Below are positions 1 to 64,000 of a stretch of 64,000 bases of DNA, one piece after another (position 1 is the first letter of the stretch; each line of letters opens with the position of its first letter). A program made the position numbers and the translations under genes. The notes under the pieces are model-generated. The model was not told where the DNA came from, searched no databases, and saw only the letters and a program-made list of their open reading frames with translations. The DNA comes from Grammothele lineata (Eukaryota; Basidiomycota; Agaricomycetes; Polyporales; Polyporaceae), in NCBI GenBank assembly GCA_002150815.3, contig NDFF03000004.1, forward strand, positions 1 through 64,000, in the 5' to 3' direction.

Positions 1-825
1 TCGAATGACTCCGAGACTAGGGTGCTGATTAGATAGGCGCTCATCTGTCTCAATGACTCGTTTTGGGCTCCACTGGCTCTCGCGAGGTTTTCGGTCAATA
101 TCTTCATCCACACTCACTCCCATACCACCAAATTTTATGTACCCATTCTCTACGTAGTCCTAAACACACATGGTCATTTTCAGGTGACCGATGTCTCAAT
201 TGAGCAAATCACGGCGGAAATAAATTTCGGCGTCTCAACCAGCGGTAGATGACTGTATCCCGGGCCGGAAGGTTTTGGCTGAGTCATCAACCACTTGCCG
301 AAGTTCGGCTTCCGACTCGTCACTGCTCCGAGTCGGCCACCTTGCTCTCGCTACTAGTTACTAGTAGCCATCTAGCACCACTCAGTCCTGAATGAGAAGC
401 TCTCCCATCAGTGAATCAACACCTCTTGTGCGGTTTATAGTACACGGCGAACTATTGCGTCGTCAGCGCGTCGAATGGCTTTGATGACGTGCGGCTACTG
501 GGATAGTAGTAATACGGCGACTGGTGTCGAAGGTGAAAATTGTCATATCACTATGCACCTATGAGTCTAGCTGTTCTACTCAGGTAGGTAAGGCTTTTCT
601 TTTGTCCTCTTCTCACGCGCTGAATACTCTAAGGTTTGTAGCCCTAATTTGCCTATAGAAGATGACGAGAGTGCACTCGTGAACGCCCACGCTGTATTAA
701 GTAGAACTTCTTGTGCTGCGGTAACCTCCCATCCTCCCGTGTCCAGCCCCGGGAAGTCTTGCAAAACCGGCCAGGGCTGTCTCCCCAGAATCTAATCCAT
801 CCCTTCATCCTTTTACCTACGCCGA
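1..825. other. intergenic / upstream region of gene A
   Basis: No convincing gene is visible. The 150 bp before gene A resemble the region upstream of its paralogue B (read on the minus strand from 40649 upward); shared short blocks such as GTGCTGCGGTAAC suggest the duplication included the promoter. At about 258-320 there is a stretch with a Gcn4/AP-1-like TGAGTCAT and the palindrome GCCGAAGTTCGGC that recurs in diverged form at about 5505-5570. Confidence 0.5.
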
Positions 826-2365
826 ATGTCCTCCCACATGACTTCCCCATCTGCTATGTACACCAATCGCCCCCGTCGAGGACGGGGTTCCTACTCCAGC
901 TACGGCGCTACTCATCCCTCGGACTATGTCGCACTCCCCCCAGCCCGCGAGATTACTCAGGGACTCAGGGAGACGCCCATCCGAACACTCATCAAACCTG
1001 TGGTGAATTTTAGTCCCGGGGAGTTCATCAAACCAGAGAACGTCAAGTACGTCGGCTCGTACAACTGGGTGGACGACGATCCCCATCCGACGATCATTGT
1101 TCCCGGTGAGTGTCCTTTCACGACATGTTCAACGGACTGCTGTTCACGTGCGTATGCGGTATCAGGATCTCCTCCGGAATGGCGTAGCCGCGAATTCCCG
1201 TATCGCGTCCCGTTTGATCGCGGTCCACTCATGGTGGATCAGAACGCATTCCGGATGGGGGATGTAGCATCAGCCATGTTGCCCCTCTTTCGCGCTGCGG
1301 ACGTCATCGCAGAGGATACCCCCGATACCTCCGTGGACTGGCCCAATGTCGATATCGTCACAGACCGCAACAATCTCCGAAAACTTCTCCGCTGGATACA
1401 GCATCCAGAGACAGATCCAGGGAGAACGCATCCCGGCCCGGGCCCGAGCCGGGTGGAAACGATGCGGGGCGTCGACCCTCTGGAGGAATTTAGGATCGAC
1501 TTGCAGCTAGCCGGGACACATACCATTCTTTTACACCGCTGGGATAGACGCACGCGTGAGCTGGCGGAACCGCCACGCTCGGGGTGCGGCATCAACTTCG
1601 AGCGGGAGAGCACGACACCTGCGAAGGGGTGTGAGCGAGGACCCGGCCACCACCGCATCGTGCATTATGTGAGCTTTGATTCTCTCGTGTTGTTACGTCG
1701 CTCACGTAGATCCGGAATAGACACTCGACAACCTCAATTTCGTGGTGCGCAGTTGGGTCGACGCATGCCTTCCTCAATCTACCCCAGCGGCGACGGCTCC
1801 CGCCAGTGATGTAACCCCTTCCACATCCACCGCGCGGAAAACCAGTGGACTCTCCAACGTGGACAATCTCACGAACATACTCTCCGGGCTCAACGTCGCT
1901 CCTGCCCCGTCGTCGTCCGGGAGGAACGCTCAGAGCACTCAGCAGAGCGCCGACATCGACGTCATCCGCGCCGGCTCGATCGTCCCGCAGGGCGATCTCG
2001 TCGAATTGACAACCCGCTCGGTGCGGTACATAGACGAGTTCGACTGGACGGAGCAATACCCTCAGCTTTGCTTGTCTTGCATCCCACACCTCTTCCTCTC
2101 GGTACACGAACGCGGTGTGTTCTCGAAGATGATAAGGCATCAGTTCGGCGCTACCTCGCCTACGAGTGTTGAGAAGAGCGCACGGATAGCGCAGGGGTTT
2201 CGCAAATTGGTCGCGGTGCTGAAACTCGTACAGGATATAGCGATGGAGTATGGGAGGAGGGGAAGGCTAAGTCTGGTGTGCCGAGACGGACGACTGGAGG
2301 TGTTCGAACGGACGGAGGACGGCGCCATCCTGAAGGACGAGGAACTGGAACGGTTTGGCGTTTGA
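826..2365 (+). CDS. orphan basidiomycete protein, paralogue of gene B (gene A)
   Basis: Three exons, 826-1105, 1166-1668 and 1721-2365, give a 475-residue protein. Both introns (60 and 52 bp) sit exactly where those of paralogue B sit, with the same phases. The N terminus is Arg/Gly/Ser-rich (YTNRPRRGRGSYSS). Conserved blocks follow: SYNWVDDDPHPTIIVPG, then YRVPFDRG, TDRNNLRKLLRWIQHP, GCGINFERESTTP and GHHRIVHY. The C-terminal third contains a Ser-rich linker and a second conserved block ending in RFGV. I know this type as a widespread fungal family of unknown function that automated pipelines often call geranylgeranyl pyrophosphate synthetase. It has no DDxxD prenyltransferase motif, so that name is not supported. 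There is no signal peptide or membrane segment. The gene converges on a relic of the C family, as B does on C2. It looks intact. Confidence 0.85.
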
Positions 2366-2495
2366 TGTCACCCAGCGACCATGTTCATAGTCAGCATCCA
2401 GATACACGACGCTTGTACGTTTATGTCATGCAAGCCAAGACGAAGTGTGGTTCGTTCGCATATCATTTGGCCTAATCCGACAAGATACAGGTAAA

Positions 2496-2590
2496 TCATT
2501 GTCTATGAATGTCCCCTACGAATCGGCCGCCCGAGGGATGAATGACACGTATCAACGCGATGAAAGCCTGGTGCCTGTGCTTACTAGGCA
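2496..2590 (-). pseudogene. 3' tail relic of an XPA-C-like gene (C4)
   Basis: Read on the minus strand this ends in HPSGGRFVGDIHRQ and a stop, matching the C terminus of C2 (HPSGRRFAGEIDYD and stop). Similarity fades after about 30 codons and the rest of the gene is missing. The spacing to gene A (130 bp, convergent) matches the C2-B spacing, so this is probably the remnant of the copy that once paired with A. It is non-functional by itself. Confidence 0.7.
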
Positions 2591-2629
2591 TCCCATTTGA
2601 GTGGCACCTCGGATGAACGCTGCGGGTGC

Positions 2630-2815
2630 GGAACGAACGGTTTCCCGGCATTAGCTGGGTGGGACCCTGTGACGGGTGTGGGGACTCCGGACTTCGAGAA
2701 ACTGTTTGCAATTGTGTCAAACTCGACGCGCACGCCTCCCCAGACGACGAGTCTAGGGGTCTCCGGCCCCCTTGACGTGCTGTTGAAGGTCTTGCATTTG
2801 CTGACAAAGGACTAA
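2630..2815 (+). pseudogene. 3' tail relic of a sedolisin (tripeptidyl-peptidase) gene
   Basis: The frame encodes GFPALAGWDPVTGVGTPDF, the calcium-site end of sedolisins, and then a shortened linker and a tail ending LLKVLHLLTKD. It lines up with the last exon of the sedolisin at 33081-35349 (tail LLKILQSLTKS). About 20 residues of the Ser/Thr-rich linker are missing here. The propeptide, the Glu/Asp catalytic residues and the Ser motif are all absent, so no active protease can be made. The frame is still open to its original stop. Confidence 0.85.
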
Positions 2816-3126
2816 GGTGGGATGGACAATGGGCATATCTGCGTCGTAGTCGAGCGCCTTCGGGCTCGTATCCAGCTACATAAGAATGTTCTCACCAAGT
2901 CGAATTCAGAAAACGAGTTCGTATGGAGACAGCGGCGGTGGCTTATGTGGTTCGGATAGAATTATAATATGACGAACAGGGCTTCCGCCCATGATAGTAA
3001 TCATACAGGATAGCATAAGTAATGAGCCACGGCCGTCCAACGCACTTGAGGTAGTACGCCTATCTCGCTGGGCAAATCGCGTTAGGACTCAGCCAGCTGA
3101 GAAGTTCGACGACCCTCACCTCAATC
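2816..3126. other. intergenic
   Basis: Spacer between the sedolisin relic and the 3' end of C1. I see no gene, repeat or recognisable signal. Confidence 0.5.
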
Positions 3127-4565
3127 CTAACGACTCGTAACGCGCTGACGTCCTACATTCCGATAGCCCCGGGGATCGACAAATGGAAGCATATCGTTGT
3201 ACCGCTTCCCGACCTCGCCTTTGTTGCGAGAGCTCATGACGATAGGAGGAATCGCCCCAGGAGCTGACCCTTCGTGCGCAAGACGTCCCTCCAACCACTC
3301 GCCCCCACTGTCGTGCCAGGTGCTGTTTTGGCGGTCGTACGAAATCCCTGGAAGACAGTCGACATACTGCCGATGTAACTTCAGTGACCGCACGTAGGGA
3401 CGATACCAGAGTACCGACCTTGTCGTAGACCTCCCATCGGACCGTCTCCCACCCACCGTCGCCCACCCCATGAGCCTCGATGACTGCGATGAGCGCGAGA
3501 AACAGTTCGTTTAAGTATTCCTCGGTCCACTCATACCACATGTCATACTCGGGGTGCCAATTAACATGCTTCTCCAACCCGCCTACCTCGTCGCCGAACC
3601 GGCAAGACGACCCAAAGACGGGATACGTACTCGGAGCCTTCGCCGCCGCAGATAGCACCTCCCGCAACCTGTCGACGCTCGGTGAGGATGAAAGCATTTC
3701 AGACGGCCGCGTTGGGTAAGTTGGCGCGAGTTGGTGGAGAGCGCTCTTCATAGGCTCTTCCCGCTCCTTTTGCCTTTGAAATGGACCGCCAGGCCCTTCT
3801 GCGGCCCAGATGTACTCGTCGAGCGCGCCATTGCAAGCGACCCACAGCCATGGTGTCATAGCCTGCTTGACATGAAGGAGCGTAGGGGAAGAGCCGACGT
3901 GGGCGTCGTAACTGGGGTCGGGACGAAGAGAGACGATGGCGACGTAGCCGCGAGGATTGGCGTAGCTTCTCGGCTGCTCGAATTTGTCGAGGTTACCGTG
4001 TCTCTTCTTGTATTTCTCGCGAAGTTTTGCCAAACTGACAATGATCGACGTTACACTCCTCTCAACGTAGTGACTCGCACTTACTATGCGTCGAACTGTT
4101 CAGGACCCCCATGCTTCTCCCACGCCTTGCGCTCAACGTCACGTTCGTTATACAAGTACATAGGCCGGACGTGGCCTTTGACGACGGTCCTAGAAGGGTA
4201 CTTGCGTCAGACTGGCGACAGAAAAAGAGCAAGAGATAGCACAAACTTCGATGTTTCGAAGGTGAGCCCTTCGAGTTCCTTTTGATTTAACTTATACTGC
4301 CTTAGAGCGTAACTTTTTGCAATCTGCAAGAACGTCAGCTTGCATAGCACGAGTCCGAGAAGCAGAGGGGGCGAAGTGTCGAACTCACTGTCTCGGACGC
4401 TCTAACTTGAGAGGCCCTCCACTGAGCTGAGTCAATGGCGTCCACGGTGTCTACGGCATCGCCATCGCAGGTCCCGGATTTGCTAATGGGCTTGGAGGCG
4501 CTGGGGTGGACGTTTGTGGGCGTGTGGCGACTGGGGGACGTCTTCGACGGTTTCTCTTTGGGCAT
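3127..4565 (-). CDS. XPA C-terminal-domain-like orphan protein C1
   Basis: Five exons on the minus strand: 4565-4389, 4323-4247, 4189-4085, 4034-3419 and 3366-3127, giving 404 residues. Intron positions and phases are the same as in paralogue C2 (37587-38996); exon 2 is 77 nt in C1, C2 and pseudogene C3. After a Ser/Thr/Pro-rich N terminus comes IAKSYALRQYKLNQKELEGL and then MYLYNERDVERKAWEKHGG with EQFDAY. This layout (KxxAxxxYxLxxxxLxGL, a Met-xx-Tyr strand, then a long helix ending Trp-xx-xx-Gly-Gly) resembles the DNA-binding C-terminal subdomain of the repair factor XPA, but the XPA zinc finger is absent. The remainder (QPRSYANPRG, PWLWVACNGAL, GWETVRWEVYDKV) is specific to this family. 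Function unknown; nucleic-acid binding is an inference. The donor after exon 2 (GTTTGT) is weak. Confidence 0.8.
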
Positions 4566-6353
4566 AGGGACTGCAGTTGTGTGGAGAGCAGATAGAGGGC
4601 TGGGTCAAGTGGGGACGGTGGAGCAGTAGCGAGGATATAGGAGACTAGAGAGTGGTATATAGGGGCTTACGTTAGATTTGGTTAGCTGAGGGGATTGACG
4701 CCATGTGACGATTTACATTCCTTCGATAGGGGATAGCAACTCCGACTGCTTTCTGAGAGGCTAATATTTGTCCTATGACAACAGAAATTTATAGCTCGAA
4801 TCCACTTGATTGACACGAACCGTGTGTAGCGTAACTCGCAAGGGACGAGGACTCGCTACGCTCGAAGTACCAGAGCTTCGTGACTGTCCTTCTAAAAGCG
4901 TGCTTTTGCGACCTCCTGGCTAGGTATATGTATGCACAGACTTCATCCTTCCAATGCTATTTGGACGCTCCACGTCCATGCGCGGTACGTGACCCTACCG
5001 GCCTGAGGTCTTGAATACAGCGCATCTGCAAAGATACCGCGCGCATGACTCAGGGAGCATACCTTGGCAGGAATGACGTCGCATAATTCGAGTTTGTGTT
5101 GAATGTTTTCATGTGGCAGGAAATCTTCATCGGACACCTGGTGTCCCTGAATACATACACCACGGAGGAACACGACGACCGAGGAGGAGGCTGAAGTATG
5201 TGTAGTGGGAGCTTGGGATCGACTTGGCACCAACGAGTTGAAGCTTCAGCCGCTTCAAGTTCAGATGCTGAGGAGGTTAGCGCTCAAGAATATGCCGCTT
5301 AGTCAGTGAGATGGTCACGTGGTTTTTATGAACATCTCGGACACTCTTGAGTCTTGAACTCCTCGCCTCCAAGTCAACAGAAGGAAAGGCGGTCTGTTTT
5401 TTTTTCCCACCGCCGCCGCTAGTTCTGCATTCCTGAACGACATCTTCACGAGAAGCGGGAACGTTCCGCTGGCAGAGGCTCGCGCCAAATGTGGTGACGG
5501 CAGTCCCGGACCGGAACTAGCTGAGTCATCCATTCCGACTTGCCGAAGTGCGGCTTCGGAATGCGGGCCCCGGAATCCTCGACTTCCAAGCGTCTCAGAA
5601 CCGCGACTCAATCCGCACGGTAGGCGACCTTTATGCCATCACCTCAGTGCCTCTATTGCACTTTATACCACCCGATTAAATGCGTTGTGGGCGGTGCCCG
5701 TCAAATATCGCTGGTATGTCGCTAGTGTCATATTTTCTGGTTGAAGAAACGCCAACCGACTCCTGACTGTACAGTAACGGGAGGAGGACAGCACAGTGCT
5801 CTATTGAGTAGTGTCTGTGCATCCCCGTAGTAATGCGTAACCGCATGGCCCAATACACCATAGTGGCAGTCAGCAGCGACAGGCCTGTTCTCAGCAAGCA
5901 AGACTCGCCAAAACATATGCAGATTGTTCGCAACTCAAATTGTTCTTGCATTGCTCTTGTCCGCTAAAGGAACCGCCGCTTACTTCTGTCAGATGGCACA
6001 TGGGACCGGTCAACAGCCACCTTGGAACTCTGTTTCTTTCTCTCCGCCCTTCCTCTGACAACTTGGACACTTATGGTACAATCTTCCCTCTCTCATCCAT
6101 GTAGCGCCGATGTTGACTACGACGTTCCCCTTGTCTACATCGCAATGTCGGCCCGATGTCTCTCAAACATATCACACGCGTTCAGCAGCCATAGAATGTA
6201 TACGGCTACGAGGCGGTTCCCTGCCTTGTCCATGAGTGTCCTTCCATGTCTTGTACGGTCCGTGTGCGGTCGGAGCGGGACCGATGACAGCCTGACAATC
6301 GGAGCTGGAAGTCTCGACCGCCTGCTACAACATCAAAACACTACGCGAACAGC
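4566..6353. other. intergenic
   Basis: No gene supported. Open frames here, such as one of about 96 codons on the minus strand at 4943-5233, have no homologue in the window and no recognisable motif. At about 5505-5570 a diverged copy of the 258-320 element (CTGAGTCAT plus the near-palindrome GCCGAAGTGCGGC) is present. Confidence 0.5.
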
Positions 6354-6360
6354 TATAAAA
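6354..6360 (+). promoter_or_regulatory. TATA box of SDR1
   Basis: TATAAAA lies 46 bp before the SDR1 start codon. The inverted paralogue SDR2 has the same TATAAAAGC core 59 bp before its start, so the core promoter was probably duplicated with the gene. Confidence 0.65.
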
Positions 6361-6399
6361 GCATGCAGAGCTCGCGAGTTGGACACCAACACACCCAGC

Positions 6400-7446
6400 A
6401 TGACTATCTCAACCTCCAATAGCATACCCCGTGTCTGGCTCAGTGAGCACTCATCTTGCCTCTTTGCTGTGGGTGCTTATCCACTTTCACCACAGTCACT
6501 GGCTCGTCTACTGGGCTCGGACGTGCCCTGGTCGAGATCGTCCTTGCGCGAGGAGAGATCGTTGTCGCGACACTCCGCACACCCTCTGCGCTCAATGGCC
6601 TCGTCGCCGCGACCCGCTCGGATCGCCTCCTGGTTCTCCCGTGCGACGTGAACGTGCCCGCCCAAGTGACTGCCGCCTTTGCCCGTGCGTGCACAGCATT
6701 CGGGCGCGTCGACGTCGTAGTGAACAACGCCGCGTTCTTGAACCTGGGCGAGATCGAGAGCGTGGACGAGAAGCTCGCGCGGTCGGTGCTCGAGACGAAC
6801 TTCTGGGGCGCGCTCACGGTCACGAAGGAGGCCATGCGTGTGTTCAGGGAGGTCAATCCCCCCGGCGCCGGCGGACACCTCCTTCAGATCTCGTCGTACC
6901 TCGGGCTCGTAGGTTCCCCCGGCATGGCGTTCTATGTCGCGTCCAAATTTGGTATGCCTGTGCGCTGTCCGGTGCGGACCTGCCTGACGCCCTTTGTTTC
7001 GTAGCCCTCGAAGGAATGACAGAGACGCTTGCGGGGGAGCTTGATCCGAAGTGGAACATCAAGGTTCGCTTCTATGCATTCACTCCCACATACCATGATT
7101 TTCACTCACGCTGTCTCCCCACTACGAGCAGATCACTCTCATAGAACCAGGTTACGTCGTCAGTGAAGTCGTCGACAGGGCACAGAGCACCTGGTCCAAA
7201 GCGCATCCAGCATACGCCGCCAGCCCAGACGTGCCGACAACCAAGTGGCGGAATGAGGGCCGCCAAGTCGAGTGGAAGGACACGAAGAGGTCTGTAGACC
7301 TGTTCTACAGGGTGACAAAGCTTGAGCAGCCGCCGTTCCGCCTCGTTGTGGGACGCGACGCTATCACGGCCACCAGAGAGAAGGTAGCGGCATTGGCCAG
7401 CACGTTGGACAAGTACGAATCGTGGTCGAAGGGGCTAGAGCTGTAG
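6400..7446 (+). CDS. short-chain dehydrogenase/reductase (SDR1)
   Basis: Four exons, 6400-6442, 6496-6951, 7005-7063 and 7132-7446, give 290 residues. It is a classical SDR, a cytosolic NAD(P)-dependent oxidoreductase whose substrate cannot be read from sequence. Visible are the cofactor-binding TGSSTGLG (residues 16-23), VVVNNAAF, a catalytic Ser near 148 in QISSYLG, and the YVASK pair Tyr161/Lys165, followed by FALEGMTETLAGEL. Exons 2 and 3 are 456 and 59 nt, exactly as in the inverted paralogue SDR2, and intron phases match. The first intron splits the codon just before the glycine motif, which supports the short first exon. It resembles the fungal SDRs often annotated as retinol- or hydroxysteroid-dehydrogenase-like. 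A canonical TATA box precedes it. It appears intact. Confidence 0.9.
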
Positions 7447-7787
7447 ACGCGCATCTAAACTGTCTCTTGAAGATGTAGCTATCACGCTAGTGCCGAATAG
7501 TCGCATGTAACGGAGCGTACCCGAGCAACATTAATGATCCTGTACTTCACGCGTGGAAAGCAGACCAGCGATCATGGAAGTCCAGCCCTTCCAGTATACA
7601 TCCATGATCCTCGCGATACTCTCGGAAAAAGTCGGCAAGCACACTGCACACCAGAAGAATTACCCCAAAAAACACGTTCATTAGATTACATTCATTAATA
7701 CACATTATACTGGGCGTAGGTCATGACTCGTCGTTAGTCCTCCAGGGACGCATGATCGTGGATGTTGTCGTCTCCGTCTTGTAGCCT
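7447..7787. other. convergent intergenic spacer
   Basis: Spacer between the 3' ends of SDR1 and the chitinase. AT-rich around 7660-7710 (candidate polyadenylation region for both genes). No gene is seen. Confidence 0.5.
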
Positions 7788-8869
7788 CTACTGGAACGAG
7801 GTGCCCTTCGCGGCCTTGATCCAGGCGGCGTCCGCGTTAGGGAACTGGAAGGCCATGATACCGCCCTTCCAGCCACCAGCGACCGCCTGGTCAACGCACG
7901 TGCCGAGCGTCGCAGGGTCGATGAAGCCGTCGTTAGCATCGGACGCCCCTCCGGGCTTGCCGATGACGAGCTTATTGATGTCGAATCCGTTCGCAGGGAT
8001 CTGGAGGAGCGCGGAGCCCGTGAAGGGCGAACCGGCCGTGTTGATGAGGCCGTTACAGTCCGCGTAGAGACCCTGGTTGTAGAACTGGATGTTGTACTGC
8101 GGGCGCACCATGATGTCAGTTGCTGATGCAGGGAAGCAATCGCGAACAAACTCACGAAATCGATCATAGACCCAACGTTCTTGTTGATCGTCACGTACGC
8201 GCCCGCCTTGAACTGCGCGTTCGGCGCGAGCCAGGGCGCAAGCGGAGCGTGACTGAGGATGAACTGGCCCTGGGGCAGGGTCTGGCGAAGGGTCTGAGTG
8301 AAGGTGGTGACCCACGCCTCGGCCTTGCCATCGCCCGCGTTCATCGCGTCCAGGTCCTCGTAATCAACGTCGATACCGTCGAGCTGGTTGGCGGTGATGA
8401 ACTGCGCCATGGTGTTCGCAGTGGCGACCGGGTCCGCACCCTGAGAGGTGGGCTTGTCCGTCTCGCCGAACGCGGAAGCGACGATGTTGATACCGGCCGC
8501 AGCATACTCAGCCTTCTTCGCGGCCTTCTGGTCGGCCGGGAGGTTGGCATATGCGGCGACCTGGTCGGCCGGACCGTTAAGAGTGAGGAAGGAGAGGTTG
8601 ACGACGTTCCAGCCCTGTTATGACGCCTCTAGTGAGCTAGAGGACCGAGGATAGTTTCAAGATGTACTCACAGCCAGGTCAGTGGCCGCGGGCAGAACGT
8701 TCGCGTCGACGAAGCGATCCGTGTAGACGACGAACGCCGGGCTGGGGATAGAGGTGGCGCGCGAGACGAGAGGCGCGGCCTCGGGAACAGGAACAGCAAG
8801 GACGCTGCTCACGGAGGCCAGCGCCAGCGCGGCCGAGACGGAGGTGATCATGCGGGAGTAGGAGAACAT
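7788..8869 (-). CDS. secreted GH18 chitinase / endo-N-acetylglucosaminidase-like
   Basis: Three minus-strand exons, 8869-8672, 8614-8156 and 8096-7788, give 321 residues. The start is the ATG opening MFSYSRMITS; a hydrophobic signal peptide follows (ALALASVSSVLA), then a short pro-like segment. The GH18 signature DGIDVDYED spans residues 145-153, with Glu152 as predicted acid/base. The second intron removal joins MIDF to YNIQFYNQ, the typical GH18 Asp-x-Tyr...QFYN strand, which confirms the splice. It probably hydrolyses chitin or N-acetylglucosamine linkages outside the cell. There is no chitin-binding module or C-terminal anchor. It is flanked by two inverted SDR paralogues, with no evident functional link. 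TTTTATA at 9005-9011 gives a minus-strand TATAAAA 136 bp upstream. Confidence 0.9.
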
Positions 8870-10186
8870 CGCTAGGACGTGAAACAAAGAAAAAGCGGTA
8901 CGACGAAGAAGAACAAAAGCCGACTAGCGGACTTAGAATGTAAGAACGAATGCAAGTAATGAAGGTGAAGGGGGGTGAGGAACTTTGGCTGCGATTCTAC
9001 TTTGTTTTATACCCTTCAATGTGGCGGCGTTACGCCCGTACAAAGGACGACGGATGCGCCCCAGCAGAGCCGACATCATGCGTATCGAATCTGGGTGTTT
9101 CACCGGCATCGGGTCGTTACCTGTTGGACAAATTCAACTGCCCCGCGGTCAGCTCAAGGATGAGTTTGGGGAGACCACGCCCCCGGATACATCCGGCGAC
9201 CGTGACATCGTCGATCTTGATCACGCTCAGCGCTGGGCGAGGCGCAGGTTGAAGGTCATCATTGCCAGCGGCCGCAGAGCCTTCTCGCGGGAGTCCAGTG
9301 AGGGCCAGCCAGGTCACGAGCGCGGCTGGACACGGCTTGAGTCGCTTGATTGTCAAGATTGAATGTTGCGGTCGTGTCGAGGGTCGATGGCTCAACGGGC
9401 TGCATTGGAAGTAAGTCAGCATTGGAGATTACGCGCACTGCCCTATTGTCAATCCGTATGGCTTAGGATGGAGGTCCTGCCGACTCGGAGAATGGGATCA
9501 GCAACACGTTGAATGTGGGTTGATTCGGCGCCTGAAATTTGGCGGTATTTCCGAAGAGCGTTGCAAACGAGTCCGACGGGTCAGGCCGCACGTACGGTGG
9601 ATGAGTAGGAGTTTGCCCCTATAGGTCAATACCACTGATATCAAACAGGAGGGATTACTCAGGCATGAACCAGCTATTTATTCAATATGATGTTGCGTGC
9701 AAGAGACGACCGAAGTAGAGAACGAGAGTCTGGTGGCAGTCGGGAGTAAGGAGCTACGGTGGCTGGATCATCCGACACACAGCCTGCGACACAGGCTGCC
9801 ACGTGGCCTACGCTGACCGGTGTCCTCTCAGCGCTTAAACGCACATTCTAGCCTTACTCATAGTTGGGCGGCGAGCTCCCTTGTTCCTGCACTGTTGACC
9901 GCGATCACACGAGACTGGTCTTCGTTGCCCAGATGAAATTTGGCTATTATTAACTTGAACAAGATTGCTCATGTGTTGATCACACAGAAACTTCAGCTCT
10001 TAATCCACAAGGTAATATTTCCGAGCGACACCGGTTGGCTAGCCTGCCTGCGGTATAGAAGCATTACCCCAGCAAAAAAAGCTGCGTAACTTCACAACAA
10101 CGTGCAAGCAAAGTTCAGCTGCGTGTAGCGCCTACTGCGCCCCCATTGCGCCCCCATCTTCCCCATCTCATGGCTGCGTCCCGGGA
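8870..10186. other. intergenic, chitinase upstream region
   Basis: Contains the candidate chitinase TATA box (minus strand, 9011-9005). A minus-strand frame at 9117-9422 and overlapping plus-strand frames have no recognisable domain. Nothing else is supported. Confidence 0.5.
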
Positions 10187-11248
10187 CTAGTTTCCATCCT
10201 TCAGCAGATCTTCCGACCATATTGCATACGCCTCGGCCTCCTTGAGCATCGCCGCCGATTTCGCCCGCACCGCCTCGACGGTATCCATGCCGAGCGGAAA
10301 GCGCAGAGGAGGCTCTGGGAGCTCAGTGAGCTTATAGAGAACCTCCATCGCCTTCTGCGGGTCTCCTGCGGGGGTAAAGGAGCCCCAAATATTGCGCAGC
10401 GCGGTCGTCGGGAGATCGGCCTTAGCGTACGCGGGATGCGGCGCCACCCAGTCCGTCTTCACGACATTACCAGTGTCGAAACCACCCGACTGAACGATAG
10501 TGACCTGTGGTATGCGGCGATGAGACGTTGACATGGACACAGGTTCAATAGTGGTGGTCGCGGAAAGCAGGACAGCACAGCAGCGCGCTTACCTTGACAT
10601 TCCACTCTGGGTCGAGCTCCGCAGCGAGCGTTTCGGTGAAGCTTTCGATCGCTGGACAACGGACAATGGAACTGGTGAGCACTAACTCCGAAGCTAGGGA
10701 TAAAGGGCCACTGAGTACTTACCAGCCTTGCTCGCTGCGTAATGCGCCATCCCAGCTAACCCTTTGAGCGCCGCGATTGAGGACACCTGGAGGAGGCGAC
10801 CACCAATCCCTGAGGGGTTTGCCTCCCTGAAGACCCGGACTGCCTCCACACTGACATTGGCGGTGCCCCAAAAGTTGGCGTCGAAGATCGCGCGCGCGGC
10901 AGCGTCTGGCATACCTTCCGCCTCGCCGAGAGTGCCGTAACCTGCGTTGTTCACGACAATATCGATGCGCCCGAAGCGGTCCACGGCGGCATCAAACGCA
11001 GCACGGATCTGTGCAACTTTCGCGACGTCCAGAGGAAGGACGAGAAGTCGCTCGGGAGTGCACGACGCGACAAGGGTGTCAAGTCTACCGGGTTGGCGGG
11101 CAGTAGCGACGACGGCGTCGCCACGCGAGAGGGCAAGCTCCGCGAGGATCCGACCGAAGCCAGTGGAGGAACCTGTGACTAGAAGAAAATCAGCGACTGC
11201 GGAGATTGGTTAAGACGCCTTGAGTGACTCACTGAACCAGATCTTCAT
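10187..11248 (-). CDS. short-chain dehydrogenase/reductase (SDR2)
   Basis: Four minus-strand exons, 11248-11233, 11178-10723, 10651-10593 and 10504-10187, give 282 residues. The first exon codes only MKIWF plus one base, and the first intron splits the codon before the cofactor motif TGSSTGFG (residues 7-14), as in SDR1. VVNNAGYG, VSSIAALKG (Ser near 139) and YAASK (Tyr152/Lys156) are all in place, followed by AIESFTETLAAEL. The C terminus (PPLRFPLGMDTVEAVRAK) parallels SDR1 (PPFRLVVGRDAITATREK). Substrate unknown. It is an inverted paralogue of SDR1, separated from it by the chitinase. Frames and splice sites are intact, so both copies are probably functional. Confidence 0.9.
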
Positions 11249-11306
11249 GTTGAGGTAAATGTAGGAAGTTCGTAGCGCAGTGGGGCCTTAGGTGTCCCGC
11301 CTGTGC

Positions 11307-11313
11307 TTTTATA
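11307..11313 (-). promoter_or_regulatory. TATA box of SDR2
   Basis: On the minus strand this reads TATAAAA, 59 bp upstream of the SDR2 ATG, within TATAAAAGCAC, which resembles the SDR1 core TATAAAAGCAT. Confidence 0.65.
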
Positions 11314-13812
11314 CTGTCCAACGAGTCTGCGTCTCCCATTGCCCGATGGCTGCAGCGGTAGTCCACTAAGCCAGCACCCTCGGATTTACCAGTATATCCT
11401 ACAGCCTTGAAGGCAACGCGGCTCGTGCTGGCACCCTGCTGGAATGCAGGCACTCGCCCACTTCATCCAGACTCGCTCTGCTTGCTTGAGTCCGAGTCGG
11501 CAGATGCGGAGAAGATTCATAAGCAAATAGACGTCCGTGTCCCAACCCGTCCGAAATAGTCAATCGCATTTCCAATACGCTGCACGATGTTGCTGTCAAG
11601 AGTAGAAGAATCAATGCCCGCCCTGCCCGACTGTAGAAGAAGACGCACTTGACACATATTGGGTCGGATACGTCGGGAAATGGCGAGTGACGACCACCCG
11701 ATCGCCACATTCTCTACAGCGGCAGCCACTCTGTGATGACCTTCCGACGTCGTTGTACAAAGCGATAGACGTCGCTGCATAGATTACCTGGGATGAGGGG
11801 AATCAGCCTTGTAAGGGGGACGAGCATTGGAGAAGTGCAGCGGCAGCATGAGAGACGAATGCAGAAGTTGTTCGGGTTTCTGCACTGGTTTCTTGTGAGA
11901 CGGATGACATCATGTTTGAATGCATATGTCAAAGGTCGCTAAACGAAAGGTTACGAAACAGTGCGAGCGTATCCAGGTTGCACCACTTTCTTTCTCTGGA
12001 AAGCACATGGACCAACGGGGAAAAGCGATGTATTGCGTGTACGCAATGGAACCCTCCCTGCGTTATATTGGTCCTGCGTCACGGCACCTTGACCAGCGTC
12101 CACGCATGTTGAGGACAGCGGTATATGGGAGGCGCAGAGTTAACTCAAGGGCCGAGACTGGAATTGGGATACTTTACACCACTTTCTTCCCGTTACGCAG
12201 CCATATACGAGCATAGACGATGTAATGGACCATGGATAGAGGGATAATGCCGAGACTTCGACCATCTCGAGGGTAACGGGCTCCCGGCGATCCAAGTATA
12301 TGTCACCGTGTTGGATACTCACCACAGACCACGATACATCCTTAGTCCACCCTTCTGAGTGAGACATCCTTATTGGAGAGGAGAACCAACTGCTCGGATT
12401 CTAGCGACTCGACTTAGACTCGACACTCGAGATTGAAAATGCATCCGTGTTCTTCAGTCGAATACTGATGTGTCGAAGCGGACCTTTGATTTGCCATGGA
12501 TGATATTTTGGGGTGTTGACGGATAGCATCGACGAGAAATCTGCGACACGAGACTAGGATAGGTATATGCAGCCAACGACATGGGGGCCAGATACAAGGT
12601 TGACTCGTCGAGGTCGACGAAAAGGCTAGGCGACCGGCGTTGCACGCTGACTCAGCTCTCCATCGTCATGTCCGGAGAATGCCGATTATTAGGGTCTCTT
12701 AAGCGCTTAACTTGTTCTCCGAGATTTTCCGAATCGACTTCCGTCACGTACGTCTTCGCTCCAGCCTAACTTCTTCAATGTTCATACACATGACGAGTCT
12801 CACCGAGCCTTTGCTAGTATGAACGTGTATGCTTCTATTACTCTACTTATGCCTATGGCCCCTATAGAAAATAGGGCATCGGCTCCAAGTTGAACAATGT
12901 CGTCAAGTCCCAACTACCCGGGCCGCCAATTTTACGACCAATCCCCCACCATGGCTACCTTGAGACCCATTCAATAGGGGATGACCATTATTTGTTTGAT
13001 AACAGTACTATCAGCACAAATAAGGATGACTCGGTGAAGTACACAATGTCCACAGAACAGCCATCAAATATTCGCGTCAACGAGACACCCGGCTCCCTTG
13101 GTTCACAGTAGTGACACGTAGCCGTATCACAGCTTAGAAACACATGGCCCGATTGAGTTCTTTTGAATGTGGTATTGAGGCTTTTTGTCGGCCGTTAACA
13201 TCTCGTGTGAGCTGCCACATACTATCGCATGCCGCTTAACGGACTTACCTGCTAGCAACTGGTCATAACACCATGTCGAAAGCTTCTCGCTGACCGCGGC
13301 AGTGAGTATGTGCTCTCTCATATGGATCAGTAGCCTTCTCTGTCCTTCCTGACGCGCTGATCTCGGTGATAGAGATCCAGGAAGTACGACTAACGGCTAG
13401 CTCTCGGCACTGTTACGACACATGAGCATCCTCTATCGTGTTCATAGCACCCAGGCCTGCCGTATCTTACCCAGAACCGCTTCTCACACAGTCCTCGATC
13501 AGAAACACCCTTGTTCGCACCAGCAACAGATGTCGAAACTCCCGACCGCACCGCCGATGAATGGAACCTTGTCTACCTCATGTTCTTGAGGGTGCGAGGA
13601 CCGCGTCCTCGCACCAATTCATCGTCCAACTTCGGAGTATTCGATACTTCCGCCGAGCCCTTTGCCTCCCCTATGTCGACACGACCCTGCGTCTGCCTCT
13701 CACCACGCGCCCTATGACCGTCGTCTAGGTCCTCGCTCACCTCAACCCCCGAACTCATCGACCTTCTGCGCCTGATGCTGTCATCTCTCGCCACCTTAGC
13801 ACCCGATCGCGA
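11314..13812. other. gene-free stretch before the LTR element
   Basis: I can support no gene in about 2.5 kb. Frames at 11399-11710, 12140-12367 (both minus) and 13511-13717 (plus) are short and unrecognised. Base composition is less GC-rich than around the genes. It may hold decayed transposon or gene sequence, but nothing can be named. Confidence 0.45.
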
Positions 13813-13817
13813 ACGGC
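13813..13817. repeat. target-site duplication, left copy (ACGGC)
   Basis: ACGGC directly precedes the left LTR and is repeated exactly after the right LTR (17348-17352). Five base pairs is the usual duplication made by an LTR-element integrase. Confidence 0.85.
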
Positions 13818-14188
13818 TGTTAAGAAACAGGTCCGCGCGAGTGGCTCTCGCGGGGAACCTCCTTCCGTTGCTTCGCGTTCGCGACGTTGGAGCGCACGCG
13901 CGCGCTGGACTTGGAGCGTGTCCGACTAGGACTTCAGCTCAGTGTCCGTCAATTGCACCGTTCCGACGGTACAAGTGGCGCGGGAGTGGCTCAGACGTTC
14001 AGACAGGATGTGGCACGAGTAGTAGTAGGCTTGATTGAGAGAGTGTAGGTACCTGTGAATATATACATGCGTGCGGAGTTTTGAGAGCGAGAGGTAGACA
14101 AAGAGAACAAAGGAGACCGGGGAACAATTTCCATGAGGCGTGAGGCTATTCTACGATACCGGCCCGAAATCAATCTCGTCACATGACA
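13818..14188 (-). repeat. 3' LTR
   Basis: 371 bp, from TGTTAAGAAACAGG to TCACATGACA on the plus strand, so TG...CA-bounded. It is identical to the 5' LTR except for one base. Confidence 0.92.
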
Positions 14189-14190
14189 TG

Positions 14191-14198
14191 CCTCCCCC
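14191..14198 (-). other. polypurine tract of the LTR element
   Basis: On the minus strand GGGGGAGG ends two bases before the 3' LTR. This is the expected position of the plus-strand DNA primer and fixes the element's orientation. Confidence 0.7.
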
Positions 14199-14297
14199 AG
14201 AATAGCATCACGTCTTCGCATCGCTGACAGTCTGAGTCGCTCCTTGGGATTTCTTCACTCAGCCTGTGGACAGTGGGACACCCGCCGCGCGTTCTCG

Positions 14298-14870
14298 CGG
14301 TGGTCTTCGGGATGGCTTGTAAGTATCCGCGGTACGCTTTGTCGCCTGTACGCCTGGATCTGAAACTCGCGCGAAGGACTCCAAAGGTTTCAGATATCGC
14401 ATGGCCGGGCGGCGACGACGACGCCTACAACGGCTCCATTGGGACTCATTGGCGTATCATTGAAGGTATGTGCGTGCGGGGCCGCCCGAAGGGTCCAACC
14501 TTGACTGACAGCTTGTAGTCACCAGAACTACAACATGCTCGCCAGGAGAATTGAAAACTTTGAGGATGGCACTGTGTGGATGGGCAATGATAGACGGACG
14601 GCGGAGTTCTGCTATGGAGGAGCTTCAAGGAGGATGGGTGGCGGTCTTCGGGACTGCCTGCACATATTCAAGGTGCGCTTCGGGACTTGCATGTCTGAAA
14701 CTCGCGTGAAGAGCTCCAGCGATTCCAGACATCGTCCCCGCGGTCAGCGACGACGACGCTTACGACGGCTCCATTGGGACTCGTTGGCGCATTGTTGAAG
14801 GTACGTGCCCGCGCTGGGAGTGTACAGCTCGTGACATATTGCGGTTCCCAGAGCTGCAAACTGCTCGCGG
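14298..14870. repeat. imperfect tandem duplication inside the LTR element
   Basis: Two units about 340 bp apart share blocks such as GGCGGTCTTCGGGA-type starts, CTGAAACTCGCG and CGACGACGACGC followed by ACGGCTCCATTGGGACT. The right unit covers the 3' end of the ORF, the left unit lies beyond its stop. Divergence between the units is far larger than between the LTRs, so the duplication predates this insertion. Confidence 0.75.
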
Positions 14871-16867
14871 AACGGGCTGAGGACTCCGAGGACGGTGCTG
14901 CATGCGGAGGATAGGATATTGATGGATTGCAGAGAAGTTCTGCGCTGTAACTCGAAGGGCTCGCGGCGATGGCCGTTCATCATGGGCAGAGATGAACGCC
15001 TCGAAGAGCATTTGTCTCCAGGTTCAGCGTCTTCTCGGTGAGTGGCCAACCTTGCTATTTCTAGATGAACTGCCAAGTCCGTATCTCCCAAGGCCGTGGT
15101 CGCTACTACGGTCGCTGTAGGCTTGCGCCTTTCCCCTATGTGGGTAGCAACTTCTGAAAACTTGGCTTCCAGGATTCCGTAGCGCCGCTTCAAGACTAGA
15201 TCTTCGCTTGTAGTCGAAATTGGGTAGGTGCTCCCTTTTTCGTTGAGGCGTCCATTGTCCATCGAGTCTTGCGGTTCTGCGCCCACCCAGATGCATCCCT
15301 GTCGGAGCGTCGTGTACCCTTCGCCTTCAACAATCTCGGACTCGGATAGCAAGTTACCGGTTGCGATTTGCACTGACTCTCCTCCCCCAGTCTTGAAGAC
15401 GACGTTGGACGGGGTGTGAATTATGCCAGTAACGTCTCCGATACAGCTTGGCGCGGCGTCGTCCAGCGTCTTCTGAGAGACTAAGACTGCGCTGTCCGAG
15501 TCTGCGTTGCCACTCTCGTTGGCGAATGATGACTCGATTTCATGGTGTGTCCGATCTTCGCGCTCTTCATCAGCGTGCGCTGTACTCATTTGCGGGCTTC
15601 CACTGGGATCTAGCGAAATCTCTCCTGGACCCGGGCCTGGATGCTCTTCGGGAAGTGGCGCGTTCTGGCCTTCTAGTGCGGTGTGTGCCCCTCTGCCGTG
15701 AAGGCTCACGCAGTCTACGTTTTTGGCGGTGGAGTCGCGCTCCTTTGGCAAGGACTCGGCTACAGCTTTGGCGATCGACCTGATTTGGGCGGTTTCAGCA
15801 TCAGGACGCTGAGAAGGTAGATCGGGTGGAGGCGCAATTGTACGAGTCGACTTGTGCAGAGTCCCTTTTTGTAGTATGTCGGGACACTGTCCTTTGAATC
15901 CAGCATATGGCGTTGCAAGAGGAAGGATCGTTGTTGGGTACGGCGGCGACCCGAGAGAGTGCTTCTCAGGGGCTCGCCTGGGCCTCTGAAAACCTATGCC
16001 GATCGACTTCGTATTCTTTGCATACGAACTTTGCTCATGCACGGCTTGCCGCTGAGATGCGTGTAACACCGGAGCGGCCGGTCTTTGTCGATTAACGTGC
16101 GGTGGGACTTCGGGACGAAATTCCGGAAGTGTGTCGCCTTCTTCCCAGAATGCGTCGCGCTCGAACATGTGCTCAGATCCTAGTGCTTGCAAGAAACCTT
16201 CCACTTCATGCTTGAAGCATGCGGCGAGTATTTCGTAGTCGTTCGCATCGTACATACGTTGAGATGACATGAGATCGCTTCCCCAGATCGGGGCGGAGGG
16301 CAATGGTCTCCTATTCCTTCGGAAGGTCGCTGCTGCAAGGTATCTGCGTCCCTCCAACAGGTCTCGCAGCGCTTCAAGCTCGTCTCCATCAGGCCAATAG
16401 AGCTGTGGGGCTCCGGGGATGACTGCCGAGTACGGCCTGAGTATCACACGCTGAAGGATGTGCATCTCAAGACCGAAGACGCTCTTCTCGAGATCAGAGC
16501 GTAGTTGTCTCCGAGATGACCAGAGTAGGGAAGCGCGTTTGGTAAATTGATGACCGTACTTGAGCGCGTCGGAGAGTCGGGATTGTAGATACTCATCTCG
16601 CAGGACATCTTCTATGGGTCCTAGAATCGAACCGGCACTACAGAGCTCGATTCGGTCGGCGTCTCCAAGTGCGCTCGATGGGACACCATTGTCGGACGGA
16701 ATTGGGGTGAAGCGAAGGGAGATGTCTCGTAACTCGGTGGCGATGCCACCTATTCCAACGCGTGGAAGACAAACTTGCGGAATGTTGACTCTGAGAAGTG
16801 CCATTGCCGTGGGGTGACAAGACCCTCGTACTCCAGTGAGACGGGGTGCAGTGCACTGAGGACACAT
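14744..16867 (-). CDS. unknown 707-residue ORF of the LTR element
   Basis: A single uninterrupted minus-strand frame fills most of the element's interior. It runs open from the end of the 5' LTR; the first ATG is at 16867 (707 residues) and a second at 16804 (686 residues) begins MALLRVNIPQVCLP. The N-terminal 200 residues look globular (ELRDISLRFTPIP, EYLQSRLSDALKYGHQ, LQRVILRPYSAVIPGAP). The middle is low-complexity, rich in Pro/Ser/Glu and probably disordered. The C-terminal part has short hydrophobic stretches and ends in a basic cluster RRKRRRR. No retroviral Gag zinc knuckle, protease, RT or integrase motif is seen. It could be a diverged Gag-like structural protein or a captured host gene; I cannot decide. 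An intact frame in a young element suggests it is needed or only recently lost its need. Confidence 0.7.
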   Translation of the reverse strand: MCPQCTAPRLTGVRGSCHPTAMALLRVNIPQVCLPRVGIGGIATELRDISLRFTPIPSDNGVPSSALGDADRIELCSAGSILGPIEDVLRDEYLQSRLSDALKYGHQFTKRASLLWSSRRQLRSDLEKSVFGLEMHILQRVILRPYSAVIPGAPQLYWPDGDELEALRDLLEGRRYLAAATFRRNRRPLPSAPIWGSDLMSSQRMYDANDYEILAACFKHEVEGFLQALGSEHMFERDAFWEEGDTLPEFRPEVPPHVNRQRPAAPVLHASQRQAVHEQSSYAKNTKSIGIGFQRPRRAPEKHSLGSPPYPTTILPLATPYAGFKGQCPDILQKGTLHKSTRTIAPPPDLPSQRPDAETAQIRSIAKAVAESLPKERDSTAKNVDCVSLHGRGAHTALEGQNAPLPEEHPGPGPGEISLDPSGSPQMSTAHADEEREDRTHHEIESSFANESGNADSDSAVLVSQKTLDDAAPSCIGDVTGIIHTPSNVVFKTGGGESVQIATGNLLSESEIVEGEGYTTLRQGCIWVGAEPQDSMDNGRLNEKGSTYPISTTSEDLVLKRRYGILEAKFSEVATHIGERRKPTATVVATTALGDTDLAVHLEIARLATHREDAEPGDKCSSRRSSLPMMNGHRREPFELQRRTSLQSINILSSACSTVLGVLSPFREQFAALGTAICHELYTPSAGTYLQQCANESQWSRRKRRRR

Positions 16868-16961
16868 ATTGGGTTGGAAAGGAATTGAGAATATATTGAA
16901 TTGATTTGGAAGAACGTCCGAGTGACCCTCTTTGTTCGCAAACGCGCGGAAGAGGTTCCCG

Positions 16962-16974
16962 GACGTGTCCACCA
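16962..16974 (-). other. primer-binding-site-like sequence
   Basis: On the minus strand TGGTGGACACGTC begins two bases after the 5' LTR. A PBS begins with TGG, the complement of the tRNA CCA end. I could not match it to a particular tRNA. Confidence 0.55.
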
Positions 16975-16976
16975 AT

Positions 16977-17347
16977 TGTTAAGAAACAGGTCCGCGCGAG
17001 TGGCTCTCGCGGGGAACCTCCTTCCGTTGCTTCGCGTTCGCGACGTTGGAGCGCACGCGCGCGCTGGACTTGGAGCGTGTCCGACTAGGACTTCAGCTCG
17101 GTGTCCGTCAATTGCACCGTTCCGACGGTACAAGTGGCGCGGGAGTGGCTCAGACGTTCAGACAGGATGTGGCACGAGTAGTAGTAGGCTTGATTGAGAG
17201 AGTGTAGGTACCTGTGAATATATACATGCGTGCGGAGTTTTGAGAGCGAGAGGTAGACAAAGAGAACAAAGGAGACCGGGGAACAATTTCCATGAGGCGT
17301 GAGGCTATTCTACGATACCGGCCCGAAATCAATCTCGTCACATGACA
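16977..17347 (-). repeat. 5' LTR
   Basis: 371-bp partner of 13818-14188. On the minus strand it begins TGTCATGTGACG and ends CTTAACA. It contains a TATATAT about 123 bp from its 5' end, a plausible U3 promoter. Confidence 0.92.
17218..17224 (-). promoter_or_regulatory. TATA-like box in the 5' LTR
   Basis: TATATAT on the minus strand, 123 bp inside the 5' LTR and upstream of the internal ORF. It is a likely core promoter for the element transcript. Confidence 0.5.
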
Positions 17348-17352
17348 ACGGC
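17348..17352. repeat. target-site duplication, right copy (ACGGC)
   Basis: Exact repeat of 13813-13817, directly after the 5' LTR end. Confidence 0.85.
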
Positions 17353-18039
17353 GTCCAATACGCTCTATCAGGCGTCTTCGTAACCCATGCGCGCCCCTGA
17401 AACAGCACCCTGCATGCCCGCGCCTCGGGGAAATTCCTGCCCGCCCGTAGCTCGCATCGCATCTCCACATCTCGCATCTTGCCTCTCAGCAGCGGAGAAA
17501 ACGCGGACCATCCAGACGTTCCACGTTGCCCTTCCCTCTGTTCCTCTCTTACACCCATTCACTCCACTTGCGCTCGCTGCCGTCCGTTCTCGACCGTTCG
17601 TTATACTCTTCCAAGCGCAGACGCTGCGACAGTGGCGGAAGTGGCCGTATGCCGCGGTTGAACGGGATAGAACCACAAGACTTGCCGTTTCGGGCAGAGG
17701 ATGCGCTCGCGAAGCGCGGCGGGCGGAGAAAGTAGGACCGTGGACGCTCCGAGGCTATTCCTGCCGCCCGCGCGTCCGGCTGTGACGTGCGGTTCCATTC
17801 CGTGACGGGGTGGGACGCGCGTGGTGGTTTAATAGGAAGCCGTGAGATAGGGCGCGGGGGAGACAAGGAGGCAGTAGTAGGACTCGGTATTAGTATAGGA
17901 ATACGACTACAATGTAGAGTACACTCGCACAAGAAGTTGAAAAATGAGGGTAACGCTGTCCAACAAATACGGTATATGCAGCTCAGAAGTGGATATCTAG
18001 CAAACACGCTGTGCGCACGTGGGGAGGTGAAAACGCTGT
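17353..18039. other. spacer between LTR element and AIF-like gene
   Basis: No gene is supported. Frames on both strands at 17387-17785 are GC-rich and featureless. It includes the 3' flank of the AIF-like gene. Confidence 0.45.
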
Positions 18040-19401
18040 CTACGCAGACAGACCGCGCGCCTTGCGCGTCATGCTCGTGAGCAGATCCTTGCCCTTGACA
18101 CTGCGTACCATGAAGTCGCCCAACAAGATACCCCAGGCCATACCCAAGTACGCCCCACCCCGACGCTGACACCGTGCCCGAAATGTTAGCCATCACCCGG
18201 GGCGATACCGTATGTGTTAGACGCACCTTGCCCAGTGGGATCATGATCATCTCCGTGGAGCCCTTGTAGGTCTTCTTGAGCGGGTGGTCCTCCACGAAGC
18301 TAAGGACGTTCGCCGTGACAATCGCAGTGTGTCCGTTGGCTTTCGCGGCCTGTTTCTGCTCCGCCCAATCGAGGATATCCCCGACAGCAAAGATGCCCGG
18401 GTGGCCACGGACCTCGAGGAACTCGTTCACGCGCACGTGACCGCTCGTGGTGAGCGCGTCTTTGAGCGGCGCGAGGGCCTCCGTGTTAGGCTTCGAGCCG
18501 AACGCGTTTACCTAAGATGGAATGAGAGTCAAAGGCAGACCTCTTCACATCTACGCGATGCACGTACAACAAGGTCGGCGTCGGCGAGGCTCTTGCCTTG
18601 GCGCGTCGTCACGCCAGAAACTGGACCAGGCGCGACCTCGACCGCGTCTCCGAGGACTACGCTAATATCGAACGCGCGCGCGCGGCGCTCCAAGTCCTTG
18701 CGGAACTTGTCGGGATAGGCGTCGTTCAGGAGCAGCGCGTCTCTATGGACAAGGGTGACTTTCTTCTTCTACGTGTGTAACGTCATGTGAGAACGGCGCA
18801 CGACCATCGATGTAGTTCATAGGCACGTACGGGGTATGCCTCCTTGATTTCACCAGCCAGCTCTGCGCCACAAGGACGTACTCAGCGCCCGAGCAAATAC
18901 AGCACGCGACGGGGATCACTCACCAATACCGACCGCGCCTCCACCAACGACCACGACGTGCTTCGCGCCCTTGAAAGCCTCCCTCCACGAGCCCAAGTGC
19001 GCCTTCGTCTCCGAATCCGTCCGCGGGAGTTCCATGAAGTCGGGCCAACGGCTCCCCGTCGCGAGCACGAGCGCCACGTACGGCACACGTTCGCCGTTCT
19101 CGAGCACGACCTCTCCACCCTTGCCCGGGGCGCCCTCTTCGACGGAAACGACGCGGCCGACCTTGGTACTCCCATTCCCGTTCATGAAGATTTGGTCGTA
19201 CCCGAAGAGCGCCTTGTCCCCGAGCTGGTCCATGTCCGACACGGCGACGCGTGCCATCGCGGGGAGGTGCACGTAGAAGGGGCGATCGTTGATGAGCATG
19301 AGGTTGAAGCGCGCTGAGTCTAGCTTCTCCGAGAGCGCACGCGCTACAAGCGTGCCACCGTACCCTCCGCCCACTACGACGACGTTCTTTTTCTCGGCCA
19401 T
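18040..19401 (-). CDS. AIF/FSP1-like FAD-dependent NAD(P)H oxidoreductase
   Basis: Five minus-strand exons, 19401-18924, 18862-18831, 18768-18568, 18511-18227 and 18165-18040, give 373 residues. The protein starts MAEKKNVVVVGGGYGG, the FAD-binding Rossmann motif. The second NAD(P)H-binding motif VVVVGGGAVGIELAGEI spans the first intron. GHPGIFAVGDIL is the C-terminal FAD-contacting motif. The length and arrangement match the AMID/FSP1 (AIFM2) group of pyridine nucleotide-disulphide oxidoreductases, which reduce quinones at membranes. The C terminus (GAYLGMAWGILLGDF) is a hydrophobic Gly-rich segment typical of fungal members and may attach the protein to a membrane. No N-terminal targeting peptide is seen. 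The LTR element lies under 0.7 kb from its 3' end. A type II NADH dehydrogenase is a less likely alternative because of the short length. Confidence 0.88.
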
Positions 19402-22400
19402 AGAGTGCGTTGGGCTTTGCTTGCTGGGCGTCGCGAAGAGGGAGTAGAAGAGAGAGAAGAAGCGCAACCAGAGAGCAGAAAGCAAGGACGGCTACCGAAC
19501 GGTGTCGTCAGTGGGCATGATGGGCGTCGCTCTTATAGCTCTGGACGCAGGGGAGACGCGTCATGTAGCCGAGGCGTCGAACGGTAGTGGCAGAGGAAGC
19601 CACATCTATGATCGGAAACGACTACGTGATGTAAGCAAAGGAACCTGGATTATACGCGCTAGTCATCGCCGATGACTCACGGCCACCCCTCAGTACTCAG
19701 TCTGCCGTCGAGCCTATCAGGTAATTGCCGATCCCTTGCCTGGACGTCGGGATATCGCCTGAGAGAGATGGGAGGCAATCAACATGGCGTCAAGAGGACT
19801 GTGTAGGACGGGCGTGGTGTATGATTTAGCGGTACTGCATCCTTGCGAACGATGAGTGGACAAGAAGAGACCTACGTGATGGTCTCTTGTCATCTTATCG
19901 CCTAAGGGGAAGCAGAACAAGACTGACCACAGCGGCTAGGCAATCAGTGGCTGTTTCACTTCATGATCGTGAAGCAGTCAAAATCGGTGGTATGTGCTCG
20001 CCATCAGTCAACCTCAGTTCCGCCGGTGCAGACTAGCGATCCGTAAAGTTGTCGATAGCATACTATTGCCAAACTCCAGTGAATGAAGTAGCTCAGCGTC
20101 AAGCGATCCACCTTTCCCTTTCCTTACGGATTTCTCATCGAGTACGCGAGTCGTTGGGATGTTGTTCTCTGAGACGTGAGCCTAGTTCAGACCACAAGAT
20201 TCCACGATCGACATGAGAGCAGTGTGCAAAGGCAACTCCAGGCACGCGCTAAAACCGAGTCTGAGTAATGATCACGGGCGTCAATGCATTAGGCGCTTGA
20301 AGCTGTTCGGCGGTACTCGGGATCGTAGACGCCGTCCCGCTTGTAAACCAACCGCACTGTCGCAACATTAACAGAACACTCTAGACCGGAAGTATGTGGC
20401 GGAAAAGAGTATACGTGTGCAACTTGGGGAAGACCGTGCGTTCTACCATCGTCTCCTTTCATACCGTCTGCTCATACATGTCGCTGGCGCCGGCAACTAG
20501 GCCGAATACTAATCCTCGCTCAACCATTCCGCAGTCGACGGCTCTCCCGGGCCTGCGTTCAGTAGCAACTGTTGCCGAAAACGTCTTTTCCTACACACGG
20601 CAAACCCTCCGACAGGGCATACATAGCGCCCGGCACCCACTTCGTGTGACGAATGGCCACTAATGGCCTTCCCTGTACAGACGTGTCAATCTCGGAAAAT
20701 CCATGTCAGGTGCGTGAAACTCATTCTGCACAGCTGCAGCTACAGACAGCCGATGAATACAACTAGGCCTGCGTACCTTGAACGTAATTCTGCCATAGAA
20801 GAGATATTCTTCGGAGATAGTCTACTGAGGTAGCTGGTGCGTCTGTCCCCGCAATCTAGTCAGACAGTCACGCCCGAGGGCGCGGGGACGTTTCCCAGGG
20901 CACAACTCAAACCGACTTCACTCCTACCGAGGTTATTGCCAGAGTATTCTGCGCAACAGACTCCTGTCGCACTAAACTCTGCACCGGTGGGAGTCATCTT
21001 GGCACGGACATACACGCTGTATTGGCCCTGCCCAGCCAGGCGCAAATGCCTCCCCCGCATCGAACATGTCGAAAACGTACGACAATTGCCCCACATCCCC
21101 ACCCCCACACTCCCGATTACCCCAGGAAACCTTCTCTCTGACACCGAGCCGTTACAGTTTCGCTCGATAAACTCTGCCTCCGCGTAGTTCCTCGGCGGAG
21201 CCCCGCGTCCTGTCCGGAAGCACCCCGATGACCATCCTCGGGCTCCACTTCCACCTCTCCCGCCACCGGTCCGGACGCAGTCGAATTACGCACCATCGAA
21301 GGCGCGGGACGTATACTTACCTCGCTCACGACCGCCCGACACGACGCACTACCCCGCCCGACGACGTCACGGAGCGCCGCCCGACGGTCGCGCGAAGCGT
21401 CGGGCACGCGCGTGCCCCGCCGGGAGAACCACCCACGACGCGGGTCTTGTGACCCTGTGCGCGCACGCGCGACACGGCGGCGATGACGCCCCCTCCTTCG
21501 CATACGCCAGCGGCCGTCACTGCGTCTACTACGGGTGTTATCAGCCCCGGCACCGACCACCGCACCGCACTCTGCCAGTGGGCGGACCCGAACGGTATCG
21601 CTCGGGTCTTCCGCCACCGCGGCACGGCGTTTTCGTCCTGGCGTGCCTTACCTCCAACGGCCCGACGCGCCTGTTCGTCTCCTCGCTTCAACGCTTCAAC
21701 TGTCCGGTACGGTGCAGTAGAGCTCGGCGACGTCAGCGCGGGGTAGACGTCATCCCCGCCGCTTCTTCTCTCCGCTACCGCGCGGGGCCCCGCACCGGCC
21801 GCGGAGGCGAGGACGCGGGGTCGATCCGGGGCAAGCGCGTGCGTCGTCAACTCGACTCAGGGCTCGCTTCACCGTCCTCCTCCTTACGTTTTCTAGACAG
21901 ATATCCGGACCGGACGTCCCCTCCCCCTCTCAGAGAACGCTCTCCTCGCACACCAACGACCAACCGAGCCGTCTCGGATAAGCGTACGCATCCAGAACAT
22001 ACATTATACGCCGATGAATGCGCACCTTGTCCATCCGTACGTCTCTCGACAATTATCCGCTGCCCATCCCGCACCTGACGCGACCAAGCAGCCCACCCCC
22101 CTCACGTGCTTCCCGCCCCCCCCCCGCTGGCGCAGCTCGCATCCACCATAGTCCAAGGTCCACCACGGAAAGCGAATCCCGCCGGACTCCAGAGGCCCGC
22201 CAGGACCGTCCGCCCCGCGCCCGCGAAGCCCGTTGAGTCGATCTGCGGGACGTCCGAGTCTAGTCTATACGTACTTGGTGCCCCTGCTCGACGTCTCGAA
22301 ACCCGTTGGGGGCGACAGACGCATGGACGAGCAGCGCGTCGCTGAATAGCGGACGATCCGGGCCCTCGACGGATTTATCCGGATTTCCCCGTTAAATGCG

Positions 22401-23736
22401 ATGCCCCTTCGAAATGGACTAGCCGAGCCTCGTTACCCTCCTCAGGCTTCTGCGCCTTCGCCTTCGGTGGATTGGGAGAGTTCGTTACAGAGCTCCGTGT
22501 GTTTTCCTACGTCCAAGTGGCCAACGGTGCGCAATAGAGAGCGTCATGCCCGCTTAATGGCGGGTGCGGAACGTTGAACGCTGCTTGTGTCTGGACCTTG
22601 GAAGCGGTCGTGCCAGGGCGCGAAGGCTGCTTGGATGCTTGGATGCCTTCGAACGAGCCAACCGTTGAGCCAGTCTATGCAACTGATGGACGAGCGATGG
22701 CGAAGGGACGTCACAGTACAAAGCGCTTCTACCGTACAAGTCACCAATACACCCAGAAGCGTGACCCCGCGCCTCCGACCTCGTGCATCCCCGTCAAGTC
22801 TACCGATCACGCGCCGCAGAAGCTCGCAGTTGCGATGCGCCGCTATTGGGCCTACTGACCATCGACGCTCGAAATCCGAGACTCAAAGTTCGACCCCGTC
22901 CGATTCTCGTACAGTCTGAGTTCGCCAGCAGAGTTAACAAAACCCGAACCGGCCGGACCGCTCCCCAGCCGTTCCATGTACCATGTCCTACGTACATACA
23001 GAACGTATACTATGCAAACCCGGGCTCATCACGCACGACGCCCGAGCCCATCACGCCCGTCGCTCCTCTCCCGAATTCAATCCAATCCAATCCAGACGCG
23101 TGCCCCCGCCCGTAGTACCCCCGGTCATGCGCGCCTTCCCTTCCGAGGAATACGCTTGCGCCGCTTCGGACTCGGACTCGGACTCGGGATTGTGCATGCC
23201 AAGACGTCGCATCGTGTCGGTGGTGGGGGTGTGGGTTCGCCACTAGAACCCCCCCTCCTTGTCATCCTCGCGCACCTCCTCCGCCGGCGGGTGCAATATT
23301 GATCGATATCCAGATTCCAGGTTCCAAGCGCTCACTCGTGCTCACACATACCCGCACCGTGCAATATACGCAGAGTCGAGTCGCGTCGAGTCGAGTTTAC
23401 ATTAACCGCTTCCGCTTCTATTGATCCACACCCCACGAGCTCTCGAATGAAACGAGATGACACGAGAAAAAAACAAAAGATGAATGATACTCGTACATTA
23501 CTCCCCCCCTCCACGCGCACGCGGGGAACCGAAGGGGAGGCGGGCCGGTAAAATCGTATCGACACAGGTGGAGGTGGCATGGCGGCGGGGGCGGGGCGCT
23601 GCAGGCCCGAAACCCAAGAGCCGAGGAGAGGGATGAGGAGGGGAAGGGAAGGAGGGGTAGAGTCCATCGCGGATCGTACGCGTACGGTGTACAGCAGAGC
23701 AAAGCGCTCAGGCTCAGCAAAACTCGAAGGGCACGC
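19402..23736. other. gene-free stretch; GC-rich from about 21 kb
   Basis: I can support no gene. From 19.4 to about 21.1 kb composition is ordinary. From about 21.1 kb the plus strand becomes C- and CpG-rich, which creates many long but meaningless open frames on both strands. Short periodic runs occur, such as GGACTC repeats near 23160 and GAGTC repeats near 23375. Confidence 0.5.
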
Positions 23737-25309
23737 CTAGTCCTTCTTCAGCTCTCTCCTGAGCACGAACATCCTGTCCCCGTCCGCGCGGGGCGAGACC
23801 TCCTGCACGTTGCGCATGCCTTCCAGGCCTTGCGGACTCCGGCCCTGCGCGACGACGACGTAGATCTCCAGGCCGTCGCCGACCTGTAAAGGGGGGGAGG
23901 GGGGTTAGTGTGGGTGGTGTGAGGAAGAGGTACCGGGAGGGGAGGGCGAAAGGGAAAGGCAAAAGGGAAGAGGGAGCGCGAAAGAAGCCAATGGGGGCCG
24001 GGAGTGGGCGGGGGAGCAAAGCAGGTAGAAGCAAAAGAAAAGCAGAAGCAGAAGCGGGACTGACCTCGATGTGGCGCTCCGTCGCGCTCGTAAACGAGTC
24101 GATGACGATAGCGAGCACGTCCGAGAGCGGGAGGTGTGTCGGGTGCGCTTGCCCGCCCACCGCTTTCTGGTTCTTGAAGTATATCTATGCATCCGCACGC
24201 GCACCATCCCATCCGATGACAGATGCAGATAACGATCGTCACACCACACCACAACGCGCGCGGCGAGAGGCGGGAGCAAGTCGGGTAAGGATCGGGGCAG
24301 CCACGCGTCGTATTGTGGAGCAACAACGACGAAGAGGGACTGACCTGGTTGTCCAAGAAGGGCTGGACGAGCGACTGCGCCGCGCCGGCCGCTCGGCACG
24401 CCTCGCGCTCATATGATCCTACGGGATCAAACGAGTACACAGCGCCGGTACCTGCATATGCGCGGGGGGAGGGGAGAAACCCGTGAGCACTCGGACTATT
24501 AGGAATTGTATGACGTGAATCCGAGGTTCTCGAAGAAGGTCGGGCCACGAGGCGCCCGTACGTAGGAGTACGCGCGTCGCTCTTTCCGTGCGCAGAAGGA
24601 AGGAAGGTGGAAGGGGAACGCGCGGTTTCGAGGGGCGCGTTCGAGGGAACTTGCGCTGATAGCGGGGCTAGGGCACGGGAATAACGGCGGAAACTGCTAC
24701 TTTCGGGGGACACCCGGGCTACCACACGAACGGCGCACCCTCGGCCTGGGAACGGAGGGAAAGGAAGGAAGGAAAGGAGAAGGAACACTTACCGTCCTCC
24801 TCGATGCCGCCGAGGATGTTGTAGACGTAGTAGGGGAAGAATCGTTGCGCGTAGAGCATGGTCTGGATCAGACGGGCGATCGCGCGCAGGGGCATATCCT
24901 TTGCGTGTGCGTGGCGGTACCACTGGGCACACGAACGGGACGGTGAGATCGCGGCGCGACGCGTGGTGAGCGGAGCCGACGCACCTCCAACCGCTGCTTC
25001 ACCTTCTTGACAAACATGTTCCCGTCTGCCGCGAAGCCGTTTACGGCCAGGACGGCGCGGTCCGTTCTGCAGGAGCAGAGGATGGGTCAGCACACGAGAT
25101 CGGGTAGGGTGTATGCGCGCGAAAGAGGAGACGCACAGTCGGAAGACCTTTGGCGCATAGCGGGTTTGTATGCTGTAGCCTTCGCTTTGGCGGGTGTCGC
25201 CCGCGATGACGGTGAAGTCGGCGCCGGCGATGGCGAGGATGGTGCCGCCGTTGTCGGTGTAGGGGTTGAAGGAGCGCTGCTGGGGCTGGGAGAAGGAGCC
25301 GTCCGGCAT
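23737..25309 (-). CDS. PRE7: 20S proteasome subunit beta-6 (PSMB1/Pre7)
   Basis: Six minus-strand exons, 25309-25137, 25066-24985, 24922-24793, 24451-24345, 24184-24065 and 23883-23737, give 252 residues, close to the family's about 240. The start [11 protein letters not shown] is followed by the core [20 protein letters not shown], then [50 protein letters not shown] and [15 protein letters not shown] are further family blocks; the C terminus is [10 protein letters not shown]. This subunit is a non-catalytic member of the beta ring of the 20S core; it lacks the N-terminal nucleophile Thr context of beta-1, -2 and -5. Three introns are long for this window (341, 160 and 181 bp, against 50-65 bp elsewhere). 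It is the only recognisable gene in the GC-rich tract. It is certainly essential in yeast. Confidence 0.95.
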
Positions 25310-27136
25310 CGTGGTTATGTTGGAGGGCGTGGAGGACGGCGAGTCGGGATGGGCCGGGCGGCGCGCAGGGGCAGATGGAGGAGAGGGCGTGCGAGGAGGA
25401 GGGTAATATAGAGGCGACGAGGGCCGCGTCAGTTTCTGAGGAGGACGCGCGGCGGAGGCGCTCGCGGGCGGAGTTTGGAAGTTGGGGTAAAGCCGAGATT
25501 TCAGCTTCGCGCGCCGCACGCACGCACAGGCGCCCCGCCGCCCTCGGTCTCTCCTCTTCGGGCCTCGCACGCTTCCTGCGCGAGGGTGCGGCTCCCAGGG
25601 AAGAGCTCGCGCAGGCACACCGGCGAGCCAGTCCACAGTCCACGCTCCGCGGCGAGTGGCAGGCGTCGCCGCGTCCACCGCCTTCGACTTCCCTATCGCT
25701 CCCATTCTGATCCCCCGTGCCTTCCCTCCCCGACATTATCCCGCGTCCCACTCTCCCGGGCGTCCTGCGCCTCCCGCCCCCGCCCGCCCATCCGCCTCGC
25801 GCTCCCCCATTCACTCCCTGTGCGCCCTCGCGCCCTACTCAATGCCCGTCGCGCACGCGCCGTGCGATGCGCCGCATCCATTCTACTCTCCCTCCCGACT
25901 CAGCGCGCACCCCGACTCGTCCTAGAACAATTCGCCGGGCGTCTGCGCGCTGGGAACGCCCCCCGATAGCCCTCCCCGGAAGCCCCTTCACAGAACGGCC
26001 AACTGAATGTGTGCCCCCTTACAAGCCCCTGCGAGCCCTGCAAATCCCCCCGCGCCCTCGCCGCGCCCTCCCACGCGCGCCGTTCGACCTCTGGCTCTCC
26101 CAGGCGAAACTCTGCGGCCTGCGCGGCCAGATAGTGCACACTACAGCACTCGTCCCGCCGGAGGCCCGCGCCGCGTGCCCGTCCGCTCTCCGGGCTCCAC
26201 GACGCCACTTTCGTCGGGTGCGTGGTGGCGACGAGTGCGCCGCCTCCCTTCCTTGTGGTGAGCCACCAGCGCTGAGACTGCAAGTTATCAAACCTATCTA
26301 CAGGGTTCCCCGGAGAAACCCCGGTGTCCTACGCCTGCCAGCCTTTCCTCTTCGGGCCCCATCTCGACAGGCGTCGTCGAGCGTCGAGCGACCAGCGGAC
26401 GTCCGAGTCGTCCGGGGCCGGCGTTCGAAATGAGGAAGAGGAAGGCGGACTTCTCCTACTTCTGCCGGCGGTCGAGGGTTACTGGCCTACATGGAGGTCG
26501 TCGACGCGCGATACGTAACATGTTAGCGTCGAGGTTACCGGGTTCAGCGTGGCGTGTCGGGTGGCGTTTAACCATTAGCAGGCTTTGCTGACAATAGGGA
26601 CGCGGTCGTAATCATGTCGACACCCGGTTGAACGAATCACCAAGCTCGTATTCACGAGTCTCTGTCAGTCGTCCCGGCACCCCGAAACCTCCCGAAACAC
26701 GCCTGAGGTGGAGTGCTCAGCAGCATATGACCCCCACTGGGCTCGACCGGCAGGGGCGCACCTCGCGTCCTCACGCATACCATACGGGAGCAAAGCTCAG
26801 ACTTGATACCGATACAAAACGAGCACCCGCCTTTCATACCCACCCGGCACGCTCGTCCTTCGCAGTCCTGACCCTCGATGGAGTGCGTTCTGCGAACGCA
26901 TACAGTGCGTGCTCTCTACCTAAGAAGAACCCTCGACACGTGGCTGGGCCCACTGTAGACCATACTCCACCGCCCTCCCACAAGTCGTCATCGTGGTGCG
27001 CGCACGAAGCCCTACCAGCCCCGCTCTCGTCCAAGTTCTCGCTCCTGCTTGGTGCACACCTCGAGTCGCTATATCGCGAGGCGGCCACTGCCACCCACAC
27101 CAATAATATGAATCCCAGGGCAGGTCCGCCTTACGT

Positions 27137-27156
27137 CTTACTTACTTACTTACTTA
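27137..27156. repeat. (CTTA)5 microsatellite
   Basis: Five perfect CTTA units followed by CTAC. Confidence 0.9.
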
Positions 27157-28055
27157 CTACCCGCAGGGGCATCTCCAAGGTCACAGCGATGCGATATCGT
27201 TATAAGCTTTTTGGCTCTCATTGCCTCATTGCCTCATCTTTCCCTTTCTTTCTCCTTTTTACGTAGATAGATACCCGCCCCGGGCCATCGACAGTTCCCA
27301 CCTGCCTGTCTCTCACGCAGTCGCGGCCGGGCGGCCGTCTGTCCGGAGATTCTTCGGCGTGCAGAAAATCGAGCGTGGGGTTCGCGAGGGTGGGGACGAA
27401 AATACTCACGACCTGCAACGTGCGGATCCGCCGCTCTCCCAGGCGTTCGACTTATTCTATGTATGCCGGTAAGTGACTCAGTACGTACATGCGTGCATTC
27501 TATGATTTACGATAGCACAGCACAGAGCGATGACTGACGAATACACTCGTATAGATAGGCGAAATTGCCTCGCGTTCGTATTCGCATTCCAATCCCACCC
27601 ATACATGCACACGCATACACACGGACGAAGCTGAAGTCCGAGCTACGACTGAAGGCAATCGCACGCCCACCGCGCATCGTGGTGCGTACCTGCCCACCCG
27701 CGCCACCGCCGCACCCGCGACCATCCATCTCCGCGACTCGCGCGATCTCGGCCGGTGCGAGATCTGTCTCTCGGACTCCCGCAGACTGTCAATGTCACTC
27801 TCCCGCCAACGCCAATGTCAACACTAGTGCTAAGTTTGCAGCCCCCGAGTACCCCTGAGAACGCCAGCAACACGCGGCGCGCAGCCGTCTAACCCACGAT
27901 TCGCAGTCCACGACTCGCAACCCACGACCCAAGCCCGAAGACCCACGCGCTATTCCTAGGTCCTAGGCACGTCCTTCGGCGGTAGCTAGACGCAGCCGCG
28001 AATAGGCTCGCGACATACTGTGAGTAAACTCGCCGGCGTTACCGTCGACCTTGGG

Positions 28056-28091
28056 TCTCGGGGCTCGGGGCTCGGGGGCTCGGGGCTCGGG
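28056..28091. repeat. GGGGCTC minisatellite
   Basis: Four to five units of CTCGGGG with small length changes (one unit has five G). The minus strand is C-rich. The G-runs could form a quadruplex, which is an inference. Confidence 0.8.
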
Positions 28092-28548
28092 TCTTCGGCA
28101 TTCTATCTTCTCCTATCCTATACTTACTCGTCCTCGCCTTCACCTTCGTCCTCGTATTCAGACGCGTGCCACCGCTACCGCCAGTTACAGCCTGTCAAAA
28201 GCCTCATTCCGCGTGCACACATGCTCGCAGGGACGCGCGGACGCGGACGCGGTGCTCCGTCGCGTTCGGGGCAGGTCACGCCCCCGCGTGGACCCTTCGA
28301 AGGGGGTAGGTAGGGCGTTCGCGAATCCCGCGCGCGGCCCCGCCTCGTCGCCTTACCCAGGCTCCCCCTCGTCGCGTTCAACAAGTTGTCGCGAGTTCGC
28401 ATGGGATCGCCGGGGTTTCGACGCTACGGGCGTCGCTCACGTCAGCCCTCGACTCGGAATATCGAACGTCGAACGTCGAGTGGCGACTCGGAAGGTTTCC
28501 AGAATCGGACGGCGCGGATCCCCCTGACGGTACTCGGTTGCGCGCGCT

Positions 28549-28567
28549 GGCAGGCAGGCAGGCAGGC
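28549..28567. repeat. (GGCA)n microsatellite
   Basis: Nearly five GGCA units. Confidence 0.85.
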
Positions 28568-31500
28568 GCCTGGCTGTATCGAGCGCGGCGAAGATCAGCG
28601 AAGATCCCGAGGATAGACGGGGTGTGGCTGCCTTTCTGCTGGTTGCTGGTAAGTTGGGTACGTGCTCGAAAAGAGGTCGCCGAGCGCCGAGCGCTGGAGG
28701 GTGAGGATGGGGGTGAAGTAGGGTGGTACGTATGCGCATCGGAGTCCAGGCCTTGCGACGCTTGTCTGAGGACCGTCTTTCGAAGAGAGTCTGGGCTTCG
28801 GCTGTGCCACCCATTCAGCGATTCCTGGTTGTTAATGCTCTTGAAGGTATTGACGAAGGTGAATTCCCAGATCTTCGCACCTGGCATGGCGTGCATCGCC
28901 CTGCAGCTACAGTCTGTCAAGACGTCCGCCTTGCAAGCGTAGACGCGCACGGGCGAACGCTGCGCGAGCTGTCCGCTCAAGACGCCGTCCGACTTCTCCC
29001 GCGTCGTGGTGGTTCTTTGCAATGGGTCCGTGTCCAGCACGGCGGGAGCGCTGCATGCGTCTTCAACTTGCACTGCTCCCGCCGTCGCTACTTACGGAAG
29101 CATACGCAGCCGCACAATTCCTCTCGCGTTCCGCCGGCCCGCCTCCTCCCGTGCGCATACATCAGCTCTGACCTCGCGTTTTGTTCATACATAGTGCCCG
29201 TACGTGTCGTCAACATGACGCGCCGCCCCACTCCGTGGCTATCGCAAACCATCCTAGGGCTCGTAGCCCGCCTAGACCGCCTCTGCCCCACCGCGCCGCG
29301 AAAAGTCAAACGACGCGAAGCTACCGCCGCCCCTGCACGCCCACGCGCGAGCGGCGAGAGTGCTGTAGCGAGTTTGGGGTCGCTTCGGATTCAGGCTCGG
29401 GCTCGCTGGCAGGGCCCCTTTCGCCCCTTCACCCTTTCCCTCCCTCCCACCGGGCTCAGGCTCGAAGCTTCCGACTGGCCCCGCGCCCGTCCCCGTCGGC
29501 GATCAATCTGGCTCGCTCTCGTGCGCGTGCGTACGGGCGGCAGGCGACTCAATGGGCGGCGCGGGTGCAGACTCGCACCGGGCGCTCGGGAGTCAATATG
29601 TATTCCTGGACCGAGATAGAAAGCCGCGTTTGCGAAGAAGAATCCAAAGCGCGCCCAGGGCAGGTCGCGGTCGAGGTCGAGAAGAAGAGAACGTTCGGGT
29701 GACAGCGGCCGCCGGCGTGGCACGTCCTGTCGCGGCGCGCGACCGTCGCGGGTGCAGGCGGGTACTTCGGGGTGCGGGCATGTGTCCCCTCGGGGCTTCG
29801 CGGTTGGACTTTTGGACGCGGAGGAGCCGCAGGTGGCCTGTGTTGAGGAGGTTACAGAGGCCTGGACCTCCTCTCGCCCTCCGAGCACGCATCTCGCGAT
29901 GGCATCTTCGACGCCAGCCCCCTCATTGCCACATCGCTCCACCAGAACGCTGCCGTCGCGTTCTCGACCGCGATCCCGCTTGGCCTCCTCCTCCTCCTAC
30001 GACAACCACTCCCGCCCTCGCCCGCTGAGAGGCTTCTGTGCCGCCGGCACACACGCTCAAGCGCCGCACGCTCCTACCCCCGACGCGCCCCTCCACGCTT
30101 CGCCCCCGCGCGCGGCGGAGCCTCGGGCACTCCCACGCCCCTCTGCAGGTTTCTCCGCGCGCCCGGCCGCTCTCCCTGCACGCCCCGAGCCTCGAGCTCG
30201 CACCTCGCACCCCGACGCAGCCCAAGTTCTTCCCAGCACGACCCGCCCGCGCTCATGCCTATGCTTCTCCCGACACTCGTCGGACTGCGGGCGCCCGCAC
30301 AGCGTCGAGGAAGGTTCGGCGTGCACGCGAAGGGAGGATGCTTATTGCCTCCTTGGTGCACGCGTCCCGACGGGCAAGCACACAGAAGACCACGGGAGGC
30401 CCCGGGAAGGCCAAGATCGAGTCTCAGGCGTGCTCTGTCTGTATCTCCGTTCCCAGGGTGGCGCGGGAGAGCGTGCGCGCACGCTGTCGCGGGCCGGTGC
30501 TGGTACCGTCGCCCCGACGCTGGGTTCGCAAGAGCGCGCACGGCAGACGGCGCGCGGTGTCATCTCGTGCGAGGGGCATGTACTGAGCGGGCACTGTCGC
30601 TTGCGCGCGTGCCCCACCGCCTGGGTGCGCTGTGTACGTTGTTGTTCGCGGTACGCGTCCTGATGACGACGGCGGCCCCGCAGTAGCGTGGTTGCTGCCA
30701 GCCTGGGCTTGACTCTACCCTCTCCGCGTCTCCACATACATGCCCAGCGGGTGCAGTGGTAGGTTGGAATCGCGCGCGGCGCGTCATCCGGGAGATGGCT
30801 CGCATGCCGTACTCGTACTTGGTCGGCATACTGGCGTGGATACTACTCCGGCGTGAGGCGACCTTCCCGTCTTTGTCTCTCCACCCCGACACGTTCCGCT
30901 CAAATCTCGAACCCTTACGCGTCAGCACACACATACACGGTGATATCGCGCACGCCACTCGCGCGATAGTATTTCCCCGAGCGCGCCTCACGCCGCGAAT
31001 CGCGGATGGGACGCACTGCGAGCCCGTCGGGACGCGCGCGTCAACGGGCAGCGATAGCACTTGGACTACGGCTTGCTATCGAGCGCGCATTGACAGACCG
31101 GCACGTTCGTCGTCGCATCCTCGTATCTTCCTCCAATTTTCGCTGTCGCAATCGCGCGCCAGGTATCTTTGTCCGGTCTCTCGATGTCGCGAGCCCGTCA
31201 AACGCTTCGTCGACGCCGATTGCTTATCTGCTCTCCCGCGGATCACTGTGTCTTTGTCACCGTCACTCAACACTCGCGTGGAAATTGCTTCCTCATCGCA
31301 GAGCTCGGGGCGCGACGCGGGCTCGAACGGGTACGCGTCGCGTCGCGAGCGAGGCAGGGCGCCCCGAGGACTCCCCGGCTGGCGCGCAATGGAGACCGGA
31401 TATGGCGCGCGGAGGCGCACGCTTGGGACCCTGCTTTGTTCTTTGTGGTTTTTCGGGGCGCGAGAGGACGGGAGTCGTTTCCACTAGGATCGTCGTGCGA

Positions 31501-33080
31501 CGTGCGTTGGTGCTGCGCGCGGGGAGTGCGGTGGGGTTGCTAGTTGCGTATCGCCCATACCCGTACCCCGAGAGGGAGTCGGTATCGATTTCGGGGAAAG
31601 GCGAAGGCTGAGGACGCAAATAGCGTACTTGGCGTAGACGGGGGCTCCTTAGCTACTTACGTCGCGTTTTCGCATGCGCGACCGGTATCTACGCGCGCGT
31701 CGACGCGTATTGACGTCGGGATTGTACACGGGTGGCGGTACTCCTCCGAGGTCGCGTACGTACGCACGGAGCCTGGAGAAGTTATCTCAGATGGCTCGAC
31801 CTCGTTCTCGCGCGCAGGTCGGGGAACCTCACTCGGCAGCCGTCGAAGCTGGCACTTCATTATCGCCTCGCTCTCACGATCGCGAGGGGGCGGTGTCGTC
31901 GGCAAGGAAAGGGCTGCTAATAATGGGTGGTTTGCTGACTGTCTGTTCTCACTGACTGTTGCTTACTAGTGTTATCGCTCGGAGATGAACGTGTGCCGGG
32001 TTCTGCTTACTGGGATTGCCCGACGCTAGGGAGCGAGAACGCGTGTGGTCACTGCTGCGCCCCGTCACGGTGGAGTGTTTCATGCACTTTCGCGGACTCC
32101 GTCTACCTCACGCTCATTCTGAGCTAACTCGAATCGAAGTTGGGTTGATCAGCCGTATGAACACACGCTTTACCAAGCATGTCGGTCCTCGCGGCGACGA
32201 GTCTGATTCTCCAGGATGTTGTTCTGAACCCCGCCGTGCCATGCTAGCTCAAGGAAGAGCCTCGGAGGTTTTACGCACTAGACACGCCGAGCGGCGATGC
32301 GTAGCGGCGCCACAACGTCTTGCCCCGATAAGGCAACCGCTGTGGTTCGCATGACTCGTGGCCACCATACCGGCCGGTAGGATATTCTGCTCATAGTTCG
32401 GTATTTGTACTGGACAAAAATGGTGGCACCTCGACAATAATACGCAGATATTACCCATACGTATAGCTTCTGTCCAGAATCGAGGAATCCGATCTTGAGG
32501 CTCGAGGACCGGTGGTCCACCGTCCGTATTTTCTCCGCGGTAGGGTCATCAAATTCAATGTGACTGTTTCTCCGCGGTTAAGGACAGGCCGCTTGCCGTA
32601 GCGTCCTCGTATATTGAATATACGAAGCACTCTAGAAAGCGAGAAGCGTCAGTATGGTTCACGGGGATCCCCCCTCCACGCGGTGCACGCAACATCGAAG
32701 CGGAGACGGGAAATTATGAACTTTGAAGCACACAAACTCGGTTCACGAGGTATATTCTCTGCGGAGATATAGCTTTCTTGAATACGGAAGCATTGACCTA
32801 GAGAGGTCGAGCCATAAGGAACTTAATGTGGGGAATCAAACTATCTCCGACATTTACCATTGGTCGTCCGTGAGGTATTCGTGAAGGGAGAGTGTGGGGC
32901 GTCAGAGTACTTCGCTATCATCTGATGTGGATTTCTCTGCTGGTACTTCTGATGTCTGGAGCAGGGCTCTGAACGTCTGAACGTGCTCAGCTACGGCTCA
33001 AGGCCATCAATTGCCCATGCGTTCGTCCCTTGCACAAGGACTACTAGCTACCACAGTACATGGTCAGCCTACTATCAGCC

Positions 33081-35349
33081 TTATGATTTTGTCAGCGATT
33101 GCAAAATCTTCAACAGCACGTTAACAAGGCCCGAGACCCCCTGACTCGCAGAGTCTGTGCTCGTGGCGGGCGCTGTGCAAGCAGTGCTCGACGGCGATGA
33201 TGCAGCGGAACTCGTCTGAGGCCTGCACGTCGAGTTCGACATCACGATTGCAAGCAGCTTCTCGAAGTCCGGAGTCCCTACGCCCGTCGCAGGGTCCCAC
33301 CCCGCCAATGCCGGGAAACCGTCCGTCCCGCACCCTTGGACGGTGTCCGCCGGGCACCCGGAGTTAATCTCTTTCGTGCACCCAAGGTTGCTCCCCGTGG
33401 TGATGTCGTTGAATCCCGCTGAGCCAACTTGGTAGATGAGCGGGTTGAGGAACCCGAGCGGCGGCTGGCCCGCAGCGAGGAGCGCATCGTTCAAGAGCGA
33501 GACCACTGCAGCGAACGAGGGCGTCGACGCGCTTGTGCCGAATGCGCCGGGATCATCACTTCCTTGCTGGACAATGCGAAAGTTGACGCCCTGCATTGAG
33601 ACGTCGGGGTACCCGCGCCCACTCGTGTTGAACTGTCCCTGGTTCTTCGTCCCGAGCGCTTGAAGGTACGCCTCCACAGCAGCTGACTGGTAGGCAGGGC
33701 GAGGGAAGAGGTTGGAGAACCCGCCGGAAGAGAAAGAAGCCGTGGTTTCAGGAATATTCTGTGTTGCACCGACGGACGTAACGCTGAAACCCCGCTTTAG
33801 TAGCAGCTTAACGTGTACGATGAGAATAACGTACAAAGGGCATGTGCTAGGTAGCGAAGGCATGAAGCCATTTTTGCCAATGCACCGGGGAATTTTCAAC
33901 AATCCCCCAGACACGCCGTTATCTCCAGATGAAAAAATCACAGACGTTCCTCGCGCGCCGAGCTGCGCAAAGGCATTGCACATCGAGCTGTCGGACCATT
34001 AGTGTCGATATTAGGTGCCGCAAATAAAAAACGTGAGATCCTCACATCGCGAGCTCTTCAAGACCAGTTCCAGTCAGGACTTCGTTCCCGCCAAAGCTCG
34101 TAGACCAGACCGTTGGAACAGTCTTCTGTGCGAGTAGGAAATTGGCCATGATCAGAGACTCAGAAAGGTCTTTTGCCAGGCTGCCTCCCGAGATGAGCGT
34201 CGTTGGGACGTTTGTCGCAAGTCCAACGGCGTATTGGATGTCGAGGCTCTAGATATTTCCCTCGTCAATAAGCCTATTGTGAGAATGGTGCATGCTTACC
34301 GCCTCAAATGTTCCGTTAGAGGGAACCGTGCTATCATGTAGGGAGACAAACCCAACTTTTCGCTGCGGGTTGATATCCGGCCGTTCCTCGCTCAAGAATT
34401 GCTACAAAACAGATTCAGCATACAAAACATGGTGTACAACCTGGAAGCAGTCTGCCGCACCGCGGTGTCGTTGGGATTCGCGAATTCGTTGTCAAAAGCA
34501 GAGACGAAGAAGAAATTATTGGCTTGAGTGGCAGGAGTGGACGGAATGTTGTATATCTGTTGGAGACAGGAAGGCGTAATCGCAGAGTTGCAACTAGGGT
34601 CGATCTGGCGATTCGACAAAGTTCGTCTAGAACCGGCAAGTGAGGATCTTTCACCGGCTCGCCTAGTGTTTTGTTCAGACGACTTCGTGATCGGTGCCAG
34701 AAAGCTACGATCAATGAGTTAGTACATCGTTACATAACGACTGTAGGAAATCGAGTGGCGTACTGGGTTGTAGGGTAGACGAAGAAGACGTGCTCATGAA
34801 CTGCTGCGGGAAGCGCGTACGACAACGTGCGGACCATCGTGGTGTTCGTATCCTCATGAACGTAAGTGGCATAGTCGGCACCGAGAAGGCTGTTGGCTTG
34901 CTCGATGGGGACAGTGAACTCTACCATGTCCCCTGCGGCTGTTGCCGGCGTCACGTTAATACCGTTCTTGGCTAGCCATGTTGTAACTGCAGCTACACTC
35001 TCTGGCTTAGGCGCAACTAGCTTCTCGACCTGTTGAGAGATTCGGTTGAGCTCCATCACTAGCGGTTAGAGCGAGCCACAGATATCACCTCTGACTTGGA
35101 CAGGTGCTTTCTGTAATTTGGACTAGTAGGATCGCTGATGTCGAGAACCGCCGAATGGAGCCCGGCGATGTTGTTCTGGTGCATTGCGACGGTGAGCTTG
35201 ATGGACCCTGTCGCAGGGGTGTCTGTGGCGATGAAGCCCACCGGGGGCGCCTCCAACTGACCACGGGCAACGAGGTCCCGGCGATCGTAAGCAGGCCGAC
35301 CAAGTGCGGCGGGAAGAACGAGAAGGAGAAGCAGCACAGCTGCGAACAT
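33081..35349 (-). CDS. secreted sedolisin (S53), tripeptidyl-peptidase-like
   Basis: Seven minus-strand exons, 35349-35089, 35029-34764, 34704-34461, 34401-34300, 34248-34046, 33987-33835 and 33783-33081, give 643 residues. The chosen ATG opens a signal peptide (MFAAVLLLLLVLPAALG); an upstream in-frame ATG at 35478 would bury it. A propeptide follows (SDPTSPNYRKHLSKSE, then EKLVAPKPESVAAVTTWL). The catalytic domain has TPSCLQQIYNIP, the acid pair Glu290/Asp294 in FEASLDIQY, the oxyanion Asp381 in SSGDNGV, the nucleophile Ser494 in GTSASTP, and the calcium site GWDPATGVGTPDF. The usual Ser before GTSA is Phe here. After the calcium site there is a Ser/Thr linker and an amphipathic tail. It should be an acid-acting extracellular endo- or tripeptidyl peptidase. 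A tail relic of a second copy lies at 2630-2815. Confidence 0.93.
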
Positions 35350-36553
35350 ATCCGAGGTAAAAACAGAGAGGGAAGGAAGGAGACGGGGAAACTTGAAGGG
35401 GAAGAAAGAAATGTCTGTACACTTGACACTGCATGTGGTACTTGAGGGTAGACGTACCTCCGCAGCTACTGCATCCATTTAACGCTAGGGCGACGATGTT
35501 GGGAGACGCCGTCAAGACACAGCACCTCGGGCTCACATCAACGCCGCGAAATACTGTGTACACAGACTGTTGTGAGGTCGACGGAGGTCACATTCGCTGA
35601 ACGTCGAACTCACGGAATGATAAGTGGTGTCGCTGTGCTATCCGACCCGGCCGAAATACTTCCGCCGAAGGAGACGATCGAAATCGATAGGCCAAATCAG
35701 TACAACAGTACGAACCAGAAATAACTATGGCCCAGTCTACAGCCTCGTTGATGACGCACTGTGGTAAGCCAATACTGATGCGTGTGATTGTCTCTGACAT
35801 TCGCAATCAGTCACAGCATTGGCAGATTAGCTCCGTACGTCAGATTCAACCGTAGTGATCGAATATATCAAGGTAGCAACAGGTCCGCTCTTGTGAATAC
35901 CCGAGTGGGCAATTCGCATGGTGTACCACTCTAGTGCGCAGACCTCAGGCACTTCTACAGCGGCGGAGGATGCAATATGCGCAAACCCGGACAGTCCCAA
36001 ATGATTGACAGCGTCAGAAAACTTTGACACGAAGCGATGCAAATGAGATCGCGTACTTGAAGGGGGGCGGACATCACAAGCTTAGGTCCATTGGAACACG
36101 GGAGCTTCAAATGCACTAAGAAACTATCCACATTGTGTACAGGCGAAGCTCAGAATGTAGTGACTGTGGTCTTGTTACCCTAATGGTAGAACTTGGGCAG
36201 CAGTCCGTCCTGTGATCAGCGGAAGCAAGACTCAACAGAGGCCCTGACTCACCAGAACAGAGTGGCTCTGCACCTATTTATCCGACTCTTTCGGCTTTGA
36301 CATAACTTGAACTATGGAACTTATTGCTCGAGCGCTGACCGTAGACATCCGCGTCGTACCGCAGGGAGACGGTCCAATGACAGCTCATCATGTAGGATAA
36401 GCAAGACAACAGTGGATGGAACACTGGCGGAGGAGCATCCTACGGGACAAAATTGGCGGTGCAAGGGGTAGTAACGGGAGCAAGGTGTCGCATCGAAGCA
36501 AGCCCCGCGGAAACCGCGTGTCAGTGACAGCCACGTGACTGCGGCGTACAAAA
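35350..36553. other. intergenic
   Basis: Upstream region of the sedolisin and of pseudogene C3. A frame extending the sedolisin N terminus to 35478 is probably 5' UTR. No other gene is seen. Confidence 0.5.
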
Positions 36554-37227
36554 ATGACTAAGCAGTGTTCAACTCGTTGCTCAAGAGCGCTTGCTTGTCC
36601 CCAAGTTGGACCTTGTCCGACTCTTCCTACTGCACCACTTTGAAATATCTTCATGCTGTTCCCCTTCAGCGTACGAAGCCGTGAGCGAAAGATCAGGCGC
36701 TCGGCGCTTGGTGCGAGCTGTGCTTGCAGATCACGAAGGGTAACGTTATGGAACAGCAACGGTTGAAGCCAGACGAGCTCAAATGCCTCAGCCTCGAAAC
36801 ATTGTAGTCCGTGCTGTTTCCTTATTCTGCGCTGTCGTTAACCTGATGCATGGAATCTCTAGAATCGTCGCGAACGGCATTGTCGTGCCTGTGTATTACC
36901 CTCCCAATAACCGCGCCGTCGAAGACAAGGCATGGAAAAAGCACAGGGACCTTGAGAAATTCGACGCATAGTACCGCTAAGTCCGAGTCCGAGTCGCTGC
37001 GTTGACAGAAGTGGAAAGCTGATTGCTGGTACTTTTGCGAAACTTTGCACCAGCTACGAGAAGAAGTACGGCACACTGAGCATCTGCAAGTCCGAGCAGC
37101 CGCGGAGCTACGCTAGTCCTGGCGGCTCCCTGGCCGTCGACTCCCTCCGTCGCGCGAGTCTCAACTACCACTGGCATGTCGGTCCTGCCCCTGTGCTCCT
37201 CCGCGTCAAGCAGACCATGAAATCATC
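36554..37227 (+). pseudogene. XPA-C-like pseudogene C3
   Basis: A third copy of the C family, closest to C1. Exon 2 (36730-36806) keeps the family length of 77 nt (ITKGNVMEQQRLKPDELK...) and exon 3 (36863-36970) encodes YYPPNNRAVEDKAWKKHRD. The exon 4 part reads LCTSYEKKYG, then SEQPRSYASPGG and HVGPAPVLLRVKQTM. Disabling changes: a TGA in the exon 1 frame, a TAA created at the exon 2/3 junction, a lost acceptor before exon 4, and truncation after KQTM. No sequence corresponding to the last third is present. It lies about 360 bp upstream of intact C2, in the same direction. Confidence 0.8.
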
Positions 37228-37586
37228 AGGCACGCTACCCTGATTGACGTATTCTGGCTTGTCATGACGCGTGTTCCGCCTCGAGACTGAAGAACGCGCT
37301 GTCTTATTTACGATGCCGGGGGCGAGCACTTTAGTAAATCGCTATTGAAAATGTACTTCTAGCCTCAGGCAACGCGTCATTTGCAACTGGCATGAATGTG
37401 AACGGAAGGACGGCGCGTTACGCGGTACTTCTAATCATGCGCCACCGTCGATCGTCTCCATACTGAGTGGTTTTCTGGATACAACTTCAATCGCCGAACT
37501 CCGGGGTGGGTCGGCCTCTGTCTACTCCCTTTCCTCCTACCTTCACGCACCGTATCTGGCCCACGCCTTCCCTCCTCTCACACGCG

Positions 37587-38996
37587 ATGCCAAAAGTTGC
37601 GACCACGTCTACCACTCGCCGCCAGAGTCACCCCACCGGTCGCAGTCACTCGAGCAACTCCGTATTAGGCGTCGAAGATGCTGCTGTCGCTGGCAGCAGT
37701 TCCGTACCTCCTACCCCTGAGTCGACGGCACCCTCATGGACGTACTCCAGAGTCGGACCAAGTACCAAGGTATTTCACCGGCTCGCATCCATCTTTTTCG
37801 CTAACTCATCATTGGTCTGTAGATCGTCAAAACCCGCGCTCTTTCCGAATACAGGCTGAAGGAAGAGGACCTCGAGGGCCTGCACAACGTCCTTGAAGCG
37901 TAATCTACGCCCCATCACCCTTTCATCCTTCCCATTTACCAGTTTCGCAGGAATTACCACGGGGGGTTCAAAACCATTTACAAAGAGCGTGACATCGAGC
38001 AGAAGGCATGGATGAAGTACGGCGGGCCGGAGCAATTCGACGCCCAGTGAGTTTGCTAGAGCTCGGTTCCCCTTTCCCCAACCTCCCCTGATTGTGGTGC
38101 TGTGCGTAGCCTCGTGGAGCTGCGCGAACAGTACGGAAAGAGGTACGGCGCCCAATCGCTCTCCAAGTTCCCTCAGCCCCGGAGTTCGGGCAAGGACCCC
38201 GCAACGCGCAAGACGTACAAGCTCCCCCCTCCCCTTATTCTGCAGGACCGCCAGGTCGGCCGCTCGCGCTCTCTTATGGACGTGCAGCGCGCCATGGCGC
38301 CGTGGCTCTGGGACGCGTGCAACGCTGCGCTGGACAGCCCTCGCGCGTGGGGTCGCGTTATGGCCGCGAAGCAGCTCCAGCTTGACTTTTCGCGTCTGAA
38401 ACACCGCGAGTGGCCGATGCGCGAGGCCCTTGATAGGCTCGTACCCACGTATCCTGTGCGTCCCGCGGAGAGTCTTCCGGGGTCGGCGAGTGTAGATGGG
38501 TTGCGCGCGGTCCTTGCGGTAGCACCGAGGCGACTGGCGCCGTCTGGAAGCAGTGGGCTTGGGAGGGCTAGCCGCGCGAGTTCATCAGAGGAATCGCTCA
38601 AACTTTGGGGCGCCCTGTACTTGCATAAGATATTCACCTCGCTGATAGCCGTCATCCGTGAGCATGGCACGGGAAAGAACGGCTGGGAGACGGTTAGGTG
38701 GGAGGTCTACGACAAGGTAGGTCACCTATTTGCTTGTACTCCGCGCTCTGGGTTTATGCTGACGCTGATGTTCTCCTTAGTACTCCGAATGTGTGGCAGG
38801 AATATGGTATGACTTCATTGACGGCGAGGAGTTTTGGTCGGACCAGGCTGGTGAATGGCTGGACGGGAGGTACACCATGCCCTCATCCAGTTCTGAGTTC
38901 CGCGGTCGGTGCCCCGCTGGGCAAATGTACAACGACATGCTACCGGTCACCCATCCATCGGGCAGGAGGTTCGCAGGGGAAATCGACTATGATTGA
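37587..38996 (+). CDS. XPA C-terminal-domain-like orphan protein C2
   Basis: Five exons, 37587-37769, 37823-37899, 37951-38046, 38110-38716 and 38781-38996, give 392 residues. The start MPKVATTSTTRR parallels C1 (MPKEKPSK). The XPA-C-like part reads IVKTRALSEYRLKEEDLEGL and then IYKERDIEQKAWMKYGG with EQFDA. Family blocks follow: PWLWDACNAALD, PTYPVRPAESL, NGWETVRWEVYDK and, in the last exon, GIWYDFIDGEEFW, PAGQMYNDMLP and HPSGRRFAGEIDYD. The exon phases equal those of C1. No signal peptide, membrane segment or zinc finger is seen. It converges on gene B with 126 bp between the stop codons. A nucleic-acid-binding role is inferred only from the XPA-like segment. Confidence 0.85.
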
Positions 38997-39122
38997 ACCT
39001 ATGTAGTAGTAGAGTCGGCGAGCCTATAGACGATATCATTGCCATCATTCACATTCAAGTTTGGCGCTCATATGCGTACAATCGTCCCATGTCTGAACAC
39101 CGTAGTCTCGCAGGGAGCAGGG

Positions 39123-40648
39123 TCAAATACCAAATCGCTCCAGCTCTTCTTCCTTCAATACAGCTCCGTCCTCCGTCCGTTCGAACACCTCCAGCCGGCC
39201 GTCCTGACACACCAGGCTCAACCTTCCCCTCCTCCCATACTCCCTCGCGAGGTTCTGCACAAGCTTCAACACCGCGACCAGCTTCCGAAAACCCTGTTGT
39301 ATCCGCATGCTCTTCTCAACTCCTCTAAGTGTAGCCGTACCAAGCTTGTGCTTGATCAGGTTCGAGAACATGCCGCGGTCGTGTACGGCGAGGAATATGT
39401 TCGGGGTGTACGACAGGAAGAGCTGGGGGTATTGTTCCGTCCAGTCGAACTCGTCTACATATCGCACCGAGCGGGTCGTCAGCTCGACAAGATCTTCTTG
39501 CGGGACGATCGCACCGGCGCGGATGACGTCGATGTCGGCGCTCCGCTGGGTATTCTTGGCGTTCCTCCCGGACGAGGGTGAGGAAGGGGCAACGTTGAGT
39601 CCAGAGAGCATATCCGCGAGACTATCCGCGCTCGCAGGCCCACTGACTTTCCGCACTGCAGATTGAGACGACGGGCCACTCGTTCGAACCGTCGCTGGGG
39701 TCGGTTGGGGAAGGCACGCGTCGACCTCGCAACGCACGACGAACTTGAGCTTGTCGAGTGTCTAAGCGAGACGCATGTGAGCGTAGTAACAAGCACGAAA
39801 GAATGAAGACCCACATAATAAACGATGCGGTGATGACCTACACCTCGCTTGCAGCCCTCCGCAGGTGTCGTGCTCTCACGCTCGAAGTTAATGCCACATC
39901 CCGAGCGCGGCGGTTCCGCCAGCTCGCGCGTGCGCTTCTCCCAACGGTGCAGCAAAACCGTGTTCCTCCCAGCTAGTTGCACGTCGATCCTGAAGTCTTT
40001 CAGGGGATCCGGGCCCCGCATCCCTTCCAACCGGCTCGGGCCCGGCAGGGTGCTAGTGGGGTTCGCCTCGGGGTGTTGGATCCAGCGGAGGAGCTTCCGG
40101 AGGTTGTTGCGGTCCGTGACGACGTCGACGTCGGGCCAGTTCACGGAGGTGTCCGCGGTGTCCTCCGCGATGACGTCCGCAGCGCGGAAGAGGGGCAGGA
40201 GGCTCGACGCCGTCTCGCCCATCCGGAATCCGTTCTGGTCCACCATGCGAGCACCGCGGTCGAACGGAACGCGATACGGGAACTCGCGATTGCTCCACTC
40301 TGGGGGAGATCCTGATGGCACAAACGTATATGAGGAACTAGCTGTGGGTTATATTGGGATGGGGGACACACCAGGTACGATGATAGTCGGATGAGGCTCG
40401 TCCACCCAGTTATACGAGCCGACGTACTCGACGTTCTCCGGCTTGATAACCTCTCCAGGGCTGACGCTCACCACAGGCTTTACGAGTGTGCGGATGGGTG
40501 TCTTGCGGAGTCCCTGAGTAATATCGCGGTCTGGGGGAAGGGCGACGTGGTCTGAGGGACTACTGGCGCCGTGGCTGGAGTAGGAACCCCGTCCTCGACG
40601 AGGGCGATTGGTGTACATGGCAGGTGAGGAAGTCGAGTAGTAAGACAT
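39123..40648 (-). CDS. orphan basidiomycete protein, paralogue of gene A (gene B)
   Basis: Three minus-strand exons, 40648-40372, 40311-39815 and 39761-39123, give 470 residues. Both introns (60 and 53 bp) match gene A in position and phase. The N terminus SPAMYTNRPRRGRGS is Arg/Gly-rich; SYNWVDEPHPTIIVPG, YRVPFDRGARMVDQNG, TDRNNLRKLLRWIQHP, GCGINFERESTTP and GHHRIVYY follow. The C-terminal third shares DIDVIRAG, DEFDWTEQYPQLFLSYTP and YGRRGRLSLVCQDGRLEVF with A. Most positions are the same in the two proteins, and they diverge mainly in the Ser-rich linker. It has no known catalytic motif; the frequent database label geranylgeranyl pyrophosphate synthetase is not supported. Confidence 0.87.
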
Positions 40649-41622
40649 TGGACGCAGAGAGCGCGATGGGGGGATGGGCAGGGTTCCAATAAGACAGATG
40701 TACTCGGTTTTGAAAGACGTCTTAACGCTGGACAGTGGGAGGCAAAGTTACCGCAGCACGTCCACAAGCATATTAACGAGTTCACGGGACTGTGCTGCAG
40801 CACATCTCCGTCATCTTCTAGTGGTTCTACTGAAACGTGCAGACTGAATGAAGCCAGGCACCCACCATTCAGTACTTATATTCTACGAAAGAAGAAAGGA
40901 TAGCGTGAACTCACCACCTCTGAGTAGACCAGGGCGGCCTACTAGACTCAGTGACGGGTATATGCAGTTCTCATCCTCGACAGAGTCGCCGTGTTATCCC
41001 GACAACCGTGAGGGCTATACGTTATGAGAACCTTCACTGCCGGAAACGATGCATCCTTCATTTGTACCGCGCTTCACCTCCATGGGTTGAGATTGTAGGA
41101 AGATGATTGTAGCGCGCTGAGGCTCCTGACGTGTTTTCGGCTGCGGTCCGTATGAACTCGGGGTTAATGACGAGGATAATCACCCTACCGCAGTCCCTAA
41201 TCGAAACCAGCTAGATCCTATCATCGCAACAACGGAAAGTCGCCGTTTCCCAAATTGTTTTGAACACGAGTGGCGGTTTAGTTTGAGAATCGGAGGTGCT
41301 GAGCTGGCTAGCGCTATGATCGGGTCTGTTGAGGTATATTGAAACTCCGAAACGTAGTCAATGACTTCATCAGTTGAAGTACTTGCGCGCGCTGCTCAAG
41401 ACGACCTGGACGCGAAGGCGATCCCTACTTCACGGCCCTAGCGTGAGCGACCGACGGAGCACGATAAAGCAGATTATTGTGGGTTAGAGACCACATGGCT
41501 TCAAAGACCGTGGACACTCCGATACTTTTCCCTGGCTGGCAGCTCGGACAGCAGAAGTGCTGATTAATGCTACGTCTTGACGCGCTCGAACGACGCGTCC
41601 AGTACACACACCCTCCAGGCTC
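40649..41622. other. intergenic
   Basis: Upstream region of gene B, with short blocks shared with the upstream region of gene A, followed by the 3' flank of the sulfatase. No gene is visible. Confidence 0.5.
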
Positions 41623-43694
41623 CTACGTCCACAACTCCCACCTCTCCAACGCATCCCTCACCTCCCTCTCATTAACATCGCTCCCATTAAACGCCAACGG
41701 CGTTTGTGGCCCCTCAAACTGCGGCAAATACCCCAACTCGCACGCCCCAAAGCTCACCTTCACCTGCTCCTCCTCATAAAACTCGTCAAACTTCGCGTCC
41801 ATCGCGTCCGCGAGGCTACGCACGTCCCCCGCGGGGTGGAGCGTCGCCCACGGGCGCGTGCAGACGCTGCCCTTGCAGCCCTTGAGGGTGAGGAGGAGGG
41901 CGTCGAGTCGGGAGGTGAGTGCGGGGATTGGGTAGGTGGAGATGAGGCCGGTGTGGTTGAAGAGGTTGGTGTTTTGGTAGGGGTCGGTCTGTGGCGAGGG
42001 GGTAGGGGGTGAGCGGCGCCGCTCCTGGGAAGGGGATTGTGGAAGGGGCTTACCTGGAGGTCGTAGAGCTCGAGCTCGTTCGAGCACCACACGGTGTACG
42101 AGACGTCGTATGCATCGGCGAGGACGCGCACGTGCTTGTACGTGTTGTTCCGAATCGCTATGGGGCATCGTGAGTGATACGCTCTAGGAAACAGACAGCG
42201 ATAAACGCACTCTTCCCCGCCCACTCAGGAATATCCCCCTCCCAAATCGCCCTCCCCCAAAACTCCACATTCACATGCTCCGCGCGCGCCGCCCCCTTCG
42301 CGCGCTGCTTCTCCGTCACCGGTATCGGCTCCCCATCAAAGTCCTCGTGCAGCGGTATCCCCGCGAGCTCAAACAGCGTCGGGACGATATCCGTATGCGT
42401 CGTCGGGGCGTCCACGACCGCGCCCTTCGCGACCCCGGGGCCGCGCACGAGGAACGGCACGTTGATGTCCTCCTCGATGCTGCACGTCTTCCCGGGGGGC
42501 AGGGCGTGCTGCCCGAGGTGGAAGCCGTTGTCGGCGGTGTAGATGAGGGAGGTGTTCGCGAGCACATCTGGGTGCGCGGAGAGAGAGGTGACGAGGGCGT
42601 CGACGAGCTCGTCGACGGCTTGGAGGGTGAGGATGCGCGCGCGGTAGAACTGGTCGAGGTAGGCGAGCCCGGCGGAGTCGATCGTGGTGAGGTTCGCGTG
42701 CCAGCCTACTGCACCGTCCTGGTGGACGGAACGGGTGGCGTCAGGACGGCTTTCCGATTAGGACGGCAGGATAGACTCACTTGGAGCCTGTTGAAGCTAG
42801 GCCCCCGTGGCGCCGTGAGGTTGGGGAAGAGATCCTGGTGACGCTCGGCAGGGACCGGTAGGTGGAAGATGCTATTGTCGAGTGGGGTCAACTGAGTATG
42901 CGGACCGATGGGGGCGACGCCGATGAAGAACGGTCCTCCGTCTGCAATGGCTTCATCGAGGAATTCGAGGGACGCATTGGCAGCGAGGTCAGTCGAGTAT
43001 TTGCCCGTCTTGTACTCAAACGGCTGGTTATTCTTTGTCATAGAGACGTTGTTGTACCAGTACGTCTGGGGGTCGATGAAGACTGACCGCGGAGCGTCAG
43101 CTTCGGCACTCGGAAAACGCAACGAAACGCATACAGTCACTGCCGTTCCAACCCGCGGCAAAGGGAGAGTTGTAGGTCGTGATGGAGTGTCCGTTCATGA
43201 GCTTTCCGGTGTAGTACGTGTTGTAACCAGCTTGCTGGAGCCAGACGGGGAGGTATGCGTCGTTCAGGCCATTGTTGACGAACTGCACATATCCACCTAT
43301 GACGCAGCGGGCTAAGGGGGATATCCGGGACGAGTGAAGGGAACCACTCACCGTAAGGTAGAGACACATCCGTCACATTGGTGTTATGCGCAGCCTTGCC
43401 GGTCAAGAGCGAAACGCGCGACGGGCAGCAGAGCGAGACGGTGCAGAAGTGCTTGCGGAACGTGGTACCCTGCTCGGCAAAGTGTTTGCGCACCAGGGGT
43501 TGGTAGTCCAGTGAGTTGAGGTTGAGGTCCTGGTCGTCCGTGATGATGAAGATAAAGTTAGGTTTGTTGTTCGCTGTCGACACTTGCGACCCTGACGGGA
43601 CTGCCGAATGACCGACACTCCCGTGCGCGAGCCCGAGGTTCAAGAAGGCGCCGGCTGCAGCGAGCACACGCGTAAAACCTCCCAGCAGTGCCAT
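41623..43694 (-). CDS. secreted arylsulfatase (formylglycine sulfatase)
   Basis: Six minus-strand exons, 43694-43352, 43296-43135, 43082-42781, 42718-42211, 42157-42054 and 41988-41623, give 594 residues. An N-terminal signal peptide (VLAAAGAFLNLGLAHG) precedes the sulfatase fold, which starts NKPNFIFIITDDQD with metal-binding Asp53/Asp54. The active-site motif CCPSR (residues 89-93) is the Cys-type C-x-P-x-R, whose first Cys is converted to formylglycine. GYNTYYTGKLMNG, PFFIGVAPIGPHTQ and YTADNGFHLGQHALPPGK are the other family blocks, and the splice joining WAGK to TIRNNTYKHVRV is typical. It hydrolyses sulfate esters outside the cell. It needs a formylglycine-generating activity, which is not in this window. 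Reading frames are clean throughout. Confidence 0.93.
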
Positions 43695-45228
43695 CGAGAT
43701 GGTGGTGGGATGCGAGGGGAGGACAAAGGGCAGCGAGCGAGCGCGGGGGAGGTCACCAGTCGGTACGACGCTGGGCGGAGAGAGTTATGGCAGCGGTGAG
43801 CGAGCTGCCGGTGCGGCAGCGCGCCGCAAGAACGCGTTCGGACCGTTTCCTAAACTCAATTCCCTTCGAGGAAGCGTCGGGGCCGAGAGCGCCATGGATG
43901 TTTCGTAAAAGCGAAGGGCGGGGCGTCGGGGACCATGTGCAGACGATGGCGAAAGAGGCAAGGACGCGGTCGCATGTCCGGCGCAGAAGCGGTGGGTTCC
44001 CCGCACATGACGTGCTCGTGCTGCCGCCGACGCTTGGAATGGTGTGGGCAGCGTCATCGCAGCAGGAGAGTGACGTTAGGTGGGAAGGAGATGGCGTGCT
44101 CGCACTTCCCGATGATGGACGCTGACTAGCAGGGCAATGGCGTGAACTGATTCATTTTGCCCGCGCTATATTCTGATAGCACTCGGTGGTAGATACATCC
44201 ATGCGGGCAGTGGCAGGAAGAGATACGATCCGCGGAGCAAGGAGAGGGACGACGGGTTGGACGGAGAAGATACGAGGATGTGCTTCAAGCGAATGGGTGG
44301 GAAGGCGAACGTACGCAGGCTAGACTCTGAATCAATCGAATGGCCATGGGCAGTCTTCTTCTGACCCGATACTCCGGTCTCTAGTCTAACTTTGAAGACT
44401 TCCGACCGTTCCACAGAGTCTCCAGGAATAAGCTTGACCAGCTGATTTATGGAGCCTTCTTCGTCCGTGCCTGGACGCTTGTGGCGCCGTTGGTATGCAA
44501 CAAAAAGCCGCTATAGAGGACTAGAGACTAGAAGCAACGTGCGTCATTAGATATAACGGCCTAGCGAGACGTCGGGGAAGACGAGGTGATCCCAGAAGTG
44601 TTGGGGGAAAAGGTGGTCAACTAGCGAGCCGTGACGTTGGCTCTTCTTTGAGGTCTCCGAGAGTGGTACACAAAGTCCGACCAAATGAACTGCTTATTAG
44701 TATTTTGGCCTCCGATGATAATCCAGTAAGTAATTCTCGATAGTGGCATTCCGTATTCGCACTCAGCCCCAATATCCACCGCTAATAATCCTCGCCAGCC
44801 CTTGTCCTCGCCTCCCCCATACCCCCGGAACCTTGACTCGTCCTTGTTCGTCTGGCATGCTTGTTCTACCCGCAGCTGAGCGACGGAACTCTTCCGTCAC
44901 GCAGTCCATCGAAACATACCTATCCTCCCATGAGTGCCAGCTCTCCTGATTGTTCGTACCCCTCCGTTGTGGCTGTCGCTGCTCTCCTGACGTTTCTCCG
45001 TGCCGCAGCATTGTGCCAGGGCCCACAACCATTTCCTCGGCGCCACGTCGAAAGCACGAACTTCCCCGATTTCACGAACGATCAATGGACAACTACGCTC
45101 CGCGGCGATTTCACTGACTCACACCTCGCAATGTCGGTCCATGCGTAGATGCAAACCCGCAAAGCCCTTGCGTGGCACGCTCTGGGGAGACATTGTGCGC
45201 CGAATCTGGTCAGTATGTCGGCCGTAGG
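43695..45228. other. intergenic
   Basis: Between the divergently transcribed sulfatase and zinc-finger gene Z1. Frames such as 43688-44125 (plus) and 44743-44949 (plus) show no recognisable domain. Nothing is supported. Confidence 0.5.
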
Positions 45229-45235
45229 TATATAT
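45229..45235 (+). promoter_or_regulatory. TATA-like box of Z1
   Basis: TATATAT 146 bp before the Z1 start codon. All five Z genes have a TATA-like box about 87-146 bp upstream of the ATG. Confidence 0.5.
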
Positions 45236-45374
45236 GAACCCCCCCTCGTCTGCTGTCCGTTCCCTCACATCCCACCGCACTTGATCTCTTCGCACATCGT
45301 ACGCGTCTGTTGCGATATTATCGGCGAACGCCACCACCTCTTTTTGAACACGTGCAACCGCAAATTATCCCGCT

Positions 45375-46511
45375 ATGGCTCGGAAGAGAACTCCCAAGGC
45401 TCAGGTGTGTTCCCTTCATACCCTAACCCAGCCCCGCCGTCCTCACCTCGCGTTCTTAGAAGATATTCGTGTGCCCGGTATGCCATAAGAAGATCTCAGC
45501 TAGGAGCAAAAGCAAACACGAGCGGATTCATGTTCCCAACAAAGCCGAGCGGTACTGTTGCCCTAGTCGTATACGTGGTGGTTATCAACGTGCTGACCCC
45601 CCTCCTCCGCGCGGACAGTTCCTTCAGATGCGCCTGGCCAGGTTGTGCCCACACCAGCCTGCAGAGTACCAACGTCGTCCAACATTATCTGAGCGTCCAG
45701 TGAGCTCGCCCGTCGTTATCCCCCGCACGCTCCCACGTTGACCGCTGACCACACCGTCACCCCCCTTCCTCCCCTTGTTCCCAGCGAGAAGCAGCGGCCG
45801 TTTTTGTGCAAGGTTCCTAAGAACCCCAAAGAGCTGTGCACGTACGCCGGCGCGAGCAAGGCCTGCGTCGAGAGACACCAGCTGCGAAAGCACAAGCTCC
45901 CGAACGGCGGCCCCTGGGAAGGCCCTGAGGGCCGGCCGTTAAGCACGTATACGCATTGCTATCGATATTCTGAAAGAATCGAGTCGCTTGCACAGAAGAT
46001 CATGTCGGAGCAGTCTCGGGACCTGCCTGACGTGCCGACTGCTGCCGAACCTGCCGAACCTGCCATCGTTGAAGAGGAAGATGTGCACGAGGACGATGTC
46101 GACGAGAACAACGTTGATGTGCCGGCCGCTGAGTGTTCAACCGCTTCTCCTACCCTTGTTCAAGACGAAGATGCTATGGACGTCGACTTGGACGGGTGCG
46201 AAGTTGACGACGACGCCGCCGATGGTTACACCGACAATGGCTGCTACGACGACGATCCCTACGAGGACGAGGACGCCGACGCCGCCGACGACGACGACTC
46301 CTACGGCGACTATGAAGAAGACTATGGCGACCGCTATGATAGCAAATACGACTACGCGACGACTCTCCCTGGCACTTCTGCAGGCTTCCCCCGCCCTCTG
46401 CCGGCGTTCCTCCATCCCTCGGAGTCCAACTCTGCGCTCTTCTTTTCCGACGCGCTCTCGCACCAGTGGTCTTATCCAATCTCGAACCTCAGGGAAACCC
46501 CAATGCACTAG
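45375..46511 (+). CDS. three-finger C2H2 protein Z1
   Basis: Four exons, 45375-45404, 45460-45551, 45619-45699 and 45785-46511, give 309 residues. Finger 1 (exon 2) is FVCPVCHKKI...KHERIH, C-x2-C-x11-H-x3-H. Finger 2 (exon 3) is FRCAWPGCAH...VVQHYLSVH, C-x4-C-x12-H-x4-H; its last His codon is split CA|C by intron 3. Finger 3 opens exon 4: FLCKVPKNPKELC...VERHQLRKH, C-x9-C-x12-H-x4-H. Then comes a conserved GPWEGPEG-type linker and a long very acidic, Asp/Tyr-rich tail (DDDPYEDEDADAADDDDSY). The acidic tail after DNA-binding-type fingers would suit a transcription factor, which is an inference. I do not recognise the family. Z2-Z5 share exon layout, intron phases and the three-finger order. 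Confidence 0.85.
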
Positions 46512-47354
46512 GCCGATCGGCCGATCGACACATCTGCATCCGCGGCGGCTCGCTCAGGGGGCGGGTCCGAGCACCCAGTCTGTTCGATTTCGATTTCGAA
46601 GTTCATGTGTACTACGTTTGCTTGTTTGCTTGTATGCTTGTATGTTTGTTTGTTTCTGGTGACGCCACTGTCCCAGCATGTAGCGGTATTGTGACGTGAA
46701 TCATATGTGTATTCTTTCGAGTCTCGAGAACGCGTGTGACATGAAAAACACTGGCCTGAAGGGAAAGAGCGCTGAGAGTCGCGTTACTCGGCAGTGACGA
46801 CATAAAGTAACGGCGTGACAGAGTCGTTGCCACAACGGCGGCGCCTCGAGGCTCGAGGCTTCGGAATCGCCATAGCCTGAGCTTGCGCTTCGACCACAAA
46901 TCCTTCAGGCGACCACCACGAACCCATTGTCCTTGTCTTCCATCCCAGGTGCTTGTCTGCGAGACCCACCACGCGGTAATCATTTCGCCAGAACGAGCCA
47001 ACGACGAAGCTCCTCGAGGCTATGCGATTGTCCCCGAGGCTCGAAGAATGCACCGCCGATGCGGGCCGTCGCTGGGCTTTACTTGCCATGGTGAGCGTGC
47101 TGTCGGCGTTGAGGTTTTTGTTCCTTGTGTTTGTGCGGTACCGGTTTGCCTGAAAGGACGAGTGCTGCGTCGGAAGAGTCAAAACTGCCCACGTATGCGG
47201 GCTGGCGGCCTACCAGTGGAACGTCGTTATGTGGTCCATGCGTGCGCGTCCCAATTCCCTCTTCCGTCCCAATTCGTAATGAAAGCTAACAGGTTCCCCA
47301 GGAATACAGTTTATATGGTAGATGGATCGAGTCACGCTTCGCGTGTCCCTGCAG
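46512..47354. other. intergenic between Z1 and Z2
   Basis: A TTTG/CTTG-type simple repeat covers about 46616-46656. Overlapping open frames (minus 46784-47182, plus 46883-47359) are longer than average but lack a good start or any domain, so they are not called. Confidence 0.5.
46616..46656. repeat. TTTG/CTTG-rich simple repeat
   Basis: Tandem tetranucleotides GTTTG, CTTG and TATG in the 3' flank of Z1. Confidence 0.75.
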
Positions 47355-47361
47355 TATAAAG
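47355..47361 (+). promoter_or_regulatory. TATA box of Z2
   Basis: TATAAAG 114 bp upstream of the Z2 start codon. Confidence 0.55.
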
Positions 47362-47468
47362 GTAGGTGGCGTCGCGTAGAACGTCCCTGTATTGACCCAT
47401 CTTCCACTCCTCGAAGCACTAGAGCTCAACACCGTACACTTCAACAAATCCAGTGCTTGATACTATCG

Positions 47469-48511
47469 ATGGTCCGCAACGCGAGCGAAAGGGTATGTCT
47501 AGCTTTCGAATTTGAGCGAAGAAATGATCCCTCTCACCTTGTGATCGTAGGAGAGGCACGGCCCTGGCCGTAAAGCCAGTTCATCCCTCAAGCCCGCACT
47601 CAAACCCAAGGCCGCCGGCCCTTCGCTGTTACGCGCGATGGTACCTCCTGCACCTAAAGCTAAACCGAAGCCAAAGCCCTGGCCCCGCGATCATACGGCA
47701 CACGACACAGACCCGGACAGTGACAAAGACAAGTGAGAGCACCACGCCTCTGTCCGCCCTTGGTCGTTCGTGTCACTGACTCGCTGATTGGCATCTACAG
47801 GTTCGACTGCAGGTGCTGTGGCTTCAGGACGCGTTGGAAAATATCGGTAGTGGAGCACATCCTGATAGTGCAGTACGTCGCCTTTGCTTCGTTCTCACCA
47901 ACCGCCACGCTAGGCTACTGACAAAGGATCCTAGCATGAGGCAGCTCCCGTATCAGTGTGGGTGGCACGATCCTCCACCCAAACGCTCCCGGTGCCAATA
48001 CGTCTCGAACAATGTCGAAGACCTCACGCAGCACCAGTTGAGGGACCACAACCTCTGGGAGACCAATATCGAATATAGGTCTGACCTCTTCGACAACATC
48101 GATAGGTACGCTCCTTACTTCACAGAGCTCGAGGTCGATGAATCGGCGGCCCCAAGAGCCGTACCTAGGCCGAGGATGCAGATTCCGGAACGTATCGGGA
48201 CGATGTGGCCTCGATCGAATCAGGAGCCTCAGCCATTCCTGCCATCTACTGGTCCCTCGGGCTCGTACCGCGCTGCACCACCCGCCACCGGACCCCGCAA
48301 TCTATACTATCCTACGTCACAGGCTAGTTTCCCCGCCACCAACGCACCTCTAGCCTCTTCTTCCTCTCACGCTTCTTCTGCTGGGCCAGTATATGGTACA
48401 CCTCATCCGAGCTCGTCGCAGCTTCCTACATGGCCGGCGCAGTGGACGGCGCCAGGGCAACCGGTTTGGCAGCCTCAGCCTCAACAGCCGCCACCGTGGC
48501 GCCCCTGGTAA
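47469..48511 (+). CDS. two-finger C2H2 protein Z2 (finger 1 replaced)
   Basis: Four exons, 47469-47492, 47551-47732, 47801-47872 and 47935-48511, give 284 residues. Exon 2 does not encode finger 1; instead there is a Lys/Pro-rich segment (PPAPKAKPKPKPWPRDH). Finger 2 is FDCRCCGFRT...VVEHILIVH, a classical C-x2-C-x12-H-x4-H, again with the last His codon split CA|C by intron 3. Finger 3 is YQCGWHDPPPKRSRC...LTQHQLRDH, C-x11-C-x12-H-x4-H. The tail is Ser/Pro/Gln-rich and ends QPQQPPPWRPW. Intron phases (0, 2, 2) equal those of Z1 and Z3-Z5, so it is a family member that lost or never had finger 1. Confidence 0.8.
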
Positions 48512-49743
48512 GAGTCGCCTTCGCCCCGTCGTCGTGGTTCCACAGTGCGTCTACATGGGTCCGGAATGTTGGCGACAAGCCTTCGACCTTTGATGGACAC
48601 TGGACATTCTAAGCTTCGGACACGCGTCCGGATAGTATACCCATCCTTCTTCCTTAATCTCACCTTGTATCATACTCTTGAATGTGTCTATGCCTGTATG
48701 CCTTCATGTACATTTCGCTACCTATGCGATGCCGTTTATAAAAAGCTTCCTCTCAATGTTAATGATCTCGTCGCACTATGAGAATCGACTTCGAAGTGTC
48801 TCTTGAAGGTGAAGGAGATTTAGAATTTCAAACGCCGCCATCTGTTTTGTTGAATATAACAGCGGAGTGACTCGGAGTTTGAACTGAACAGTACGTAAGT
48901 CTTCAACTCATGCGCTTGATTATGAACACCCTCGTCCGCAAATTCGATTTTCTTTCATACGCATATCGCACCTCGTCTCTGAATGTTGGTTATGTCTGGA
49001 CTAGACCCATTCAAGCTTGAAATCCAGCCCCACTCAACTTGAAGCCGAAGGAACGAGGCGCGCTACGGGATCTCTGACGATCTTCCAACGCGCTGATGCG
49101 TTGGAAGCTGCCAGGGTCACTAGGATTTCGACCGTGGCGGTTCGCGGCCCATTACACAGCCTACGACAAAGAACTTGTGCTACATGGGCCTCAGCGTTGG
49201 AATAAACATTTGCTTCTACGCCCCAGGTCATTTCCAATGCACCCCTTGGTGCTGCGCTCGTTGAGGCGTACAAGATCCGGATACGTTTGGGAGGCGCAAC
49301 GGCAGCTGTCATGCTCGTGGTCTCCGGATTCATGGCGTACTGGCCCAATTGGTGAGCCCTAACCATGTCATTACTACTCTCTGTTCCCCCGACTATTTGC
49401 CTCGCCACGTTCTTGATACGTGGACGTGCGCCGCATCATAACTATTGTTCTCGCAGAAAGCCTGGCACTCGATTGAGGACTGTGAACGACAGCTCCCTAT
49501 TCGTCAAGCCAGCCTTTTCACGATATACCATGCTATTCGCCGCTCGATTGAAGTGCTGTATCCATTCAAAACTAGCAAGGTTGTGGCGGGGCGAGGCGCT
49601 ACCACAAAGCGACTCCTCTGCAGGACCTGATTTGTGGGTGCTCCTAGCAACATCGCCTCTTGGCCACACGAACGGCATTTGCGGCTCATTCGAAAGAGAT
49701 GAACGAGGCGCTAGCCAGAACATATTTCTACGCATTCAGGAGC

Positions 49744-49750
49744 TATAAAT
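49744..49750 (+). promoter_or_regulatory. TATA box of Z3
   Basis: TATAAAT 88 bp upstream of the ATG; unit 2 has TATAAAG at the matching place, 87 bp upstream of Z4. Confidence 0.65.
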
Positions 49751-49831
49751 CCGGAAGAGACGTACGTTGAGAGCCGAACCACCCCGTCTACCTACTCGTA
49801 GAGGTCCGAGCCCCTTTGATTTTCTCGAAGC

Positions 49832-51040
49832 ATGGAGCGTATCGACGAGCCTTCGACGCAGGATCGGGTGGTGAGCATATATCCGAATCTCCATGGCCAC
49901 GTCACTTAGATTCCTCACAGATGCAACAATGCAGTGCTTGTGGCAAGCTGTTACGGCCCAGCAGTCTCCCAAGCCATATGAGAGCATTTCATGGGTCTGG
50001 AGACGCGATGTACGTGGGATCTCCATCGTCGTTCTGGGCGTCTCCTACTAACTGAGCAGTTTGGTTCCGTAGGAAACTCCAATGCTCGTGGTCAGGATGT
50101 GAGCGGCAATCTTATGATAGATCCGCTCTGGTTTGTCACTACATACGCGTCCAGTATGTGAACGTCTTCGCTTTCAAGTCGTTTATTCTGACTAATCGTC
50201 CTCTCGTGTAGCTTCAAGAAGGACCCTTACCGATGCGCCTGTACCGTTACATCTCCGTCGGGGGCTACCGTCAAATGCACTTTCTCTGGAATCACTCGCG
50301 AAAGAATACGCTCGCATCAGTATCGAGTCCATGGTGTCTACAAGGGCCGGGTAGAAACCATCTTTGCGGGCGAAACTACTCGGCGATACCGTTCGTGTTA
50401 TAAAGTCATCCCGAGTACTGACGTCTCTCCGAGGCCCAGTCAGCCCCGTTCTTCAACCGTCGAGCCTCGGGCAGAGACCCCTATAGACAACACCCATCTC
50501 TCACCCTCACCCGACGAGTTAGACCAAAGCTCTAACATGACCTCAGCCGCTGTTGAACACTACGACGACGTACCGTCCGACTACGCTCCCCAAGCAATCA
50601 CTTCTACCACTGTCAATCAACAGACGTCATTGACCGCCACATCTTCGAATGTCTATCGCTTCGGCGTCGGTTTCTCCTCTACAGCGTCCACAGGCTTGCA
50701 CACCTCTCGGTCCGTCCCATCGGAAATAGAGGGCGCCTTCTACTCCTCTCTAGTATCTGACCCGCCGTCGAGCTTGACGTTCTCCGATCCACAAGCATCC
50801 ACTTCTGTTGTTGGGACTTCACAGTGGGCGTATCCGGCTTCAAATTCTGTCCATCCCGCGTCCCCGCAATCTCAGCCACTACCCACGGAGCTACGGATCG
50901 AGTTCCAGGACATACAACCAGCGCCCCAACAAGCTTACCTATCACAGATCCAGCAAATAGCCCTTCACCATGCTCGGCGTCTCGAGTTCTTGGCTCGGCA
51001 GACTCGATGGTATTCTCAACAGCCTCCGTACACGCAGTAG
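49832..51040 (+). CDS. three-finger C2H2 protein Z3, C-terminally shortened
   Basis: Four exons, 49832-49870, 49921-50009, 50073-50153 and 50212-51040, give 345 residues. Finger 1 QCSACGKLLRP...SHMRAFH is C-x2-C-x11-H-x4-H. Finger 2 LQCSWSGCERQ...VCHYIRVH is C-x4-C-x12-H-x4-H with the last His split CA|C. Finger 3 is YRCACTVTSPSGATVKC...RSHQYRVH, C-x11-C-x12-H-x4-H. Conserved ETIFAGETTRRYRSCYKV follows. The tail is Ser/Thr/Gln-rich and ends EFLARQTRWYSQQPPYTQ. Compared with Z4 the stop (TAG at 51038-51040) comes early: the same frame beyond it still encodes PCSEQSPYFQETMY, matching Z4. The fingers are intact, so the protein may still function. Confidence 0.85.
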
Positions 51041-51208
51041 TCGCCTTGCTCGGAGCAATCACCATACTTCCAGGAAACGATGTATAATGAAGAAACACCA
51101 CGACAACAAACTCTGCCCTATGGTGATAGCTTGACCGGCAGTCATGATTCGATTACCACTCAACACAGTGATGAGGGACCGTTTTCAGCCTATTTCTCTG
51201 CCACTTAG
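51041..51208 (+). pseudogene. former C-terminal segment of Z3 beyond an in-frame TAG
   Basis: 56 codons in the Z3 frame after its TAG, ending in a second TAG. PCSEQSPYFQETMY aligns with Z4 PCSEQLPYFPESMY. This shows the ancestral protein was longer and that a point change created the early stop. Confidence 0.7.
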
Positions 51209-52487
51209 GGGTCTCTATGTCCTGGCGAGCCTCGTATCTCCTTGAAAGCATGTCAAGCACTGGTCATTCTCCCTGTCTCTTACTACTCTGACTCTGCACT
51301 ACCTACATCTTCCCGGGCCCACATGTTGCACCCCACTGCTACGTACACTATACGTTTTACTTGTCCCTTCAACCAATGTGTTTCGCTCCGACGGACCATA
51401 GGTACGATGTGAGCAAGCCTTGAGCCGCGGCCCTGTTCCATAGGTCGGTCTGCGGCGTAACAGTCACACCGTTTATACATGACCTTCTCTCAATGTGAAT
51501 GATCCCGTGGCACTATGAGAATCGACTTCGAAATGTCTCTGGTTGTGTGAAGGAGATTTAGAATTTCAAACGCCGCCATATGTCTGGTTGATTAGGACAG
51601 CGGAGCGGAGATGAATTCGGAGTTCGAACCGGCGAGTATATGCGTTCTCTACTCAGGCGCTTGATCATGATCACTTACGGCGAACTCGCCCGCAAGTTTG
51701 ATCCTCTTTGCTATGCATATCGAAACCTATCTCTAGACATTGCCTATGACAAGAATGATCCCATCCAAATTTGAAAATCTCGCCCTACGGCCGGGTGCCC
51801 GCTCACGACGTTCATATACTCTCATAGGTCGGACAAGGGTCGGACGCCGCTGTCATGACCTGGAGGATTTCGACTGGGGCGACGTGCTACTCAGCTTACG
51901 ACAGGAAACGCTCCGTACGTACCTCGACCTTAGAGCAAATCTTTGCCTCTGCATCCCTGGTCATCCTGAGTGTACTGCTTGATGCTGCGCCCGCCGGGCA
52001 TACAAGAGACACGTTTGTGAGTCGCGATCGCACGGGCAACTGTCATTCGGATGGTTTTCTGGACTTATGGCGTACTGCCCCATTTGGTGAGCACTGACCA
52101 TCCTATTTTCACTCTCCATTCCCCTCCATTATTTGCCTCGCCATCTTGTTAATACGTAGGCGTGCGCCTTATGACGACTATTGTTCTCACAGAGAGCTTA
52201 GCACTCGTTTGAAGACCGCGCCGTGATATTTACCTCATCCGTCAAGAAAGCTTTCCCACGACGTCCTAGGCTATTCGCCGCTCGATTGAAGTGCTGCAAA
52301 GATCGAAAGTTAGCAAGCTTCTGGCAGTGCGAAGTACTACCGCAAGCCTACTCTTCTGCAGGGTCGGGTTTGTGGGTGCTCCTAGTAATTGCAACATCGC
52401 CTTTTCGCCATGCGAGCGGCATTTGCAGCTTATTCGAAAGTGGTGAACGAGGCACTAACCAGAACGTATTCCTGTCGTTCCATCAGC

Positions 52488-52494
52488 TATAAAG
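52488..52494 (+). promoter_or_regulatory. TATA box of Z4
   Basis: TATAAAG 87 bp upstream of the Z4 start codon. Confidence 0.65.
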
Positions 52495-52574
52495 CTGGAT
52501 GAGACGTCTAGGCCCCGACCATTTCGTTCGCCTACTGCTTGTTGAGTTCCGAGCTCCTTTGAATCCACCGAAGC

Positions 52575-53932
52575 ATGAAGCGTGCTATTGATGAGCCTTC
52601 GACGCATGATCGTGTGGTGAGTATATGTCTCACTCTCTGGGGCCACATCACTTAGTCAATTCCCCACAGATGCAAAAATGCAATGTTTGCGGCAAGTCGT
52701 TGCGGCCCAGCAGTCTCTGGAGCCACATGAGAGCATTACACGGGTCTGGAGATACAAGGTGCGTAGGATCTCACTCTTGGTGTTAGTGTGCATCTCCTAA
52801 TCCAGCGGTGTGATTCCGTAGGAGGCTCCAATGTTCGTGGCCCGGGTGTCAGCAGCAATCTTACGACAGATCGACATTGATATGTCACTATATGCGCGCG
52901 CAGTACGTTCGTCTCATGATTTCTCTTCGCTTTCTAGTCATTCGTTCCATCTGTCGACGTAGCCTCAAGAAAAACCCTTTCCGATGTGCCTGCACTGTCA
53001 CATCTCCGTCCGGGGCCATCGCCAAATGCACGTTTTCCGGAATGACTCGCGAAAGGATACGTACGCATCAGTTCAAAGTTCATGGTGTCTGCAATGGCCG
53101 GGTAGAGACCTCATTCGCCGGCGAAACTACTCGTCGATACCGGTCGTGTTATAAAGTCGTGCCGAGTACTGACATCTATCAGTCAAGCCAGACCCGTTCC
53201 TCTGTCGCCTCGCCTCAACCGGGGACTTCTGGAGACTACGCCCTTCACCCGCCCTCAGTGGATGAGCCATGCCAAAGCTCCAACATGGCTCCACGCGCTG
53301 TTGAGCACTACGACGAGGTACCGTCTGGTTACGCTCCACAAGCCAGCACTTCTACCACAGTCGATCAGCAGATGCCATCGGCCGCCACATCTTCGACTCG
53401 TAATGTCTACCAGTTCGGCGTCGATTCCTCCTCTACAGCATCTACAGGCTTGCACGCCCCTGAGTCCCGCTCATCTTCGATACAGACTCACGCTTTCTAC
53501 TCCTCCTCACCAGAGCCGCCGTCGAACTCGAAGCTTTCATATCCACAGGTATCTACTACCTCTGCCAGAGCGGGGGCTCCATGGACGTATTTAGCTCCGG
53601 ATTTTGGACGTCCCGCGTCCCCACAATCTCAGCCACTCCCAGCGGAGCTACGGATTGAGTCCCCGGACATACTACAACCAACAATGCAACAGGGCCTATC
53701 TCAGGTTGAGCAAATAGCCCTTCATCGTACTCGGCGTCTCGAGTTCCTGGCTCGGCAGACTCGATGGTATTCTCAACAACCGCCCGACTTGTATCAACCG
53801 CCCTGCTCGGAGCAACTGCCATACTTTCCGGAATCGATGTACCCTGAACAATCACCGCGACGACAGACCTCGCCCACAGCGTTGCAAGCTGATCAGCAGT
53901 CATCATATAACTACGACAAAGCGTTCCAGTGA
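52575..53932 (+). CDS. three-finger C2H2 protein Z4
   Basis: Four exons, 52575-52616, 52670-52758, 52822-52902 and 52963-53932, give 393 residues. Finger 1 is KCNVCGKSLRP...SHMRALH, finger 2 LQCSWPGCQQQ...ICHYMRAH (last His split CA|C), finger 3 FRCACTVTSPSGAIAKC...RTHQFKVH; spacings equal those of Z3. The conserved ETSFAGETTRRYRSCYKV follows finger 3. The tail is Ser/Thr/Gln/Pro-rich and ends ESMYPEQSPRRQTSP and then DKAFQ, the full-length version of the Z3 tail. It has no obvious nuclear localisation signal other than the basic finger region. DNA binding is inferred from the finger type. Confidence 0.87.
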
Positions 53933-54252
53933 AGAACATCAATCTAGCTCTCTGCTTCTCGAGTATCAGTATGACATGCACCCAGCTGTTCTTCCTGCCG
54001 CTCGCTGCTCTGCCCATCATGAGGCGCCTGTACTACCTACGTCTTCTGGACTCGCATGTTGCACTTCTCCGCTACGCACGCTGTACGTTTTCCTTCTCGT
54101 CGCTTCAATCAACATGTTTCGCTCCCACGAACAACGTACACGATGTGAGCGAACCCTGAGTACTGAGCGCTGAGCCGCGGCCCCGTTGTTGATCATTTTA
54201 CAGCGTAACAGTCATGCACGTCCATACCAGTCGTCAAATGTCCGAGCTCCCC

Positions 54253-57015
54253 TCACCCCAGGACCACCATCCCAACAAGCGCCGCCAAAACCGTCGCCAC
54301 CCCTACCGTCCCCGCCCCAGCCCCCACACGCACCCCCTTGCTGCTCCCGCCCGTCGTCCCGCTCGTCCCGCTACTCCCATTGCTACCGCTCCCGGACGTC
54401 GACGCGGCAGACGCGAGCAGGTCCGGGCAGTCCGGGGCGACGAGGACGTCCCCGTACTGGCTCGCGATCCAGAGCAGGGCGCCGTTCGTCCACCCGAACC
54501 CGGCCTGCACTGTGTACTCGCCGCCGCGCCCGGCGGAGTCGATGTCTGAGATGGAGAACTTTTCGAACATCTGCGCATGGTTTGATCGTGTCAGCTCGGC
54601 GGCCCCACACCTTAGAGAAAGATGGGAGAGGAGAGAGAAGACATACATTCCCCGTATTATTCACACTCTGCGTAACATTCAGCTCCTCATCCGACAACCT
54701 CGGCAGCACCCCCTCAATCTCCCCGCCCGTCGCGTGCCAGCTACACAGCGCGCTCGCGACGTACCGATTCGCGAGCGCCCTCTGGAGCGCCCTGCCCCAC
54801 CCCTCGCCCTCCGTCGCGTTGCCCCCGTTCGCCACCGTCCCGCTCGACAAGGAGTTGACGTCCGCGGAGGGCCCCGAGGTGCTGGCGTTCCGCCCTGGGG
54901 AGAGGGGTTGGGCAGGGAGGGCGTCTTCGGAGACGCCGAGCTGGCCGGAGGGGATGAGGGCGTATGTGGATTGGCCGGAGGGGGGTGTTGGGAGGGCGTT
55001 GTTGGTTACGTTGGAGGGGAGGGCGCGGAGGGCCTCGAGCGCGATGTATTGGTGTGGGGGCCAAGCGTTGGGAGCGTCCCTGTGCGTAGCACGCTATGTT
55101 AGTCATCTGTATACCGACCGATGACATGCGGAAACAGGCGCACCATTGCAGGCTAGTCTCAAGGAACGTCACAGGGAACGTCCCATTGTACCGGTTCAGA
55201 ACCATATTCAACGACGCGAAGAACCCAAACGCATTATCGCTCGACGTCGCCAACTCAGAGGGTACGATGCCGTTCCAGAGCGGGTAGAACGTCGCGGCGG
55301 AGAAGATGTCGCTGCGCGCGTTGGCCGTGAGGTTGAAGTCGTAGAACGCGAGCTTTGGCACGTCCCAGAAGAGGTCGAGGACGCCCGCGCGGATCGACTC
55401 GGCCGAGGTGCGGTGCGTCTGCGCGGCGCTTGAGTTGGAGCCGTGGGTGTCGTAGAGGTCCGCGAGGAGCGAGTGCGCTTTGTCTGCGAGGGGTCAGCTT
55501 GCCGTGAGGGCGCGCATATATGGAGGTGATACGTACAGAGGATGCTGTTGAGACAGACGGGGATGACGCTGCGAACGTTGAGGGTGCGAAGCTTGGGGTT
55601 CTGGTCCGTGAGGCTGCCGGCGAGCGGCTCCTTCAGCCAACGAGAAGAGTAATCCCAGCCCGTCTCCGCGCCGGACGCGAGCTCCGCGTAGAGGTTTGAT
55701 CGTTCGCCCTCCGTGAGAGGGGTCGTCAGGGTCGGATCGTTGGCAGTAAGATAGTCTACCAGCGCCAGGTCAAACGCCGCTGCGCGGAAGAATCGAAAGA
55801 AGCGCGTACCAGTCAAGTATGACTCTGGGCGGGGAGCGGTGTTGTTGACTGCATAGTGCGCCATTGCGTAGGTTTTGTTGGAGAACGGACTGACCACGTT
55901 CAGGGTGCGGTTGTCCTTCCACCATTTGAGCTCAGCCTCGGCGAGGGGAAGAGCACGTTCGAGGATGGACGTGTCGTTACTCGCAGCTACGTAGTCGAAG
56001 AGCATCTGTTGTATGTCAGCATGCGATTCTTTGCGAATGAGGACTGCCGACCTACGTGAATGAACAGTGGAGGCTGGGACCGATTGAGGTCTGCGAGTGC
56101 ATTGATGAGTCTCGTACAGCACCGACTGATTATCAGCAACTTACAATAAATACGTCCGCCATTGGGGATGAAACCAAAGTTCTCGAGCTCATCCATGAAG
56201 TTTTGAAGGGTGTCATTGACCGTGTCGAGCAACTCGGACTGGATAAGGCCTTGGACAATCCAATACGAGTCCCAGTAGTCTATCGCACAAGTTGAGCACA
56301 TGGCGACGTACAGGAAAGTTTGAAAACGCGTACGTACACTGCTCACGGAAACGACCGCCAGGCACAACGAAGGTGTGGTTGAGAGGAATCAGCGAGCTCT
56401 CACAAGAGCCACTCTCTGTCCCTTCGGCGCATAAAGCGGAGTCATTCGTATTCCTGATGAGTTGGGTCCAGAAGCCGTGCACGGTCTGAGAGAACGCCTT
56501 GACGAGCGGGTCGGAGACATTGTTTAGGAACGCCGGTGTCGTCGTGAAGTTCGCGAGCGCCACGGCCTCCAGCTCCAAGCCCTCCCCGCGGAAGTTGGTG
56601 TCGACGAAGTCGACGACATCTCCCTCCGTCGCGCTCGAGTTGCCGATCACGTCGAACGCAGAGAGGACCTCCTGCGAGGACTTGGACGTCGGCTTGTCAA
56701 CGAACGTCTTGGGGTCCACATAGAGCTCCGCGATGTTGACCGTTTGGAGAAGCTGGCACATGTGTTCCTGTCAGGCTGCGACGCCACCGACGTCAGAAGA
56801 CTCACCTCGCCCGCACAGAAGATCTCGCTGGGGCACCAAGCTTGCTTCGGCGGTAGGGCGACTTGAGACGGGAGGCTCGAAGAGAGAGGCGCACTGGGAC
56901 TGGCCACCACGGTCGAGACGGTGATGCTCGGCGGGGCTGTCGCGGTCCCTTGAGGAAGGGCGCGCGCGACCTCGATGAGGCCGGAGGACAGTACAAGCGC
57001 AGACCAGTGGACCAT
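54253..57015 (-). CDS. GH37 trehalase, secreted and probably membrane/GPI-anchored
   Basis: Nine minus-strand exons, 57015-56806, 56752-56338, 56279-56145, 56090-56056, 56005-55810, 55755-55537, 55483-55144, 55079-54647 and 54570-54253, give 696 residues. It hydrolyses trehalose to two glucoses. A signal peptide (WSALVLSSGLIEVARA) and Ser/Thr-rich stretch precede the catalytic domain. Both family signatures are re-formed by splicing: PGGRFREQYYWDSYW (201-215) and QWDAPNAWPP (446-455). GGRIYYLNRSQPPLF, APRPESYLTDY and ASGAETGWDYSSRWL are further blocks. The C terminus has a Gly/Ser linker and ends in a hydrophobic stretch (VATVLAALVGMVVLG), as in GPI-anchored or single-span wall proteins. It is divergent from the RBM25-like gene. 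Confidence 0.93.
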
Positions 57016-57078
57016 GGTGCTTGCTCGCCGCTGAGAGGTCGCCGGTCGACGCAGGGTCGAGCACGGACGCGGGGCTCG

Positions 57079-57085
57079 TTATATA
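57079..57085 (-). promoter_or_regulatory. TATA-like box of the trehalase gene
   Basis: TATATAA on the minus strand about 65 bp upstream of the trehalase ATG. Confidence 0.5.
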
Positions 57086-57806
57086 TGCTCGCCGGATATT
57101 TTCAACATCCATCAGCTCATGACGTTCTTGGGGAACCCCTGGCGCGTTGTTGGTGCTGGAATGGTAACAGTGCGGGGTCTGCTGACCCCAGACAGATCGA
57201 GCGCCGCGTGCCAGGCGTGGTCCGACGTCGGGCCCGTCCTCCAGCGCCGCAGGCGCGTCTTGTCCCCGCTTGGCGACGAGCAGCACGCAGAATACAGCGA
57301 GGAACATACCGCCCTCCACGCACACAACGGCGCAACTGCATATCCCAGGATACACCATGCTCAACCCATCTACCCCGCGCTCAAGTCCTGGCCGCCTCTG
57401 CCCCGCACGCGCTGCAGCCAGGAAGTTTCGAGGACCTGTCCATCAATTACGGCAGCAAACGTAGACCGCTTGGGTTGCATCTGGCGAGTCGATAGGCGCA
57501 TGGATCATTAGAGAGGTCCGGTAAAGGCGAAACAAACAAAGGGCATGTGTTTTGGAGAATCGCAGGGTAAGATAAACACGAAGTGAACGTCGTCTGAGAT
57601 GGCGTTCTGTCCGACAAGCGGACGTGTCGGGATCTGAACATTTTGAGTAGTATTGCCAACTCCGAAAGAGCTCCGACGTGCAGATTGACGCTCCGCCGCC
57701 ACAGCACCGGGAAGCCTGAGCTTGGTCCCTTCGTCCCGGACTCCATCTTTTCCTTCCTCCCTAATCTCTTGCTCGACTGGTTCGTCCCCCCAGCAAGCAA
57801 GACAAT
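57086..57806. other. shared divergent promoter region, trehalase / RBM25-like
   Basis: Separates two start codons 791 bp apart. Open frames here (for example plus 57119-57511) are not supported as genes. Confidence 0.5.
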
Positions 57807-60201
57807 ATGCAGCACAACCGAATGGGAGTCGGGATGCGTCCTCCCATGCCCTCCTATGGCCAGGGCCCCTCAATATCAGCTCTCGCCGCACAACAACAAA
57901 TGCACCACGCCCCCGCATTCACACCTCCACAACCCAAGCCGACAACCCTCTTCATTGGGTCAATCTCGGGTGGAATCACGGACTCGTTCCTCAACGAAGT
58001 TTTGAAGGTGCGCACGCTCCTGCTTGTCCGAGTACGCGGGCGCGTCTCACGCTGCTGCAGGCATGTGGTCCTATCACCTCCTTCAAACGGTTGATTACTC
58101 CTGCGAACAAGCCGCAAGGGTTCGGTTTTGCCGAGTTCCAAGACCCGGATGGTGCCCTCAGAGCAATGGCCCTCTTGAATAACGTGGAGTTGCCGGCGTT
58201 AGAGGATGGCTGCGTGAACAAGAAATTGCTGGTGAGTTCCCCCCTACTCTCTCCTATGGAGCTGGCATTGATGGGATCTGTAAAGGTCAAAGCGGACGAG
58301 CGGACAAAGGTCTTCCTTGATGCATACGCGGCGCAGAAAATGCGGACAGAGGTGCGTGCCCTATCCTCAGCTCATTGGCGTTTCCATGCTGGTAGCGGCA
58401 TGTTTGGACATTCGCAATGGTCCGACTCCCTAGCCTACTCAGGTGCATAGCCTTTCATGAAGCTTATTCATGAATCTCGCCATGTACCAGGCAAGGATAG
58501 TCTTCAGACCATTCTCCGGACATGCCGCCACCCGTTATGGATCCTGATGACTACAGAGGCTCAACATGCTGTTATCCTCGTTAGGCCGACGACGAAGCGA
58601 TGCGCAAAGCAAAAGCGGCAGTTGACGCCCTCCTCGGAGACATCCACCAGAAGTCGCAAGAGGCGGCCAGCAGCGGGCTCCTGGACAGGGAGAAGTACGT
58701 TATCCCCCCGCATCTGCACGATCTGCAGGAGGCCGACCTGCCCGAAACCCAACGCGGTCTCGTTATGACCGAAATCGCGCAGTTCCGCGAGCGCGCCGCC
58801 AAGCGCGAGCGCGAGAAGATGCGCGACGTCCGCGAGCAGATGCCCAACATTCTCGCAGCTACGGCCCCTTCGGGCCCAAAGGTCCGCGAGTGGGGCAAGC
58901 CGCAGCTCCAGCCGGACTCTCCGGTCGGCGGCGGCGGCGGCAAAGGCTTTGGCAAGGGCCCGCAAGGCTACACCAAACCCGTCGGCTTCGTGAAGGCGGA
59001 GGAGGGCAGTGGGACACCTGGCTCGGACAGGCAGTCGTCGGTGCGTCCCGGGAAGACTGACGAGGAGCTGGAGCAGGAGCGAAAGGAGGTGCGGCGGCGG
59101 GACGAGGAGAACTCGTACAAGGACGTGAGTGCCCTTTTTTACTCGCCATCGTCACCCCGAGACCCATTTTCGCCACGCCACAGCGAGAACGACGGTACGA
59201 GCCCCGCGAGCGCGCACGAATACAAGCTCTAGAACGCGCCATCGGCCGCGAGCGCGCGATGAAAGAGGCCGAGGAGCGGGACAAGATCGAGATGCGCGCG
59301 CGGCTGGACGTGTGGGACGACGACGAGAGCGACGAGCCGTTCTACACGGACCGCGCGCGGTGGCGCGGCCTGCGCGCGCGGCGGCTCGCGGCGGAGCAGA
59401 CGGCGGACGAGGAGTCGCGCATGTACGAGGAGCGCGAGGCGGAGAACCTCCGGCGCGAGTCCGAGGCGTTCCTCGCGCGCCAGATGGACGAGATGCAGGC
59501 GCTCCAGGAGGAGCAGCGCAAGGCGGGGATGCTCCTGGACGATGGGGCCCCCGTCAAGCTTGCGGTCTCGCTCGCCCCGGCGCCGAAGGAGGCGGGCCCG
59601 GACAAGAAGGCGACGGTGTTTGGGCCGGAGGAGGAAGAGGAGGAGGCGGTGCGCAAGCGGAAGGTGCCCCTGCCGAAACTCGACCTCGCGGAGGGCGGCG
59701 AAAAGGCGAAGGAGCGGCTGGAGAAGATGCGTGGGGAGGTCCCGAGGGACAGGGAGACGCTCTTCAAGAGCAAGGTCCGGTGGGACGGCGTCGTGGAGGT
59801 GAGTGTTCCCCCTAGGGCGGCGAGGTGTGTGGTTTGCTTATCATGCGCCCAGACCATGATCGACCGCAAGCTCGAACCGCTCGTCAAGCGGCAGATGACG
59901 AAGTACCTCGGCGAGCTCGAAGACGACGACCTCATCATGTTCGTCCTCGAGCACCTCAAGGACCACAAGAGCCCCCAGAAGCTCGTCGAAGGGCTCGAGC
60001 CGGTGCGTGTCCTGCCGTATCTCCGCGCGCCACTGACCACACCCGAATCGTACGAGCTCGATGCTGATATCTTGACGTGCGTTACAGGTGCTCGAAGAGG
60101 AGGCGGTGGAGTTCGTCATCAGCATCTGGCGCCAGATCATCTTCGAGAGCATGGCGTACGGCGAGGGCCTGCACACGGAGCGGATGATGGTCGACGGCTG
60201 A
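57807..60201 (+). CDS. RBM25/Snu71-type splicing factor (RRM + PWI)
   Basis: Main exons 57807-58007, 58061-58231, 58286-58351, 58585-59124, 59184-59798, 59853-60002 and 60088-60201, all joined in phase 0, give 618 residues. The N-terminal RRM has RNP2 LFIGSI (48-53) and RNP1 KPQGFGFAEF (84-93). A long charged middle follows, with the Arg/Glu-rich helix of RBM25 (RERRYEPRERARIQALERA). The C terminus is a PWI domain (MIDRKLEPLVKRQMTKYLGE, then EEEAVEFVISIWRQIIFESM). This is a U1 snRNP-associated nuclear splicing factor. The 58352-58584 gap is either one 233-bp intron or two introns around a 33-nt micro-exon at 58501-58533 (SSDHSPDMPPP), which is in frame with good flanking signals; that would give 629 residues. 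Confidence 0.88.
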
Positions 60202-60427
60202 CCGCCGTCCCCCTCCCCCTCCCCTTCCTCCCCTCTCGCCTTCCCCATGCTCGGTCGATCGAAGTCTTCTTGGACGCTCATTGGGATATAGCTGACGACG
60301 GTAGCGGAGGCGGAGACGGAGGAGTCGTGTGCCTCCCGTGCTTCCCGTGCTCCCGGGGGCAGAGGTGCGTTTGCGTAGTATCGATATGCTTTTCGCTAAG
60401 ATGTACAAGACACCCGCGGTACTCTAC

Positions 60428-60814
60428 TCATGATGCTTCTGCGTTCTTCACCGTGACGTTGGCGTTTACCGGTACCGGCCGGCCGGTGCCCATACCGACG
60501 CGAGATGCGTGCGCGAGGCCTCGGCCCCAGGCGGGAGTGTCGGAGAGTTGGGCGGGAATGTGGACGTAGGTGTGGCGGGGAAGTGTCGTGAGTTGCACGT
60601 TCATCGAGCGTTTGGTTAGCACGAATGATGGTGCCCCGTTCGGCGAGCGACAGACGAGTGCCTCCCGATCCACCCACCGACAAGAGCCCCCGAACCGCGA
60701 AATATCGGTCCATTCGCTGATGAGTGCTACATACCTCTCCGCTTGTGGGATCTTTAACACGTCGTTGCGACTTGTGTGCAGGGCGTCCGTTGTTGGAGGT
60801 CTACGCGTTTTCAT
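60428..60814 (-). CDS. hypothetical 128-residue protein
   Basis: Single uninterrupted frame starting with ATG at 60814 (MKTRRPPTTDALHTS) and convergent with the RBM25-like gene. It contains SEWTDISRFGGSCRWVDRE and LPRHTYVHIPAQLSD but no recognisable domain, signal peptide or membrane segment. An intronless gene would be unusual here, so it may be spurious. Confidence 0.3.
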   Translation of the reverse strand: MKTRRPPTTDALHTSRNDVLKIPQAERYVALISEWTDISRFGGSCRWVDREALVCRSPNGAPSFVLTKRSMNVQLTTLPRHTYVHIPAQLSDTPAWGRGLAHASRVGMGTGRPVPVNANVTVKNAEAS

Positions 60815-61297
60815 GCAACGTTAGGCGTTAGTGAGGGTGTGGGCGTGCAGGTGAGTGAACTTGCTGAAGCACCGCTCATCCCCCTGTTGTGTACGCTGTA
60901 AACATCATGTTTAACGTCGCGATACGTAATGTCAAAGTATATCTATCCTTCTTTCTTCTCTTGAGGAGTTACAAGCCAACGATAGTTCAGTACGACGTCC
61001 GCCGACATAGTGTGTACCAGGGTTTCTGAGGGTGCTAAAATTGTCACCGCCGTGAGCTCGTTGTCCCTTCGCCCGCCCACATGCAGCTACCATTCGCAAA
61101 TGCCGCCGTCAATCTCTTTCACGCAAATCTCACACGGGATAGAACGAGAACTCGATGTGATACGAAACGAAAACGAATACAGATATTCGAACAAGAAAGA
61201 CAACGAAGAATATACAACACGCGCACGTGCGCAAACATCCAACAAACATCAACACATACACGCTCCAGTAGGACCAAGACCAACAGATATCCGTCAT
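60815..61297. other. intergenic
   Basis: No gene is visible; it contains the 3' flank of Z5. Confidence 0.5.
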
Positions 61298-62384
61298 TCA
61301 AGCCCGAGGATCGAGAGGGAGCGGGTCGTCCACGTCAGAGGGCGGGAGGTACGCTTCGGGCCAGCTTGCGACCATTTGACGTCTAGCGTATGTCGCCTCG
61401 AAAAGAAAGGGTCGCGGTTGAGAGCCTCCAGGAATGCCGCAGACCGTCGAGAGAGAGGGTACGCTGACCGGGGGACCAGGCAAGGTGCTTGGGGGCGGGG
61501 AAGGGGACACACGAGGGACAGAGGGGCCGGGGCGGGACTCAGAGGCTGCGAGGGTGGTCTGCTCACTGGGGGAGTCGATACGACGCTTCTTGCTCTTCCT
61601 CTTTCGTGCGGTACGGTCGGTCTTGCCGTGGAAGTTGTTGTTCTTACCGAGATCGCCATTGTCGCCAGTGTAGGAGGTAGAGCCACCAGAGGAACCGTCG
61701 CCAGAGTCGCCGACGTTGTTGTCATGAGGGCCCACGTCGCAGAGGTCACTCAAGTCGTCGAGGCAAGCCGGTAGACGTGGGGCCCCCTTCGTGACTGCGC
61801 CGTTAGCACCCGGCTCAATGTAGCACGACGTGAACTTCATGTATTTGAGTCCCACAGGGCCGCGCCATGCGCCCTCTTTCTTGTCATGGTAGCGCTGTTG
61901 ATGCTCGCGCAGGCATTGGCGAGTTGTAAACTTGTAGTCACACAGTGAGACCTCCTCGTTTGATTCAGGGGTAAGGTGTTTCTTGCACTCGAACAGTCGT
62001 ACTTTCAGACTATTGTAGGGCGAGCAGCCAGTCAGTTGCAGCCGGTCACGAAGAGGAAGGACGTGCGGGCTTACTGTCTGACGAAGTAATGCACCACCAC
62101 ATTGGTGGCATGCAAGTTGCGGTGGTCGCAACCCCGCGACGCGCACCTGAACATACTGACCACGACAAAGTCAACACGCCAGCGTTCGAAACCGCGAAGG
62201 GGAACCACAACGTTACCTATCATCCGGGTGAGGCTTGTGTTTTGTTTCCTGATGTTCCTTAAGATTGCGTGTTTGTACAGATGTTTGGCATTCGGGACAG
62301 ATCGTTCGTGGCTAGACAAGACCAGGTCTCAGAATGCTTGGACACACATCGGCACAAACAACGCACAATGTTGGGGTCGATCAT
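61298..62384 (-). CDS. three-finger C2H2 protein Z5
   Basis: Four minus-strand exons, 62384-62367, 62311-62217, 62155-62075 and 62009-61298, give 301 residues. Exon 1 codes only MIDPNI. Finger 1 is TICPECQTSVQ...KEHQETKH, C-x2-C-x11-H-x4-H. Finger 2 is FRCASRGCDHR...VVVHYFVRH, C-x4-C-x12-H-x4-H, with the last His codon split CA|T by intron 3. Finger 3 is FECKKHLTPESNEEVSLC...LREHQQRYH, C-x14-C-x12-H-x4-H. A linker GAWRGPVG parallels GPWEGPEG of Z1. The tail is Gly/Ser/Asp-rich, then has a basic nuclear-localisation-like cluster RKRKSKKRR and a Pro-rich end. It lies 7 kb from Z4, on the opposite strand, beyond the trehalase and RBM25-like genes. Confidence 0.85.
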
Positions 62385-62504
62385 TTCATCAACCGTGAAC
62401 AAGGGGGGAAGCCGCGGTGAGGGAAGAAGAATTCGGTAGAGGTTCGAGTGGAGGATGCGAGAGGGGATGTGGACGACTGCTCAAAATGCCTGCAAACCAC
62501 GCAC

Positions 62505-62511
62505 CTATATA
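62505..62511 (-). promoter_or_regulatory. TATA-like box of Z5
   Basis: TATATAG on the minus strand about 120-127 bp upstream of the Z5 start codon. Confidence 0.5.
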
Positions 62512-63890
62512 CCCCCGACGACAATAACCCTCCCTCACGCACCACACCACGCTTTCTGGCACGGCGCGGCATTCATACAAGTACGGCGGCGGAACTGACA
62601 TGAAGCGTTGTAATTTGCCCTATCTTGGAAGGCGGACGAGCGATCGTTGGCTAGCCAGCAACCTCTTTGCATCGGGTTCGGTCTGAGCACAACACTGCGG
62701 TAAGGAGGGAGATCCGAGGTGGCCACATCAGAGAGTGTACGCACAATAGGGACGTGTGGGAGCCGTGGGGATGCGGTTTCTCCGTAAATCGTGTCGATTC
62801 GCCACGCAGTACAGGTGGCAAAGAGGCGTTTGAACAAGTCGAAAGAAGGCTGCTGGGATCGTTGACTGTCAGTGGGTATCGAGGCTGGGTTCAAATGTTG
62901 TGATACAGCTAGGAAACAGGTAAATCCCCCCGCTAATCGGAGACTGAAGTTGAACACGTCTTGGACTTTAAGCAATGGGCGTCTATTTGTCGAGCCTGCC
63001 CATCCTCTTCCGGTGTCTTCCACCGTCTCTCTTCCCTTCGCTCGAAATCAGGCCGTTGGAATATTAGTCCCATCGAACTTCGGAAGATAGCTATTCAATG
63101 CATTCCACACACTGTCTAGTATCTGGCCTACATCGTCGCCTGCCGTGCATGGCTTAGCCACGGCCCAACGGCCGCCCCTTCATATGCACAACCCACGTCT
63201 CCCTACCTCACAATGACGGCTGGGCAATCGTTCAGATGTTGAACGCAGGAGTCCCCACGCTAGCAGTGTGTCTTTTTGGTGGCAAAGTGAGGGGTGTGAG
63301 CCACCTAGGAGATCGTGGCGTGCGTGGCGCTGTTCGCAGGTGCCAGCATGGACTAGTGGTGCGTCCCTAGTTTTCCTGGGTACGGGCTAACTCGACTGAC
63401 GGAACCTTTTACGGATAGTTTCCTGCACATGGCTGTTCATGTTTGCTAGTATGTTGTACAGCACCGTGTCTACGGAAAGCCTTGTAGGCTTCATTCGTGT
63501 CACTGGGTCAGGACCACATTTATTGGAATCTGTCACCTATGGCTCCGAATCCGTCCAGCGATCCTGCCAGACGGTAGATGTGCGCGGATCCGGTTGCACA
63601 ATCATTTGAGGGTATGTTCCTCTGTTTGCAATGCAGTTACCGTCATCGCCCTTCGAGCTCGTCGCCTATTTCATACCCCCCTGCTCGCGATACGCCCCCA
63701 AGTCCCTAGAATTCCGGCCTACTGTCTGCAACGCTACTACCCTTCATACACCGTCCACCCCAACTAGCTTGTATTGTGCAATTCCTTCGTTTGCAGTTTC
63801 AGGGGGAATGTGCGCTCTTAGTAGGTCTGCCATCCCCATCAAGCTTCATACTTCTCCAGCTGAAACGATAACGTAGTTCTATAACCTGAA
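62512..63890. other. intergenic; unassigned open frames
   Basis: A minus-strand frame at 62535-63023 is open for 162 codons but lacks an ATG at its head and has no recognisable domain. It could be an internal exon of an unknown gene. A plus-strand frame at 63631-63876 is also unrecognised. Confidence 0.4.
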
Positions 63891-64000
63891 ATGCCCGTGA
63901 CTCGGAACCGCCGCACGAATGCAAAACCCAGCAATCCCAATGATCCTATGGATGTTCGCACTGCGGCCAGCGAGGAGCGGCCAACACGTTCTGTAGGCAC
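63891..64000 (+). CDS. possible 5' end of a gene running off the window
   Basis: ATG at 63891 opens a frame (MPVTRNRRTNAKPS...) that stays open for 36 codons to the window end. The basic, Asn/Pro-rich start would fit a nuclear protein or a retrotransposon Gag N terminus. Too short to decide. Confidence 0.3.
   Translation, partial: MPVTRNRRTNAKPSNPNDPMDVRTAASEERPTRSVG

What the first reader, a model, noticed from the sequence alone, without database searches (positions are those of the whole stretch)
45375..62384. Unrecognised family of five exon-modular C2H2 zinc-finger genes (Z1-Z5)
Z1 (45375), Z2 (47469), Z3 (49832), Z4 (52575) and Z5 (61298-62384, minus) share one architecture: tiny first exon, finger 1 in exon 2, finger 2 in exon 3, finger 3 at the start of exon 4, then a variable tail. 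Intron phases are 0, 2, 2 in all five. Finger 2 is C-x4-C-x12-H-x4-H (Z2: x2) and finger 3 is C-x(9-14)-C-x12-H-x4-H, with an unusually long and variable first loop. Seen directly: spacings, phases and paralogy. Inference: a lineage-specific transcription-factor-like family expanding locally. I know no described family with this layout.
Basis: partly seen in the sequence, partly recalled or inferred. Interest (0 to 1): 0.88.

Follow-up and report, generated by a model that had tools for sequence, protein, structure and literature searches.

The report
Fast-diverging three-finger fungal zinc-finger gene family
Five neighbouring fungal genes really are sister copies of one family of small zinc-finger proteins, probably gene switches, with four more intact copies and one broken copy elsewhere in the same genome; standard domain models miss them because they have diverged so far, but the working parts are of a well-known type.

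The parts
45375..46511 (+). [not shown]
   Evidence: GT..AG introns, phases 0,2,2; TATATA at -146
47469..48511 (+). [not shown]
49832..51040 (+). [not shown]
52575..53932 (+). [not shown]
61298..62384 (-). [not shown]
   Evidence: TATATA at -127
45619..45699 (+). [not shown]
49001..54210 (+). [not shown]
   Evidence: upstream 77% identical over 786 aligned bases, downstream 84% over 257

Best explanation
[not shown]
Confidence: 0.7

Rival explanations
1. Same family, but the fingers bind RNA or a protein partner rather than DNA; the enlarged finger-3 loop is the interaction surface.
For: The best profile match is TFIIIA, known (recalled) to bind both 5S DNA and RNA; finger-3 helix residues and loop vary more than finger 2.
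Against: Most of the 60 matches shown are DNA-binding proteins by name (roles recalled); no RNA-binding partner domain passed a cut-off in the Pfam scans.
Confidence: 0.15
2. They are members of a broad basidiomycete C2H2 group that is merely diverged here; other fungi hold many annotated but unstudied orthologs. (Compatible with the best explanation; it bears on novelty, so the odds are not exclusive.)
Confidence: 0.5
3. The cluster is decaying: pseudogenes or chance open frames joined by hand-picked splice sites.
Confidence: 0.05

Closest known systems
TFIIIA / YY1 / GLI / REF6 tandem C2H2 arrays (solved structures)
   Same: profile similarity over fingers 1-2 or 1-3; C-x4-C-x12-H-x4-H spacing of finger 2 in 7 of 9
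   Different: finger 1 has 10-11 residues between second Cys and first His; finger 3 has C-x9-14-C in 8 of 9; exon per finger with split His codon (exon layout of those genes not compared here)
tandem CWCH2 families (Zic/Gli/Glis, PacC, Zap1/ZafA, Aebp2, Arid2/Rsc9)
   Different: the defining Trp is never present in both neighbouring fingers of one protein (0 of 9); the long loop sits in the last finger, not mainly the first
Pfam ZN142-type C2H2 finger (PF23612)
   Different: below the 27-bit cut-off; first Cys displaced by the long loop
KRAB- or ZAD-type expanding zinc-finger clusters of animals (recalled)
   Same: local tandem expansion of zinc-finger genes
   Different: two or three fingers only, no KRAB or ZAD match in the Pfam scans, far smaller family

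Membership tests
Classical C2H2 zinc finger (Pfam PF00096) | score over the curated cut-off (25.2 bits) | tested here: not met
   [not shown]
Classical C2H2 zinc finger (Pfam PF00096) | C-x2-4-C-x12-H-x3-5-H spacing in at least one finger | tested here: met
   finger 2 in 9 of 9
Tandem C2H2 nucleic-acid-binding proteins | profile similarity to solved arrays | tested here: met
   109 distinct PDB sequences at E<=0.1, 60 shown; best 4.4e-13
Tandem C2H2 nucleic-acid-binding proteins | binds zinc and DNA | not testable with these tools
   ligand residues conserved; no assay
tandem CWCH2 (tCWCH2) class | C-x-W in both of two neighbouring fingers (definition read in PMC2837044) | tested here: not met
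   [not shown]
Z family (defined here) | intron 3 splits the last His codon of finger 2, phase 2 | tested here: met
   9 of 9 intact genes; 0 of 30 PF00096 loci show the layout
Lineage-specific fungal family | absent outside the lineage | tested here: inconclusive
   three protein searches gave no hit, but fungal coverage of that database was not shown

The most novel reading that the evidence does not exclude
An unrecognised fungal regulator family in which finger 2 is a conserved anchor (A-preferring Q/N contacts) while finger 3 evolves by loop length and helix changes, giving paralogs related but different target sites: a small fungal counterpart of animal zinc-finger clusters, mostly invisible to PF00096-based surveys.
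Probability: 0.25. Interest if true: 0.55.

Novelty: new variant of a known kind. Interest (0 to 1): 0.36.

Why it matters

Tried and rejected

Led nowhere: three protein-database searches; fold searches of the two finger-3 models. Literature searches for an exon-per-finger, atypical or lineage-specific basidiomycete C2H2 family listed no paper describing this layout; I judged from titles and the starts of abstracts, and saw 20 of 85, 15 of 19, 7 of 7, 10 of 20 and 12 of 558 papers.

Full report
Where it is. The window is contig C4:1-64000 of a 41.8 Mb, 252-contig assembly (contig length 291,806). GC is 57%. No tool names the species; small introns, GC and size suggest a basidiomycete (inference). 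Pfam scans of 30 open-frame pieces (a selection) show ordinary neighbours: proteasome subunit at 24.7-25.7 kb, sulfatase at 43.1-43.8 kb, trehalase pieces at 54.7-56.1 kb, an RRM protein at 57.7-58.4 kb.

Verdict. Real, somewhat larger and more dispersed than reported; a new variant of a known kind. Lineage restriction and function remain open.

Noticed in passing
[not shown]
   Followed up: partly
[not shown]
   Followed up: no
[not shown]
   Followed up: partly
[not shown]
   Followed up: partly
[not shown]
   Followed up: no
window 14747-16978 (minus): 744-residue open frame with no Pfam match at E 0.001.
   Followed up: no
C28, C67, C75, C137, C232 of the same genome: Several PF00096 matches lie on each of these contigs; 139 places in the genome in all.
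   Followed up: no
[not shown]
   Followed up: no
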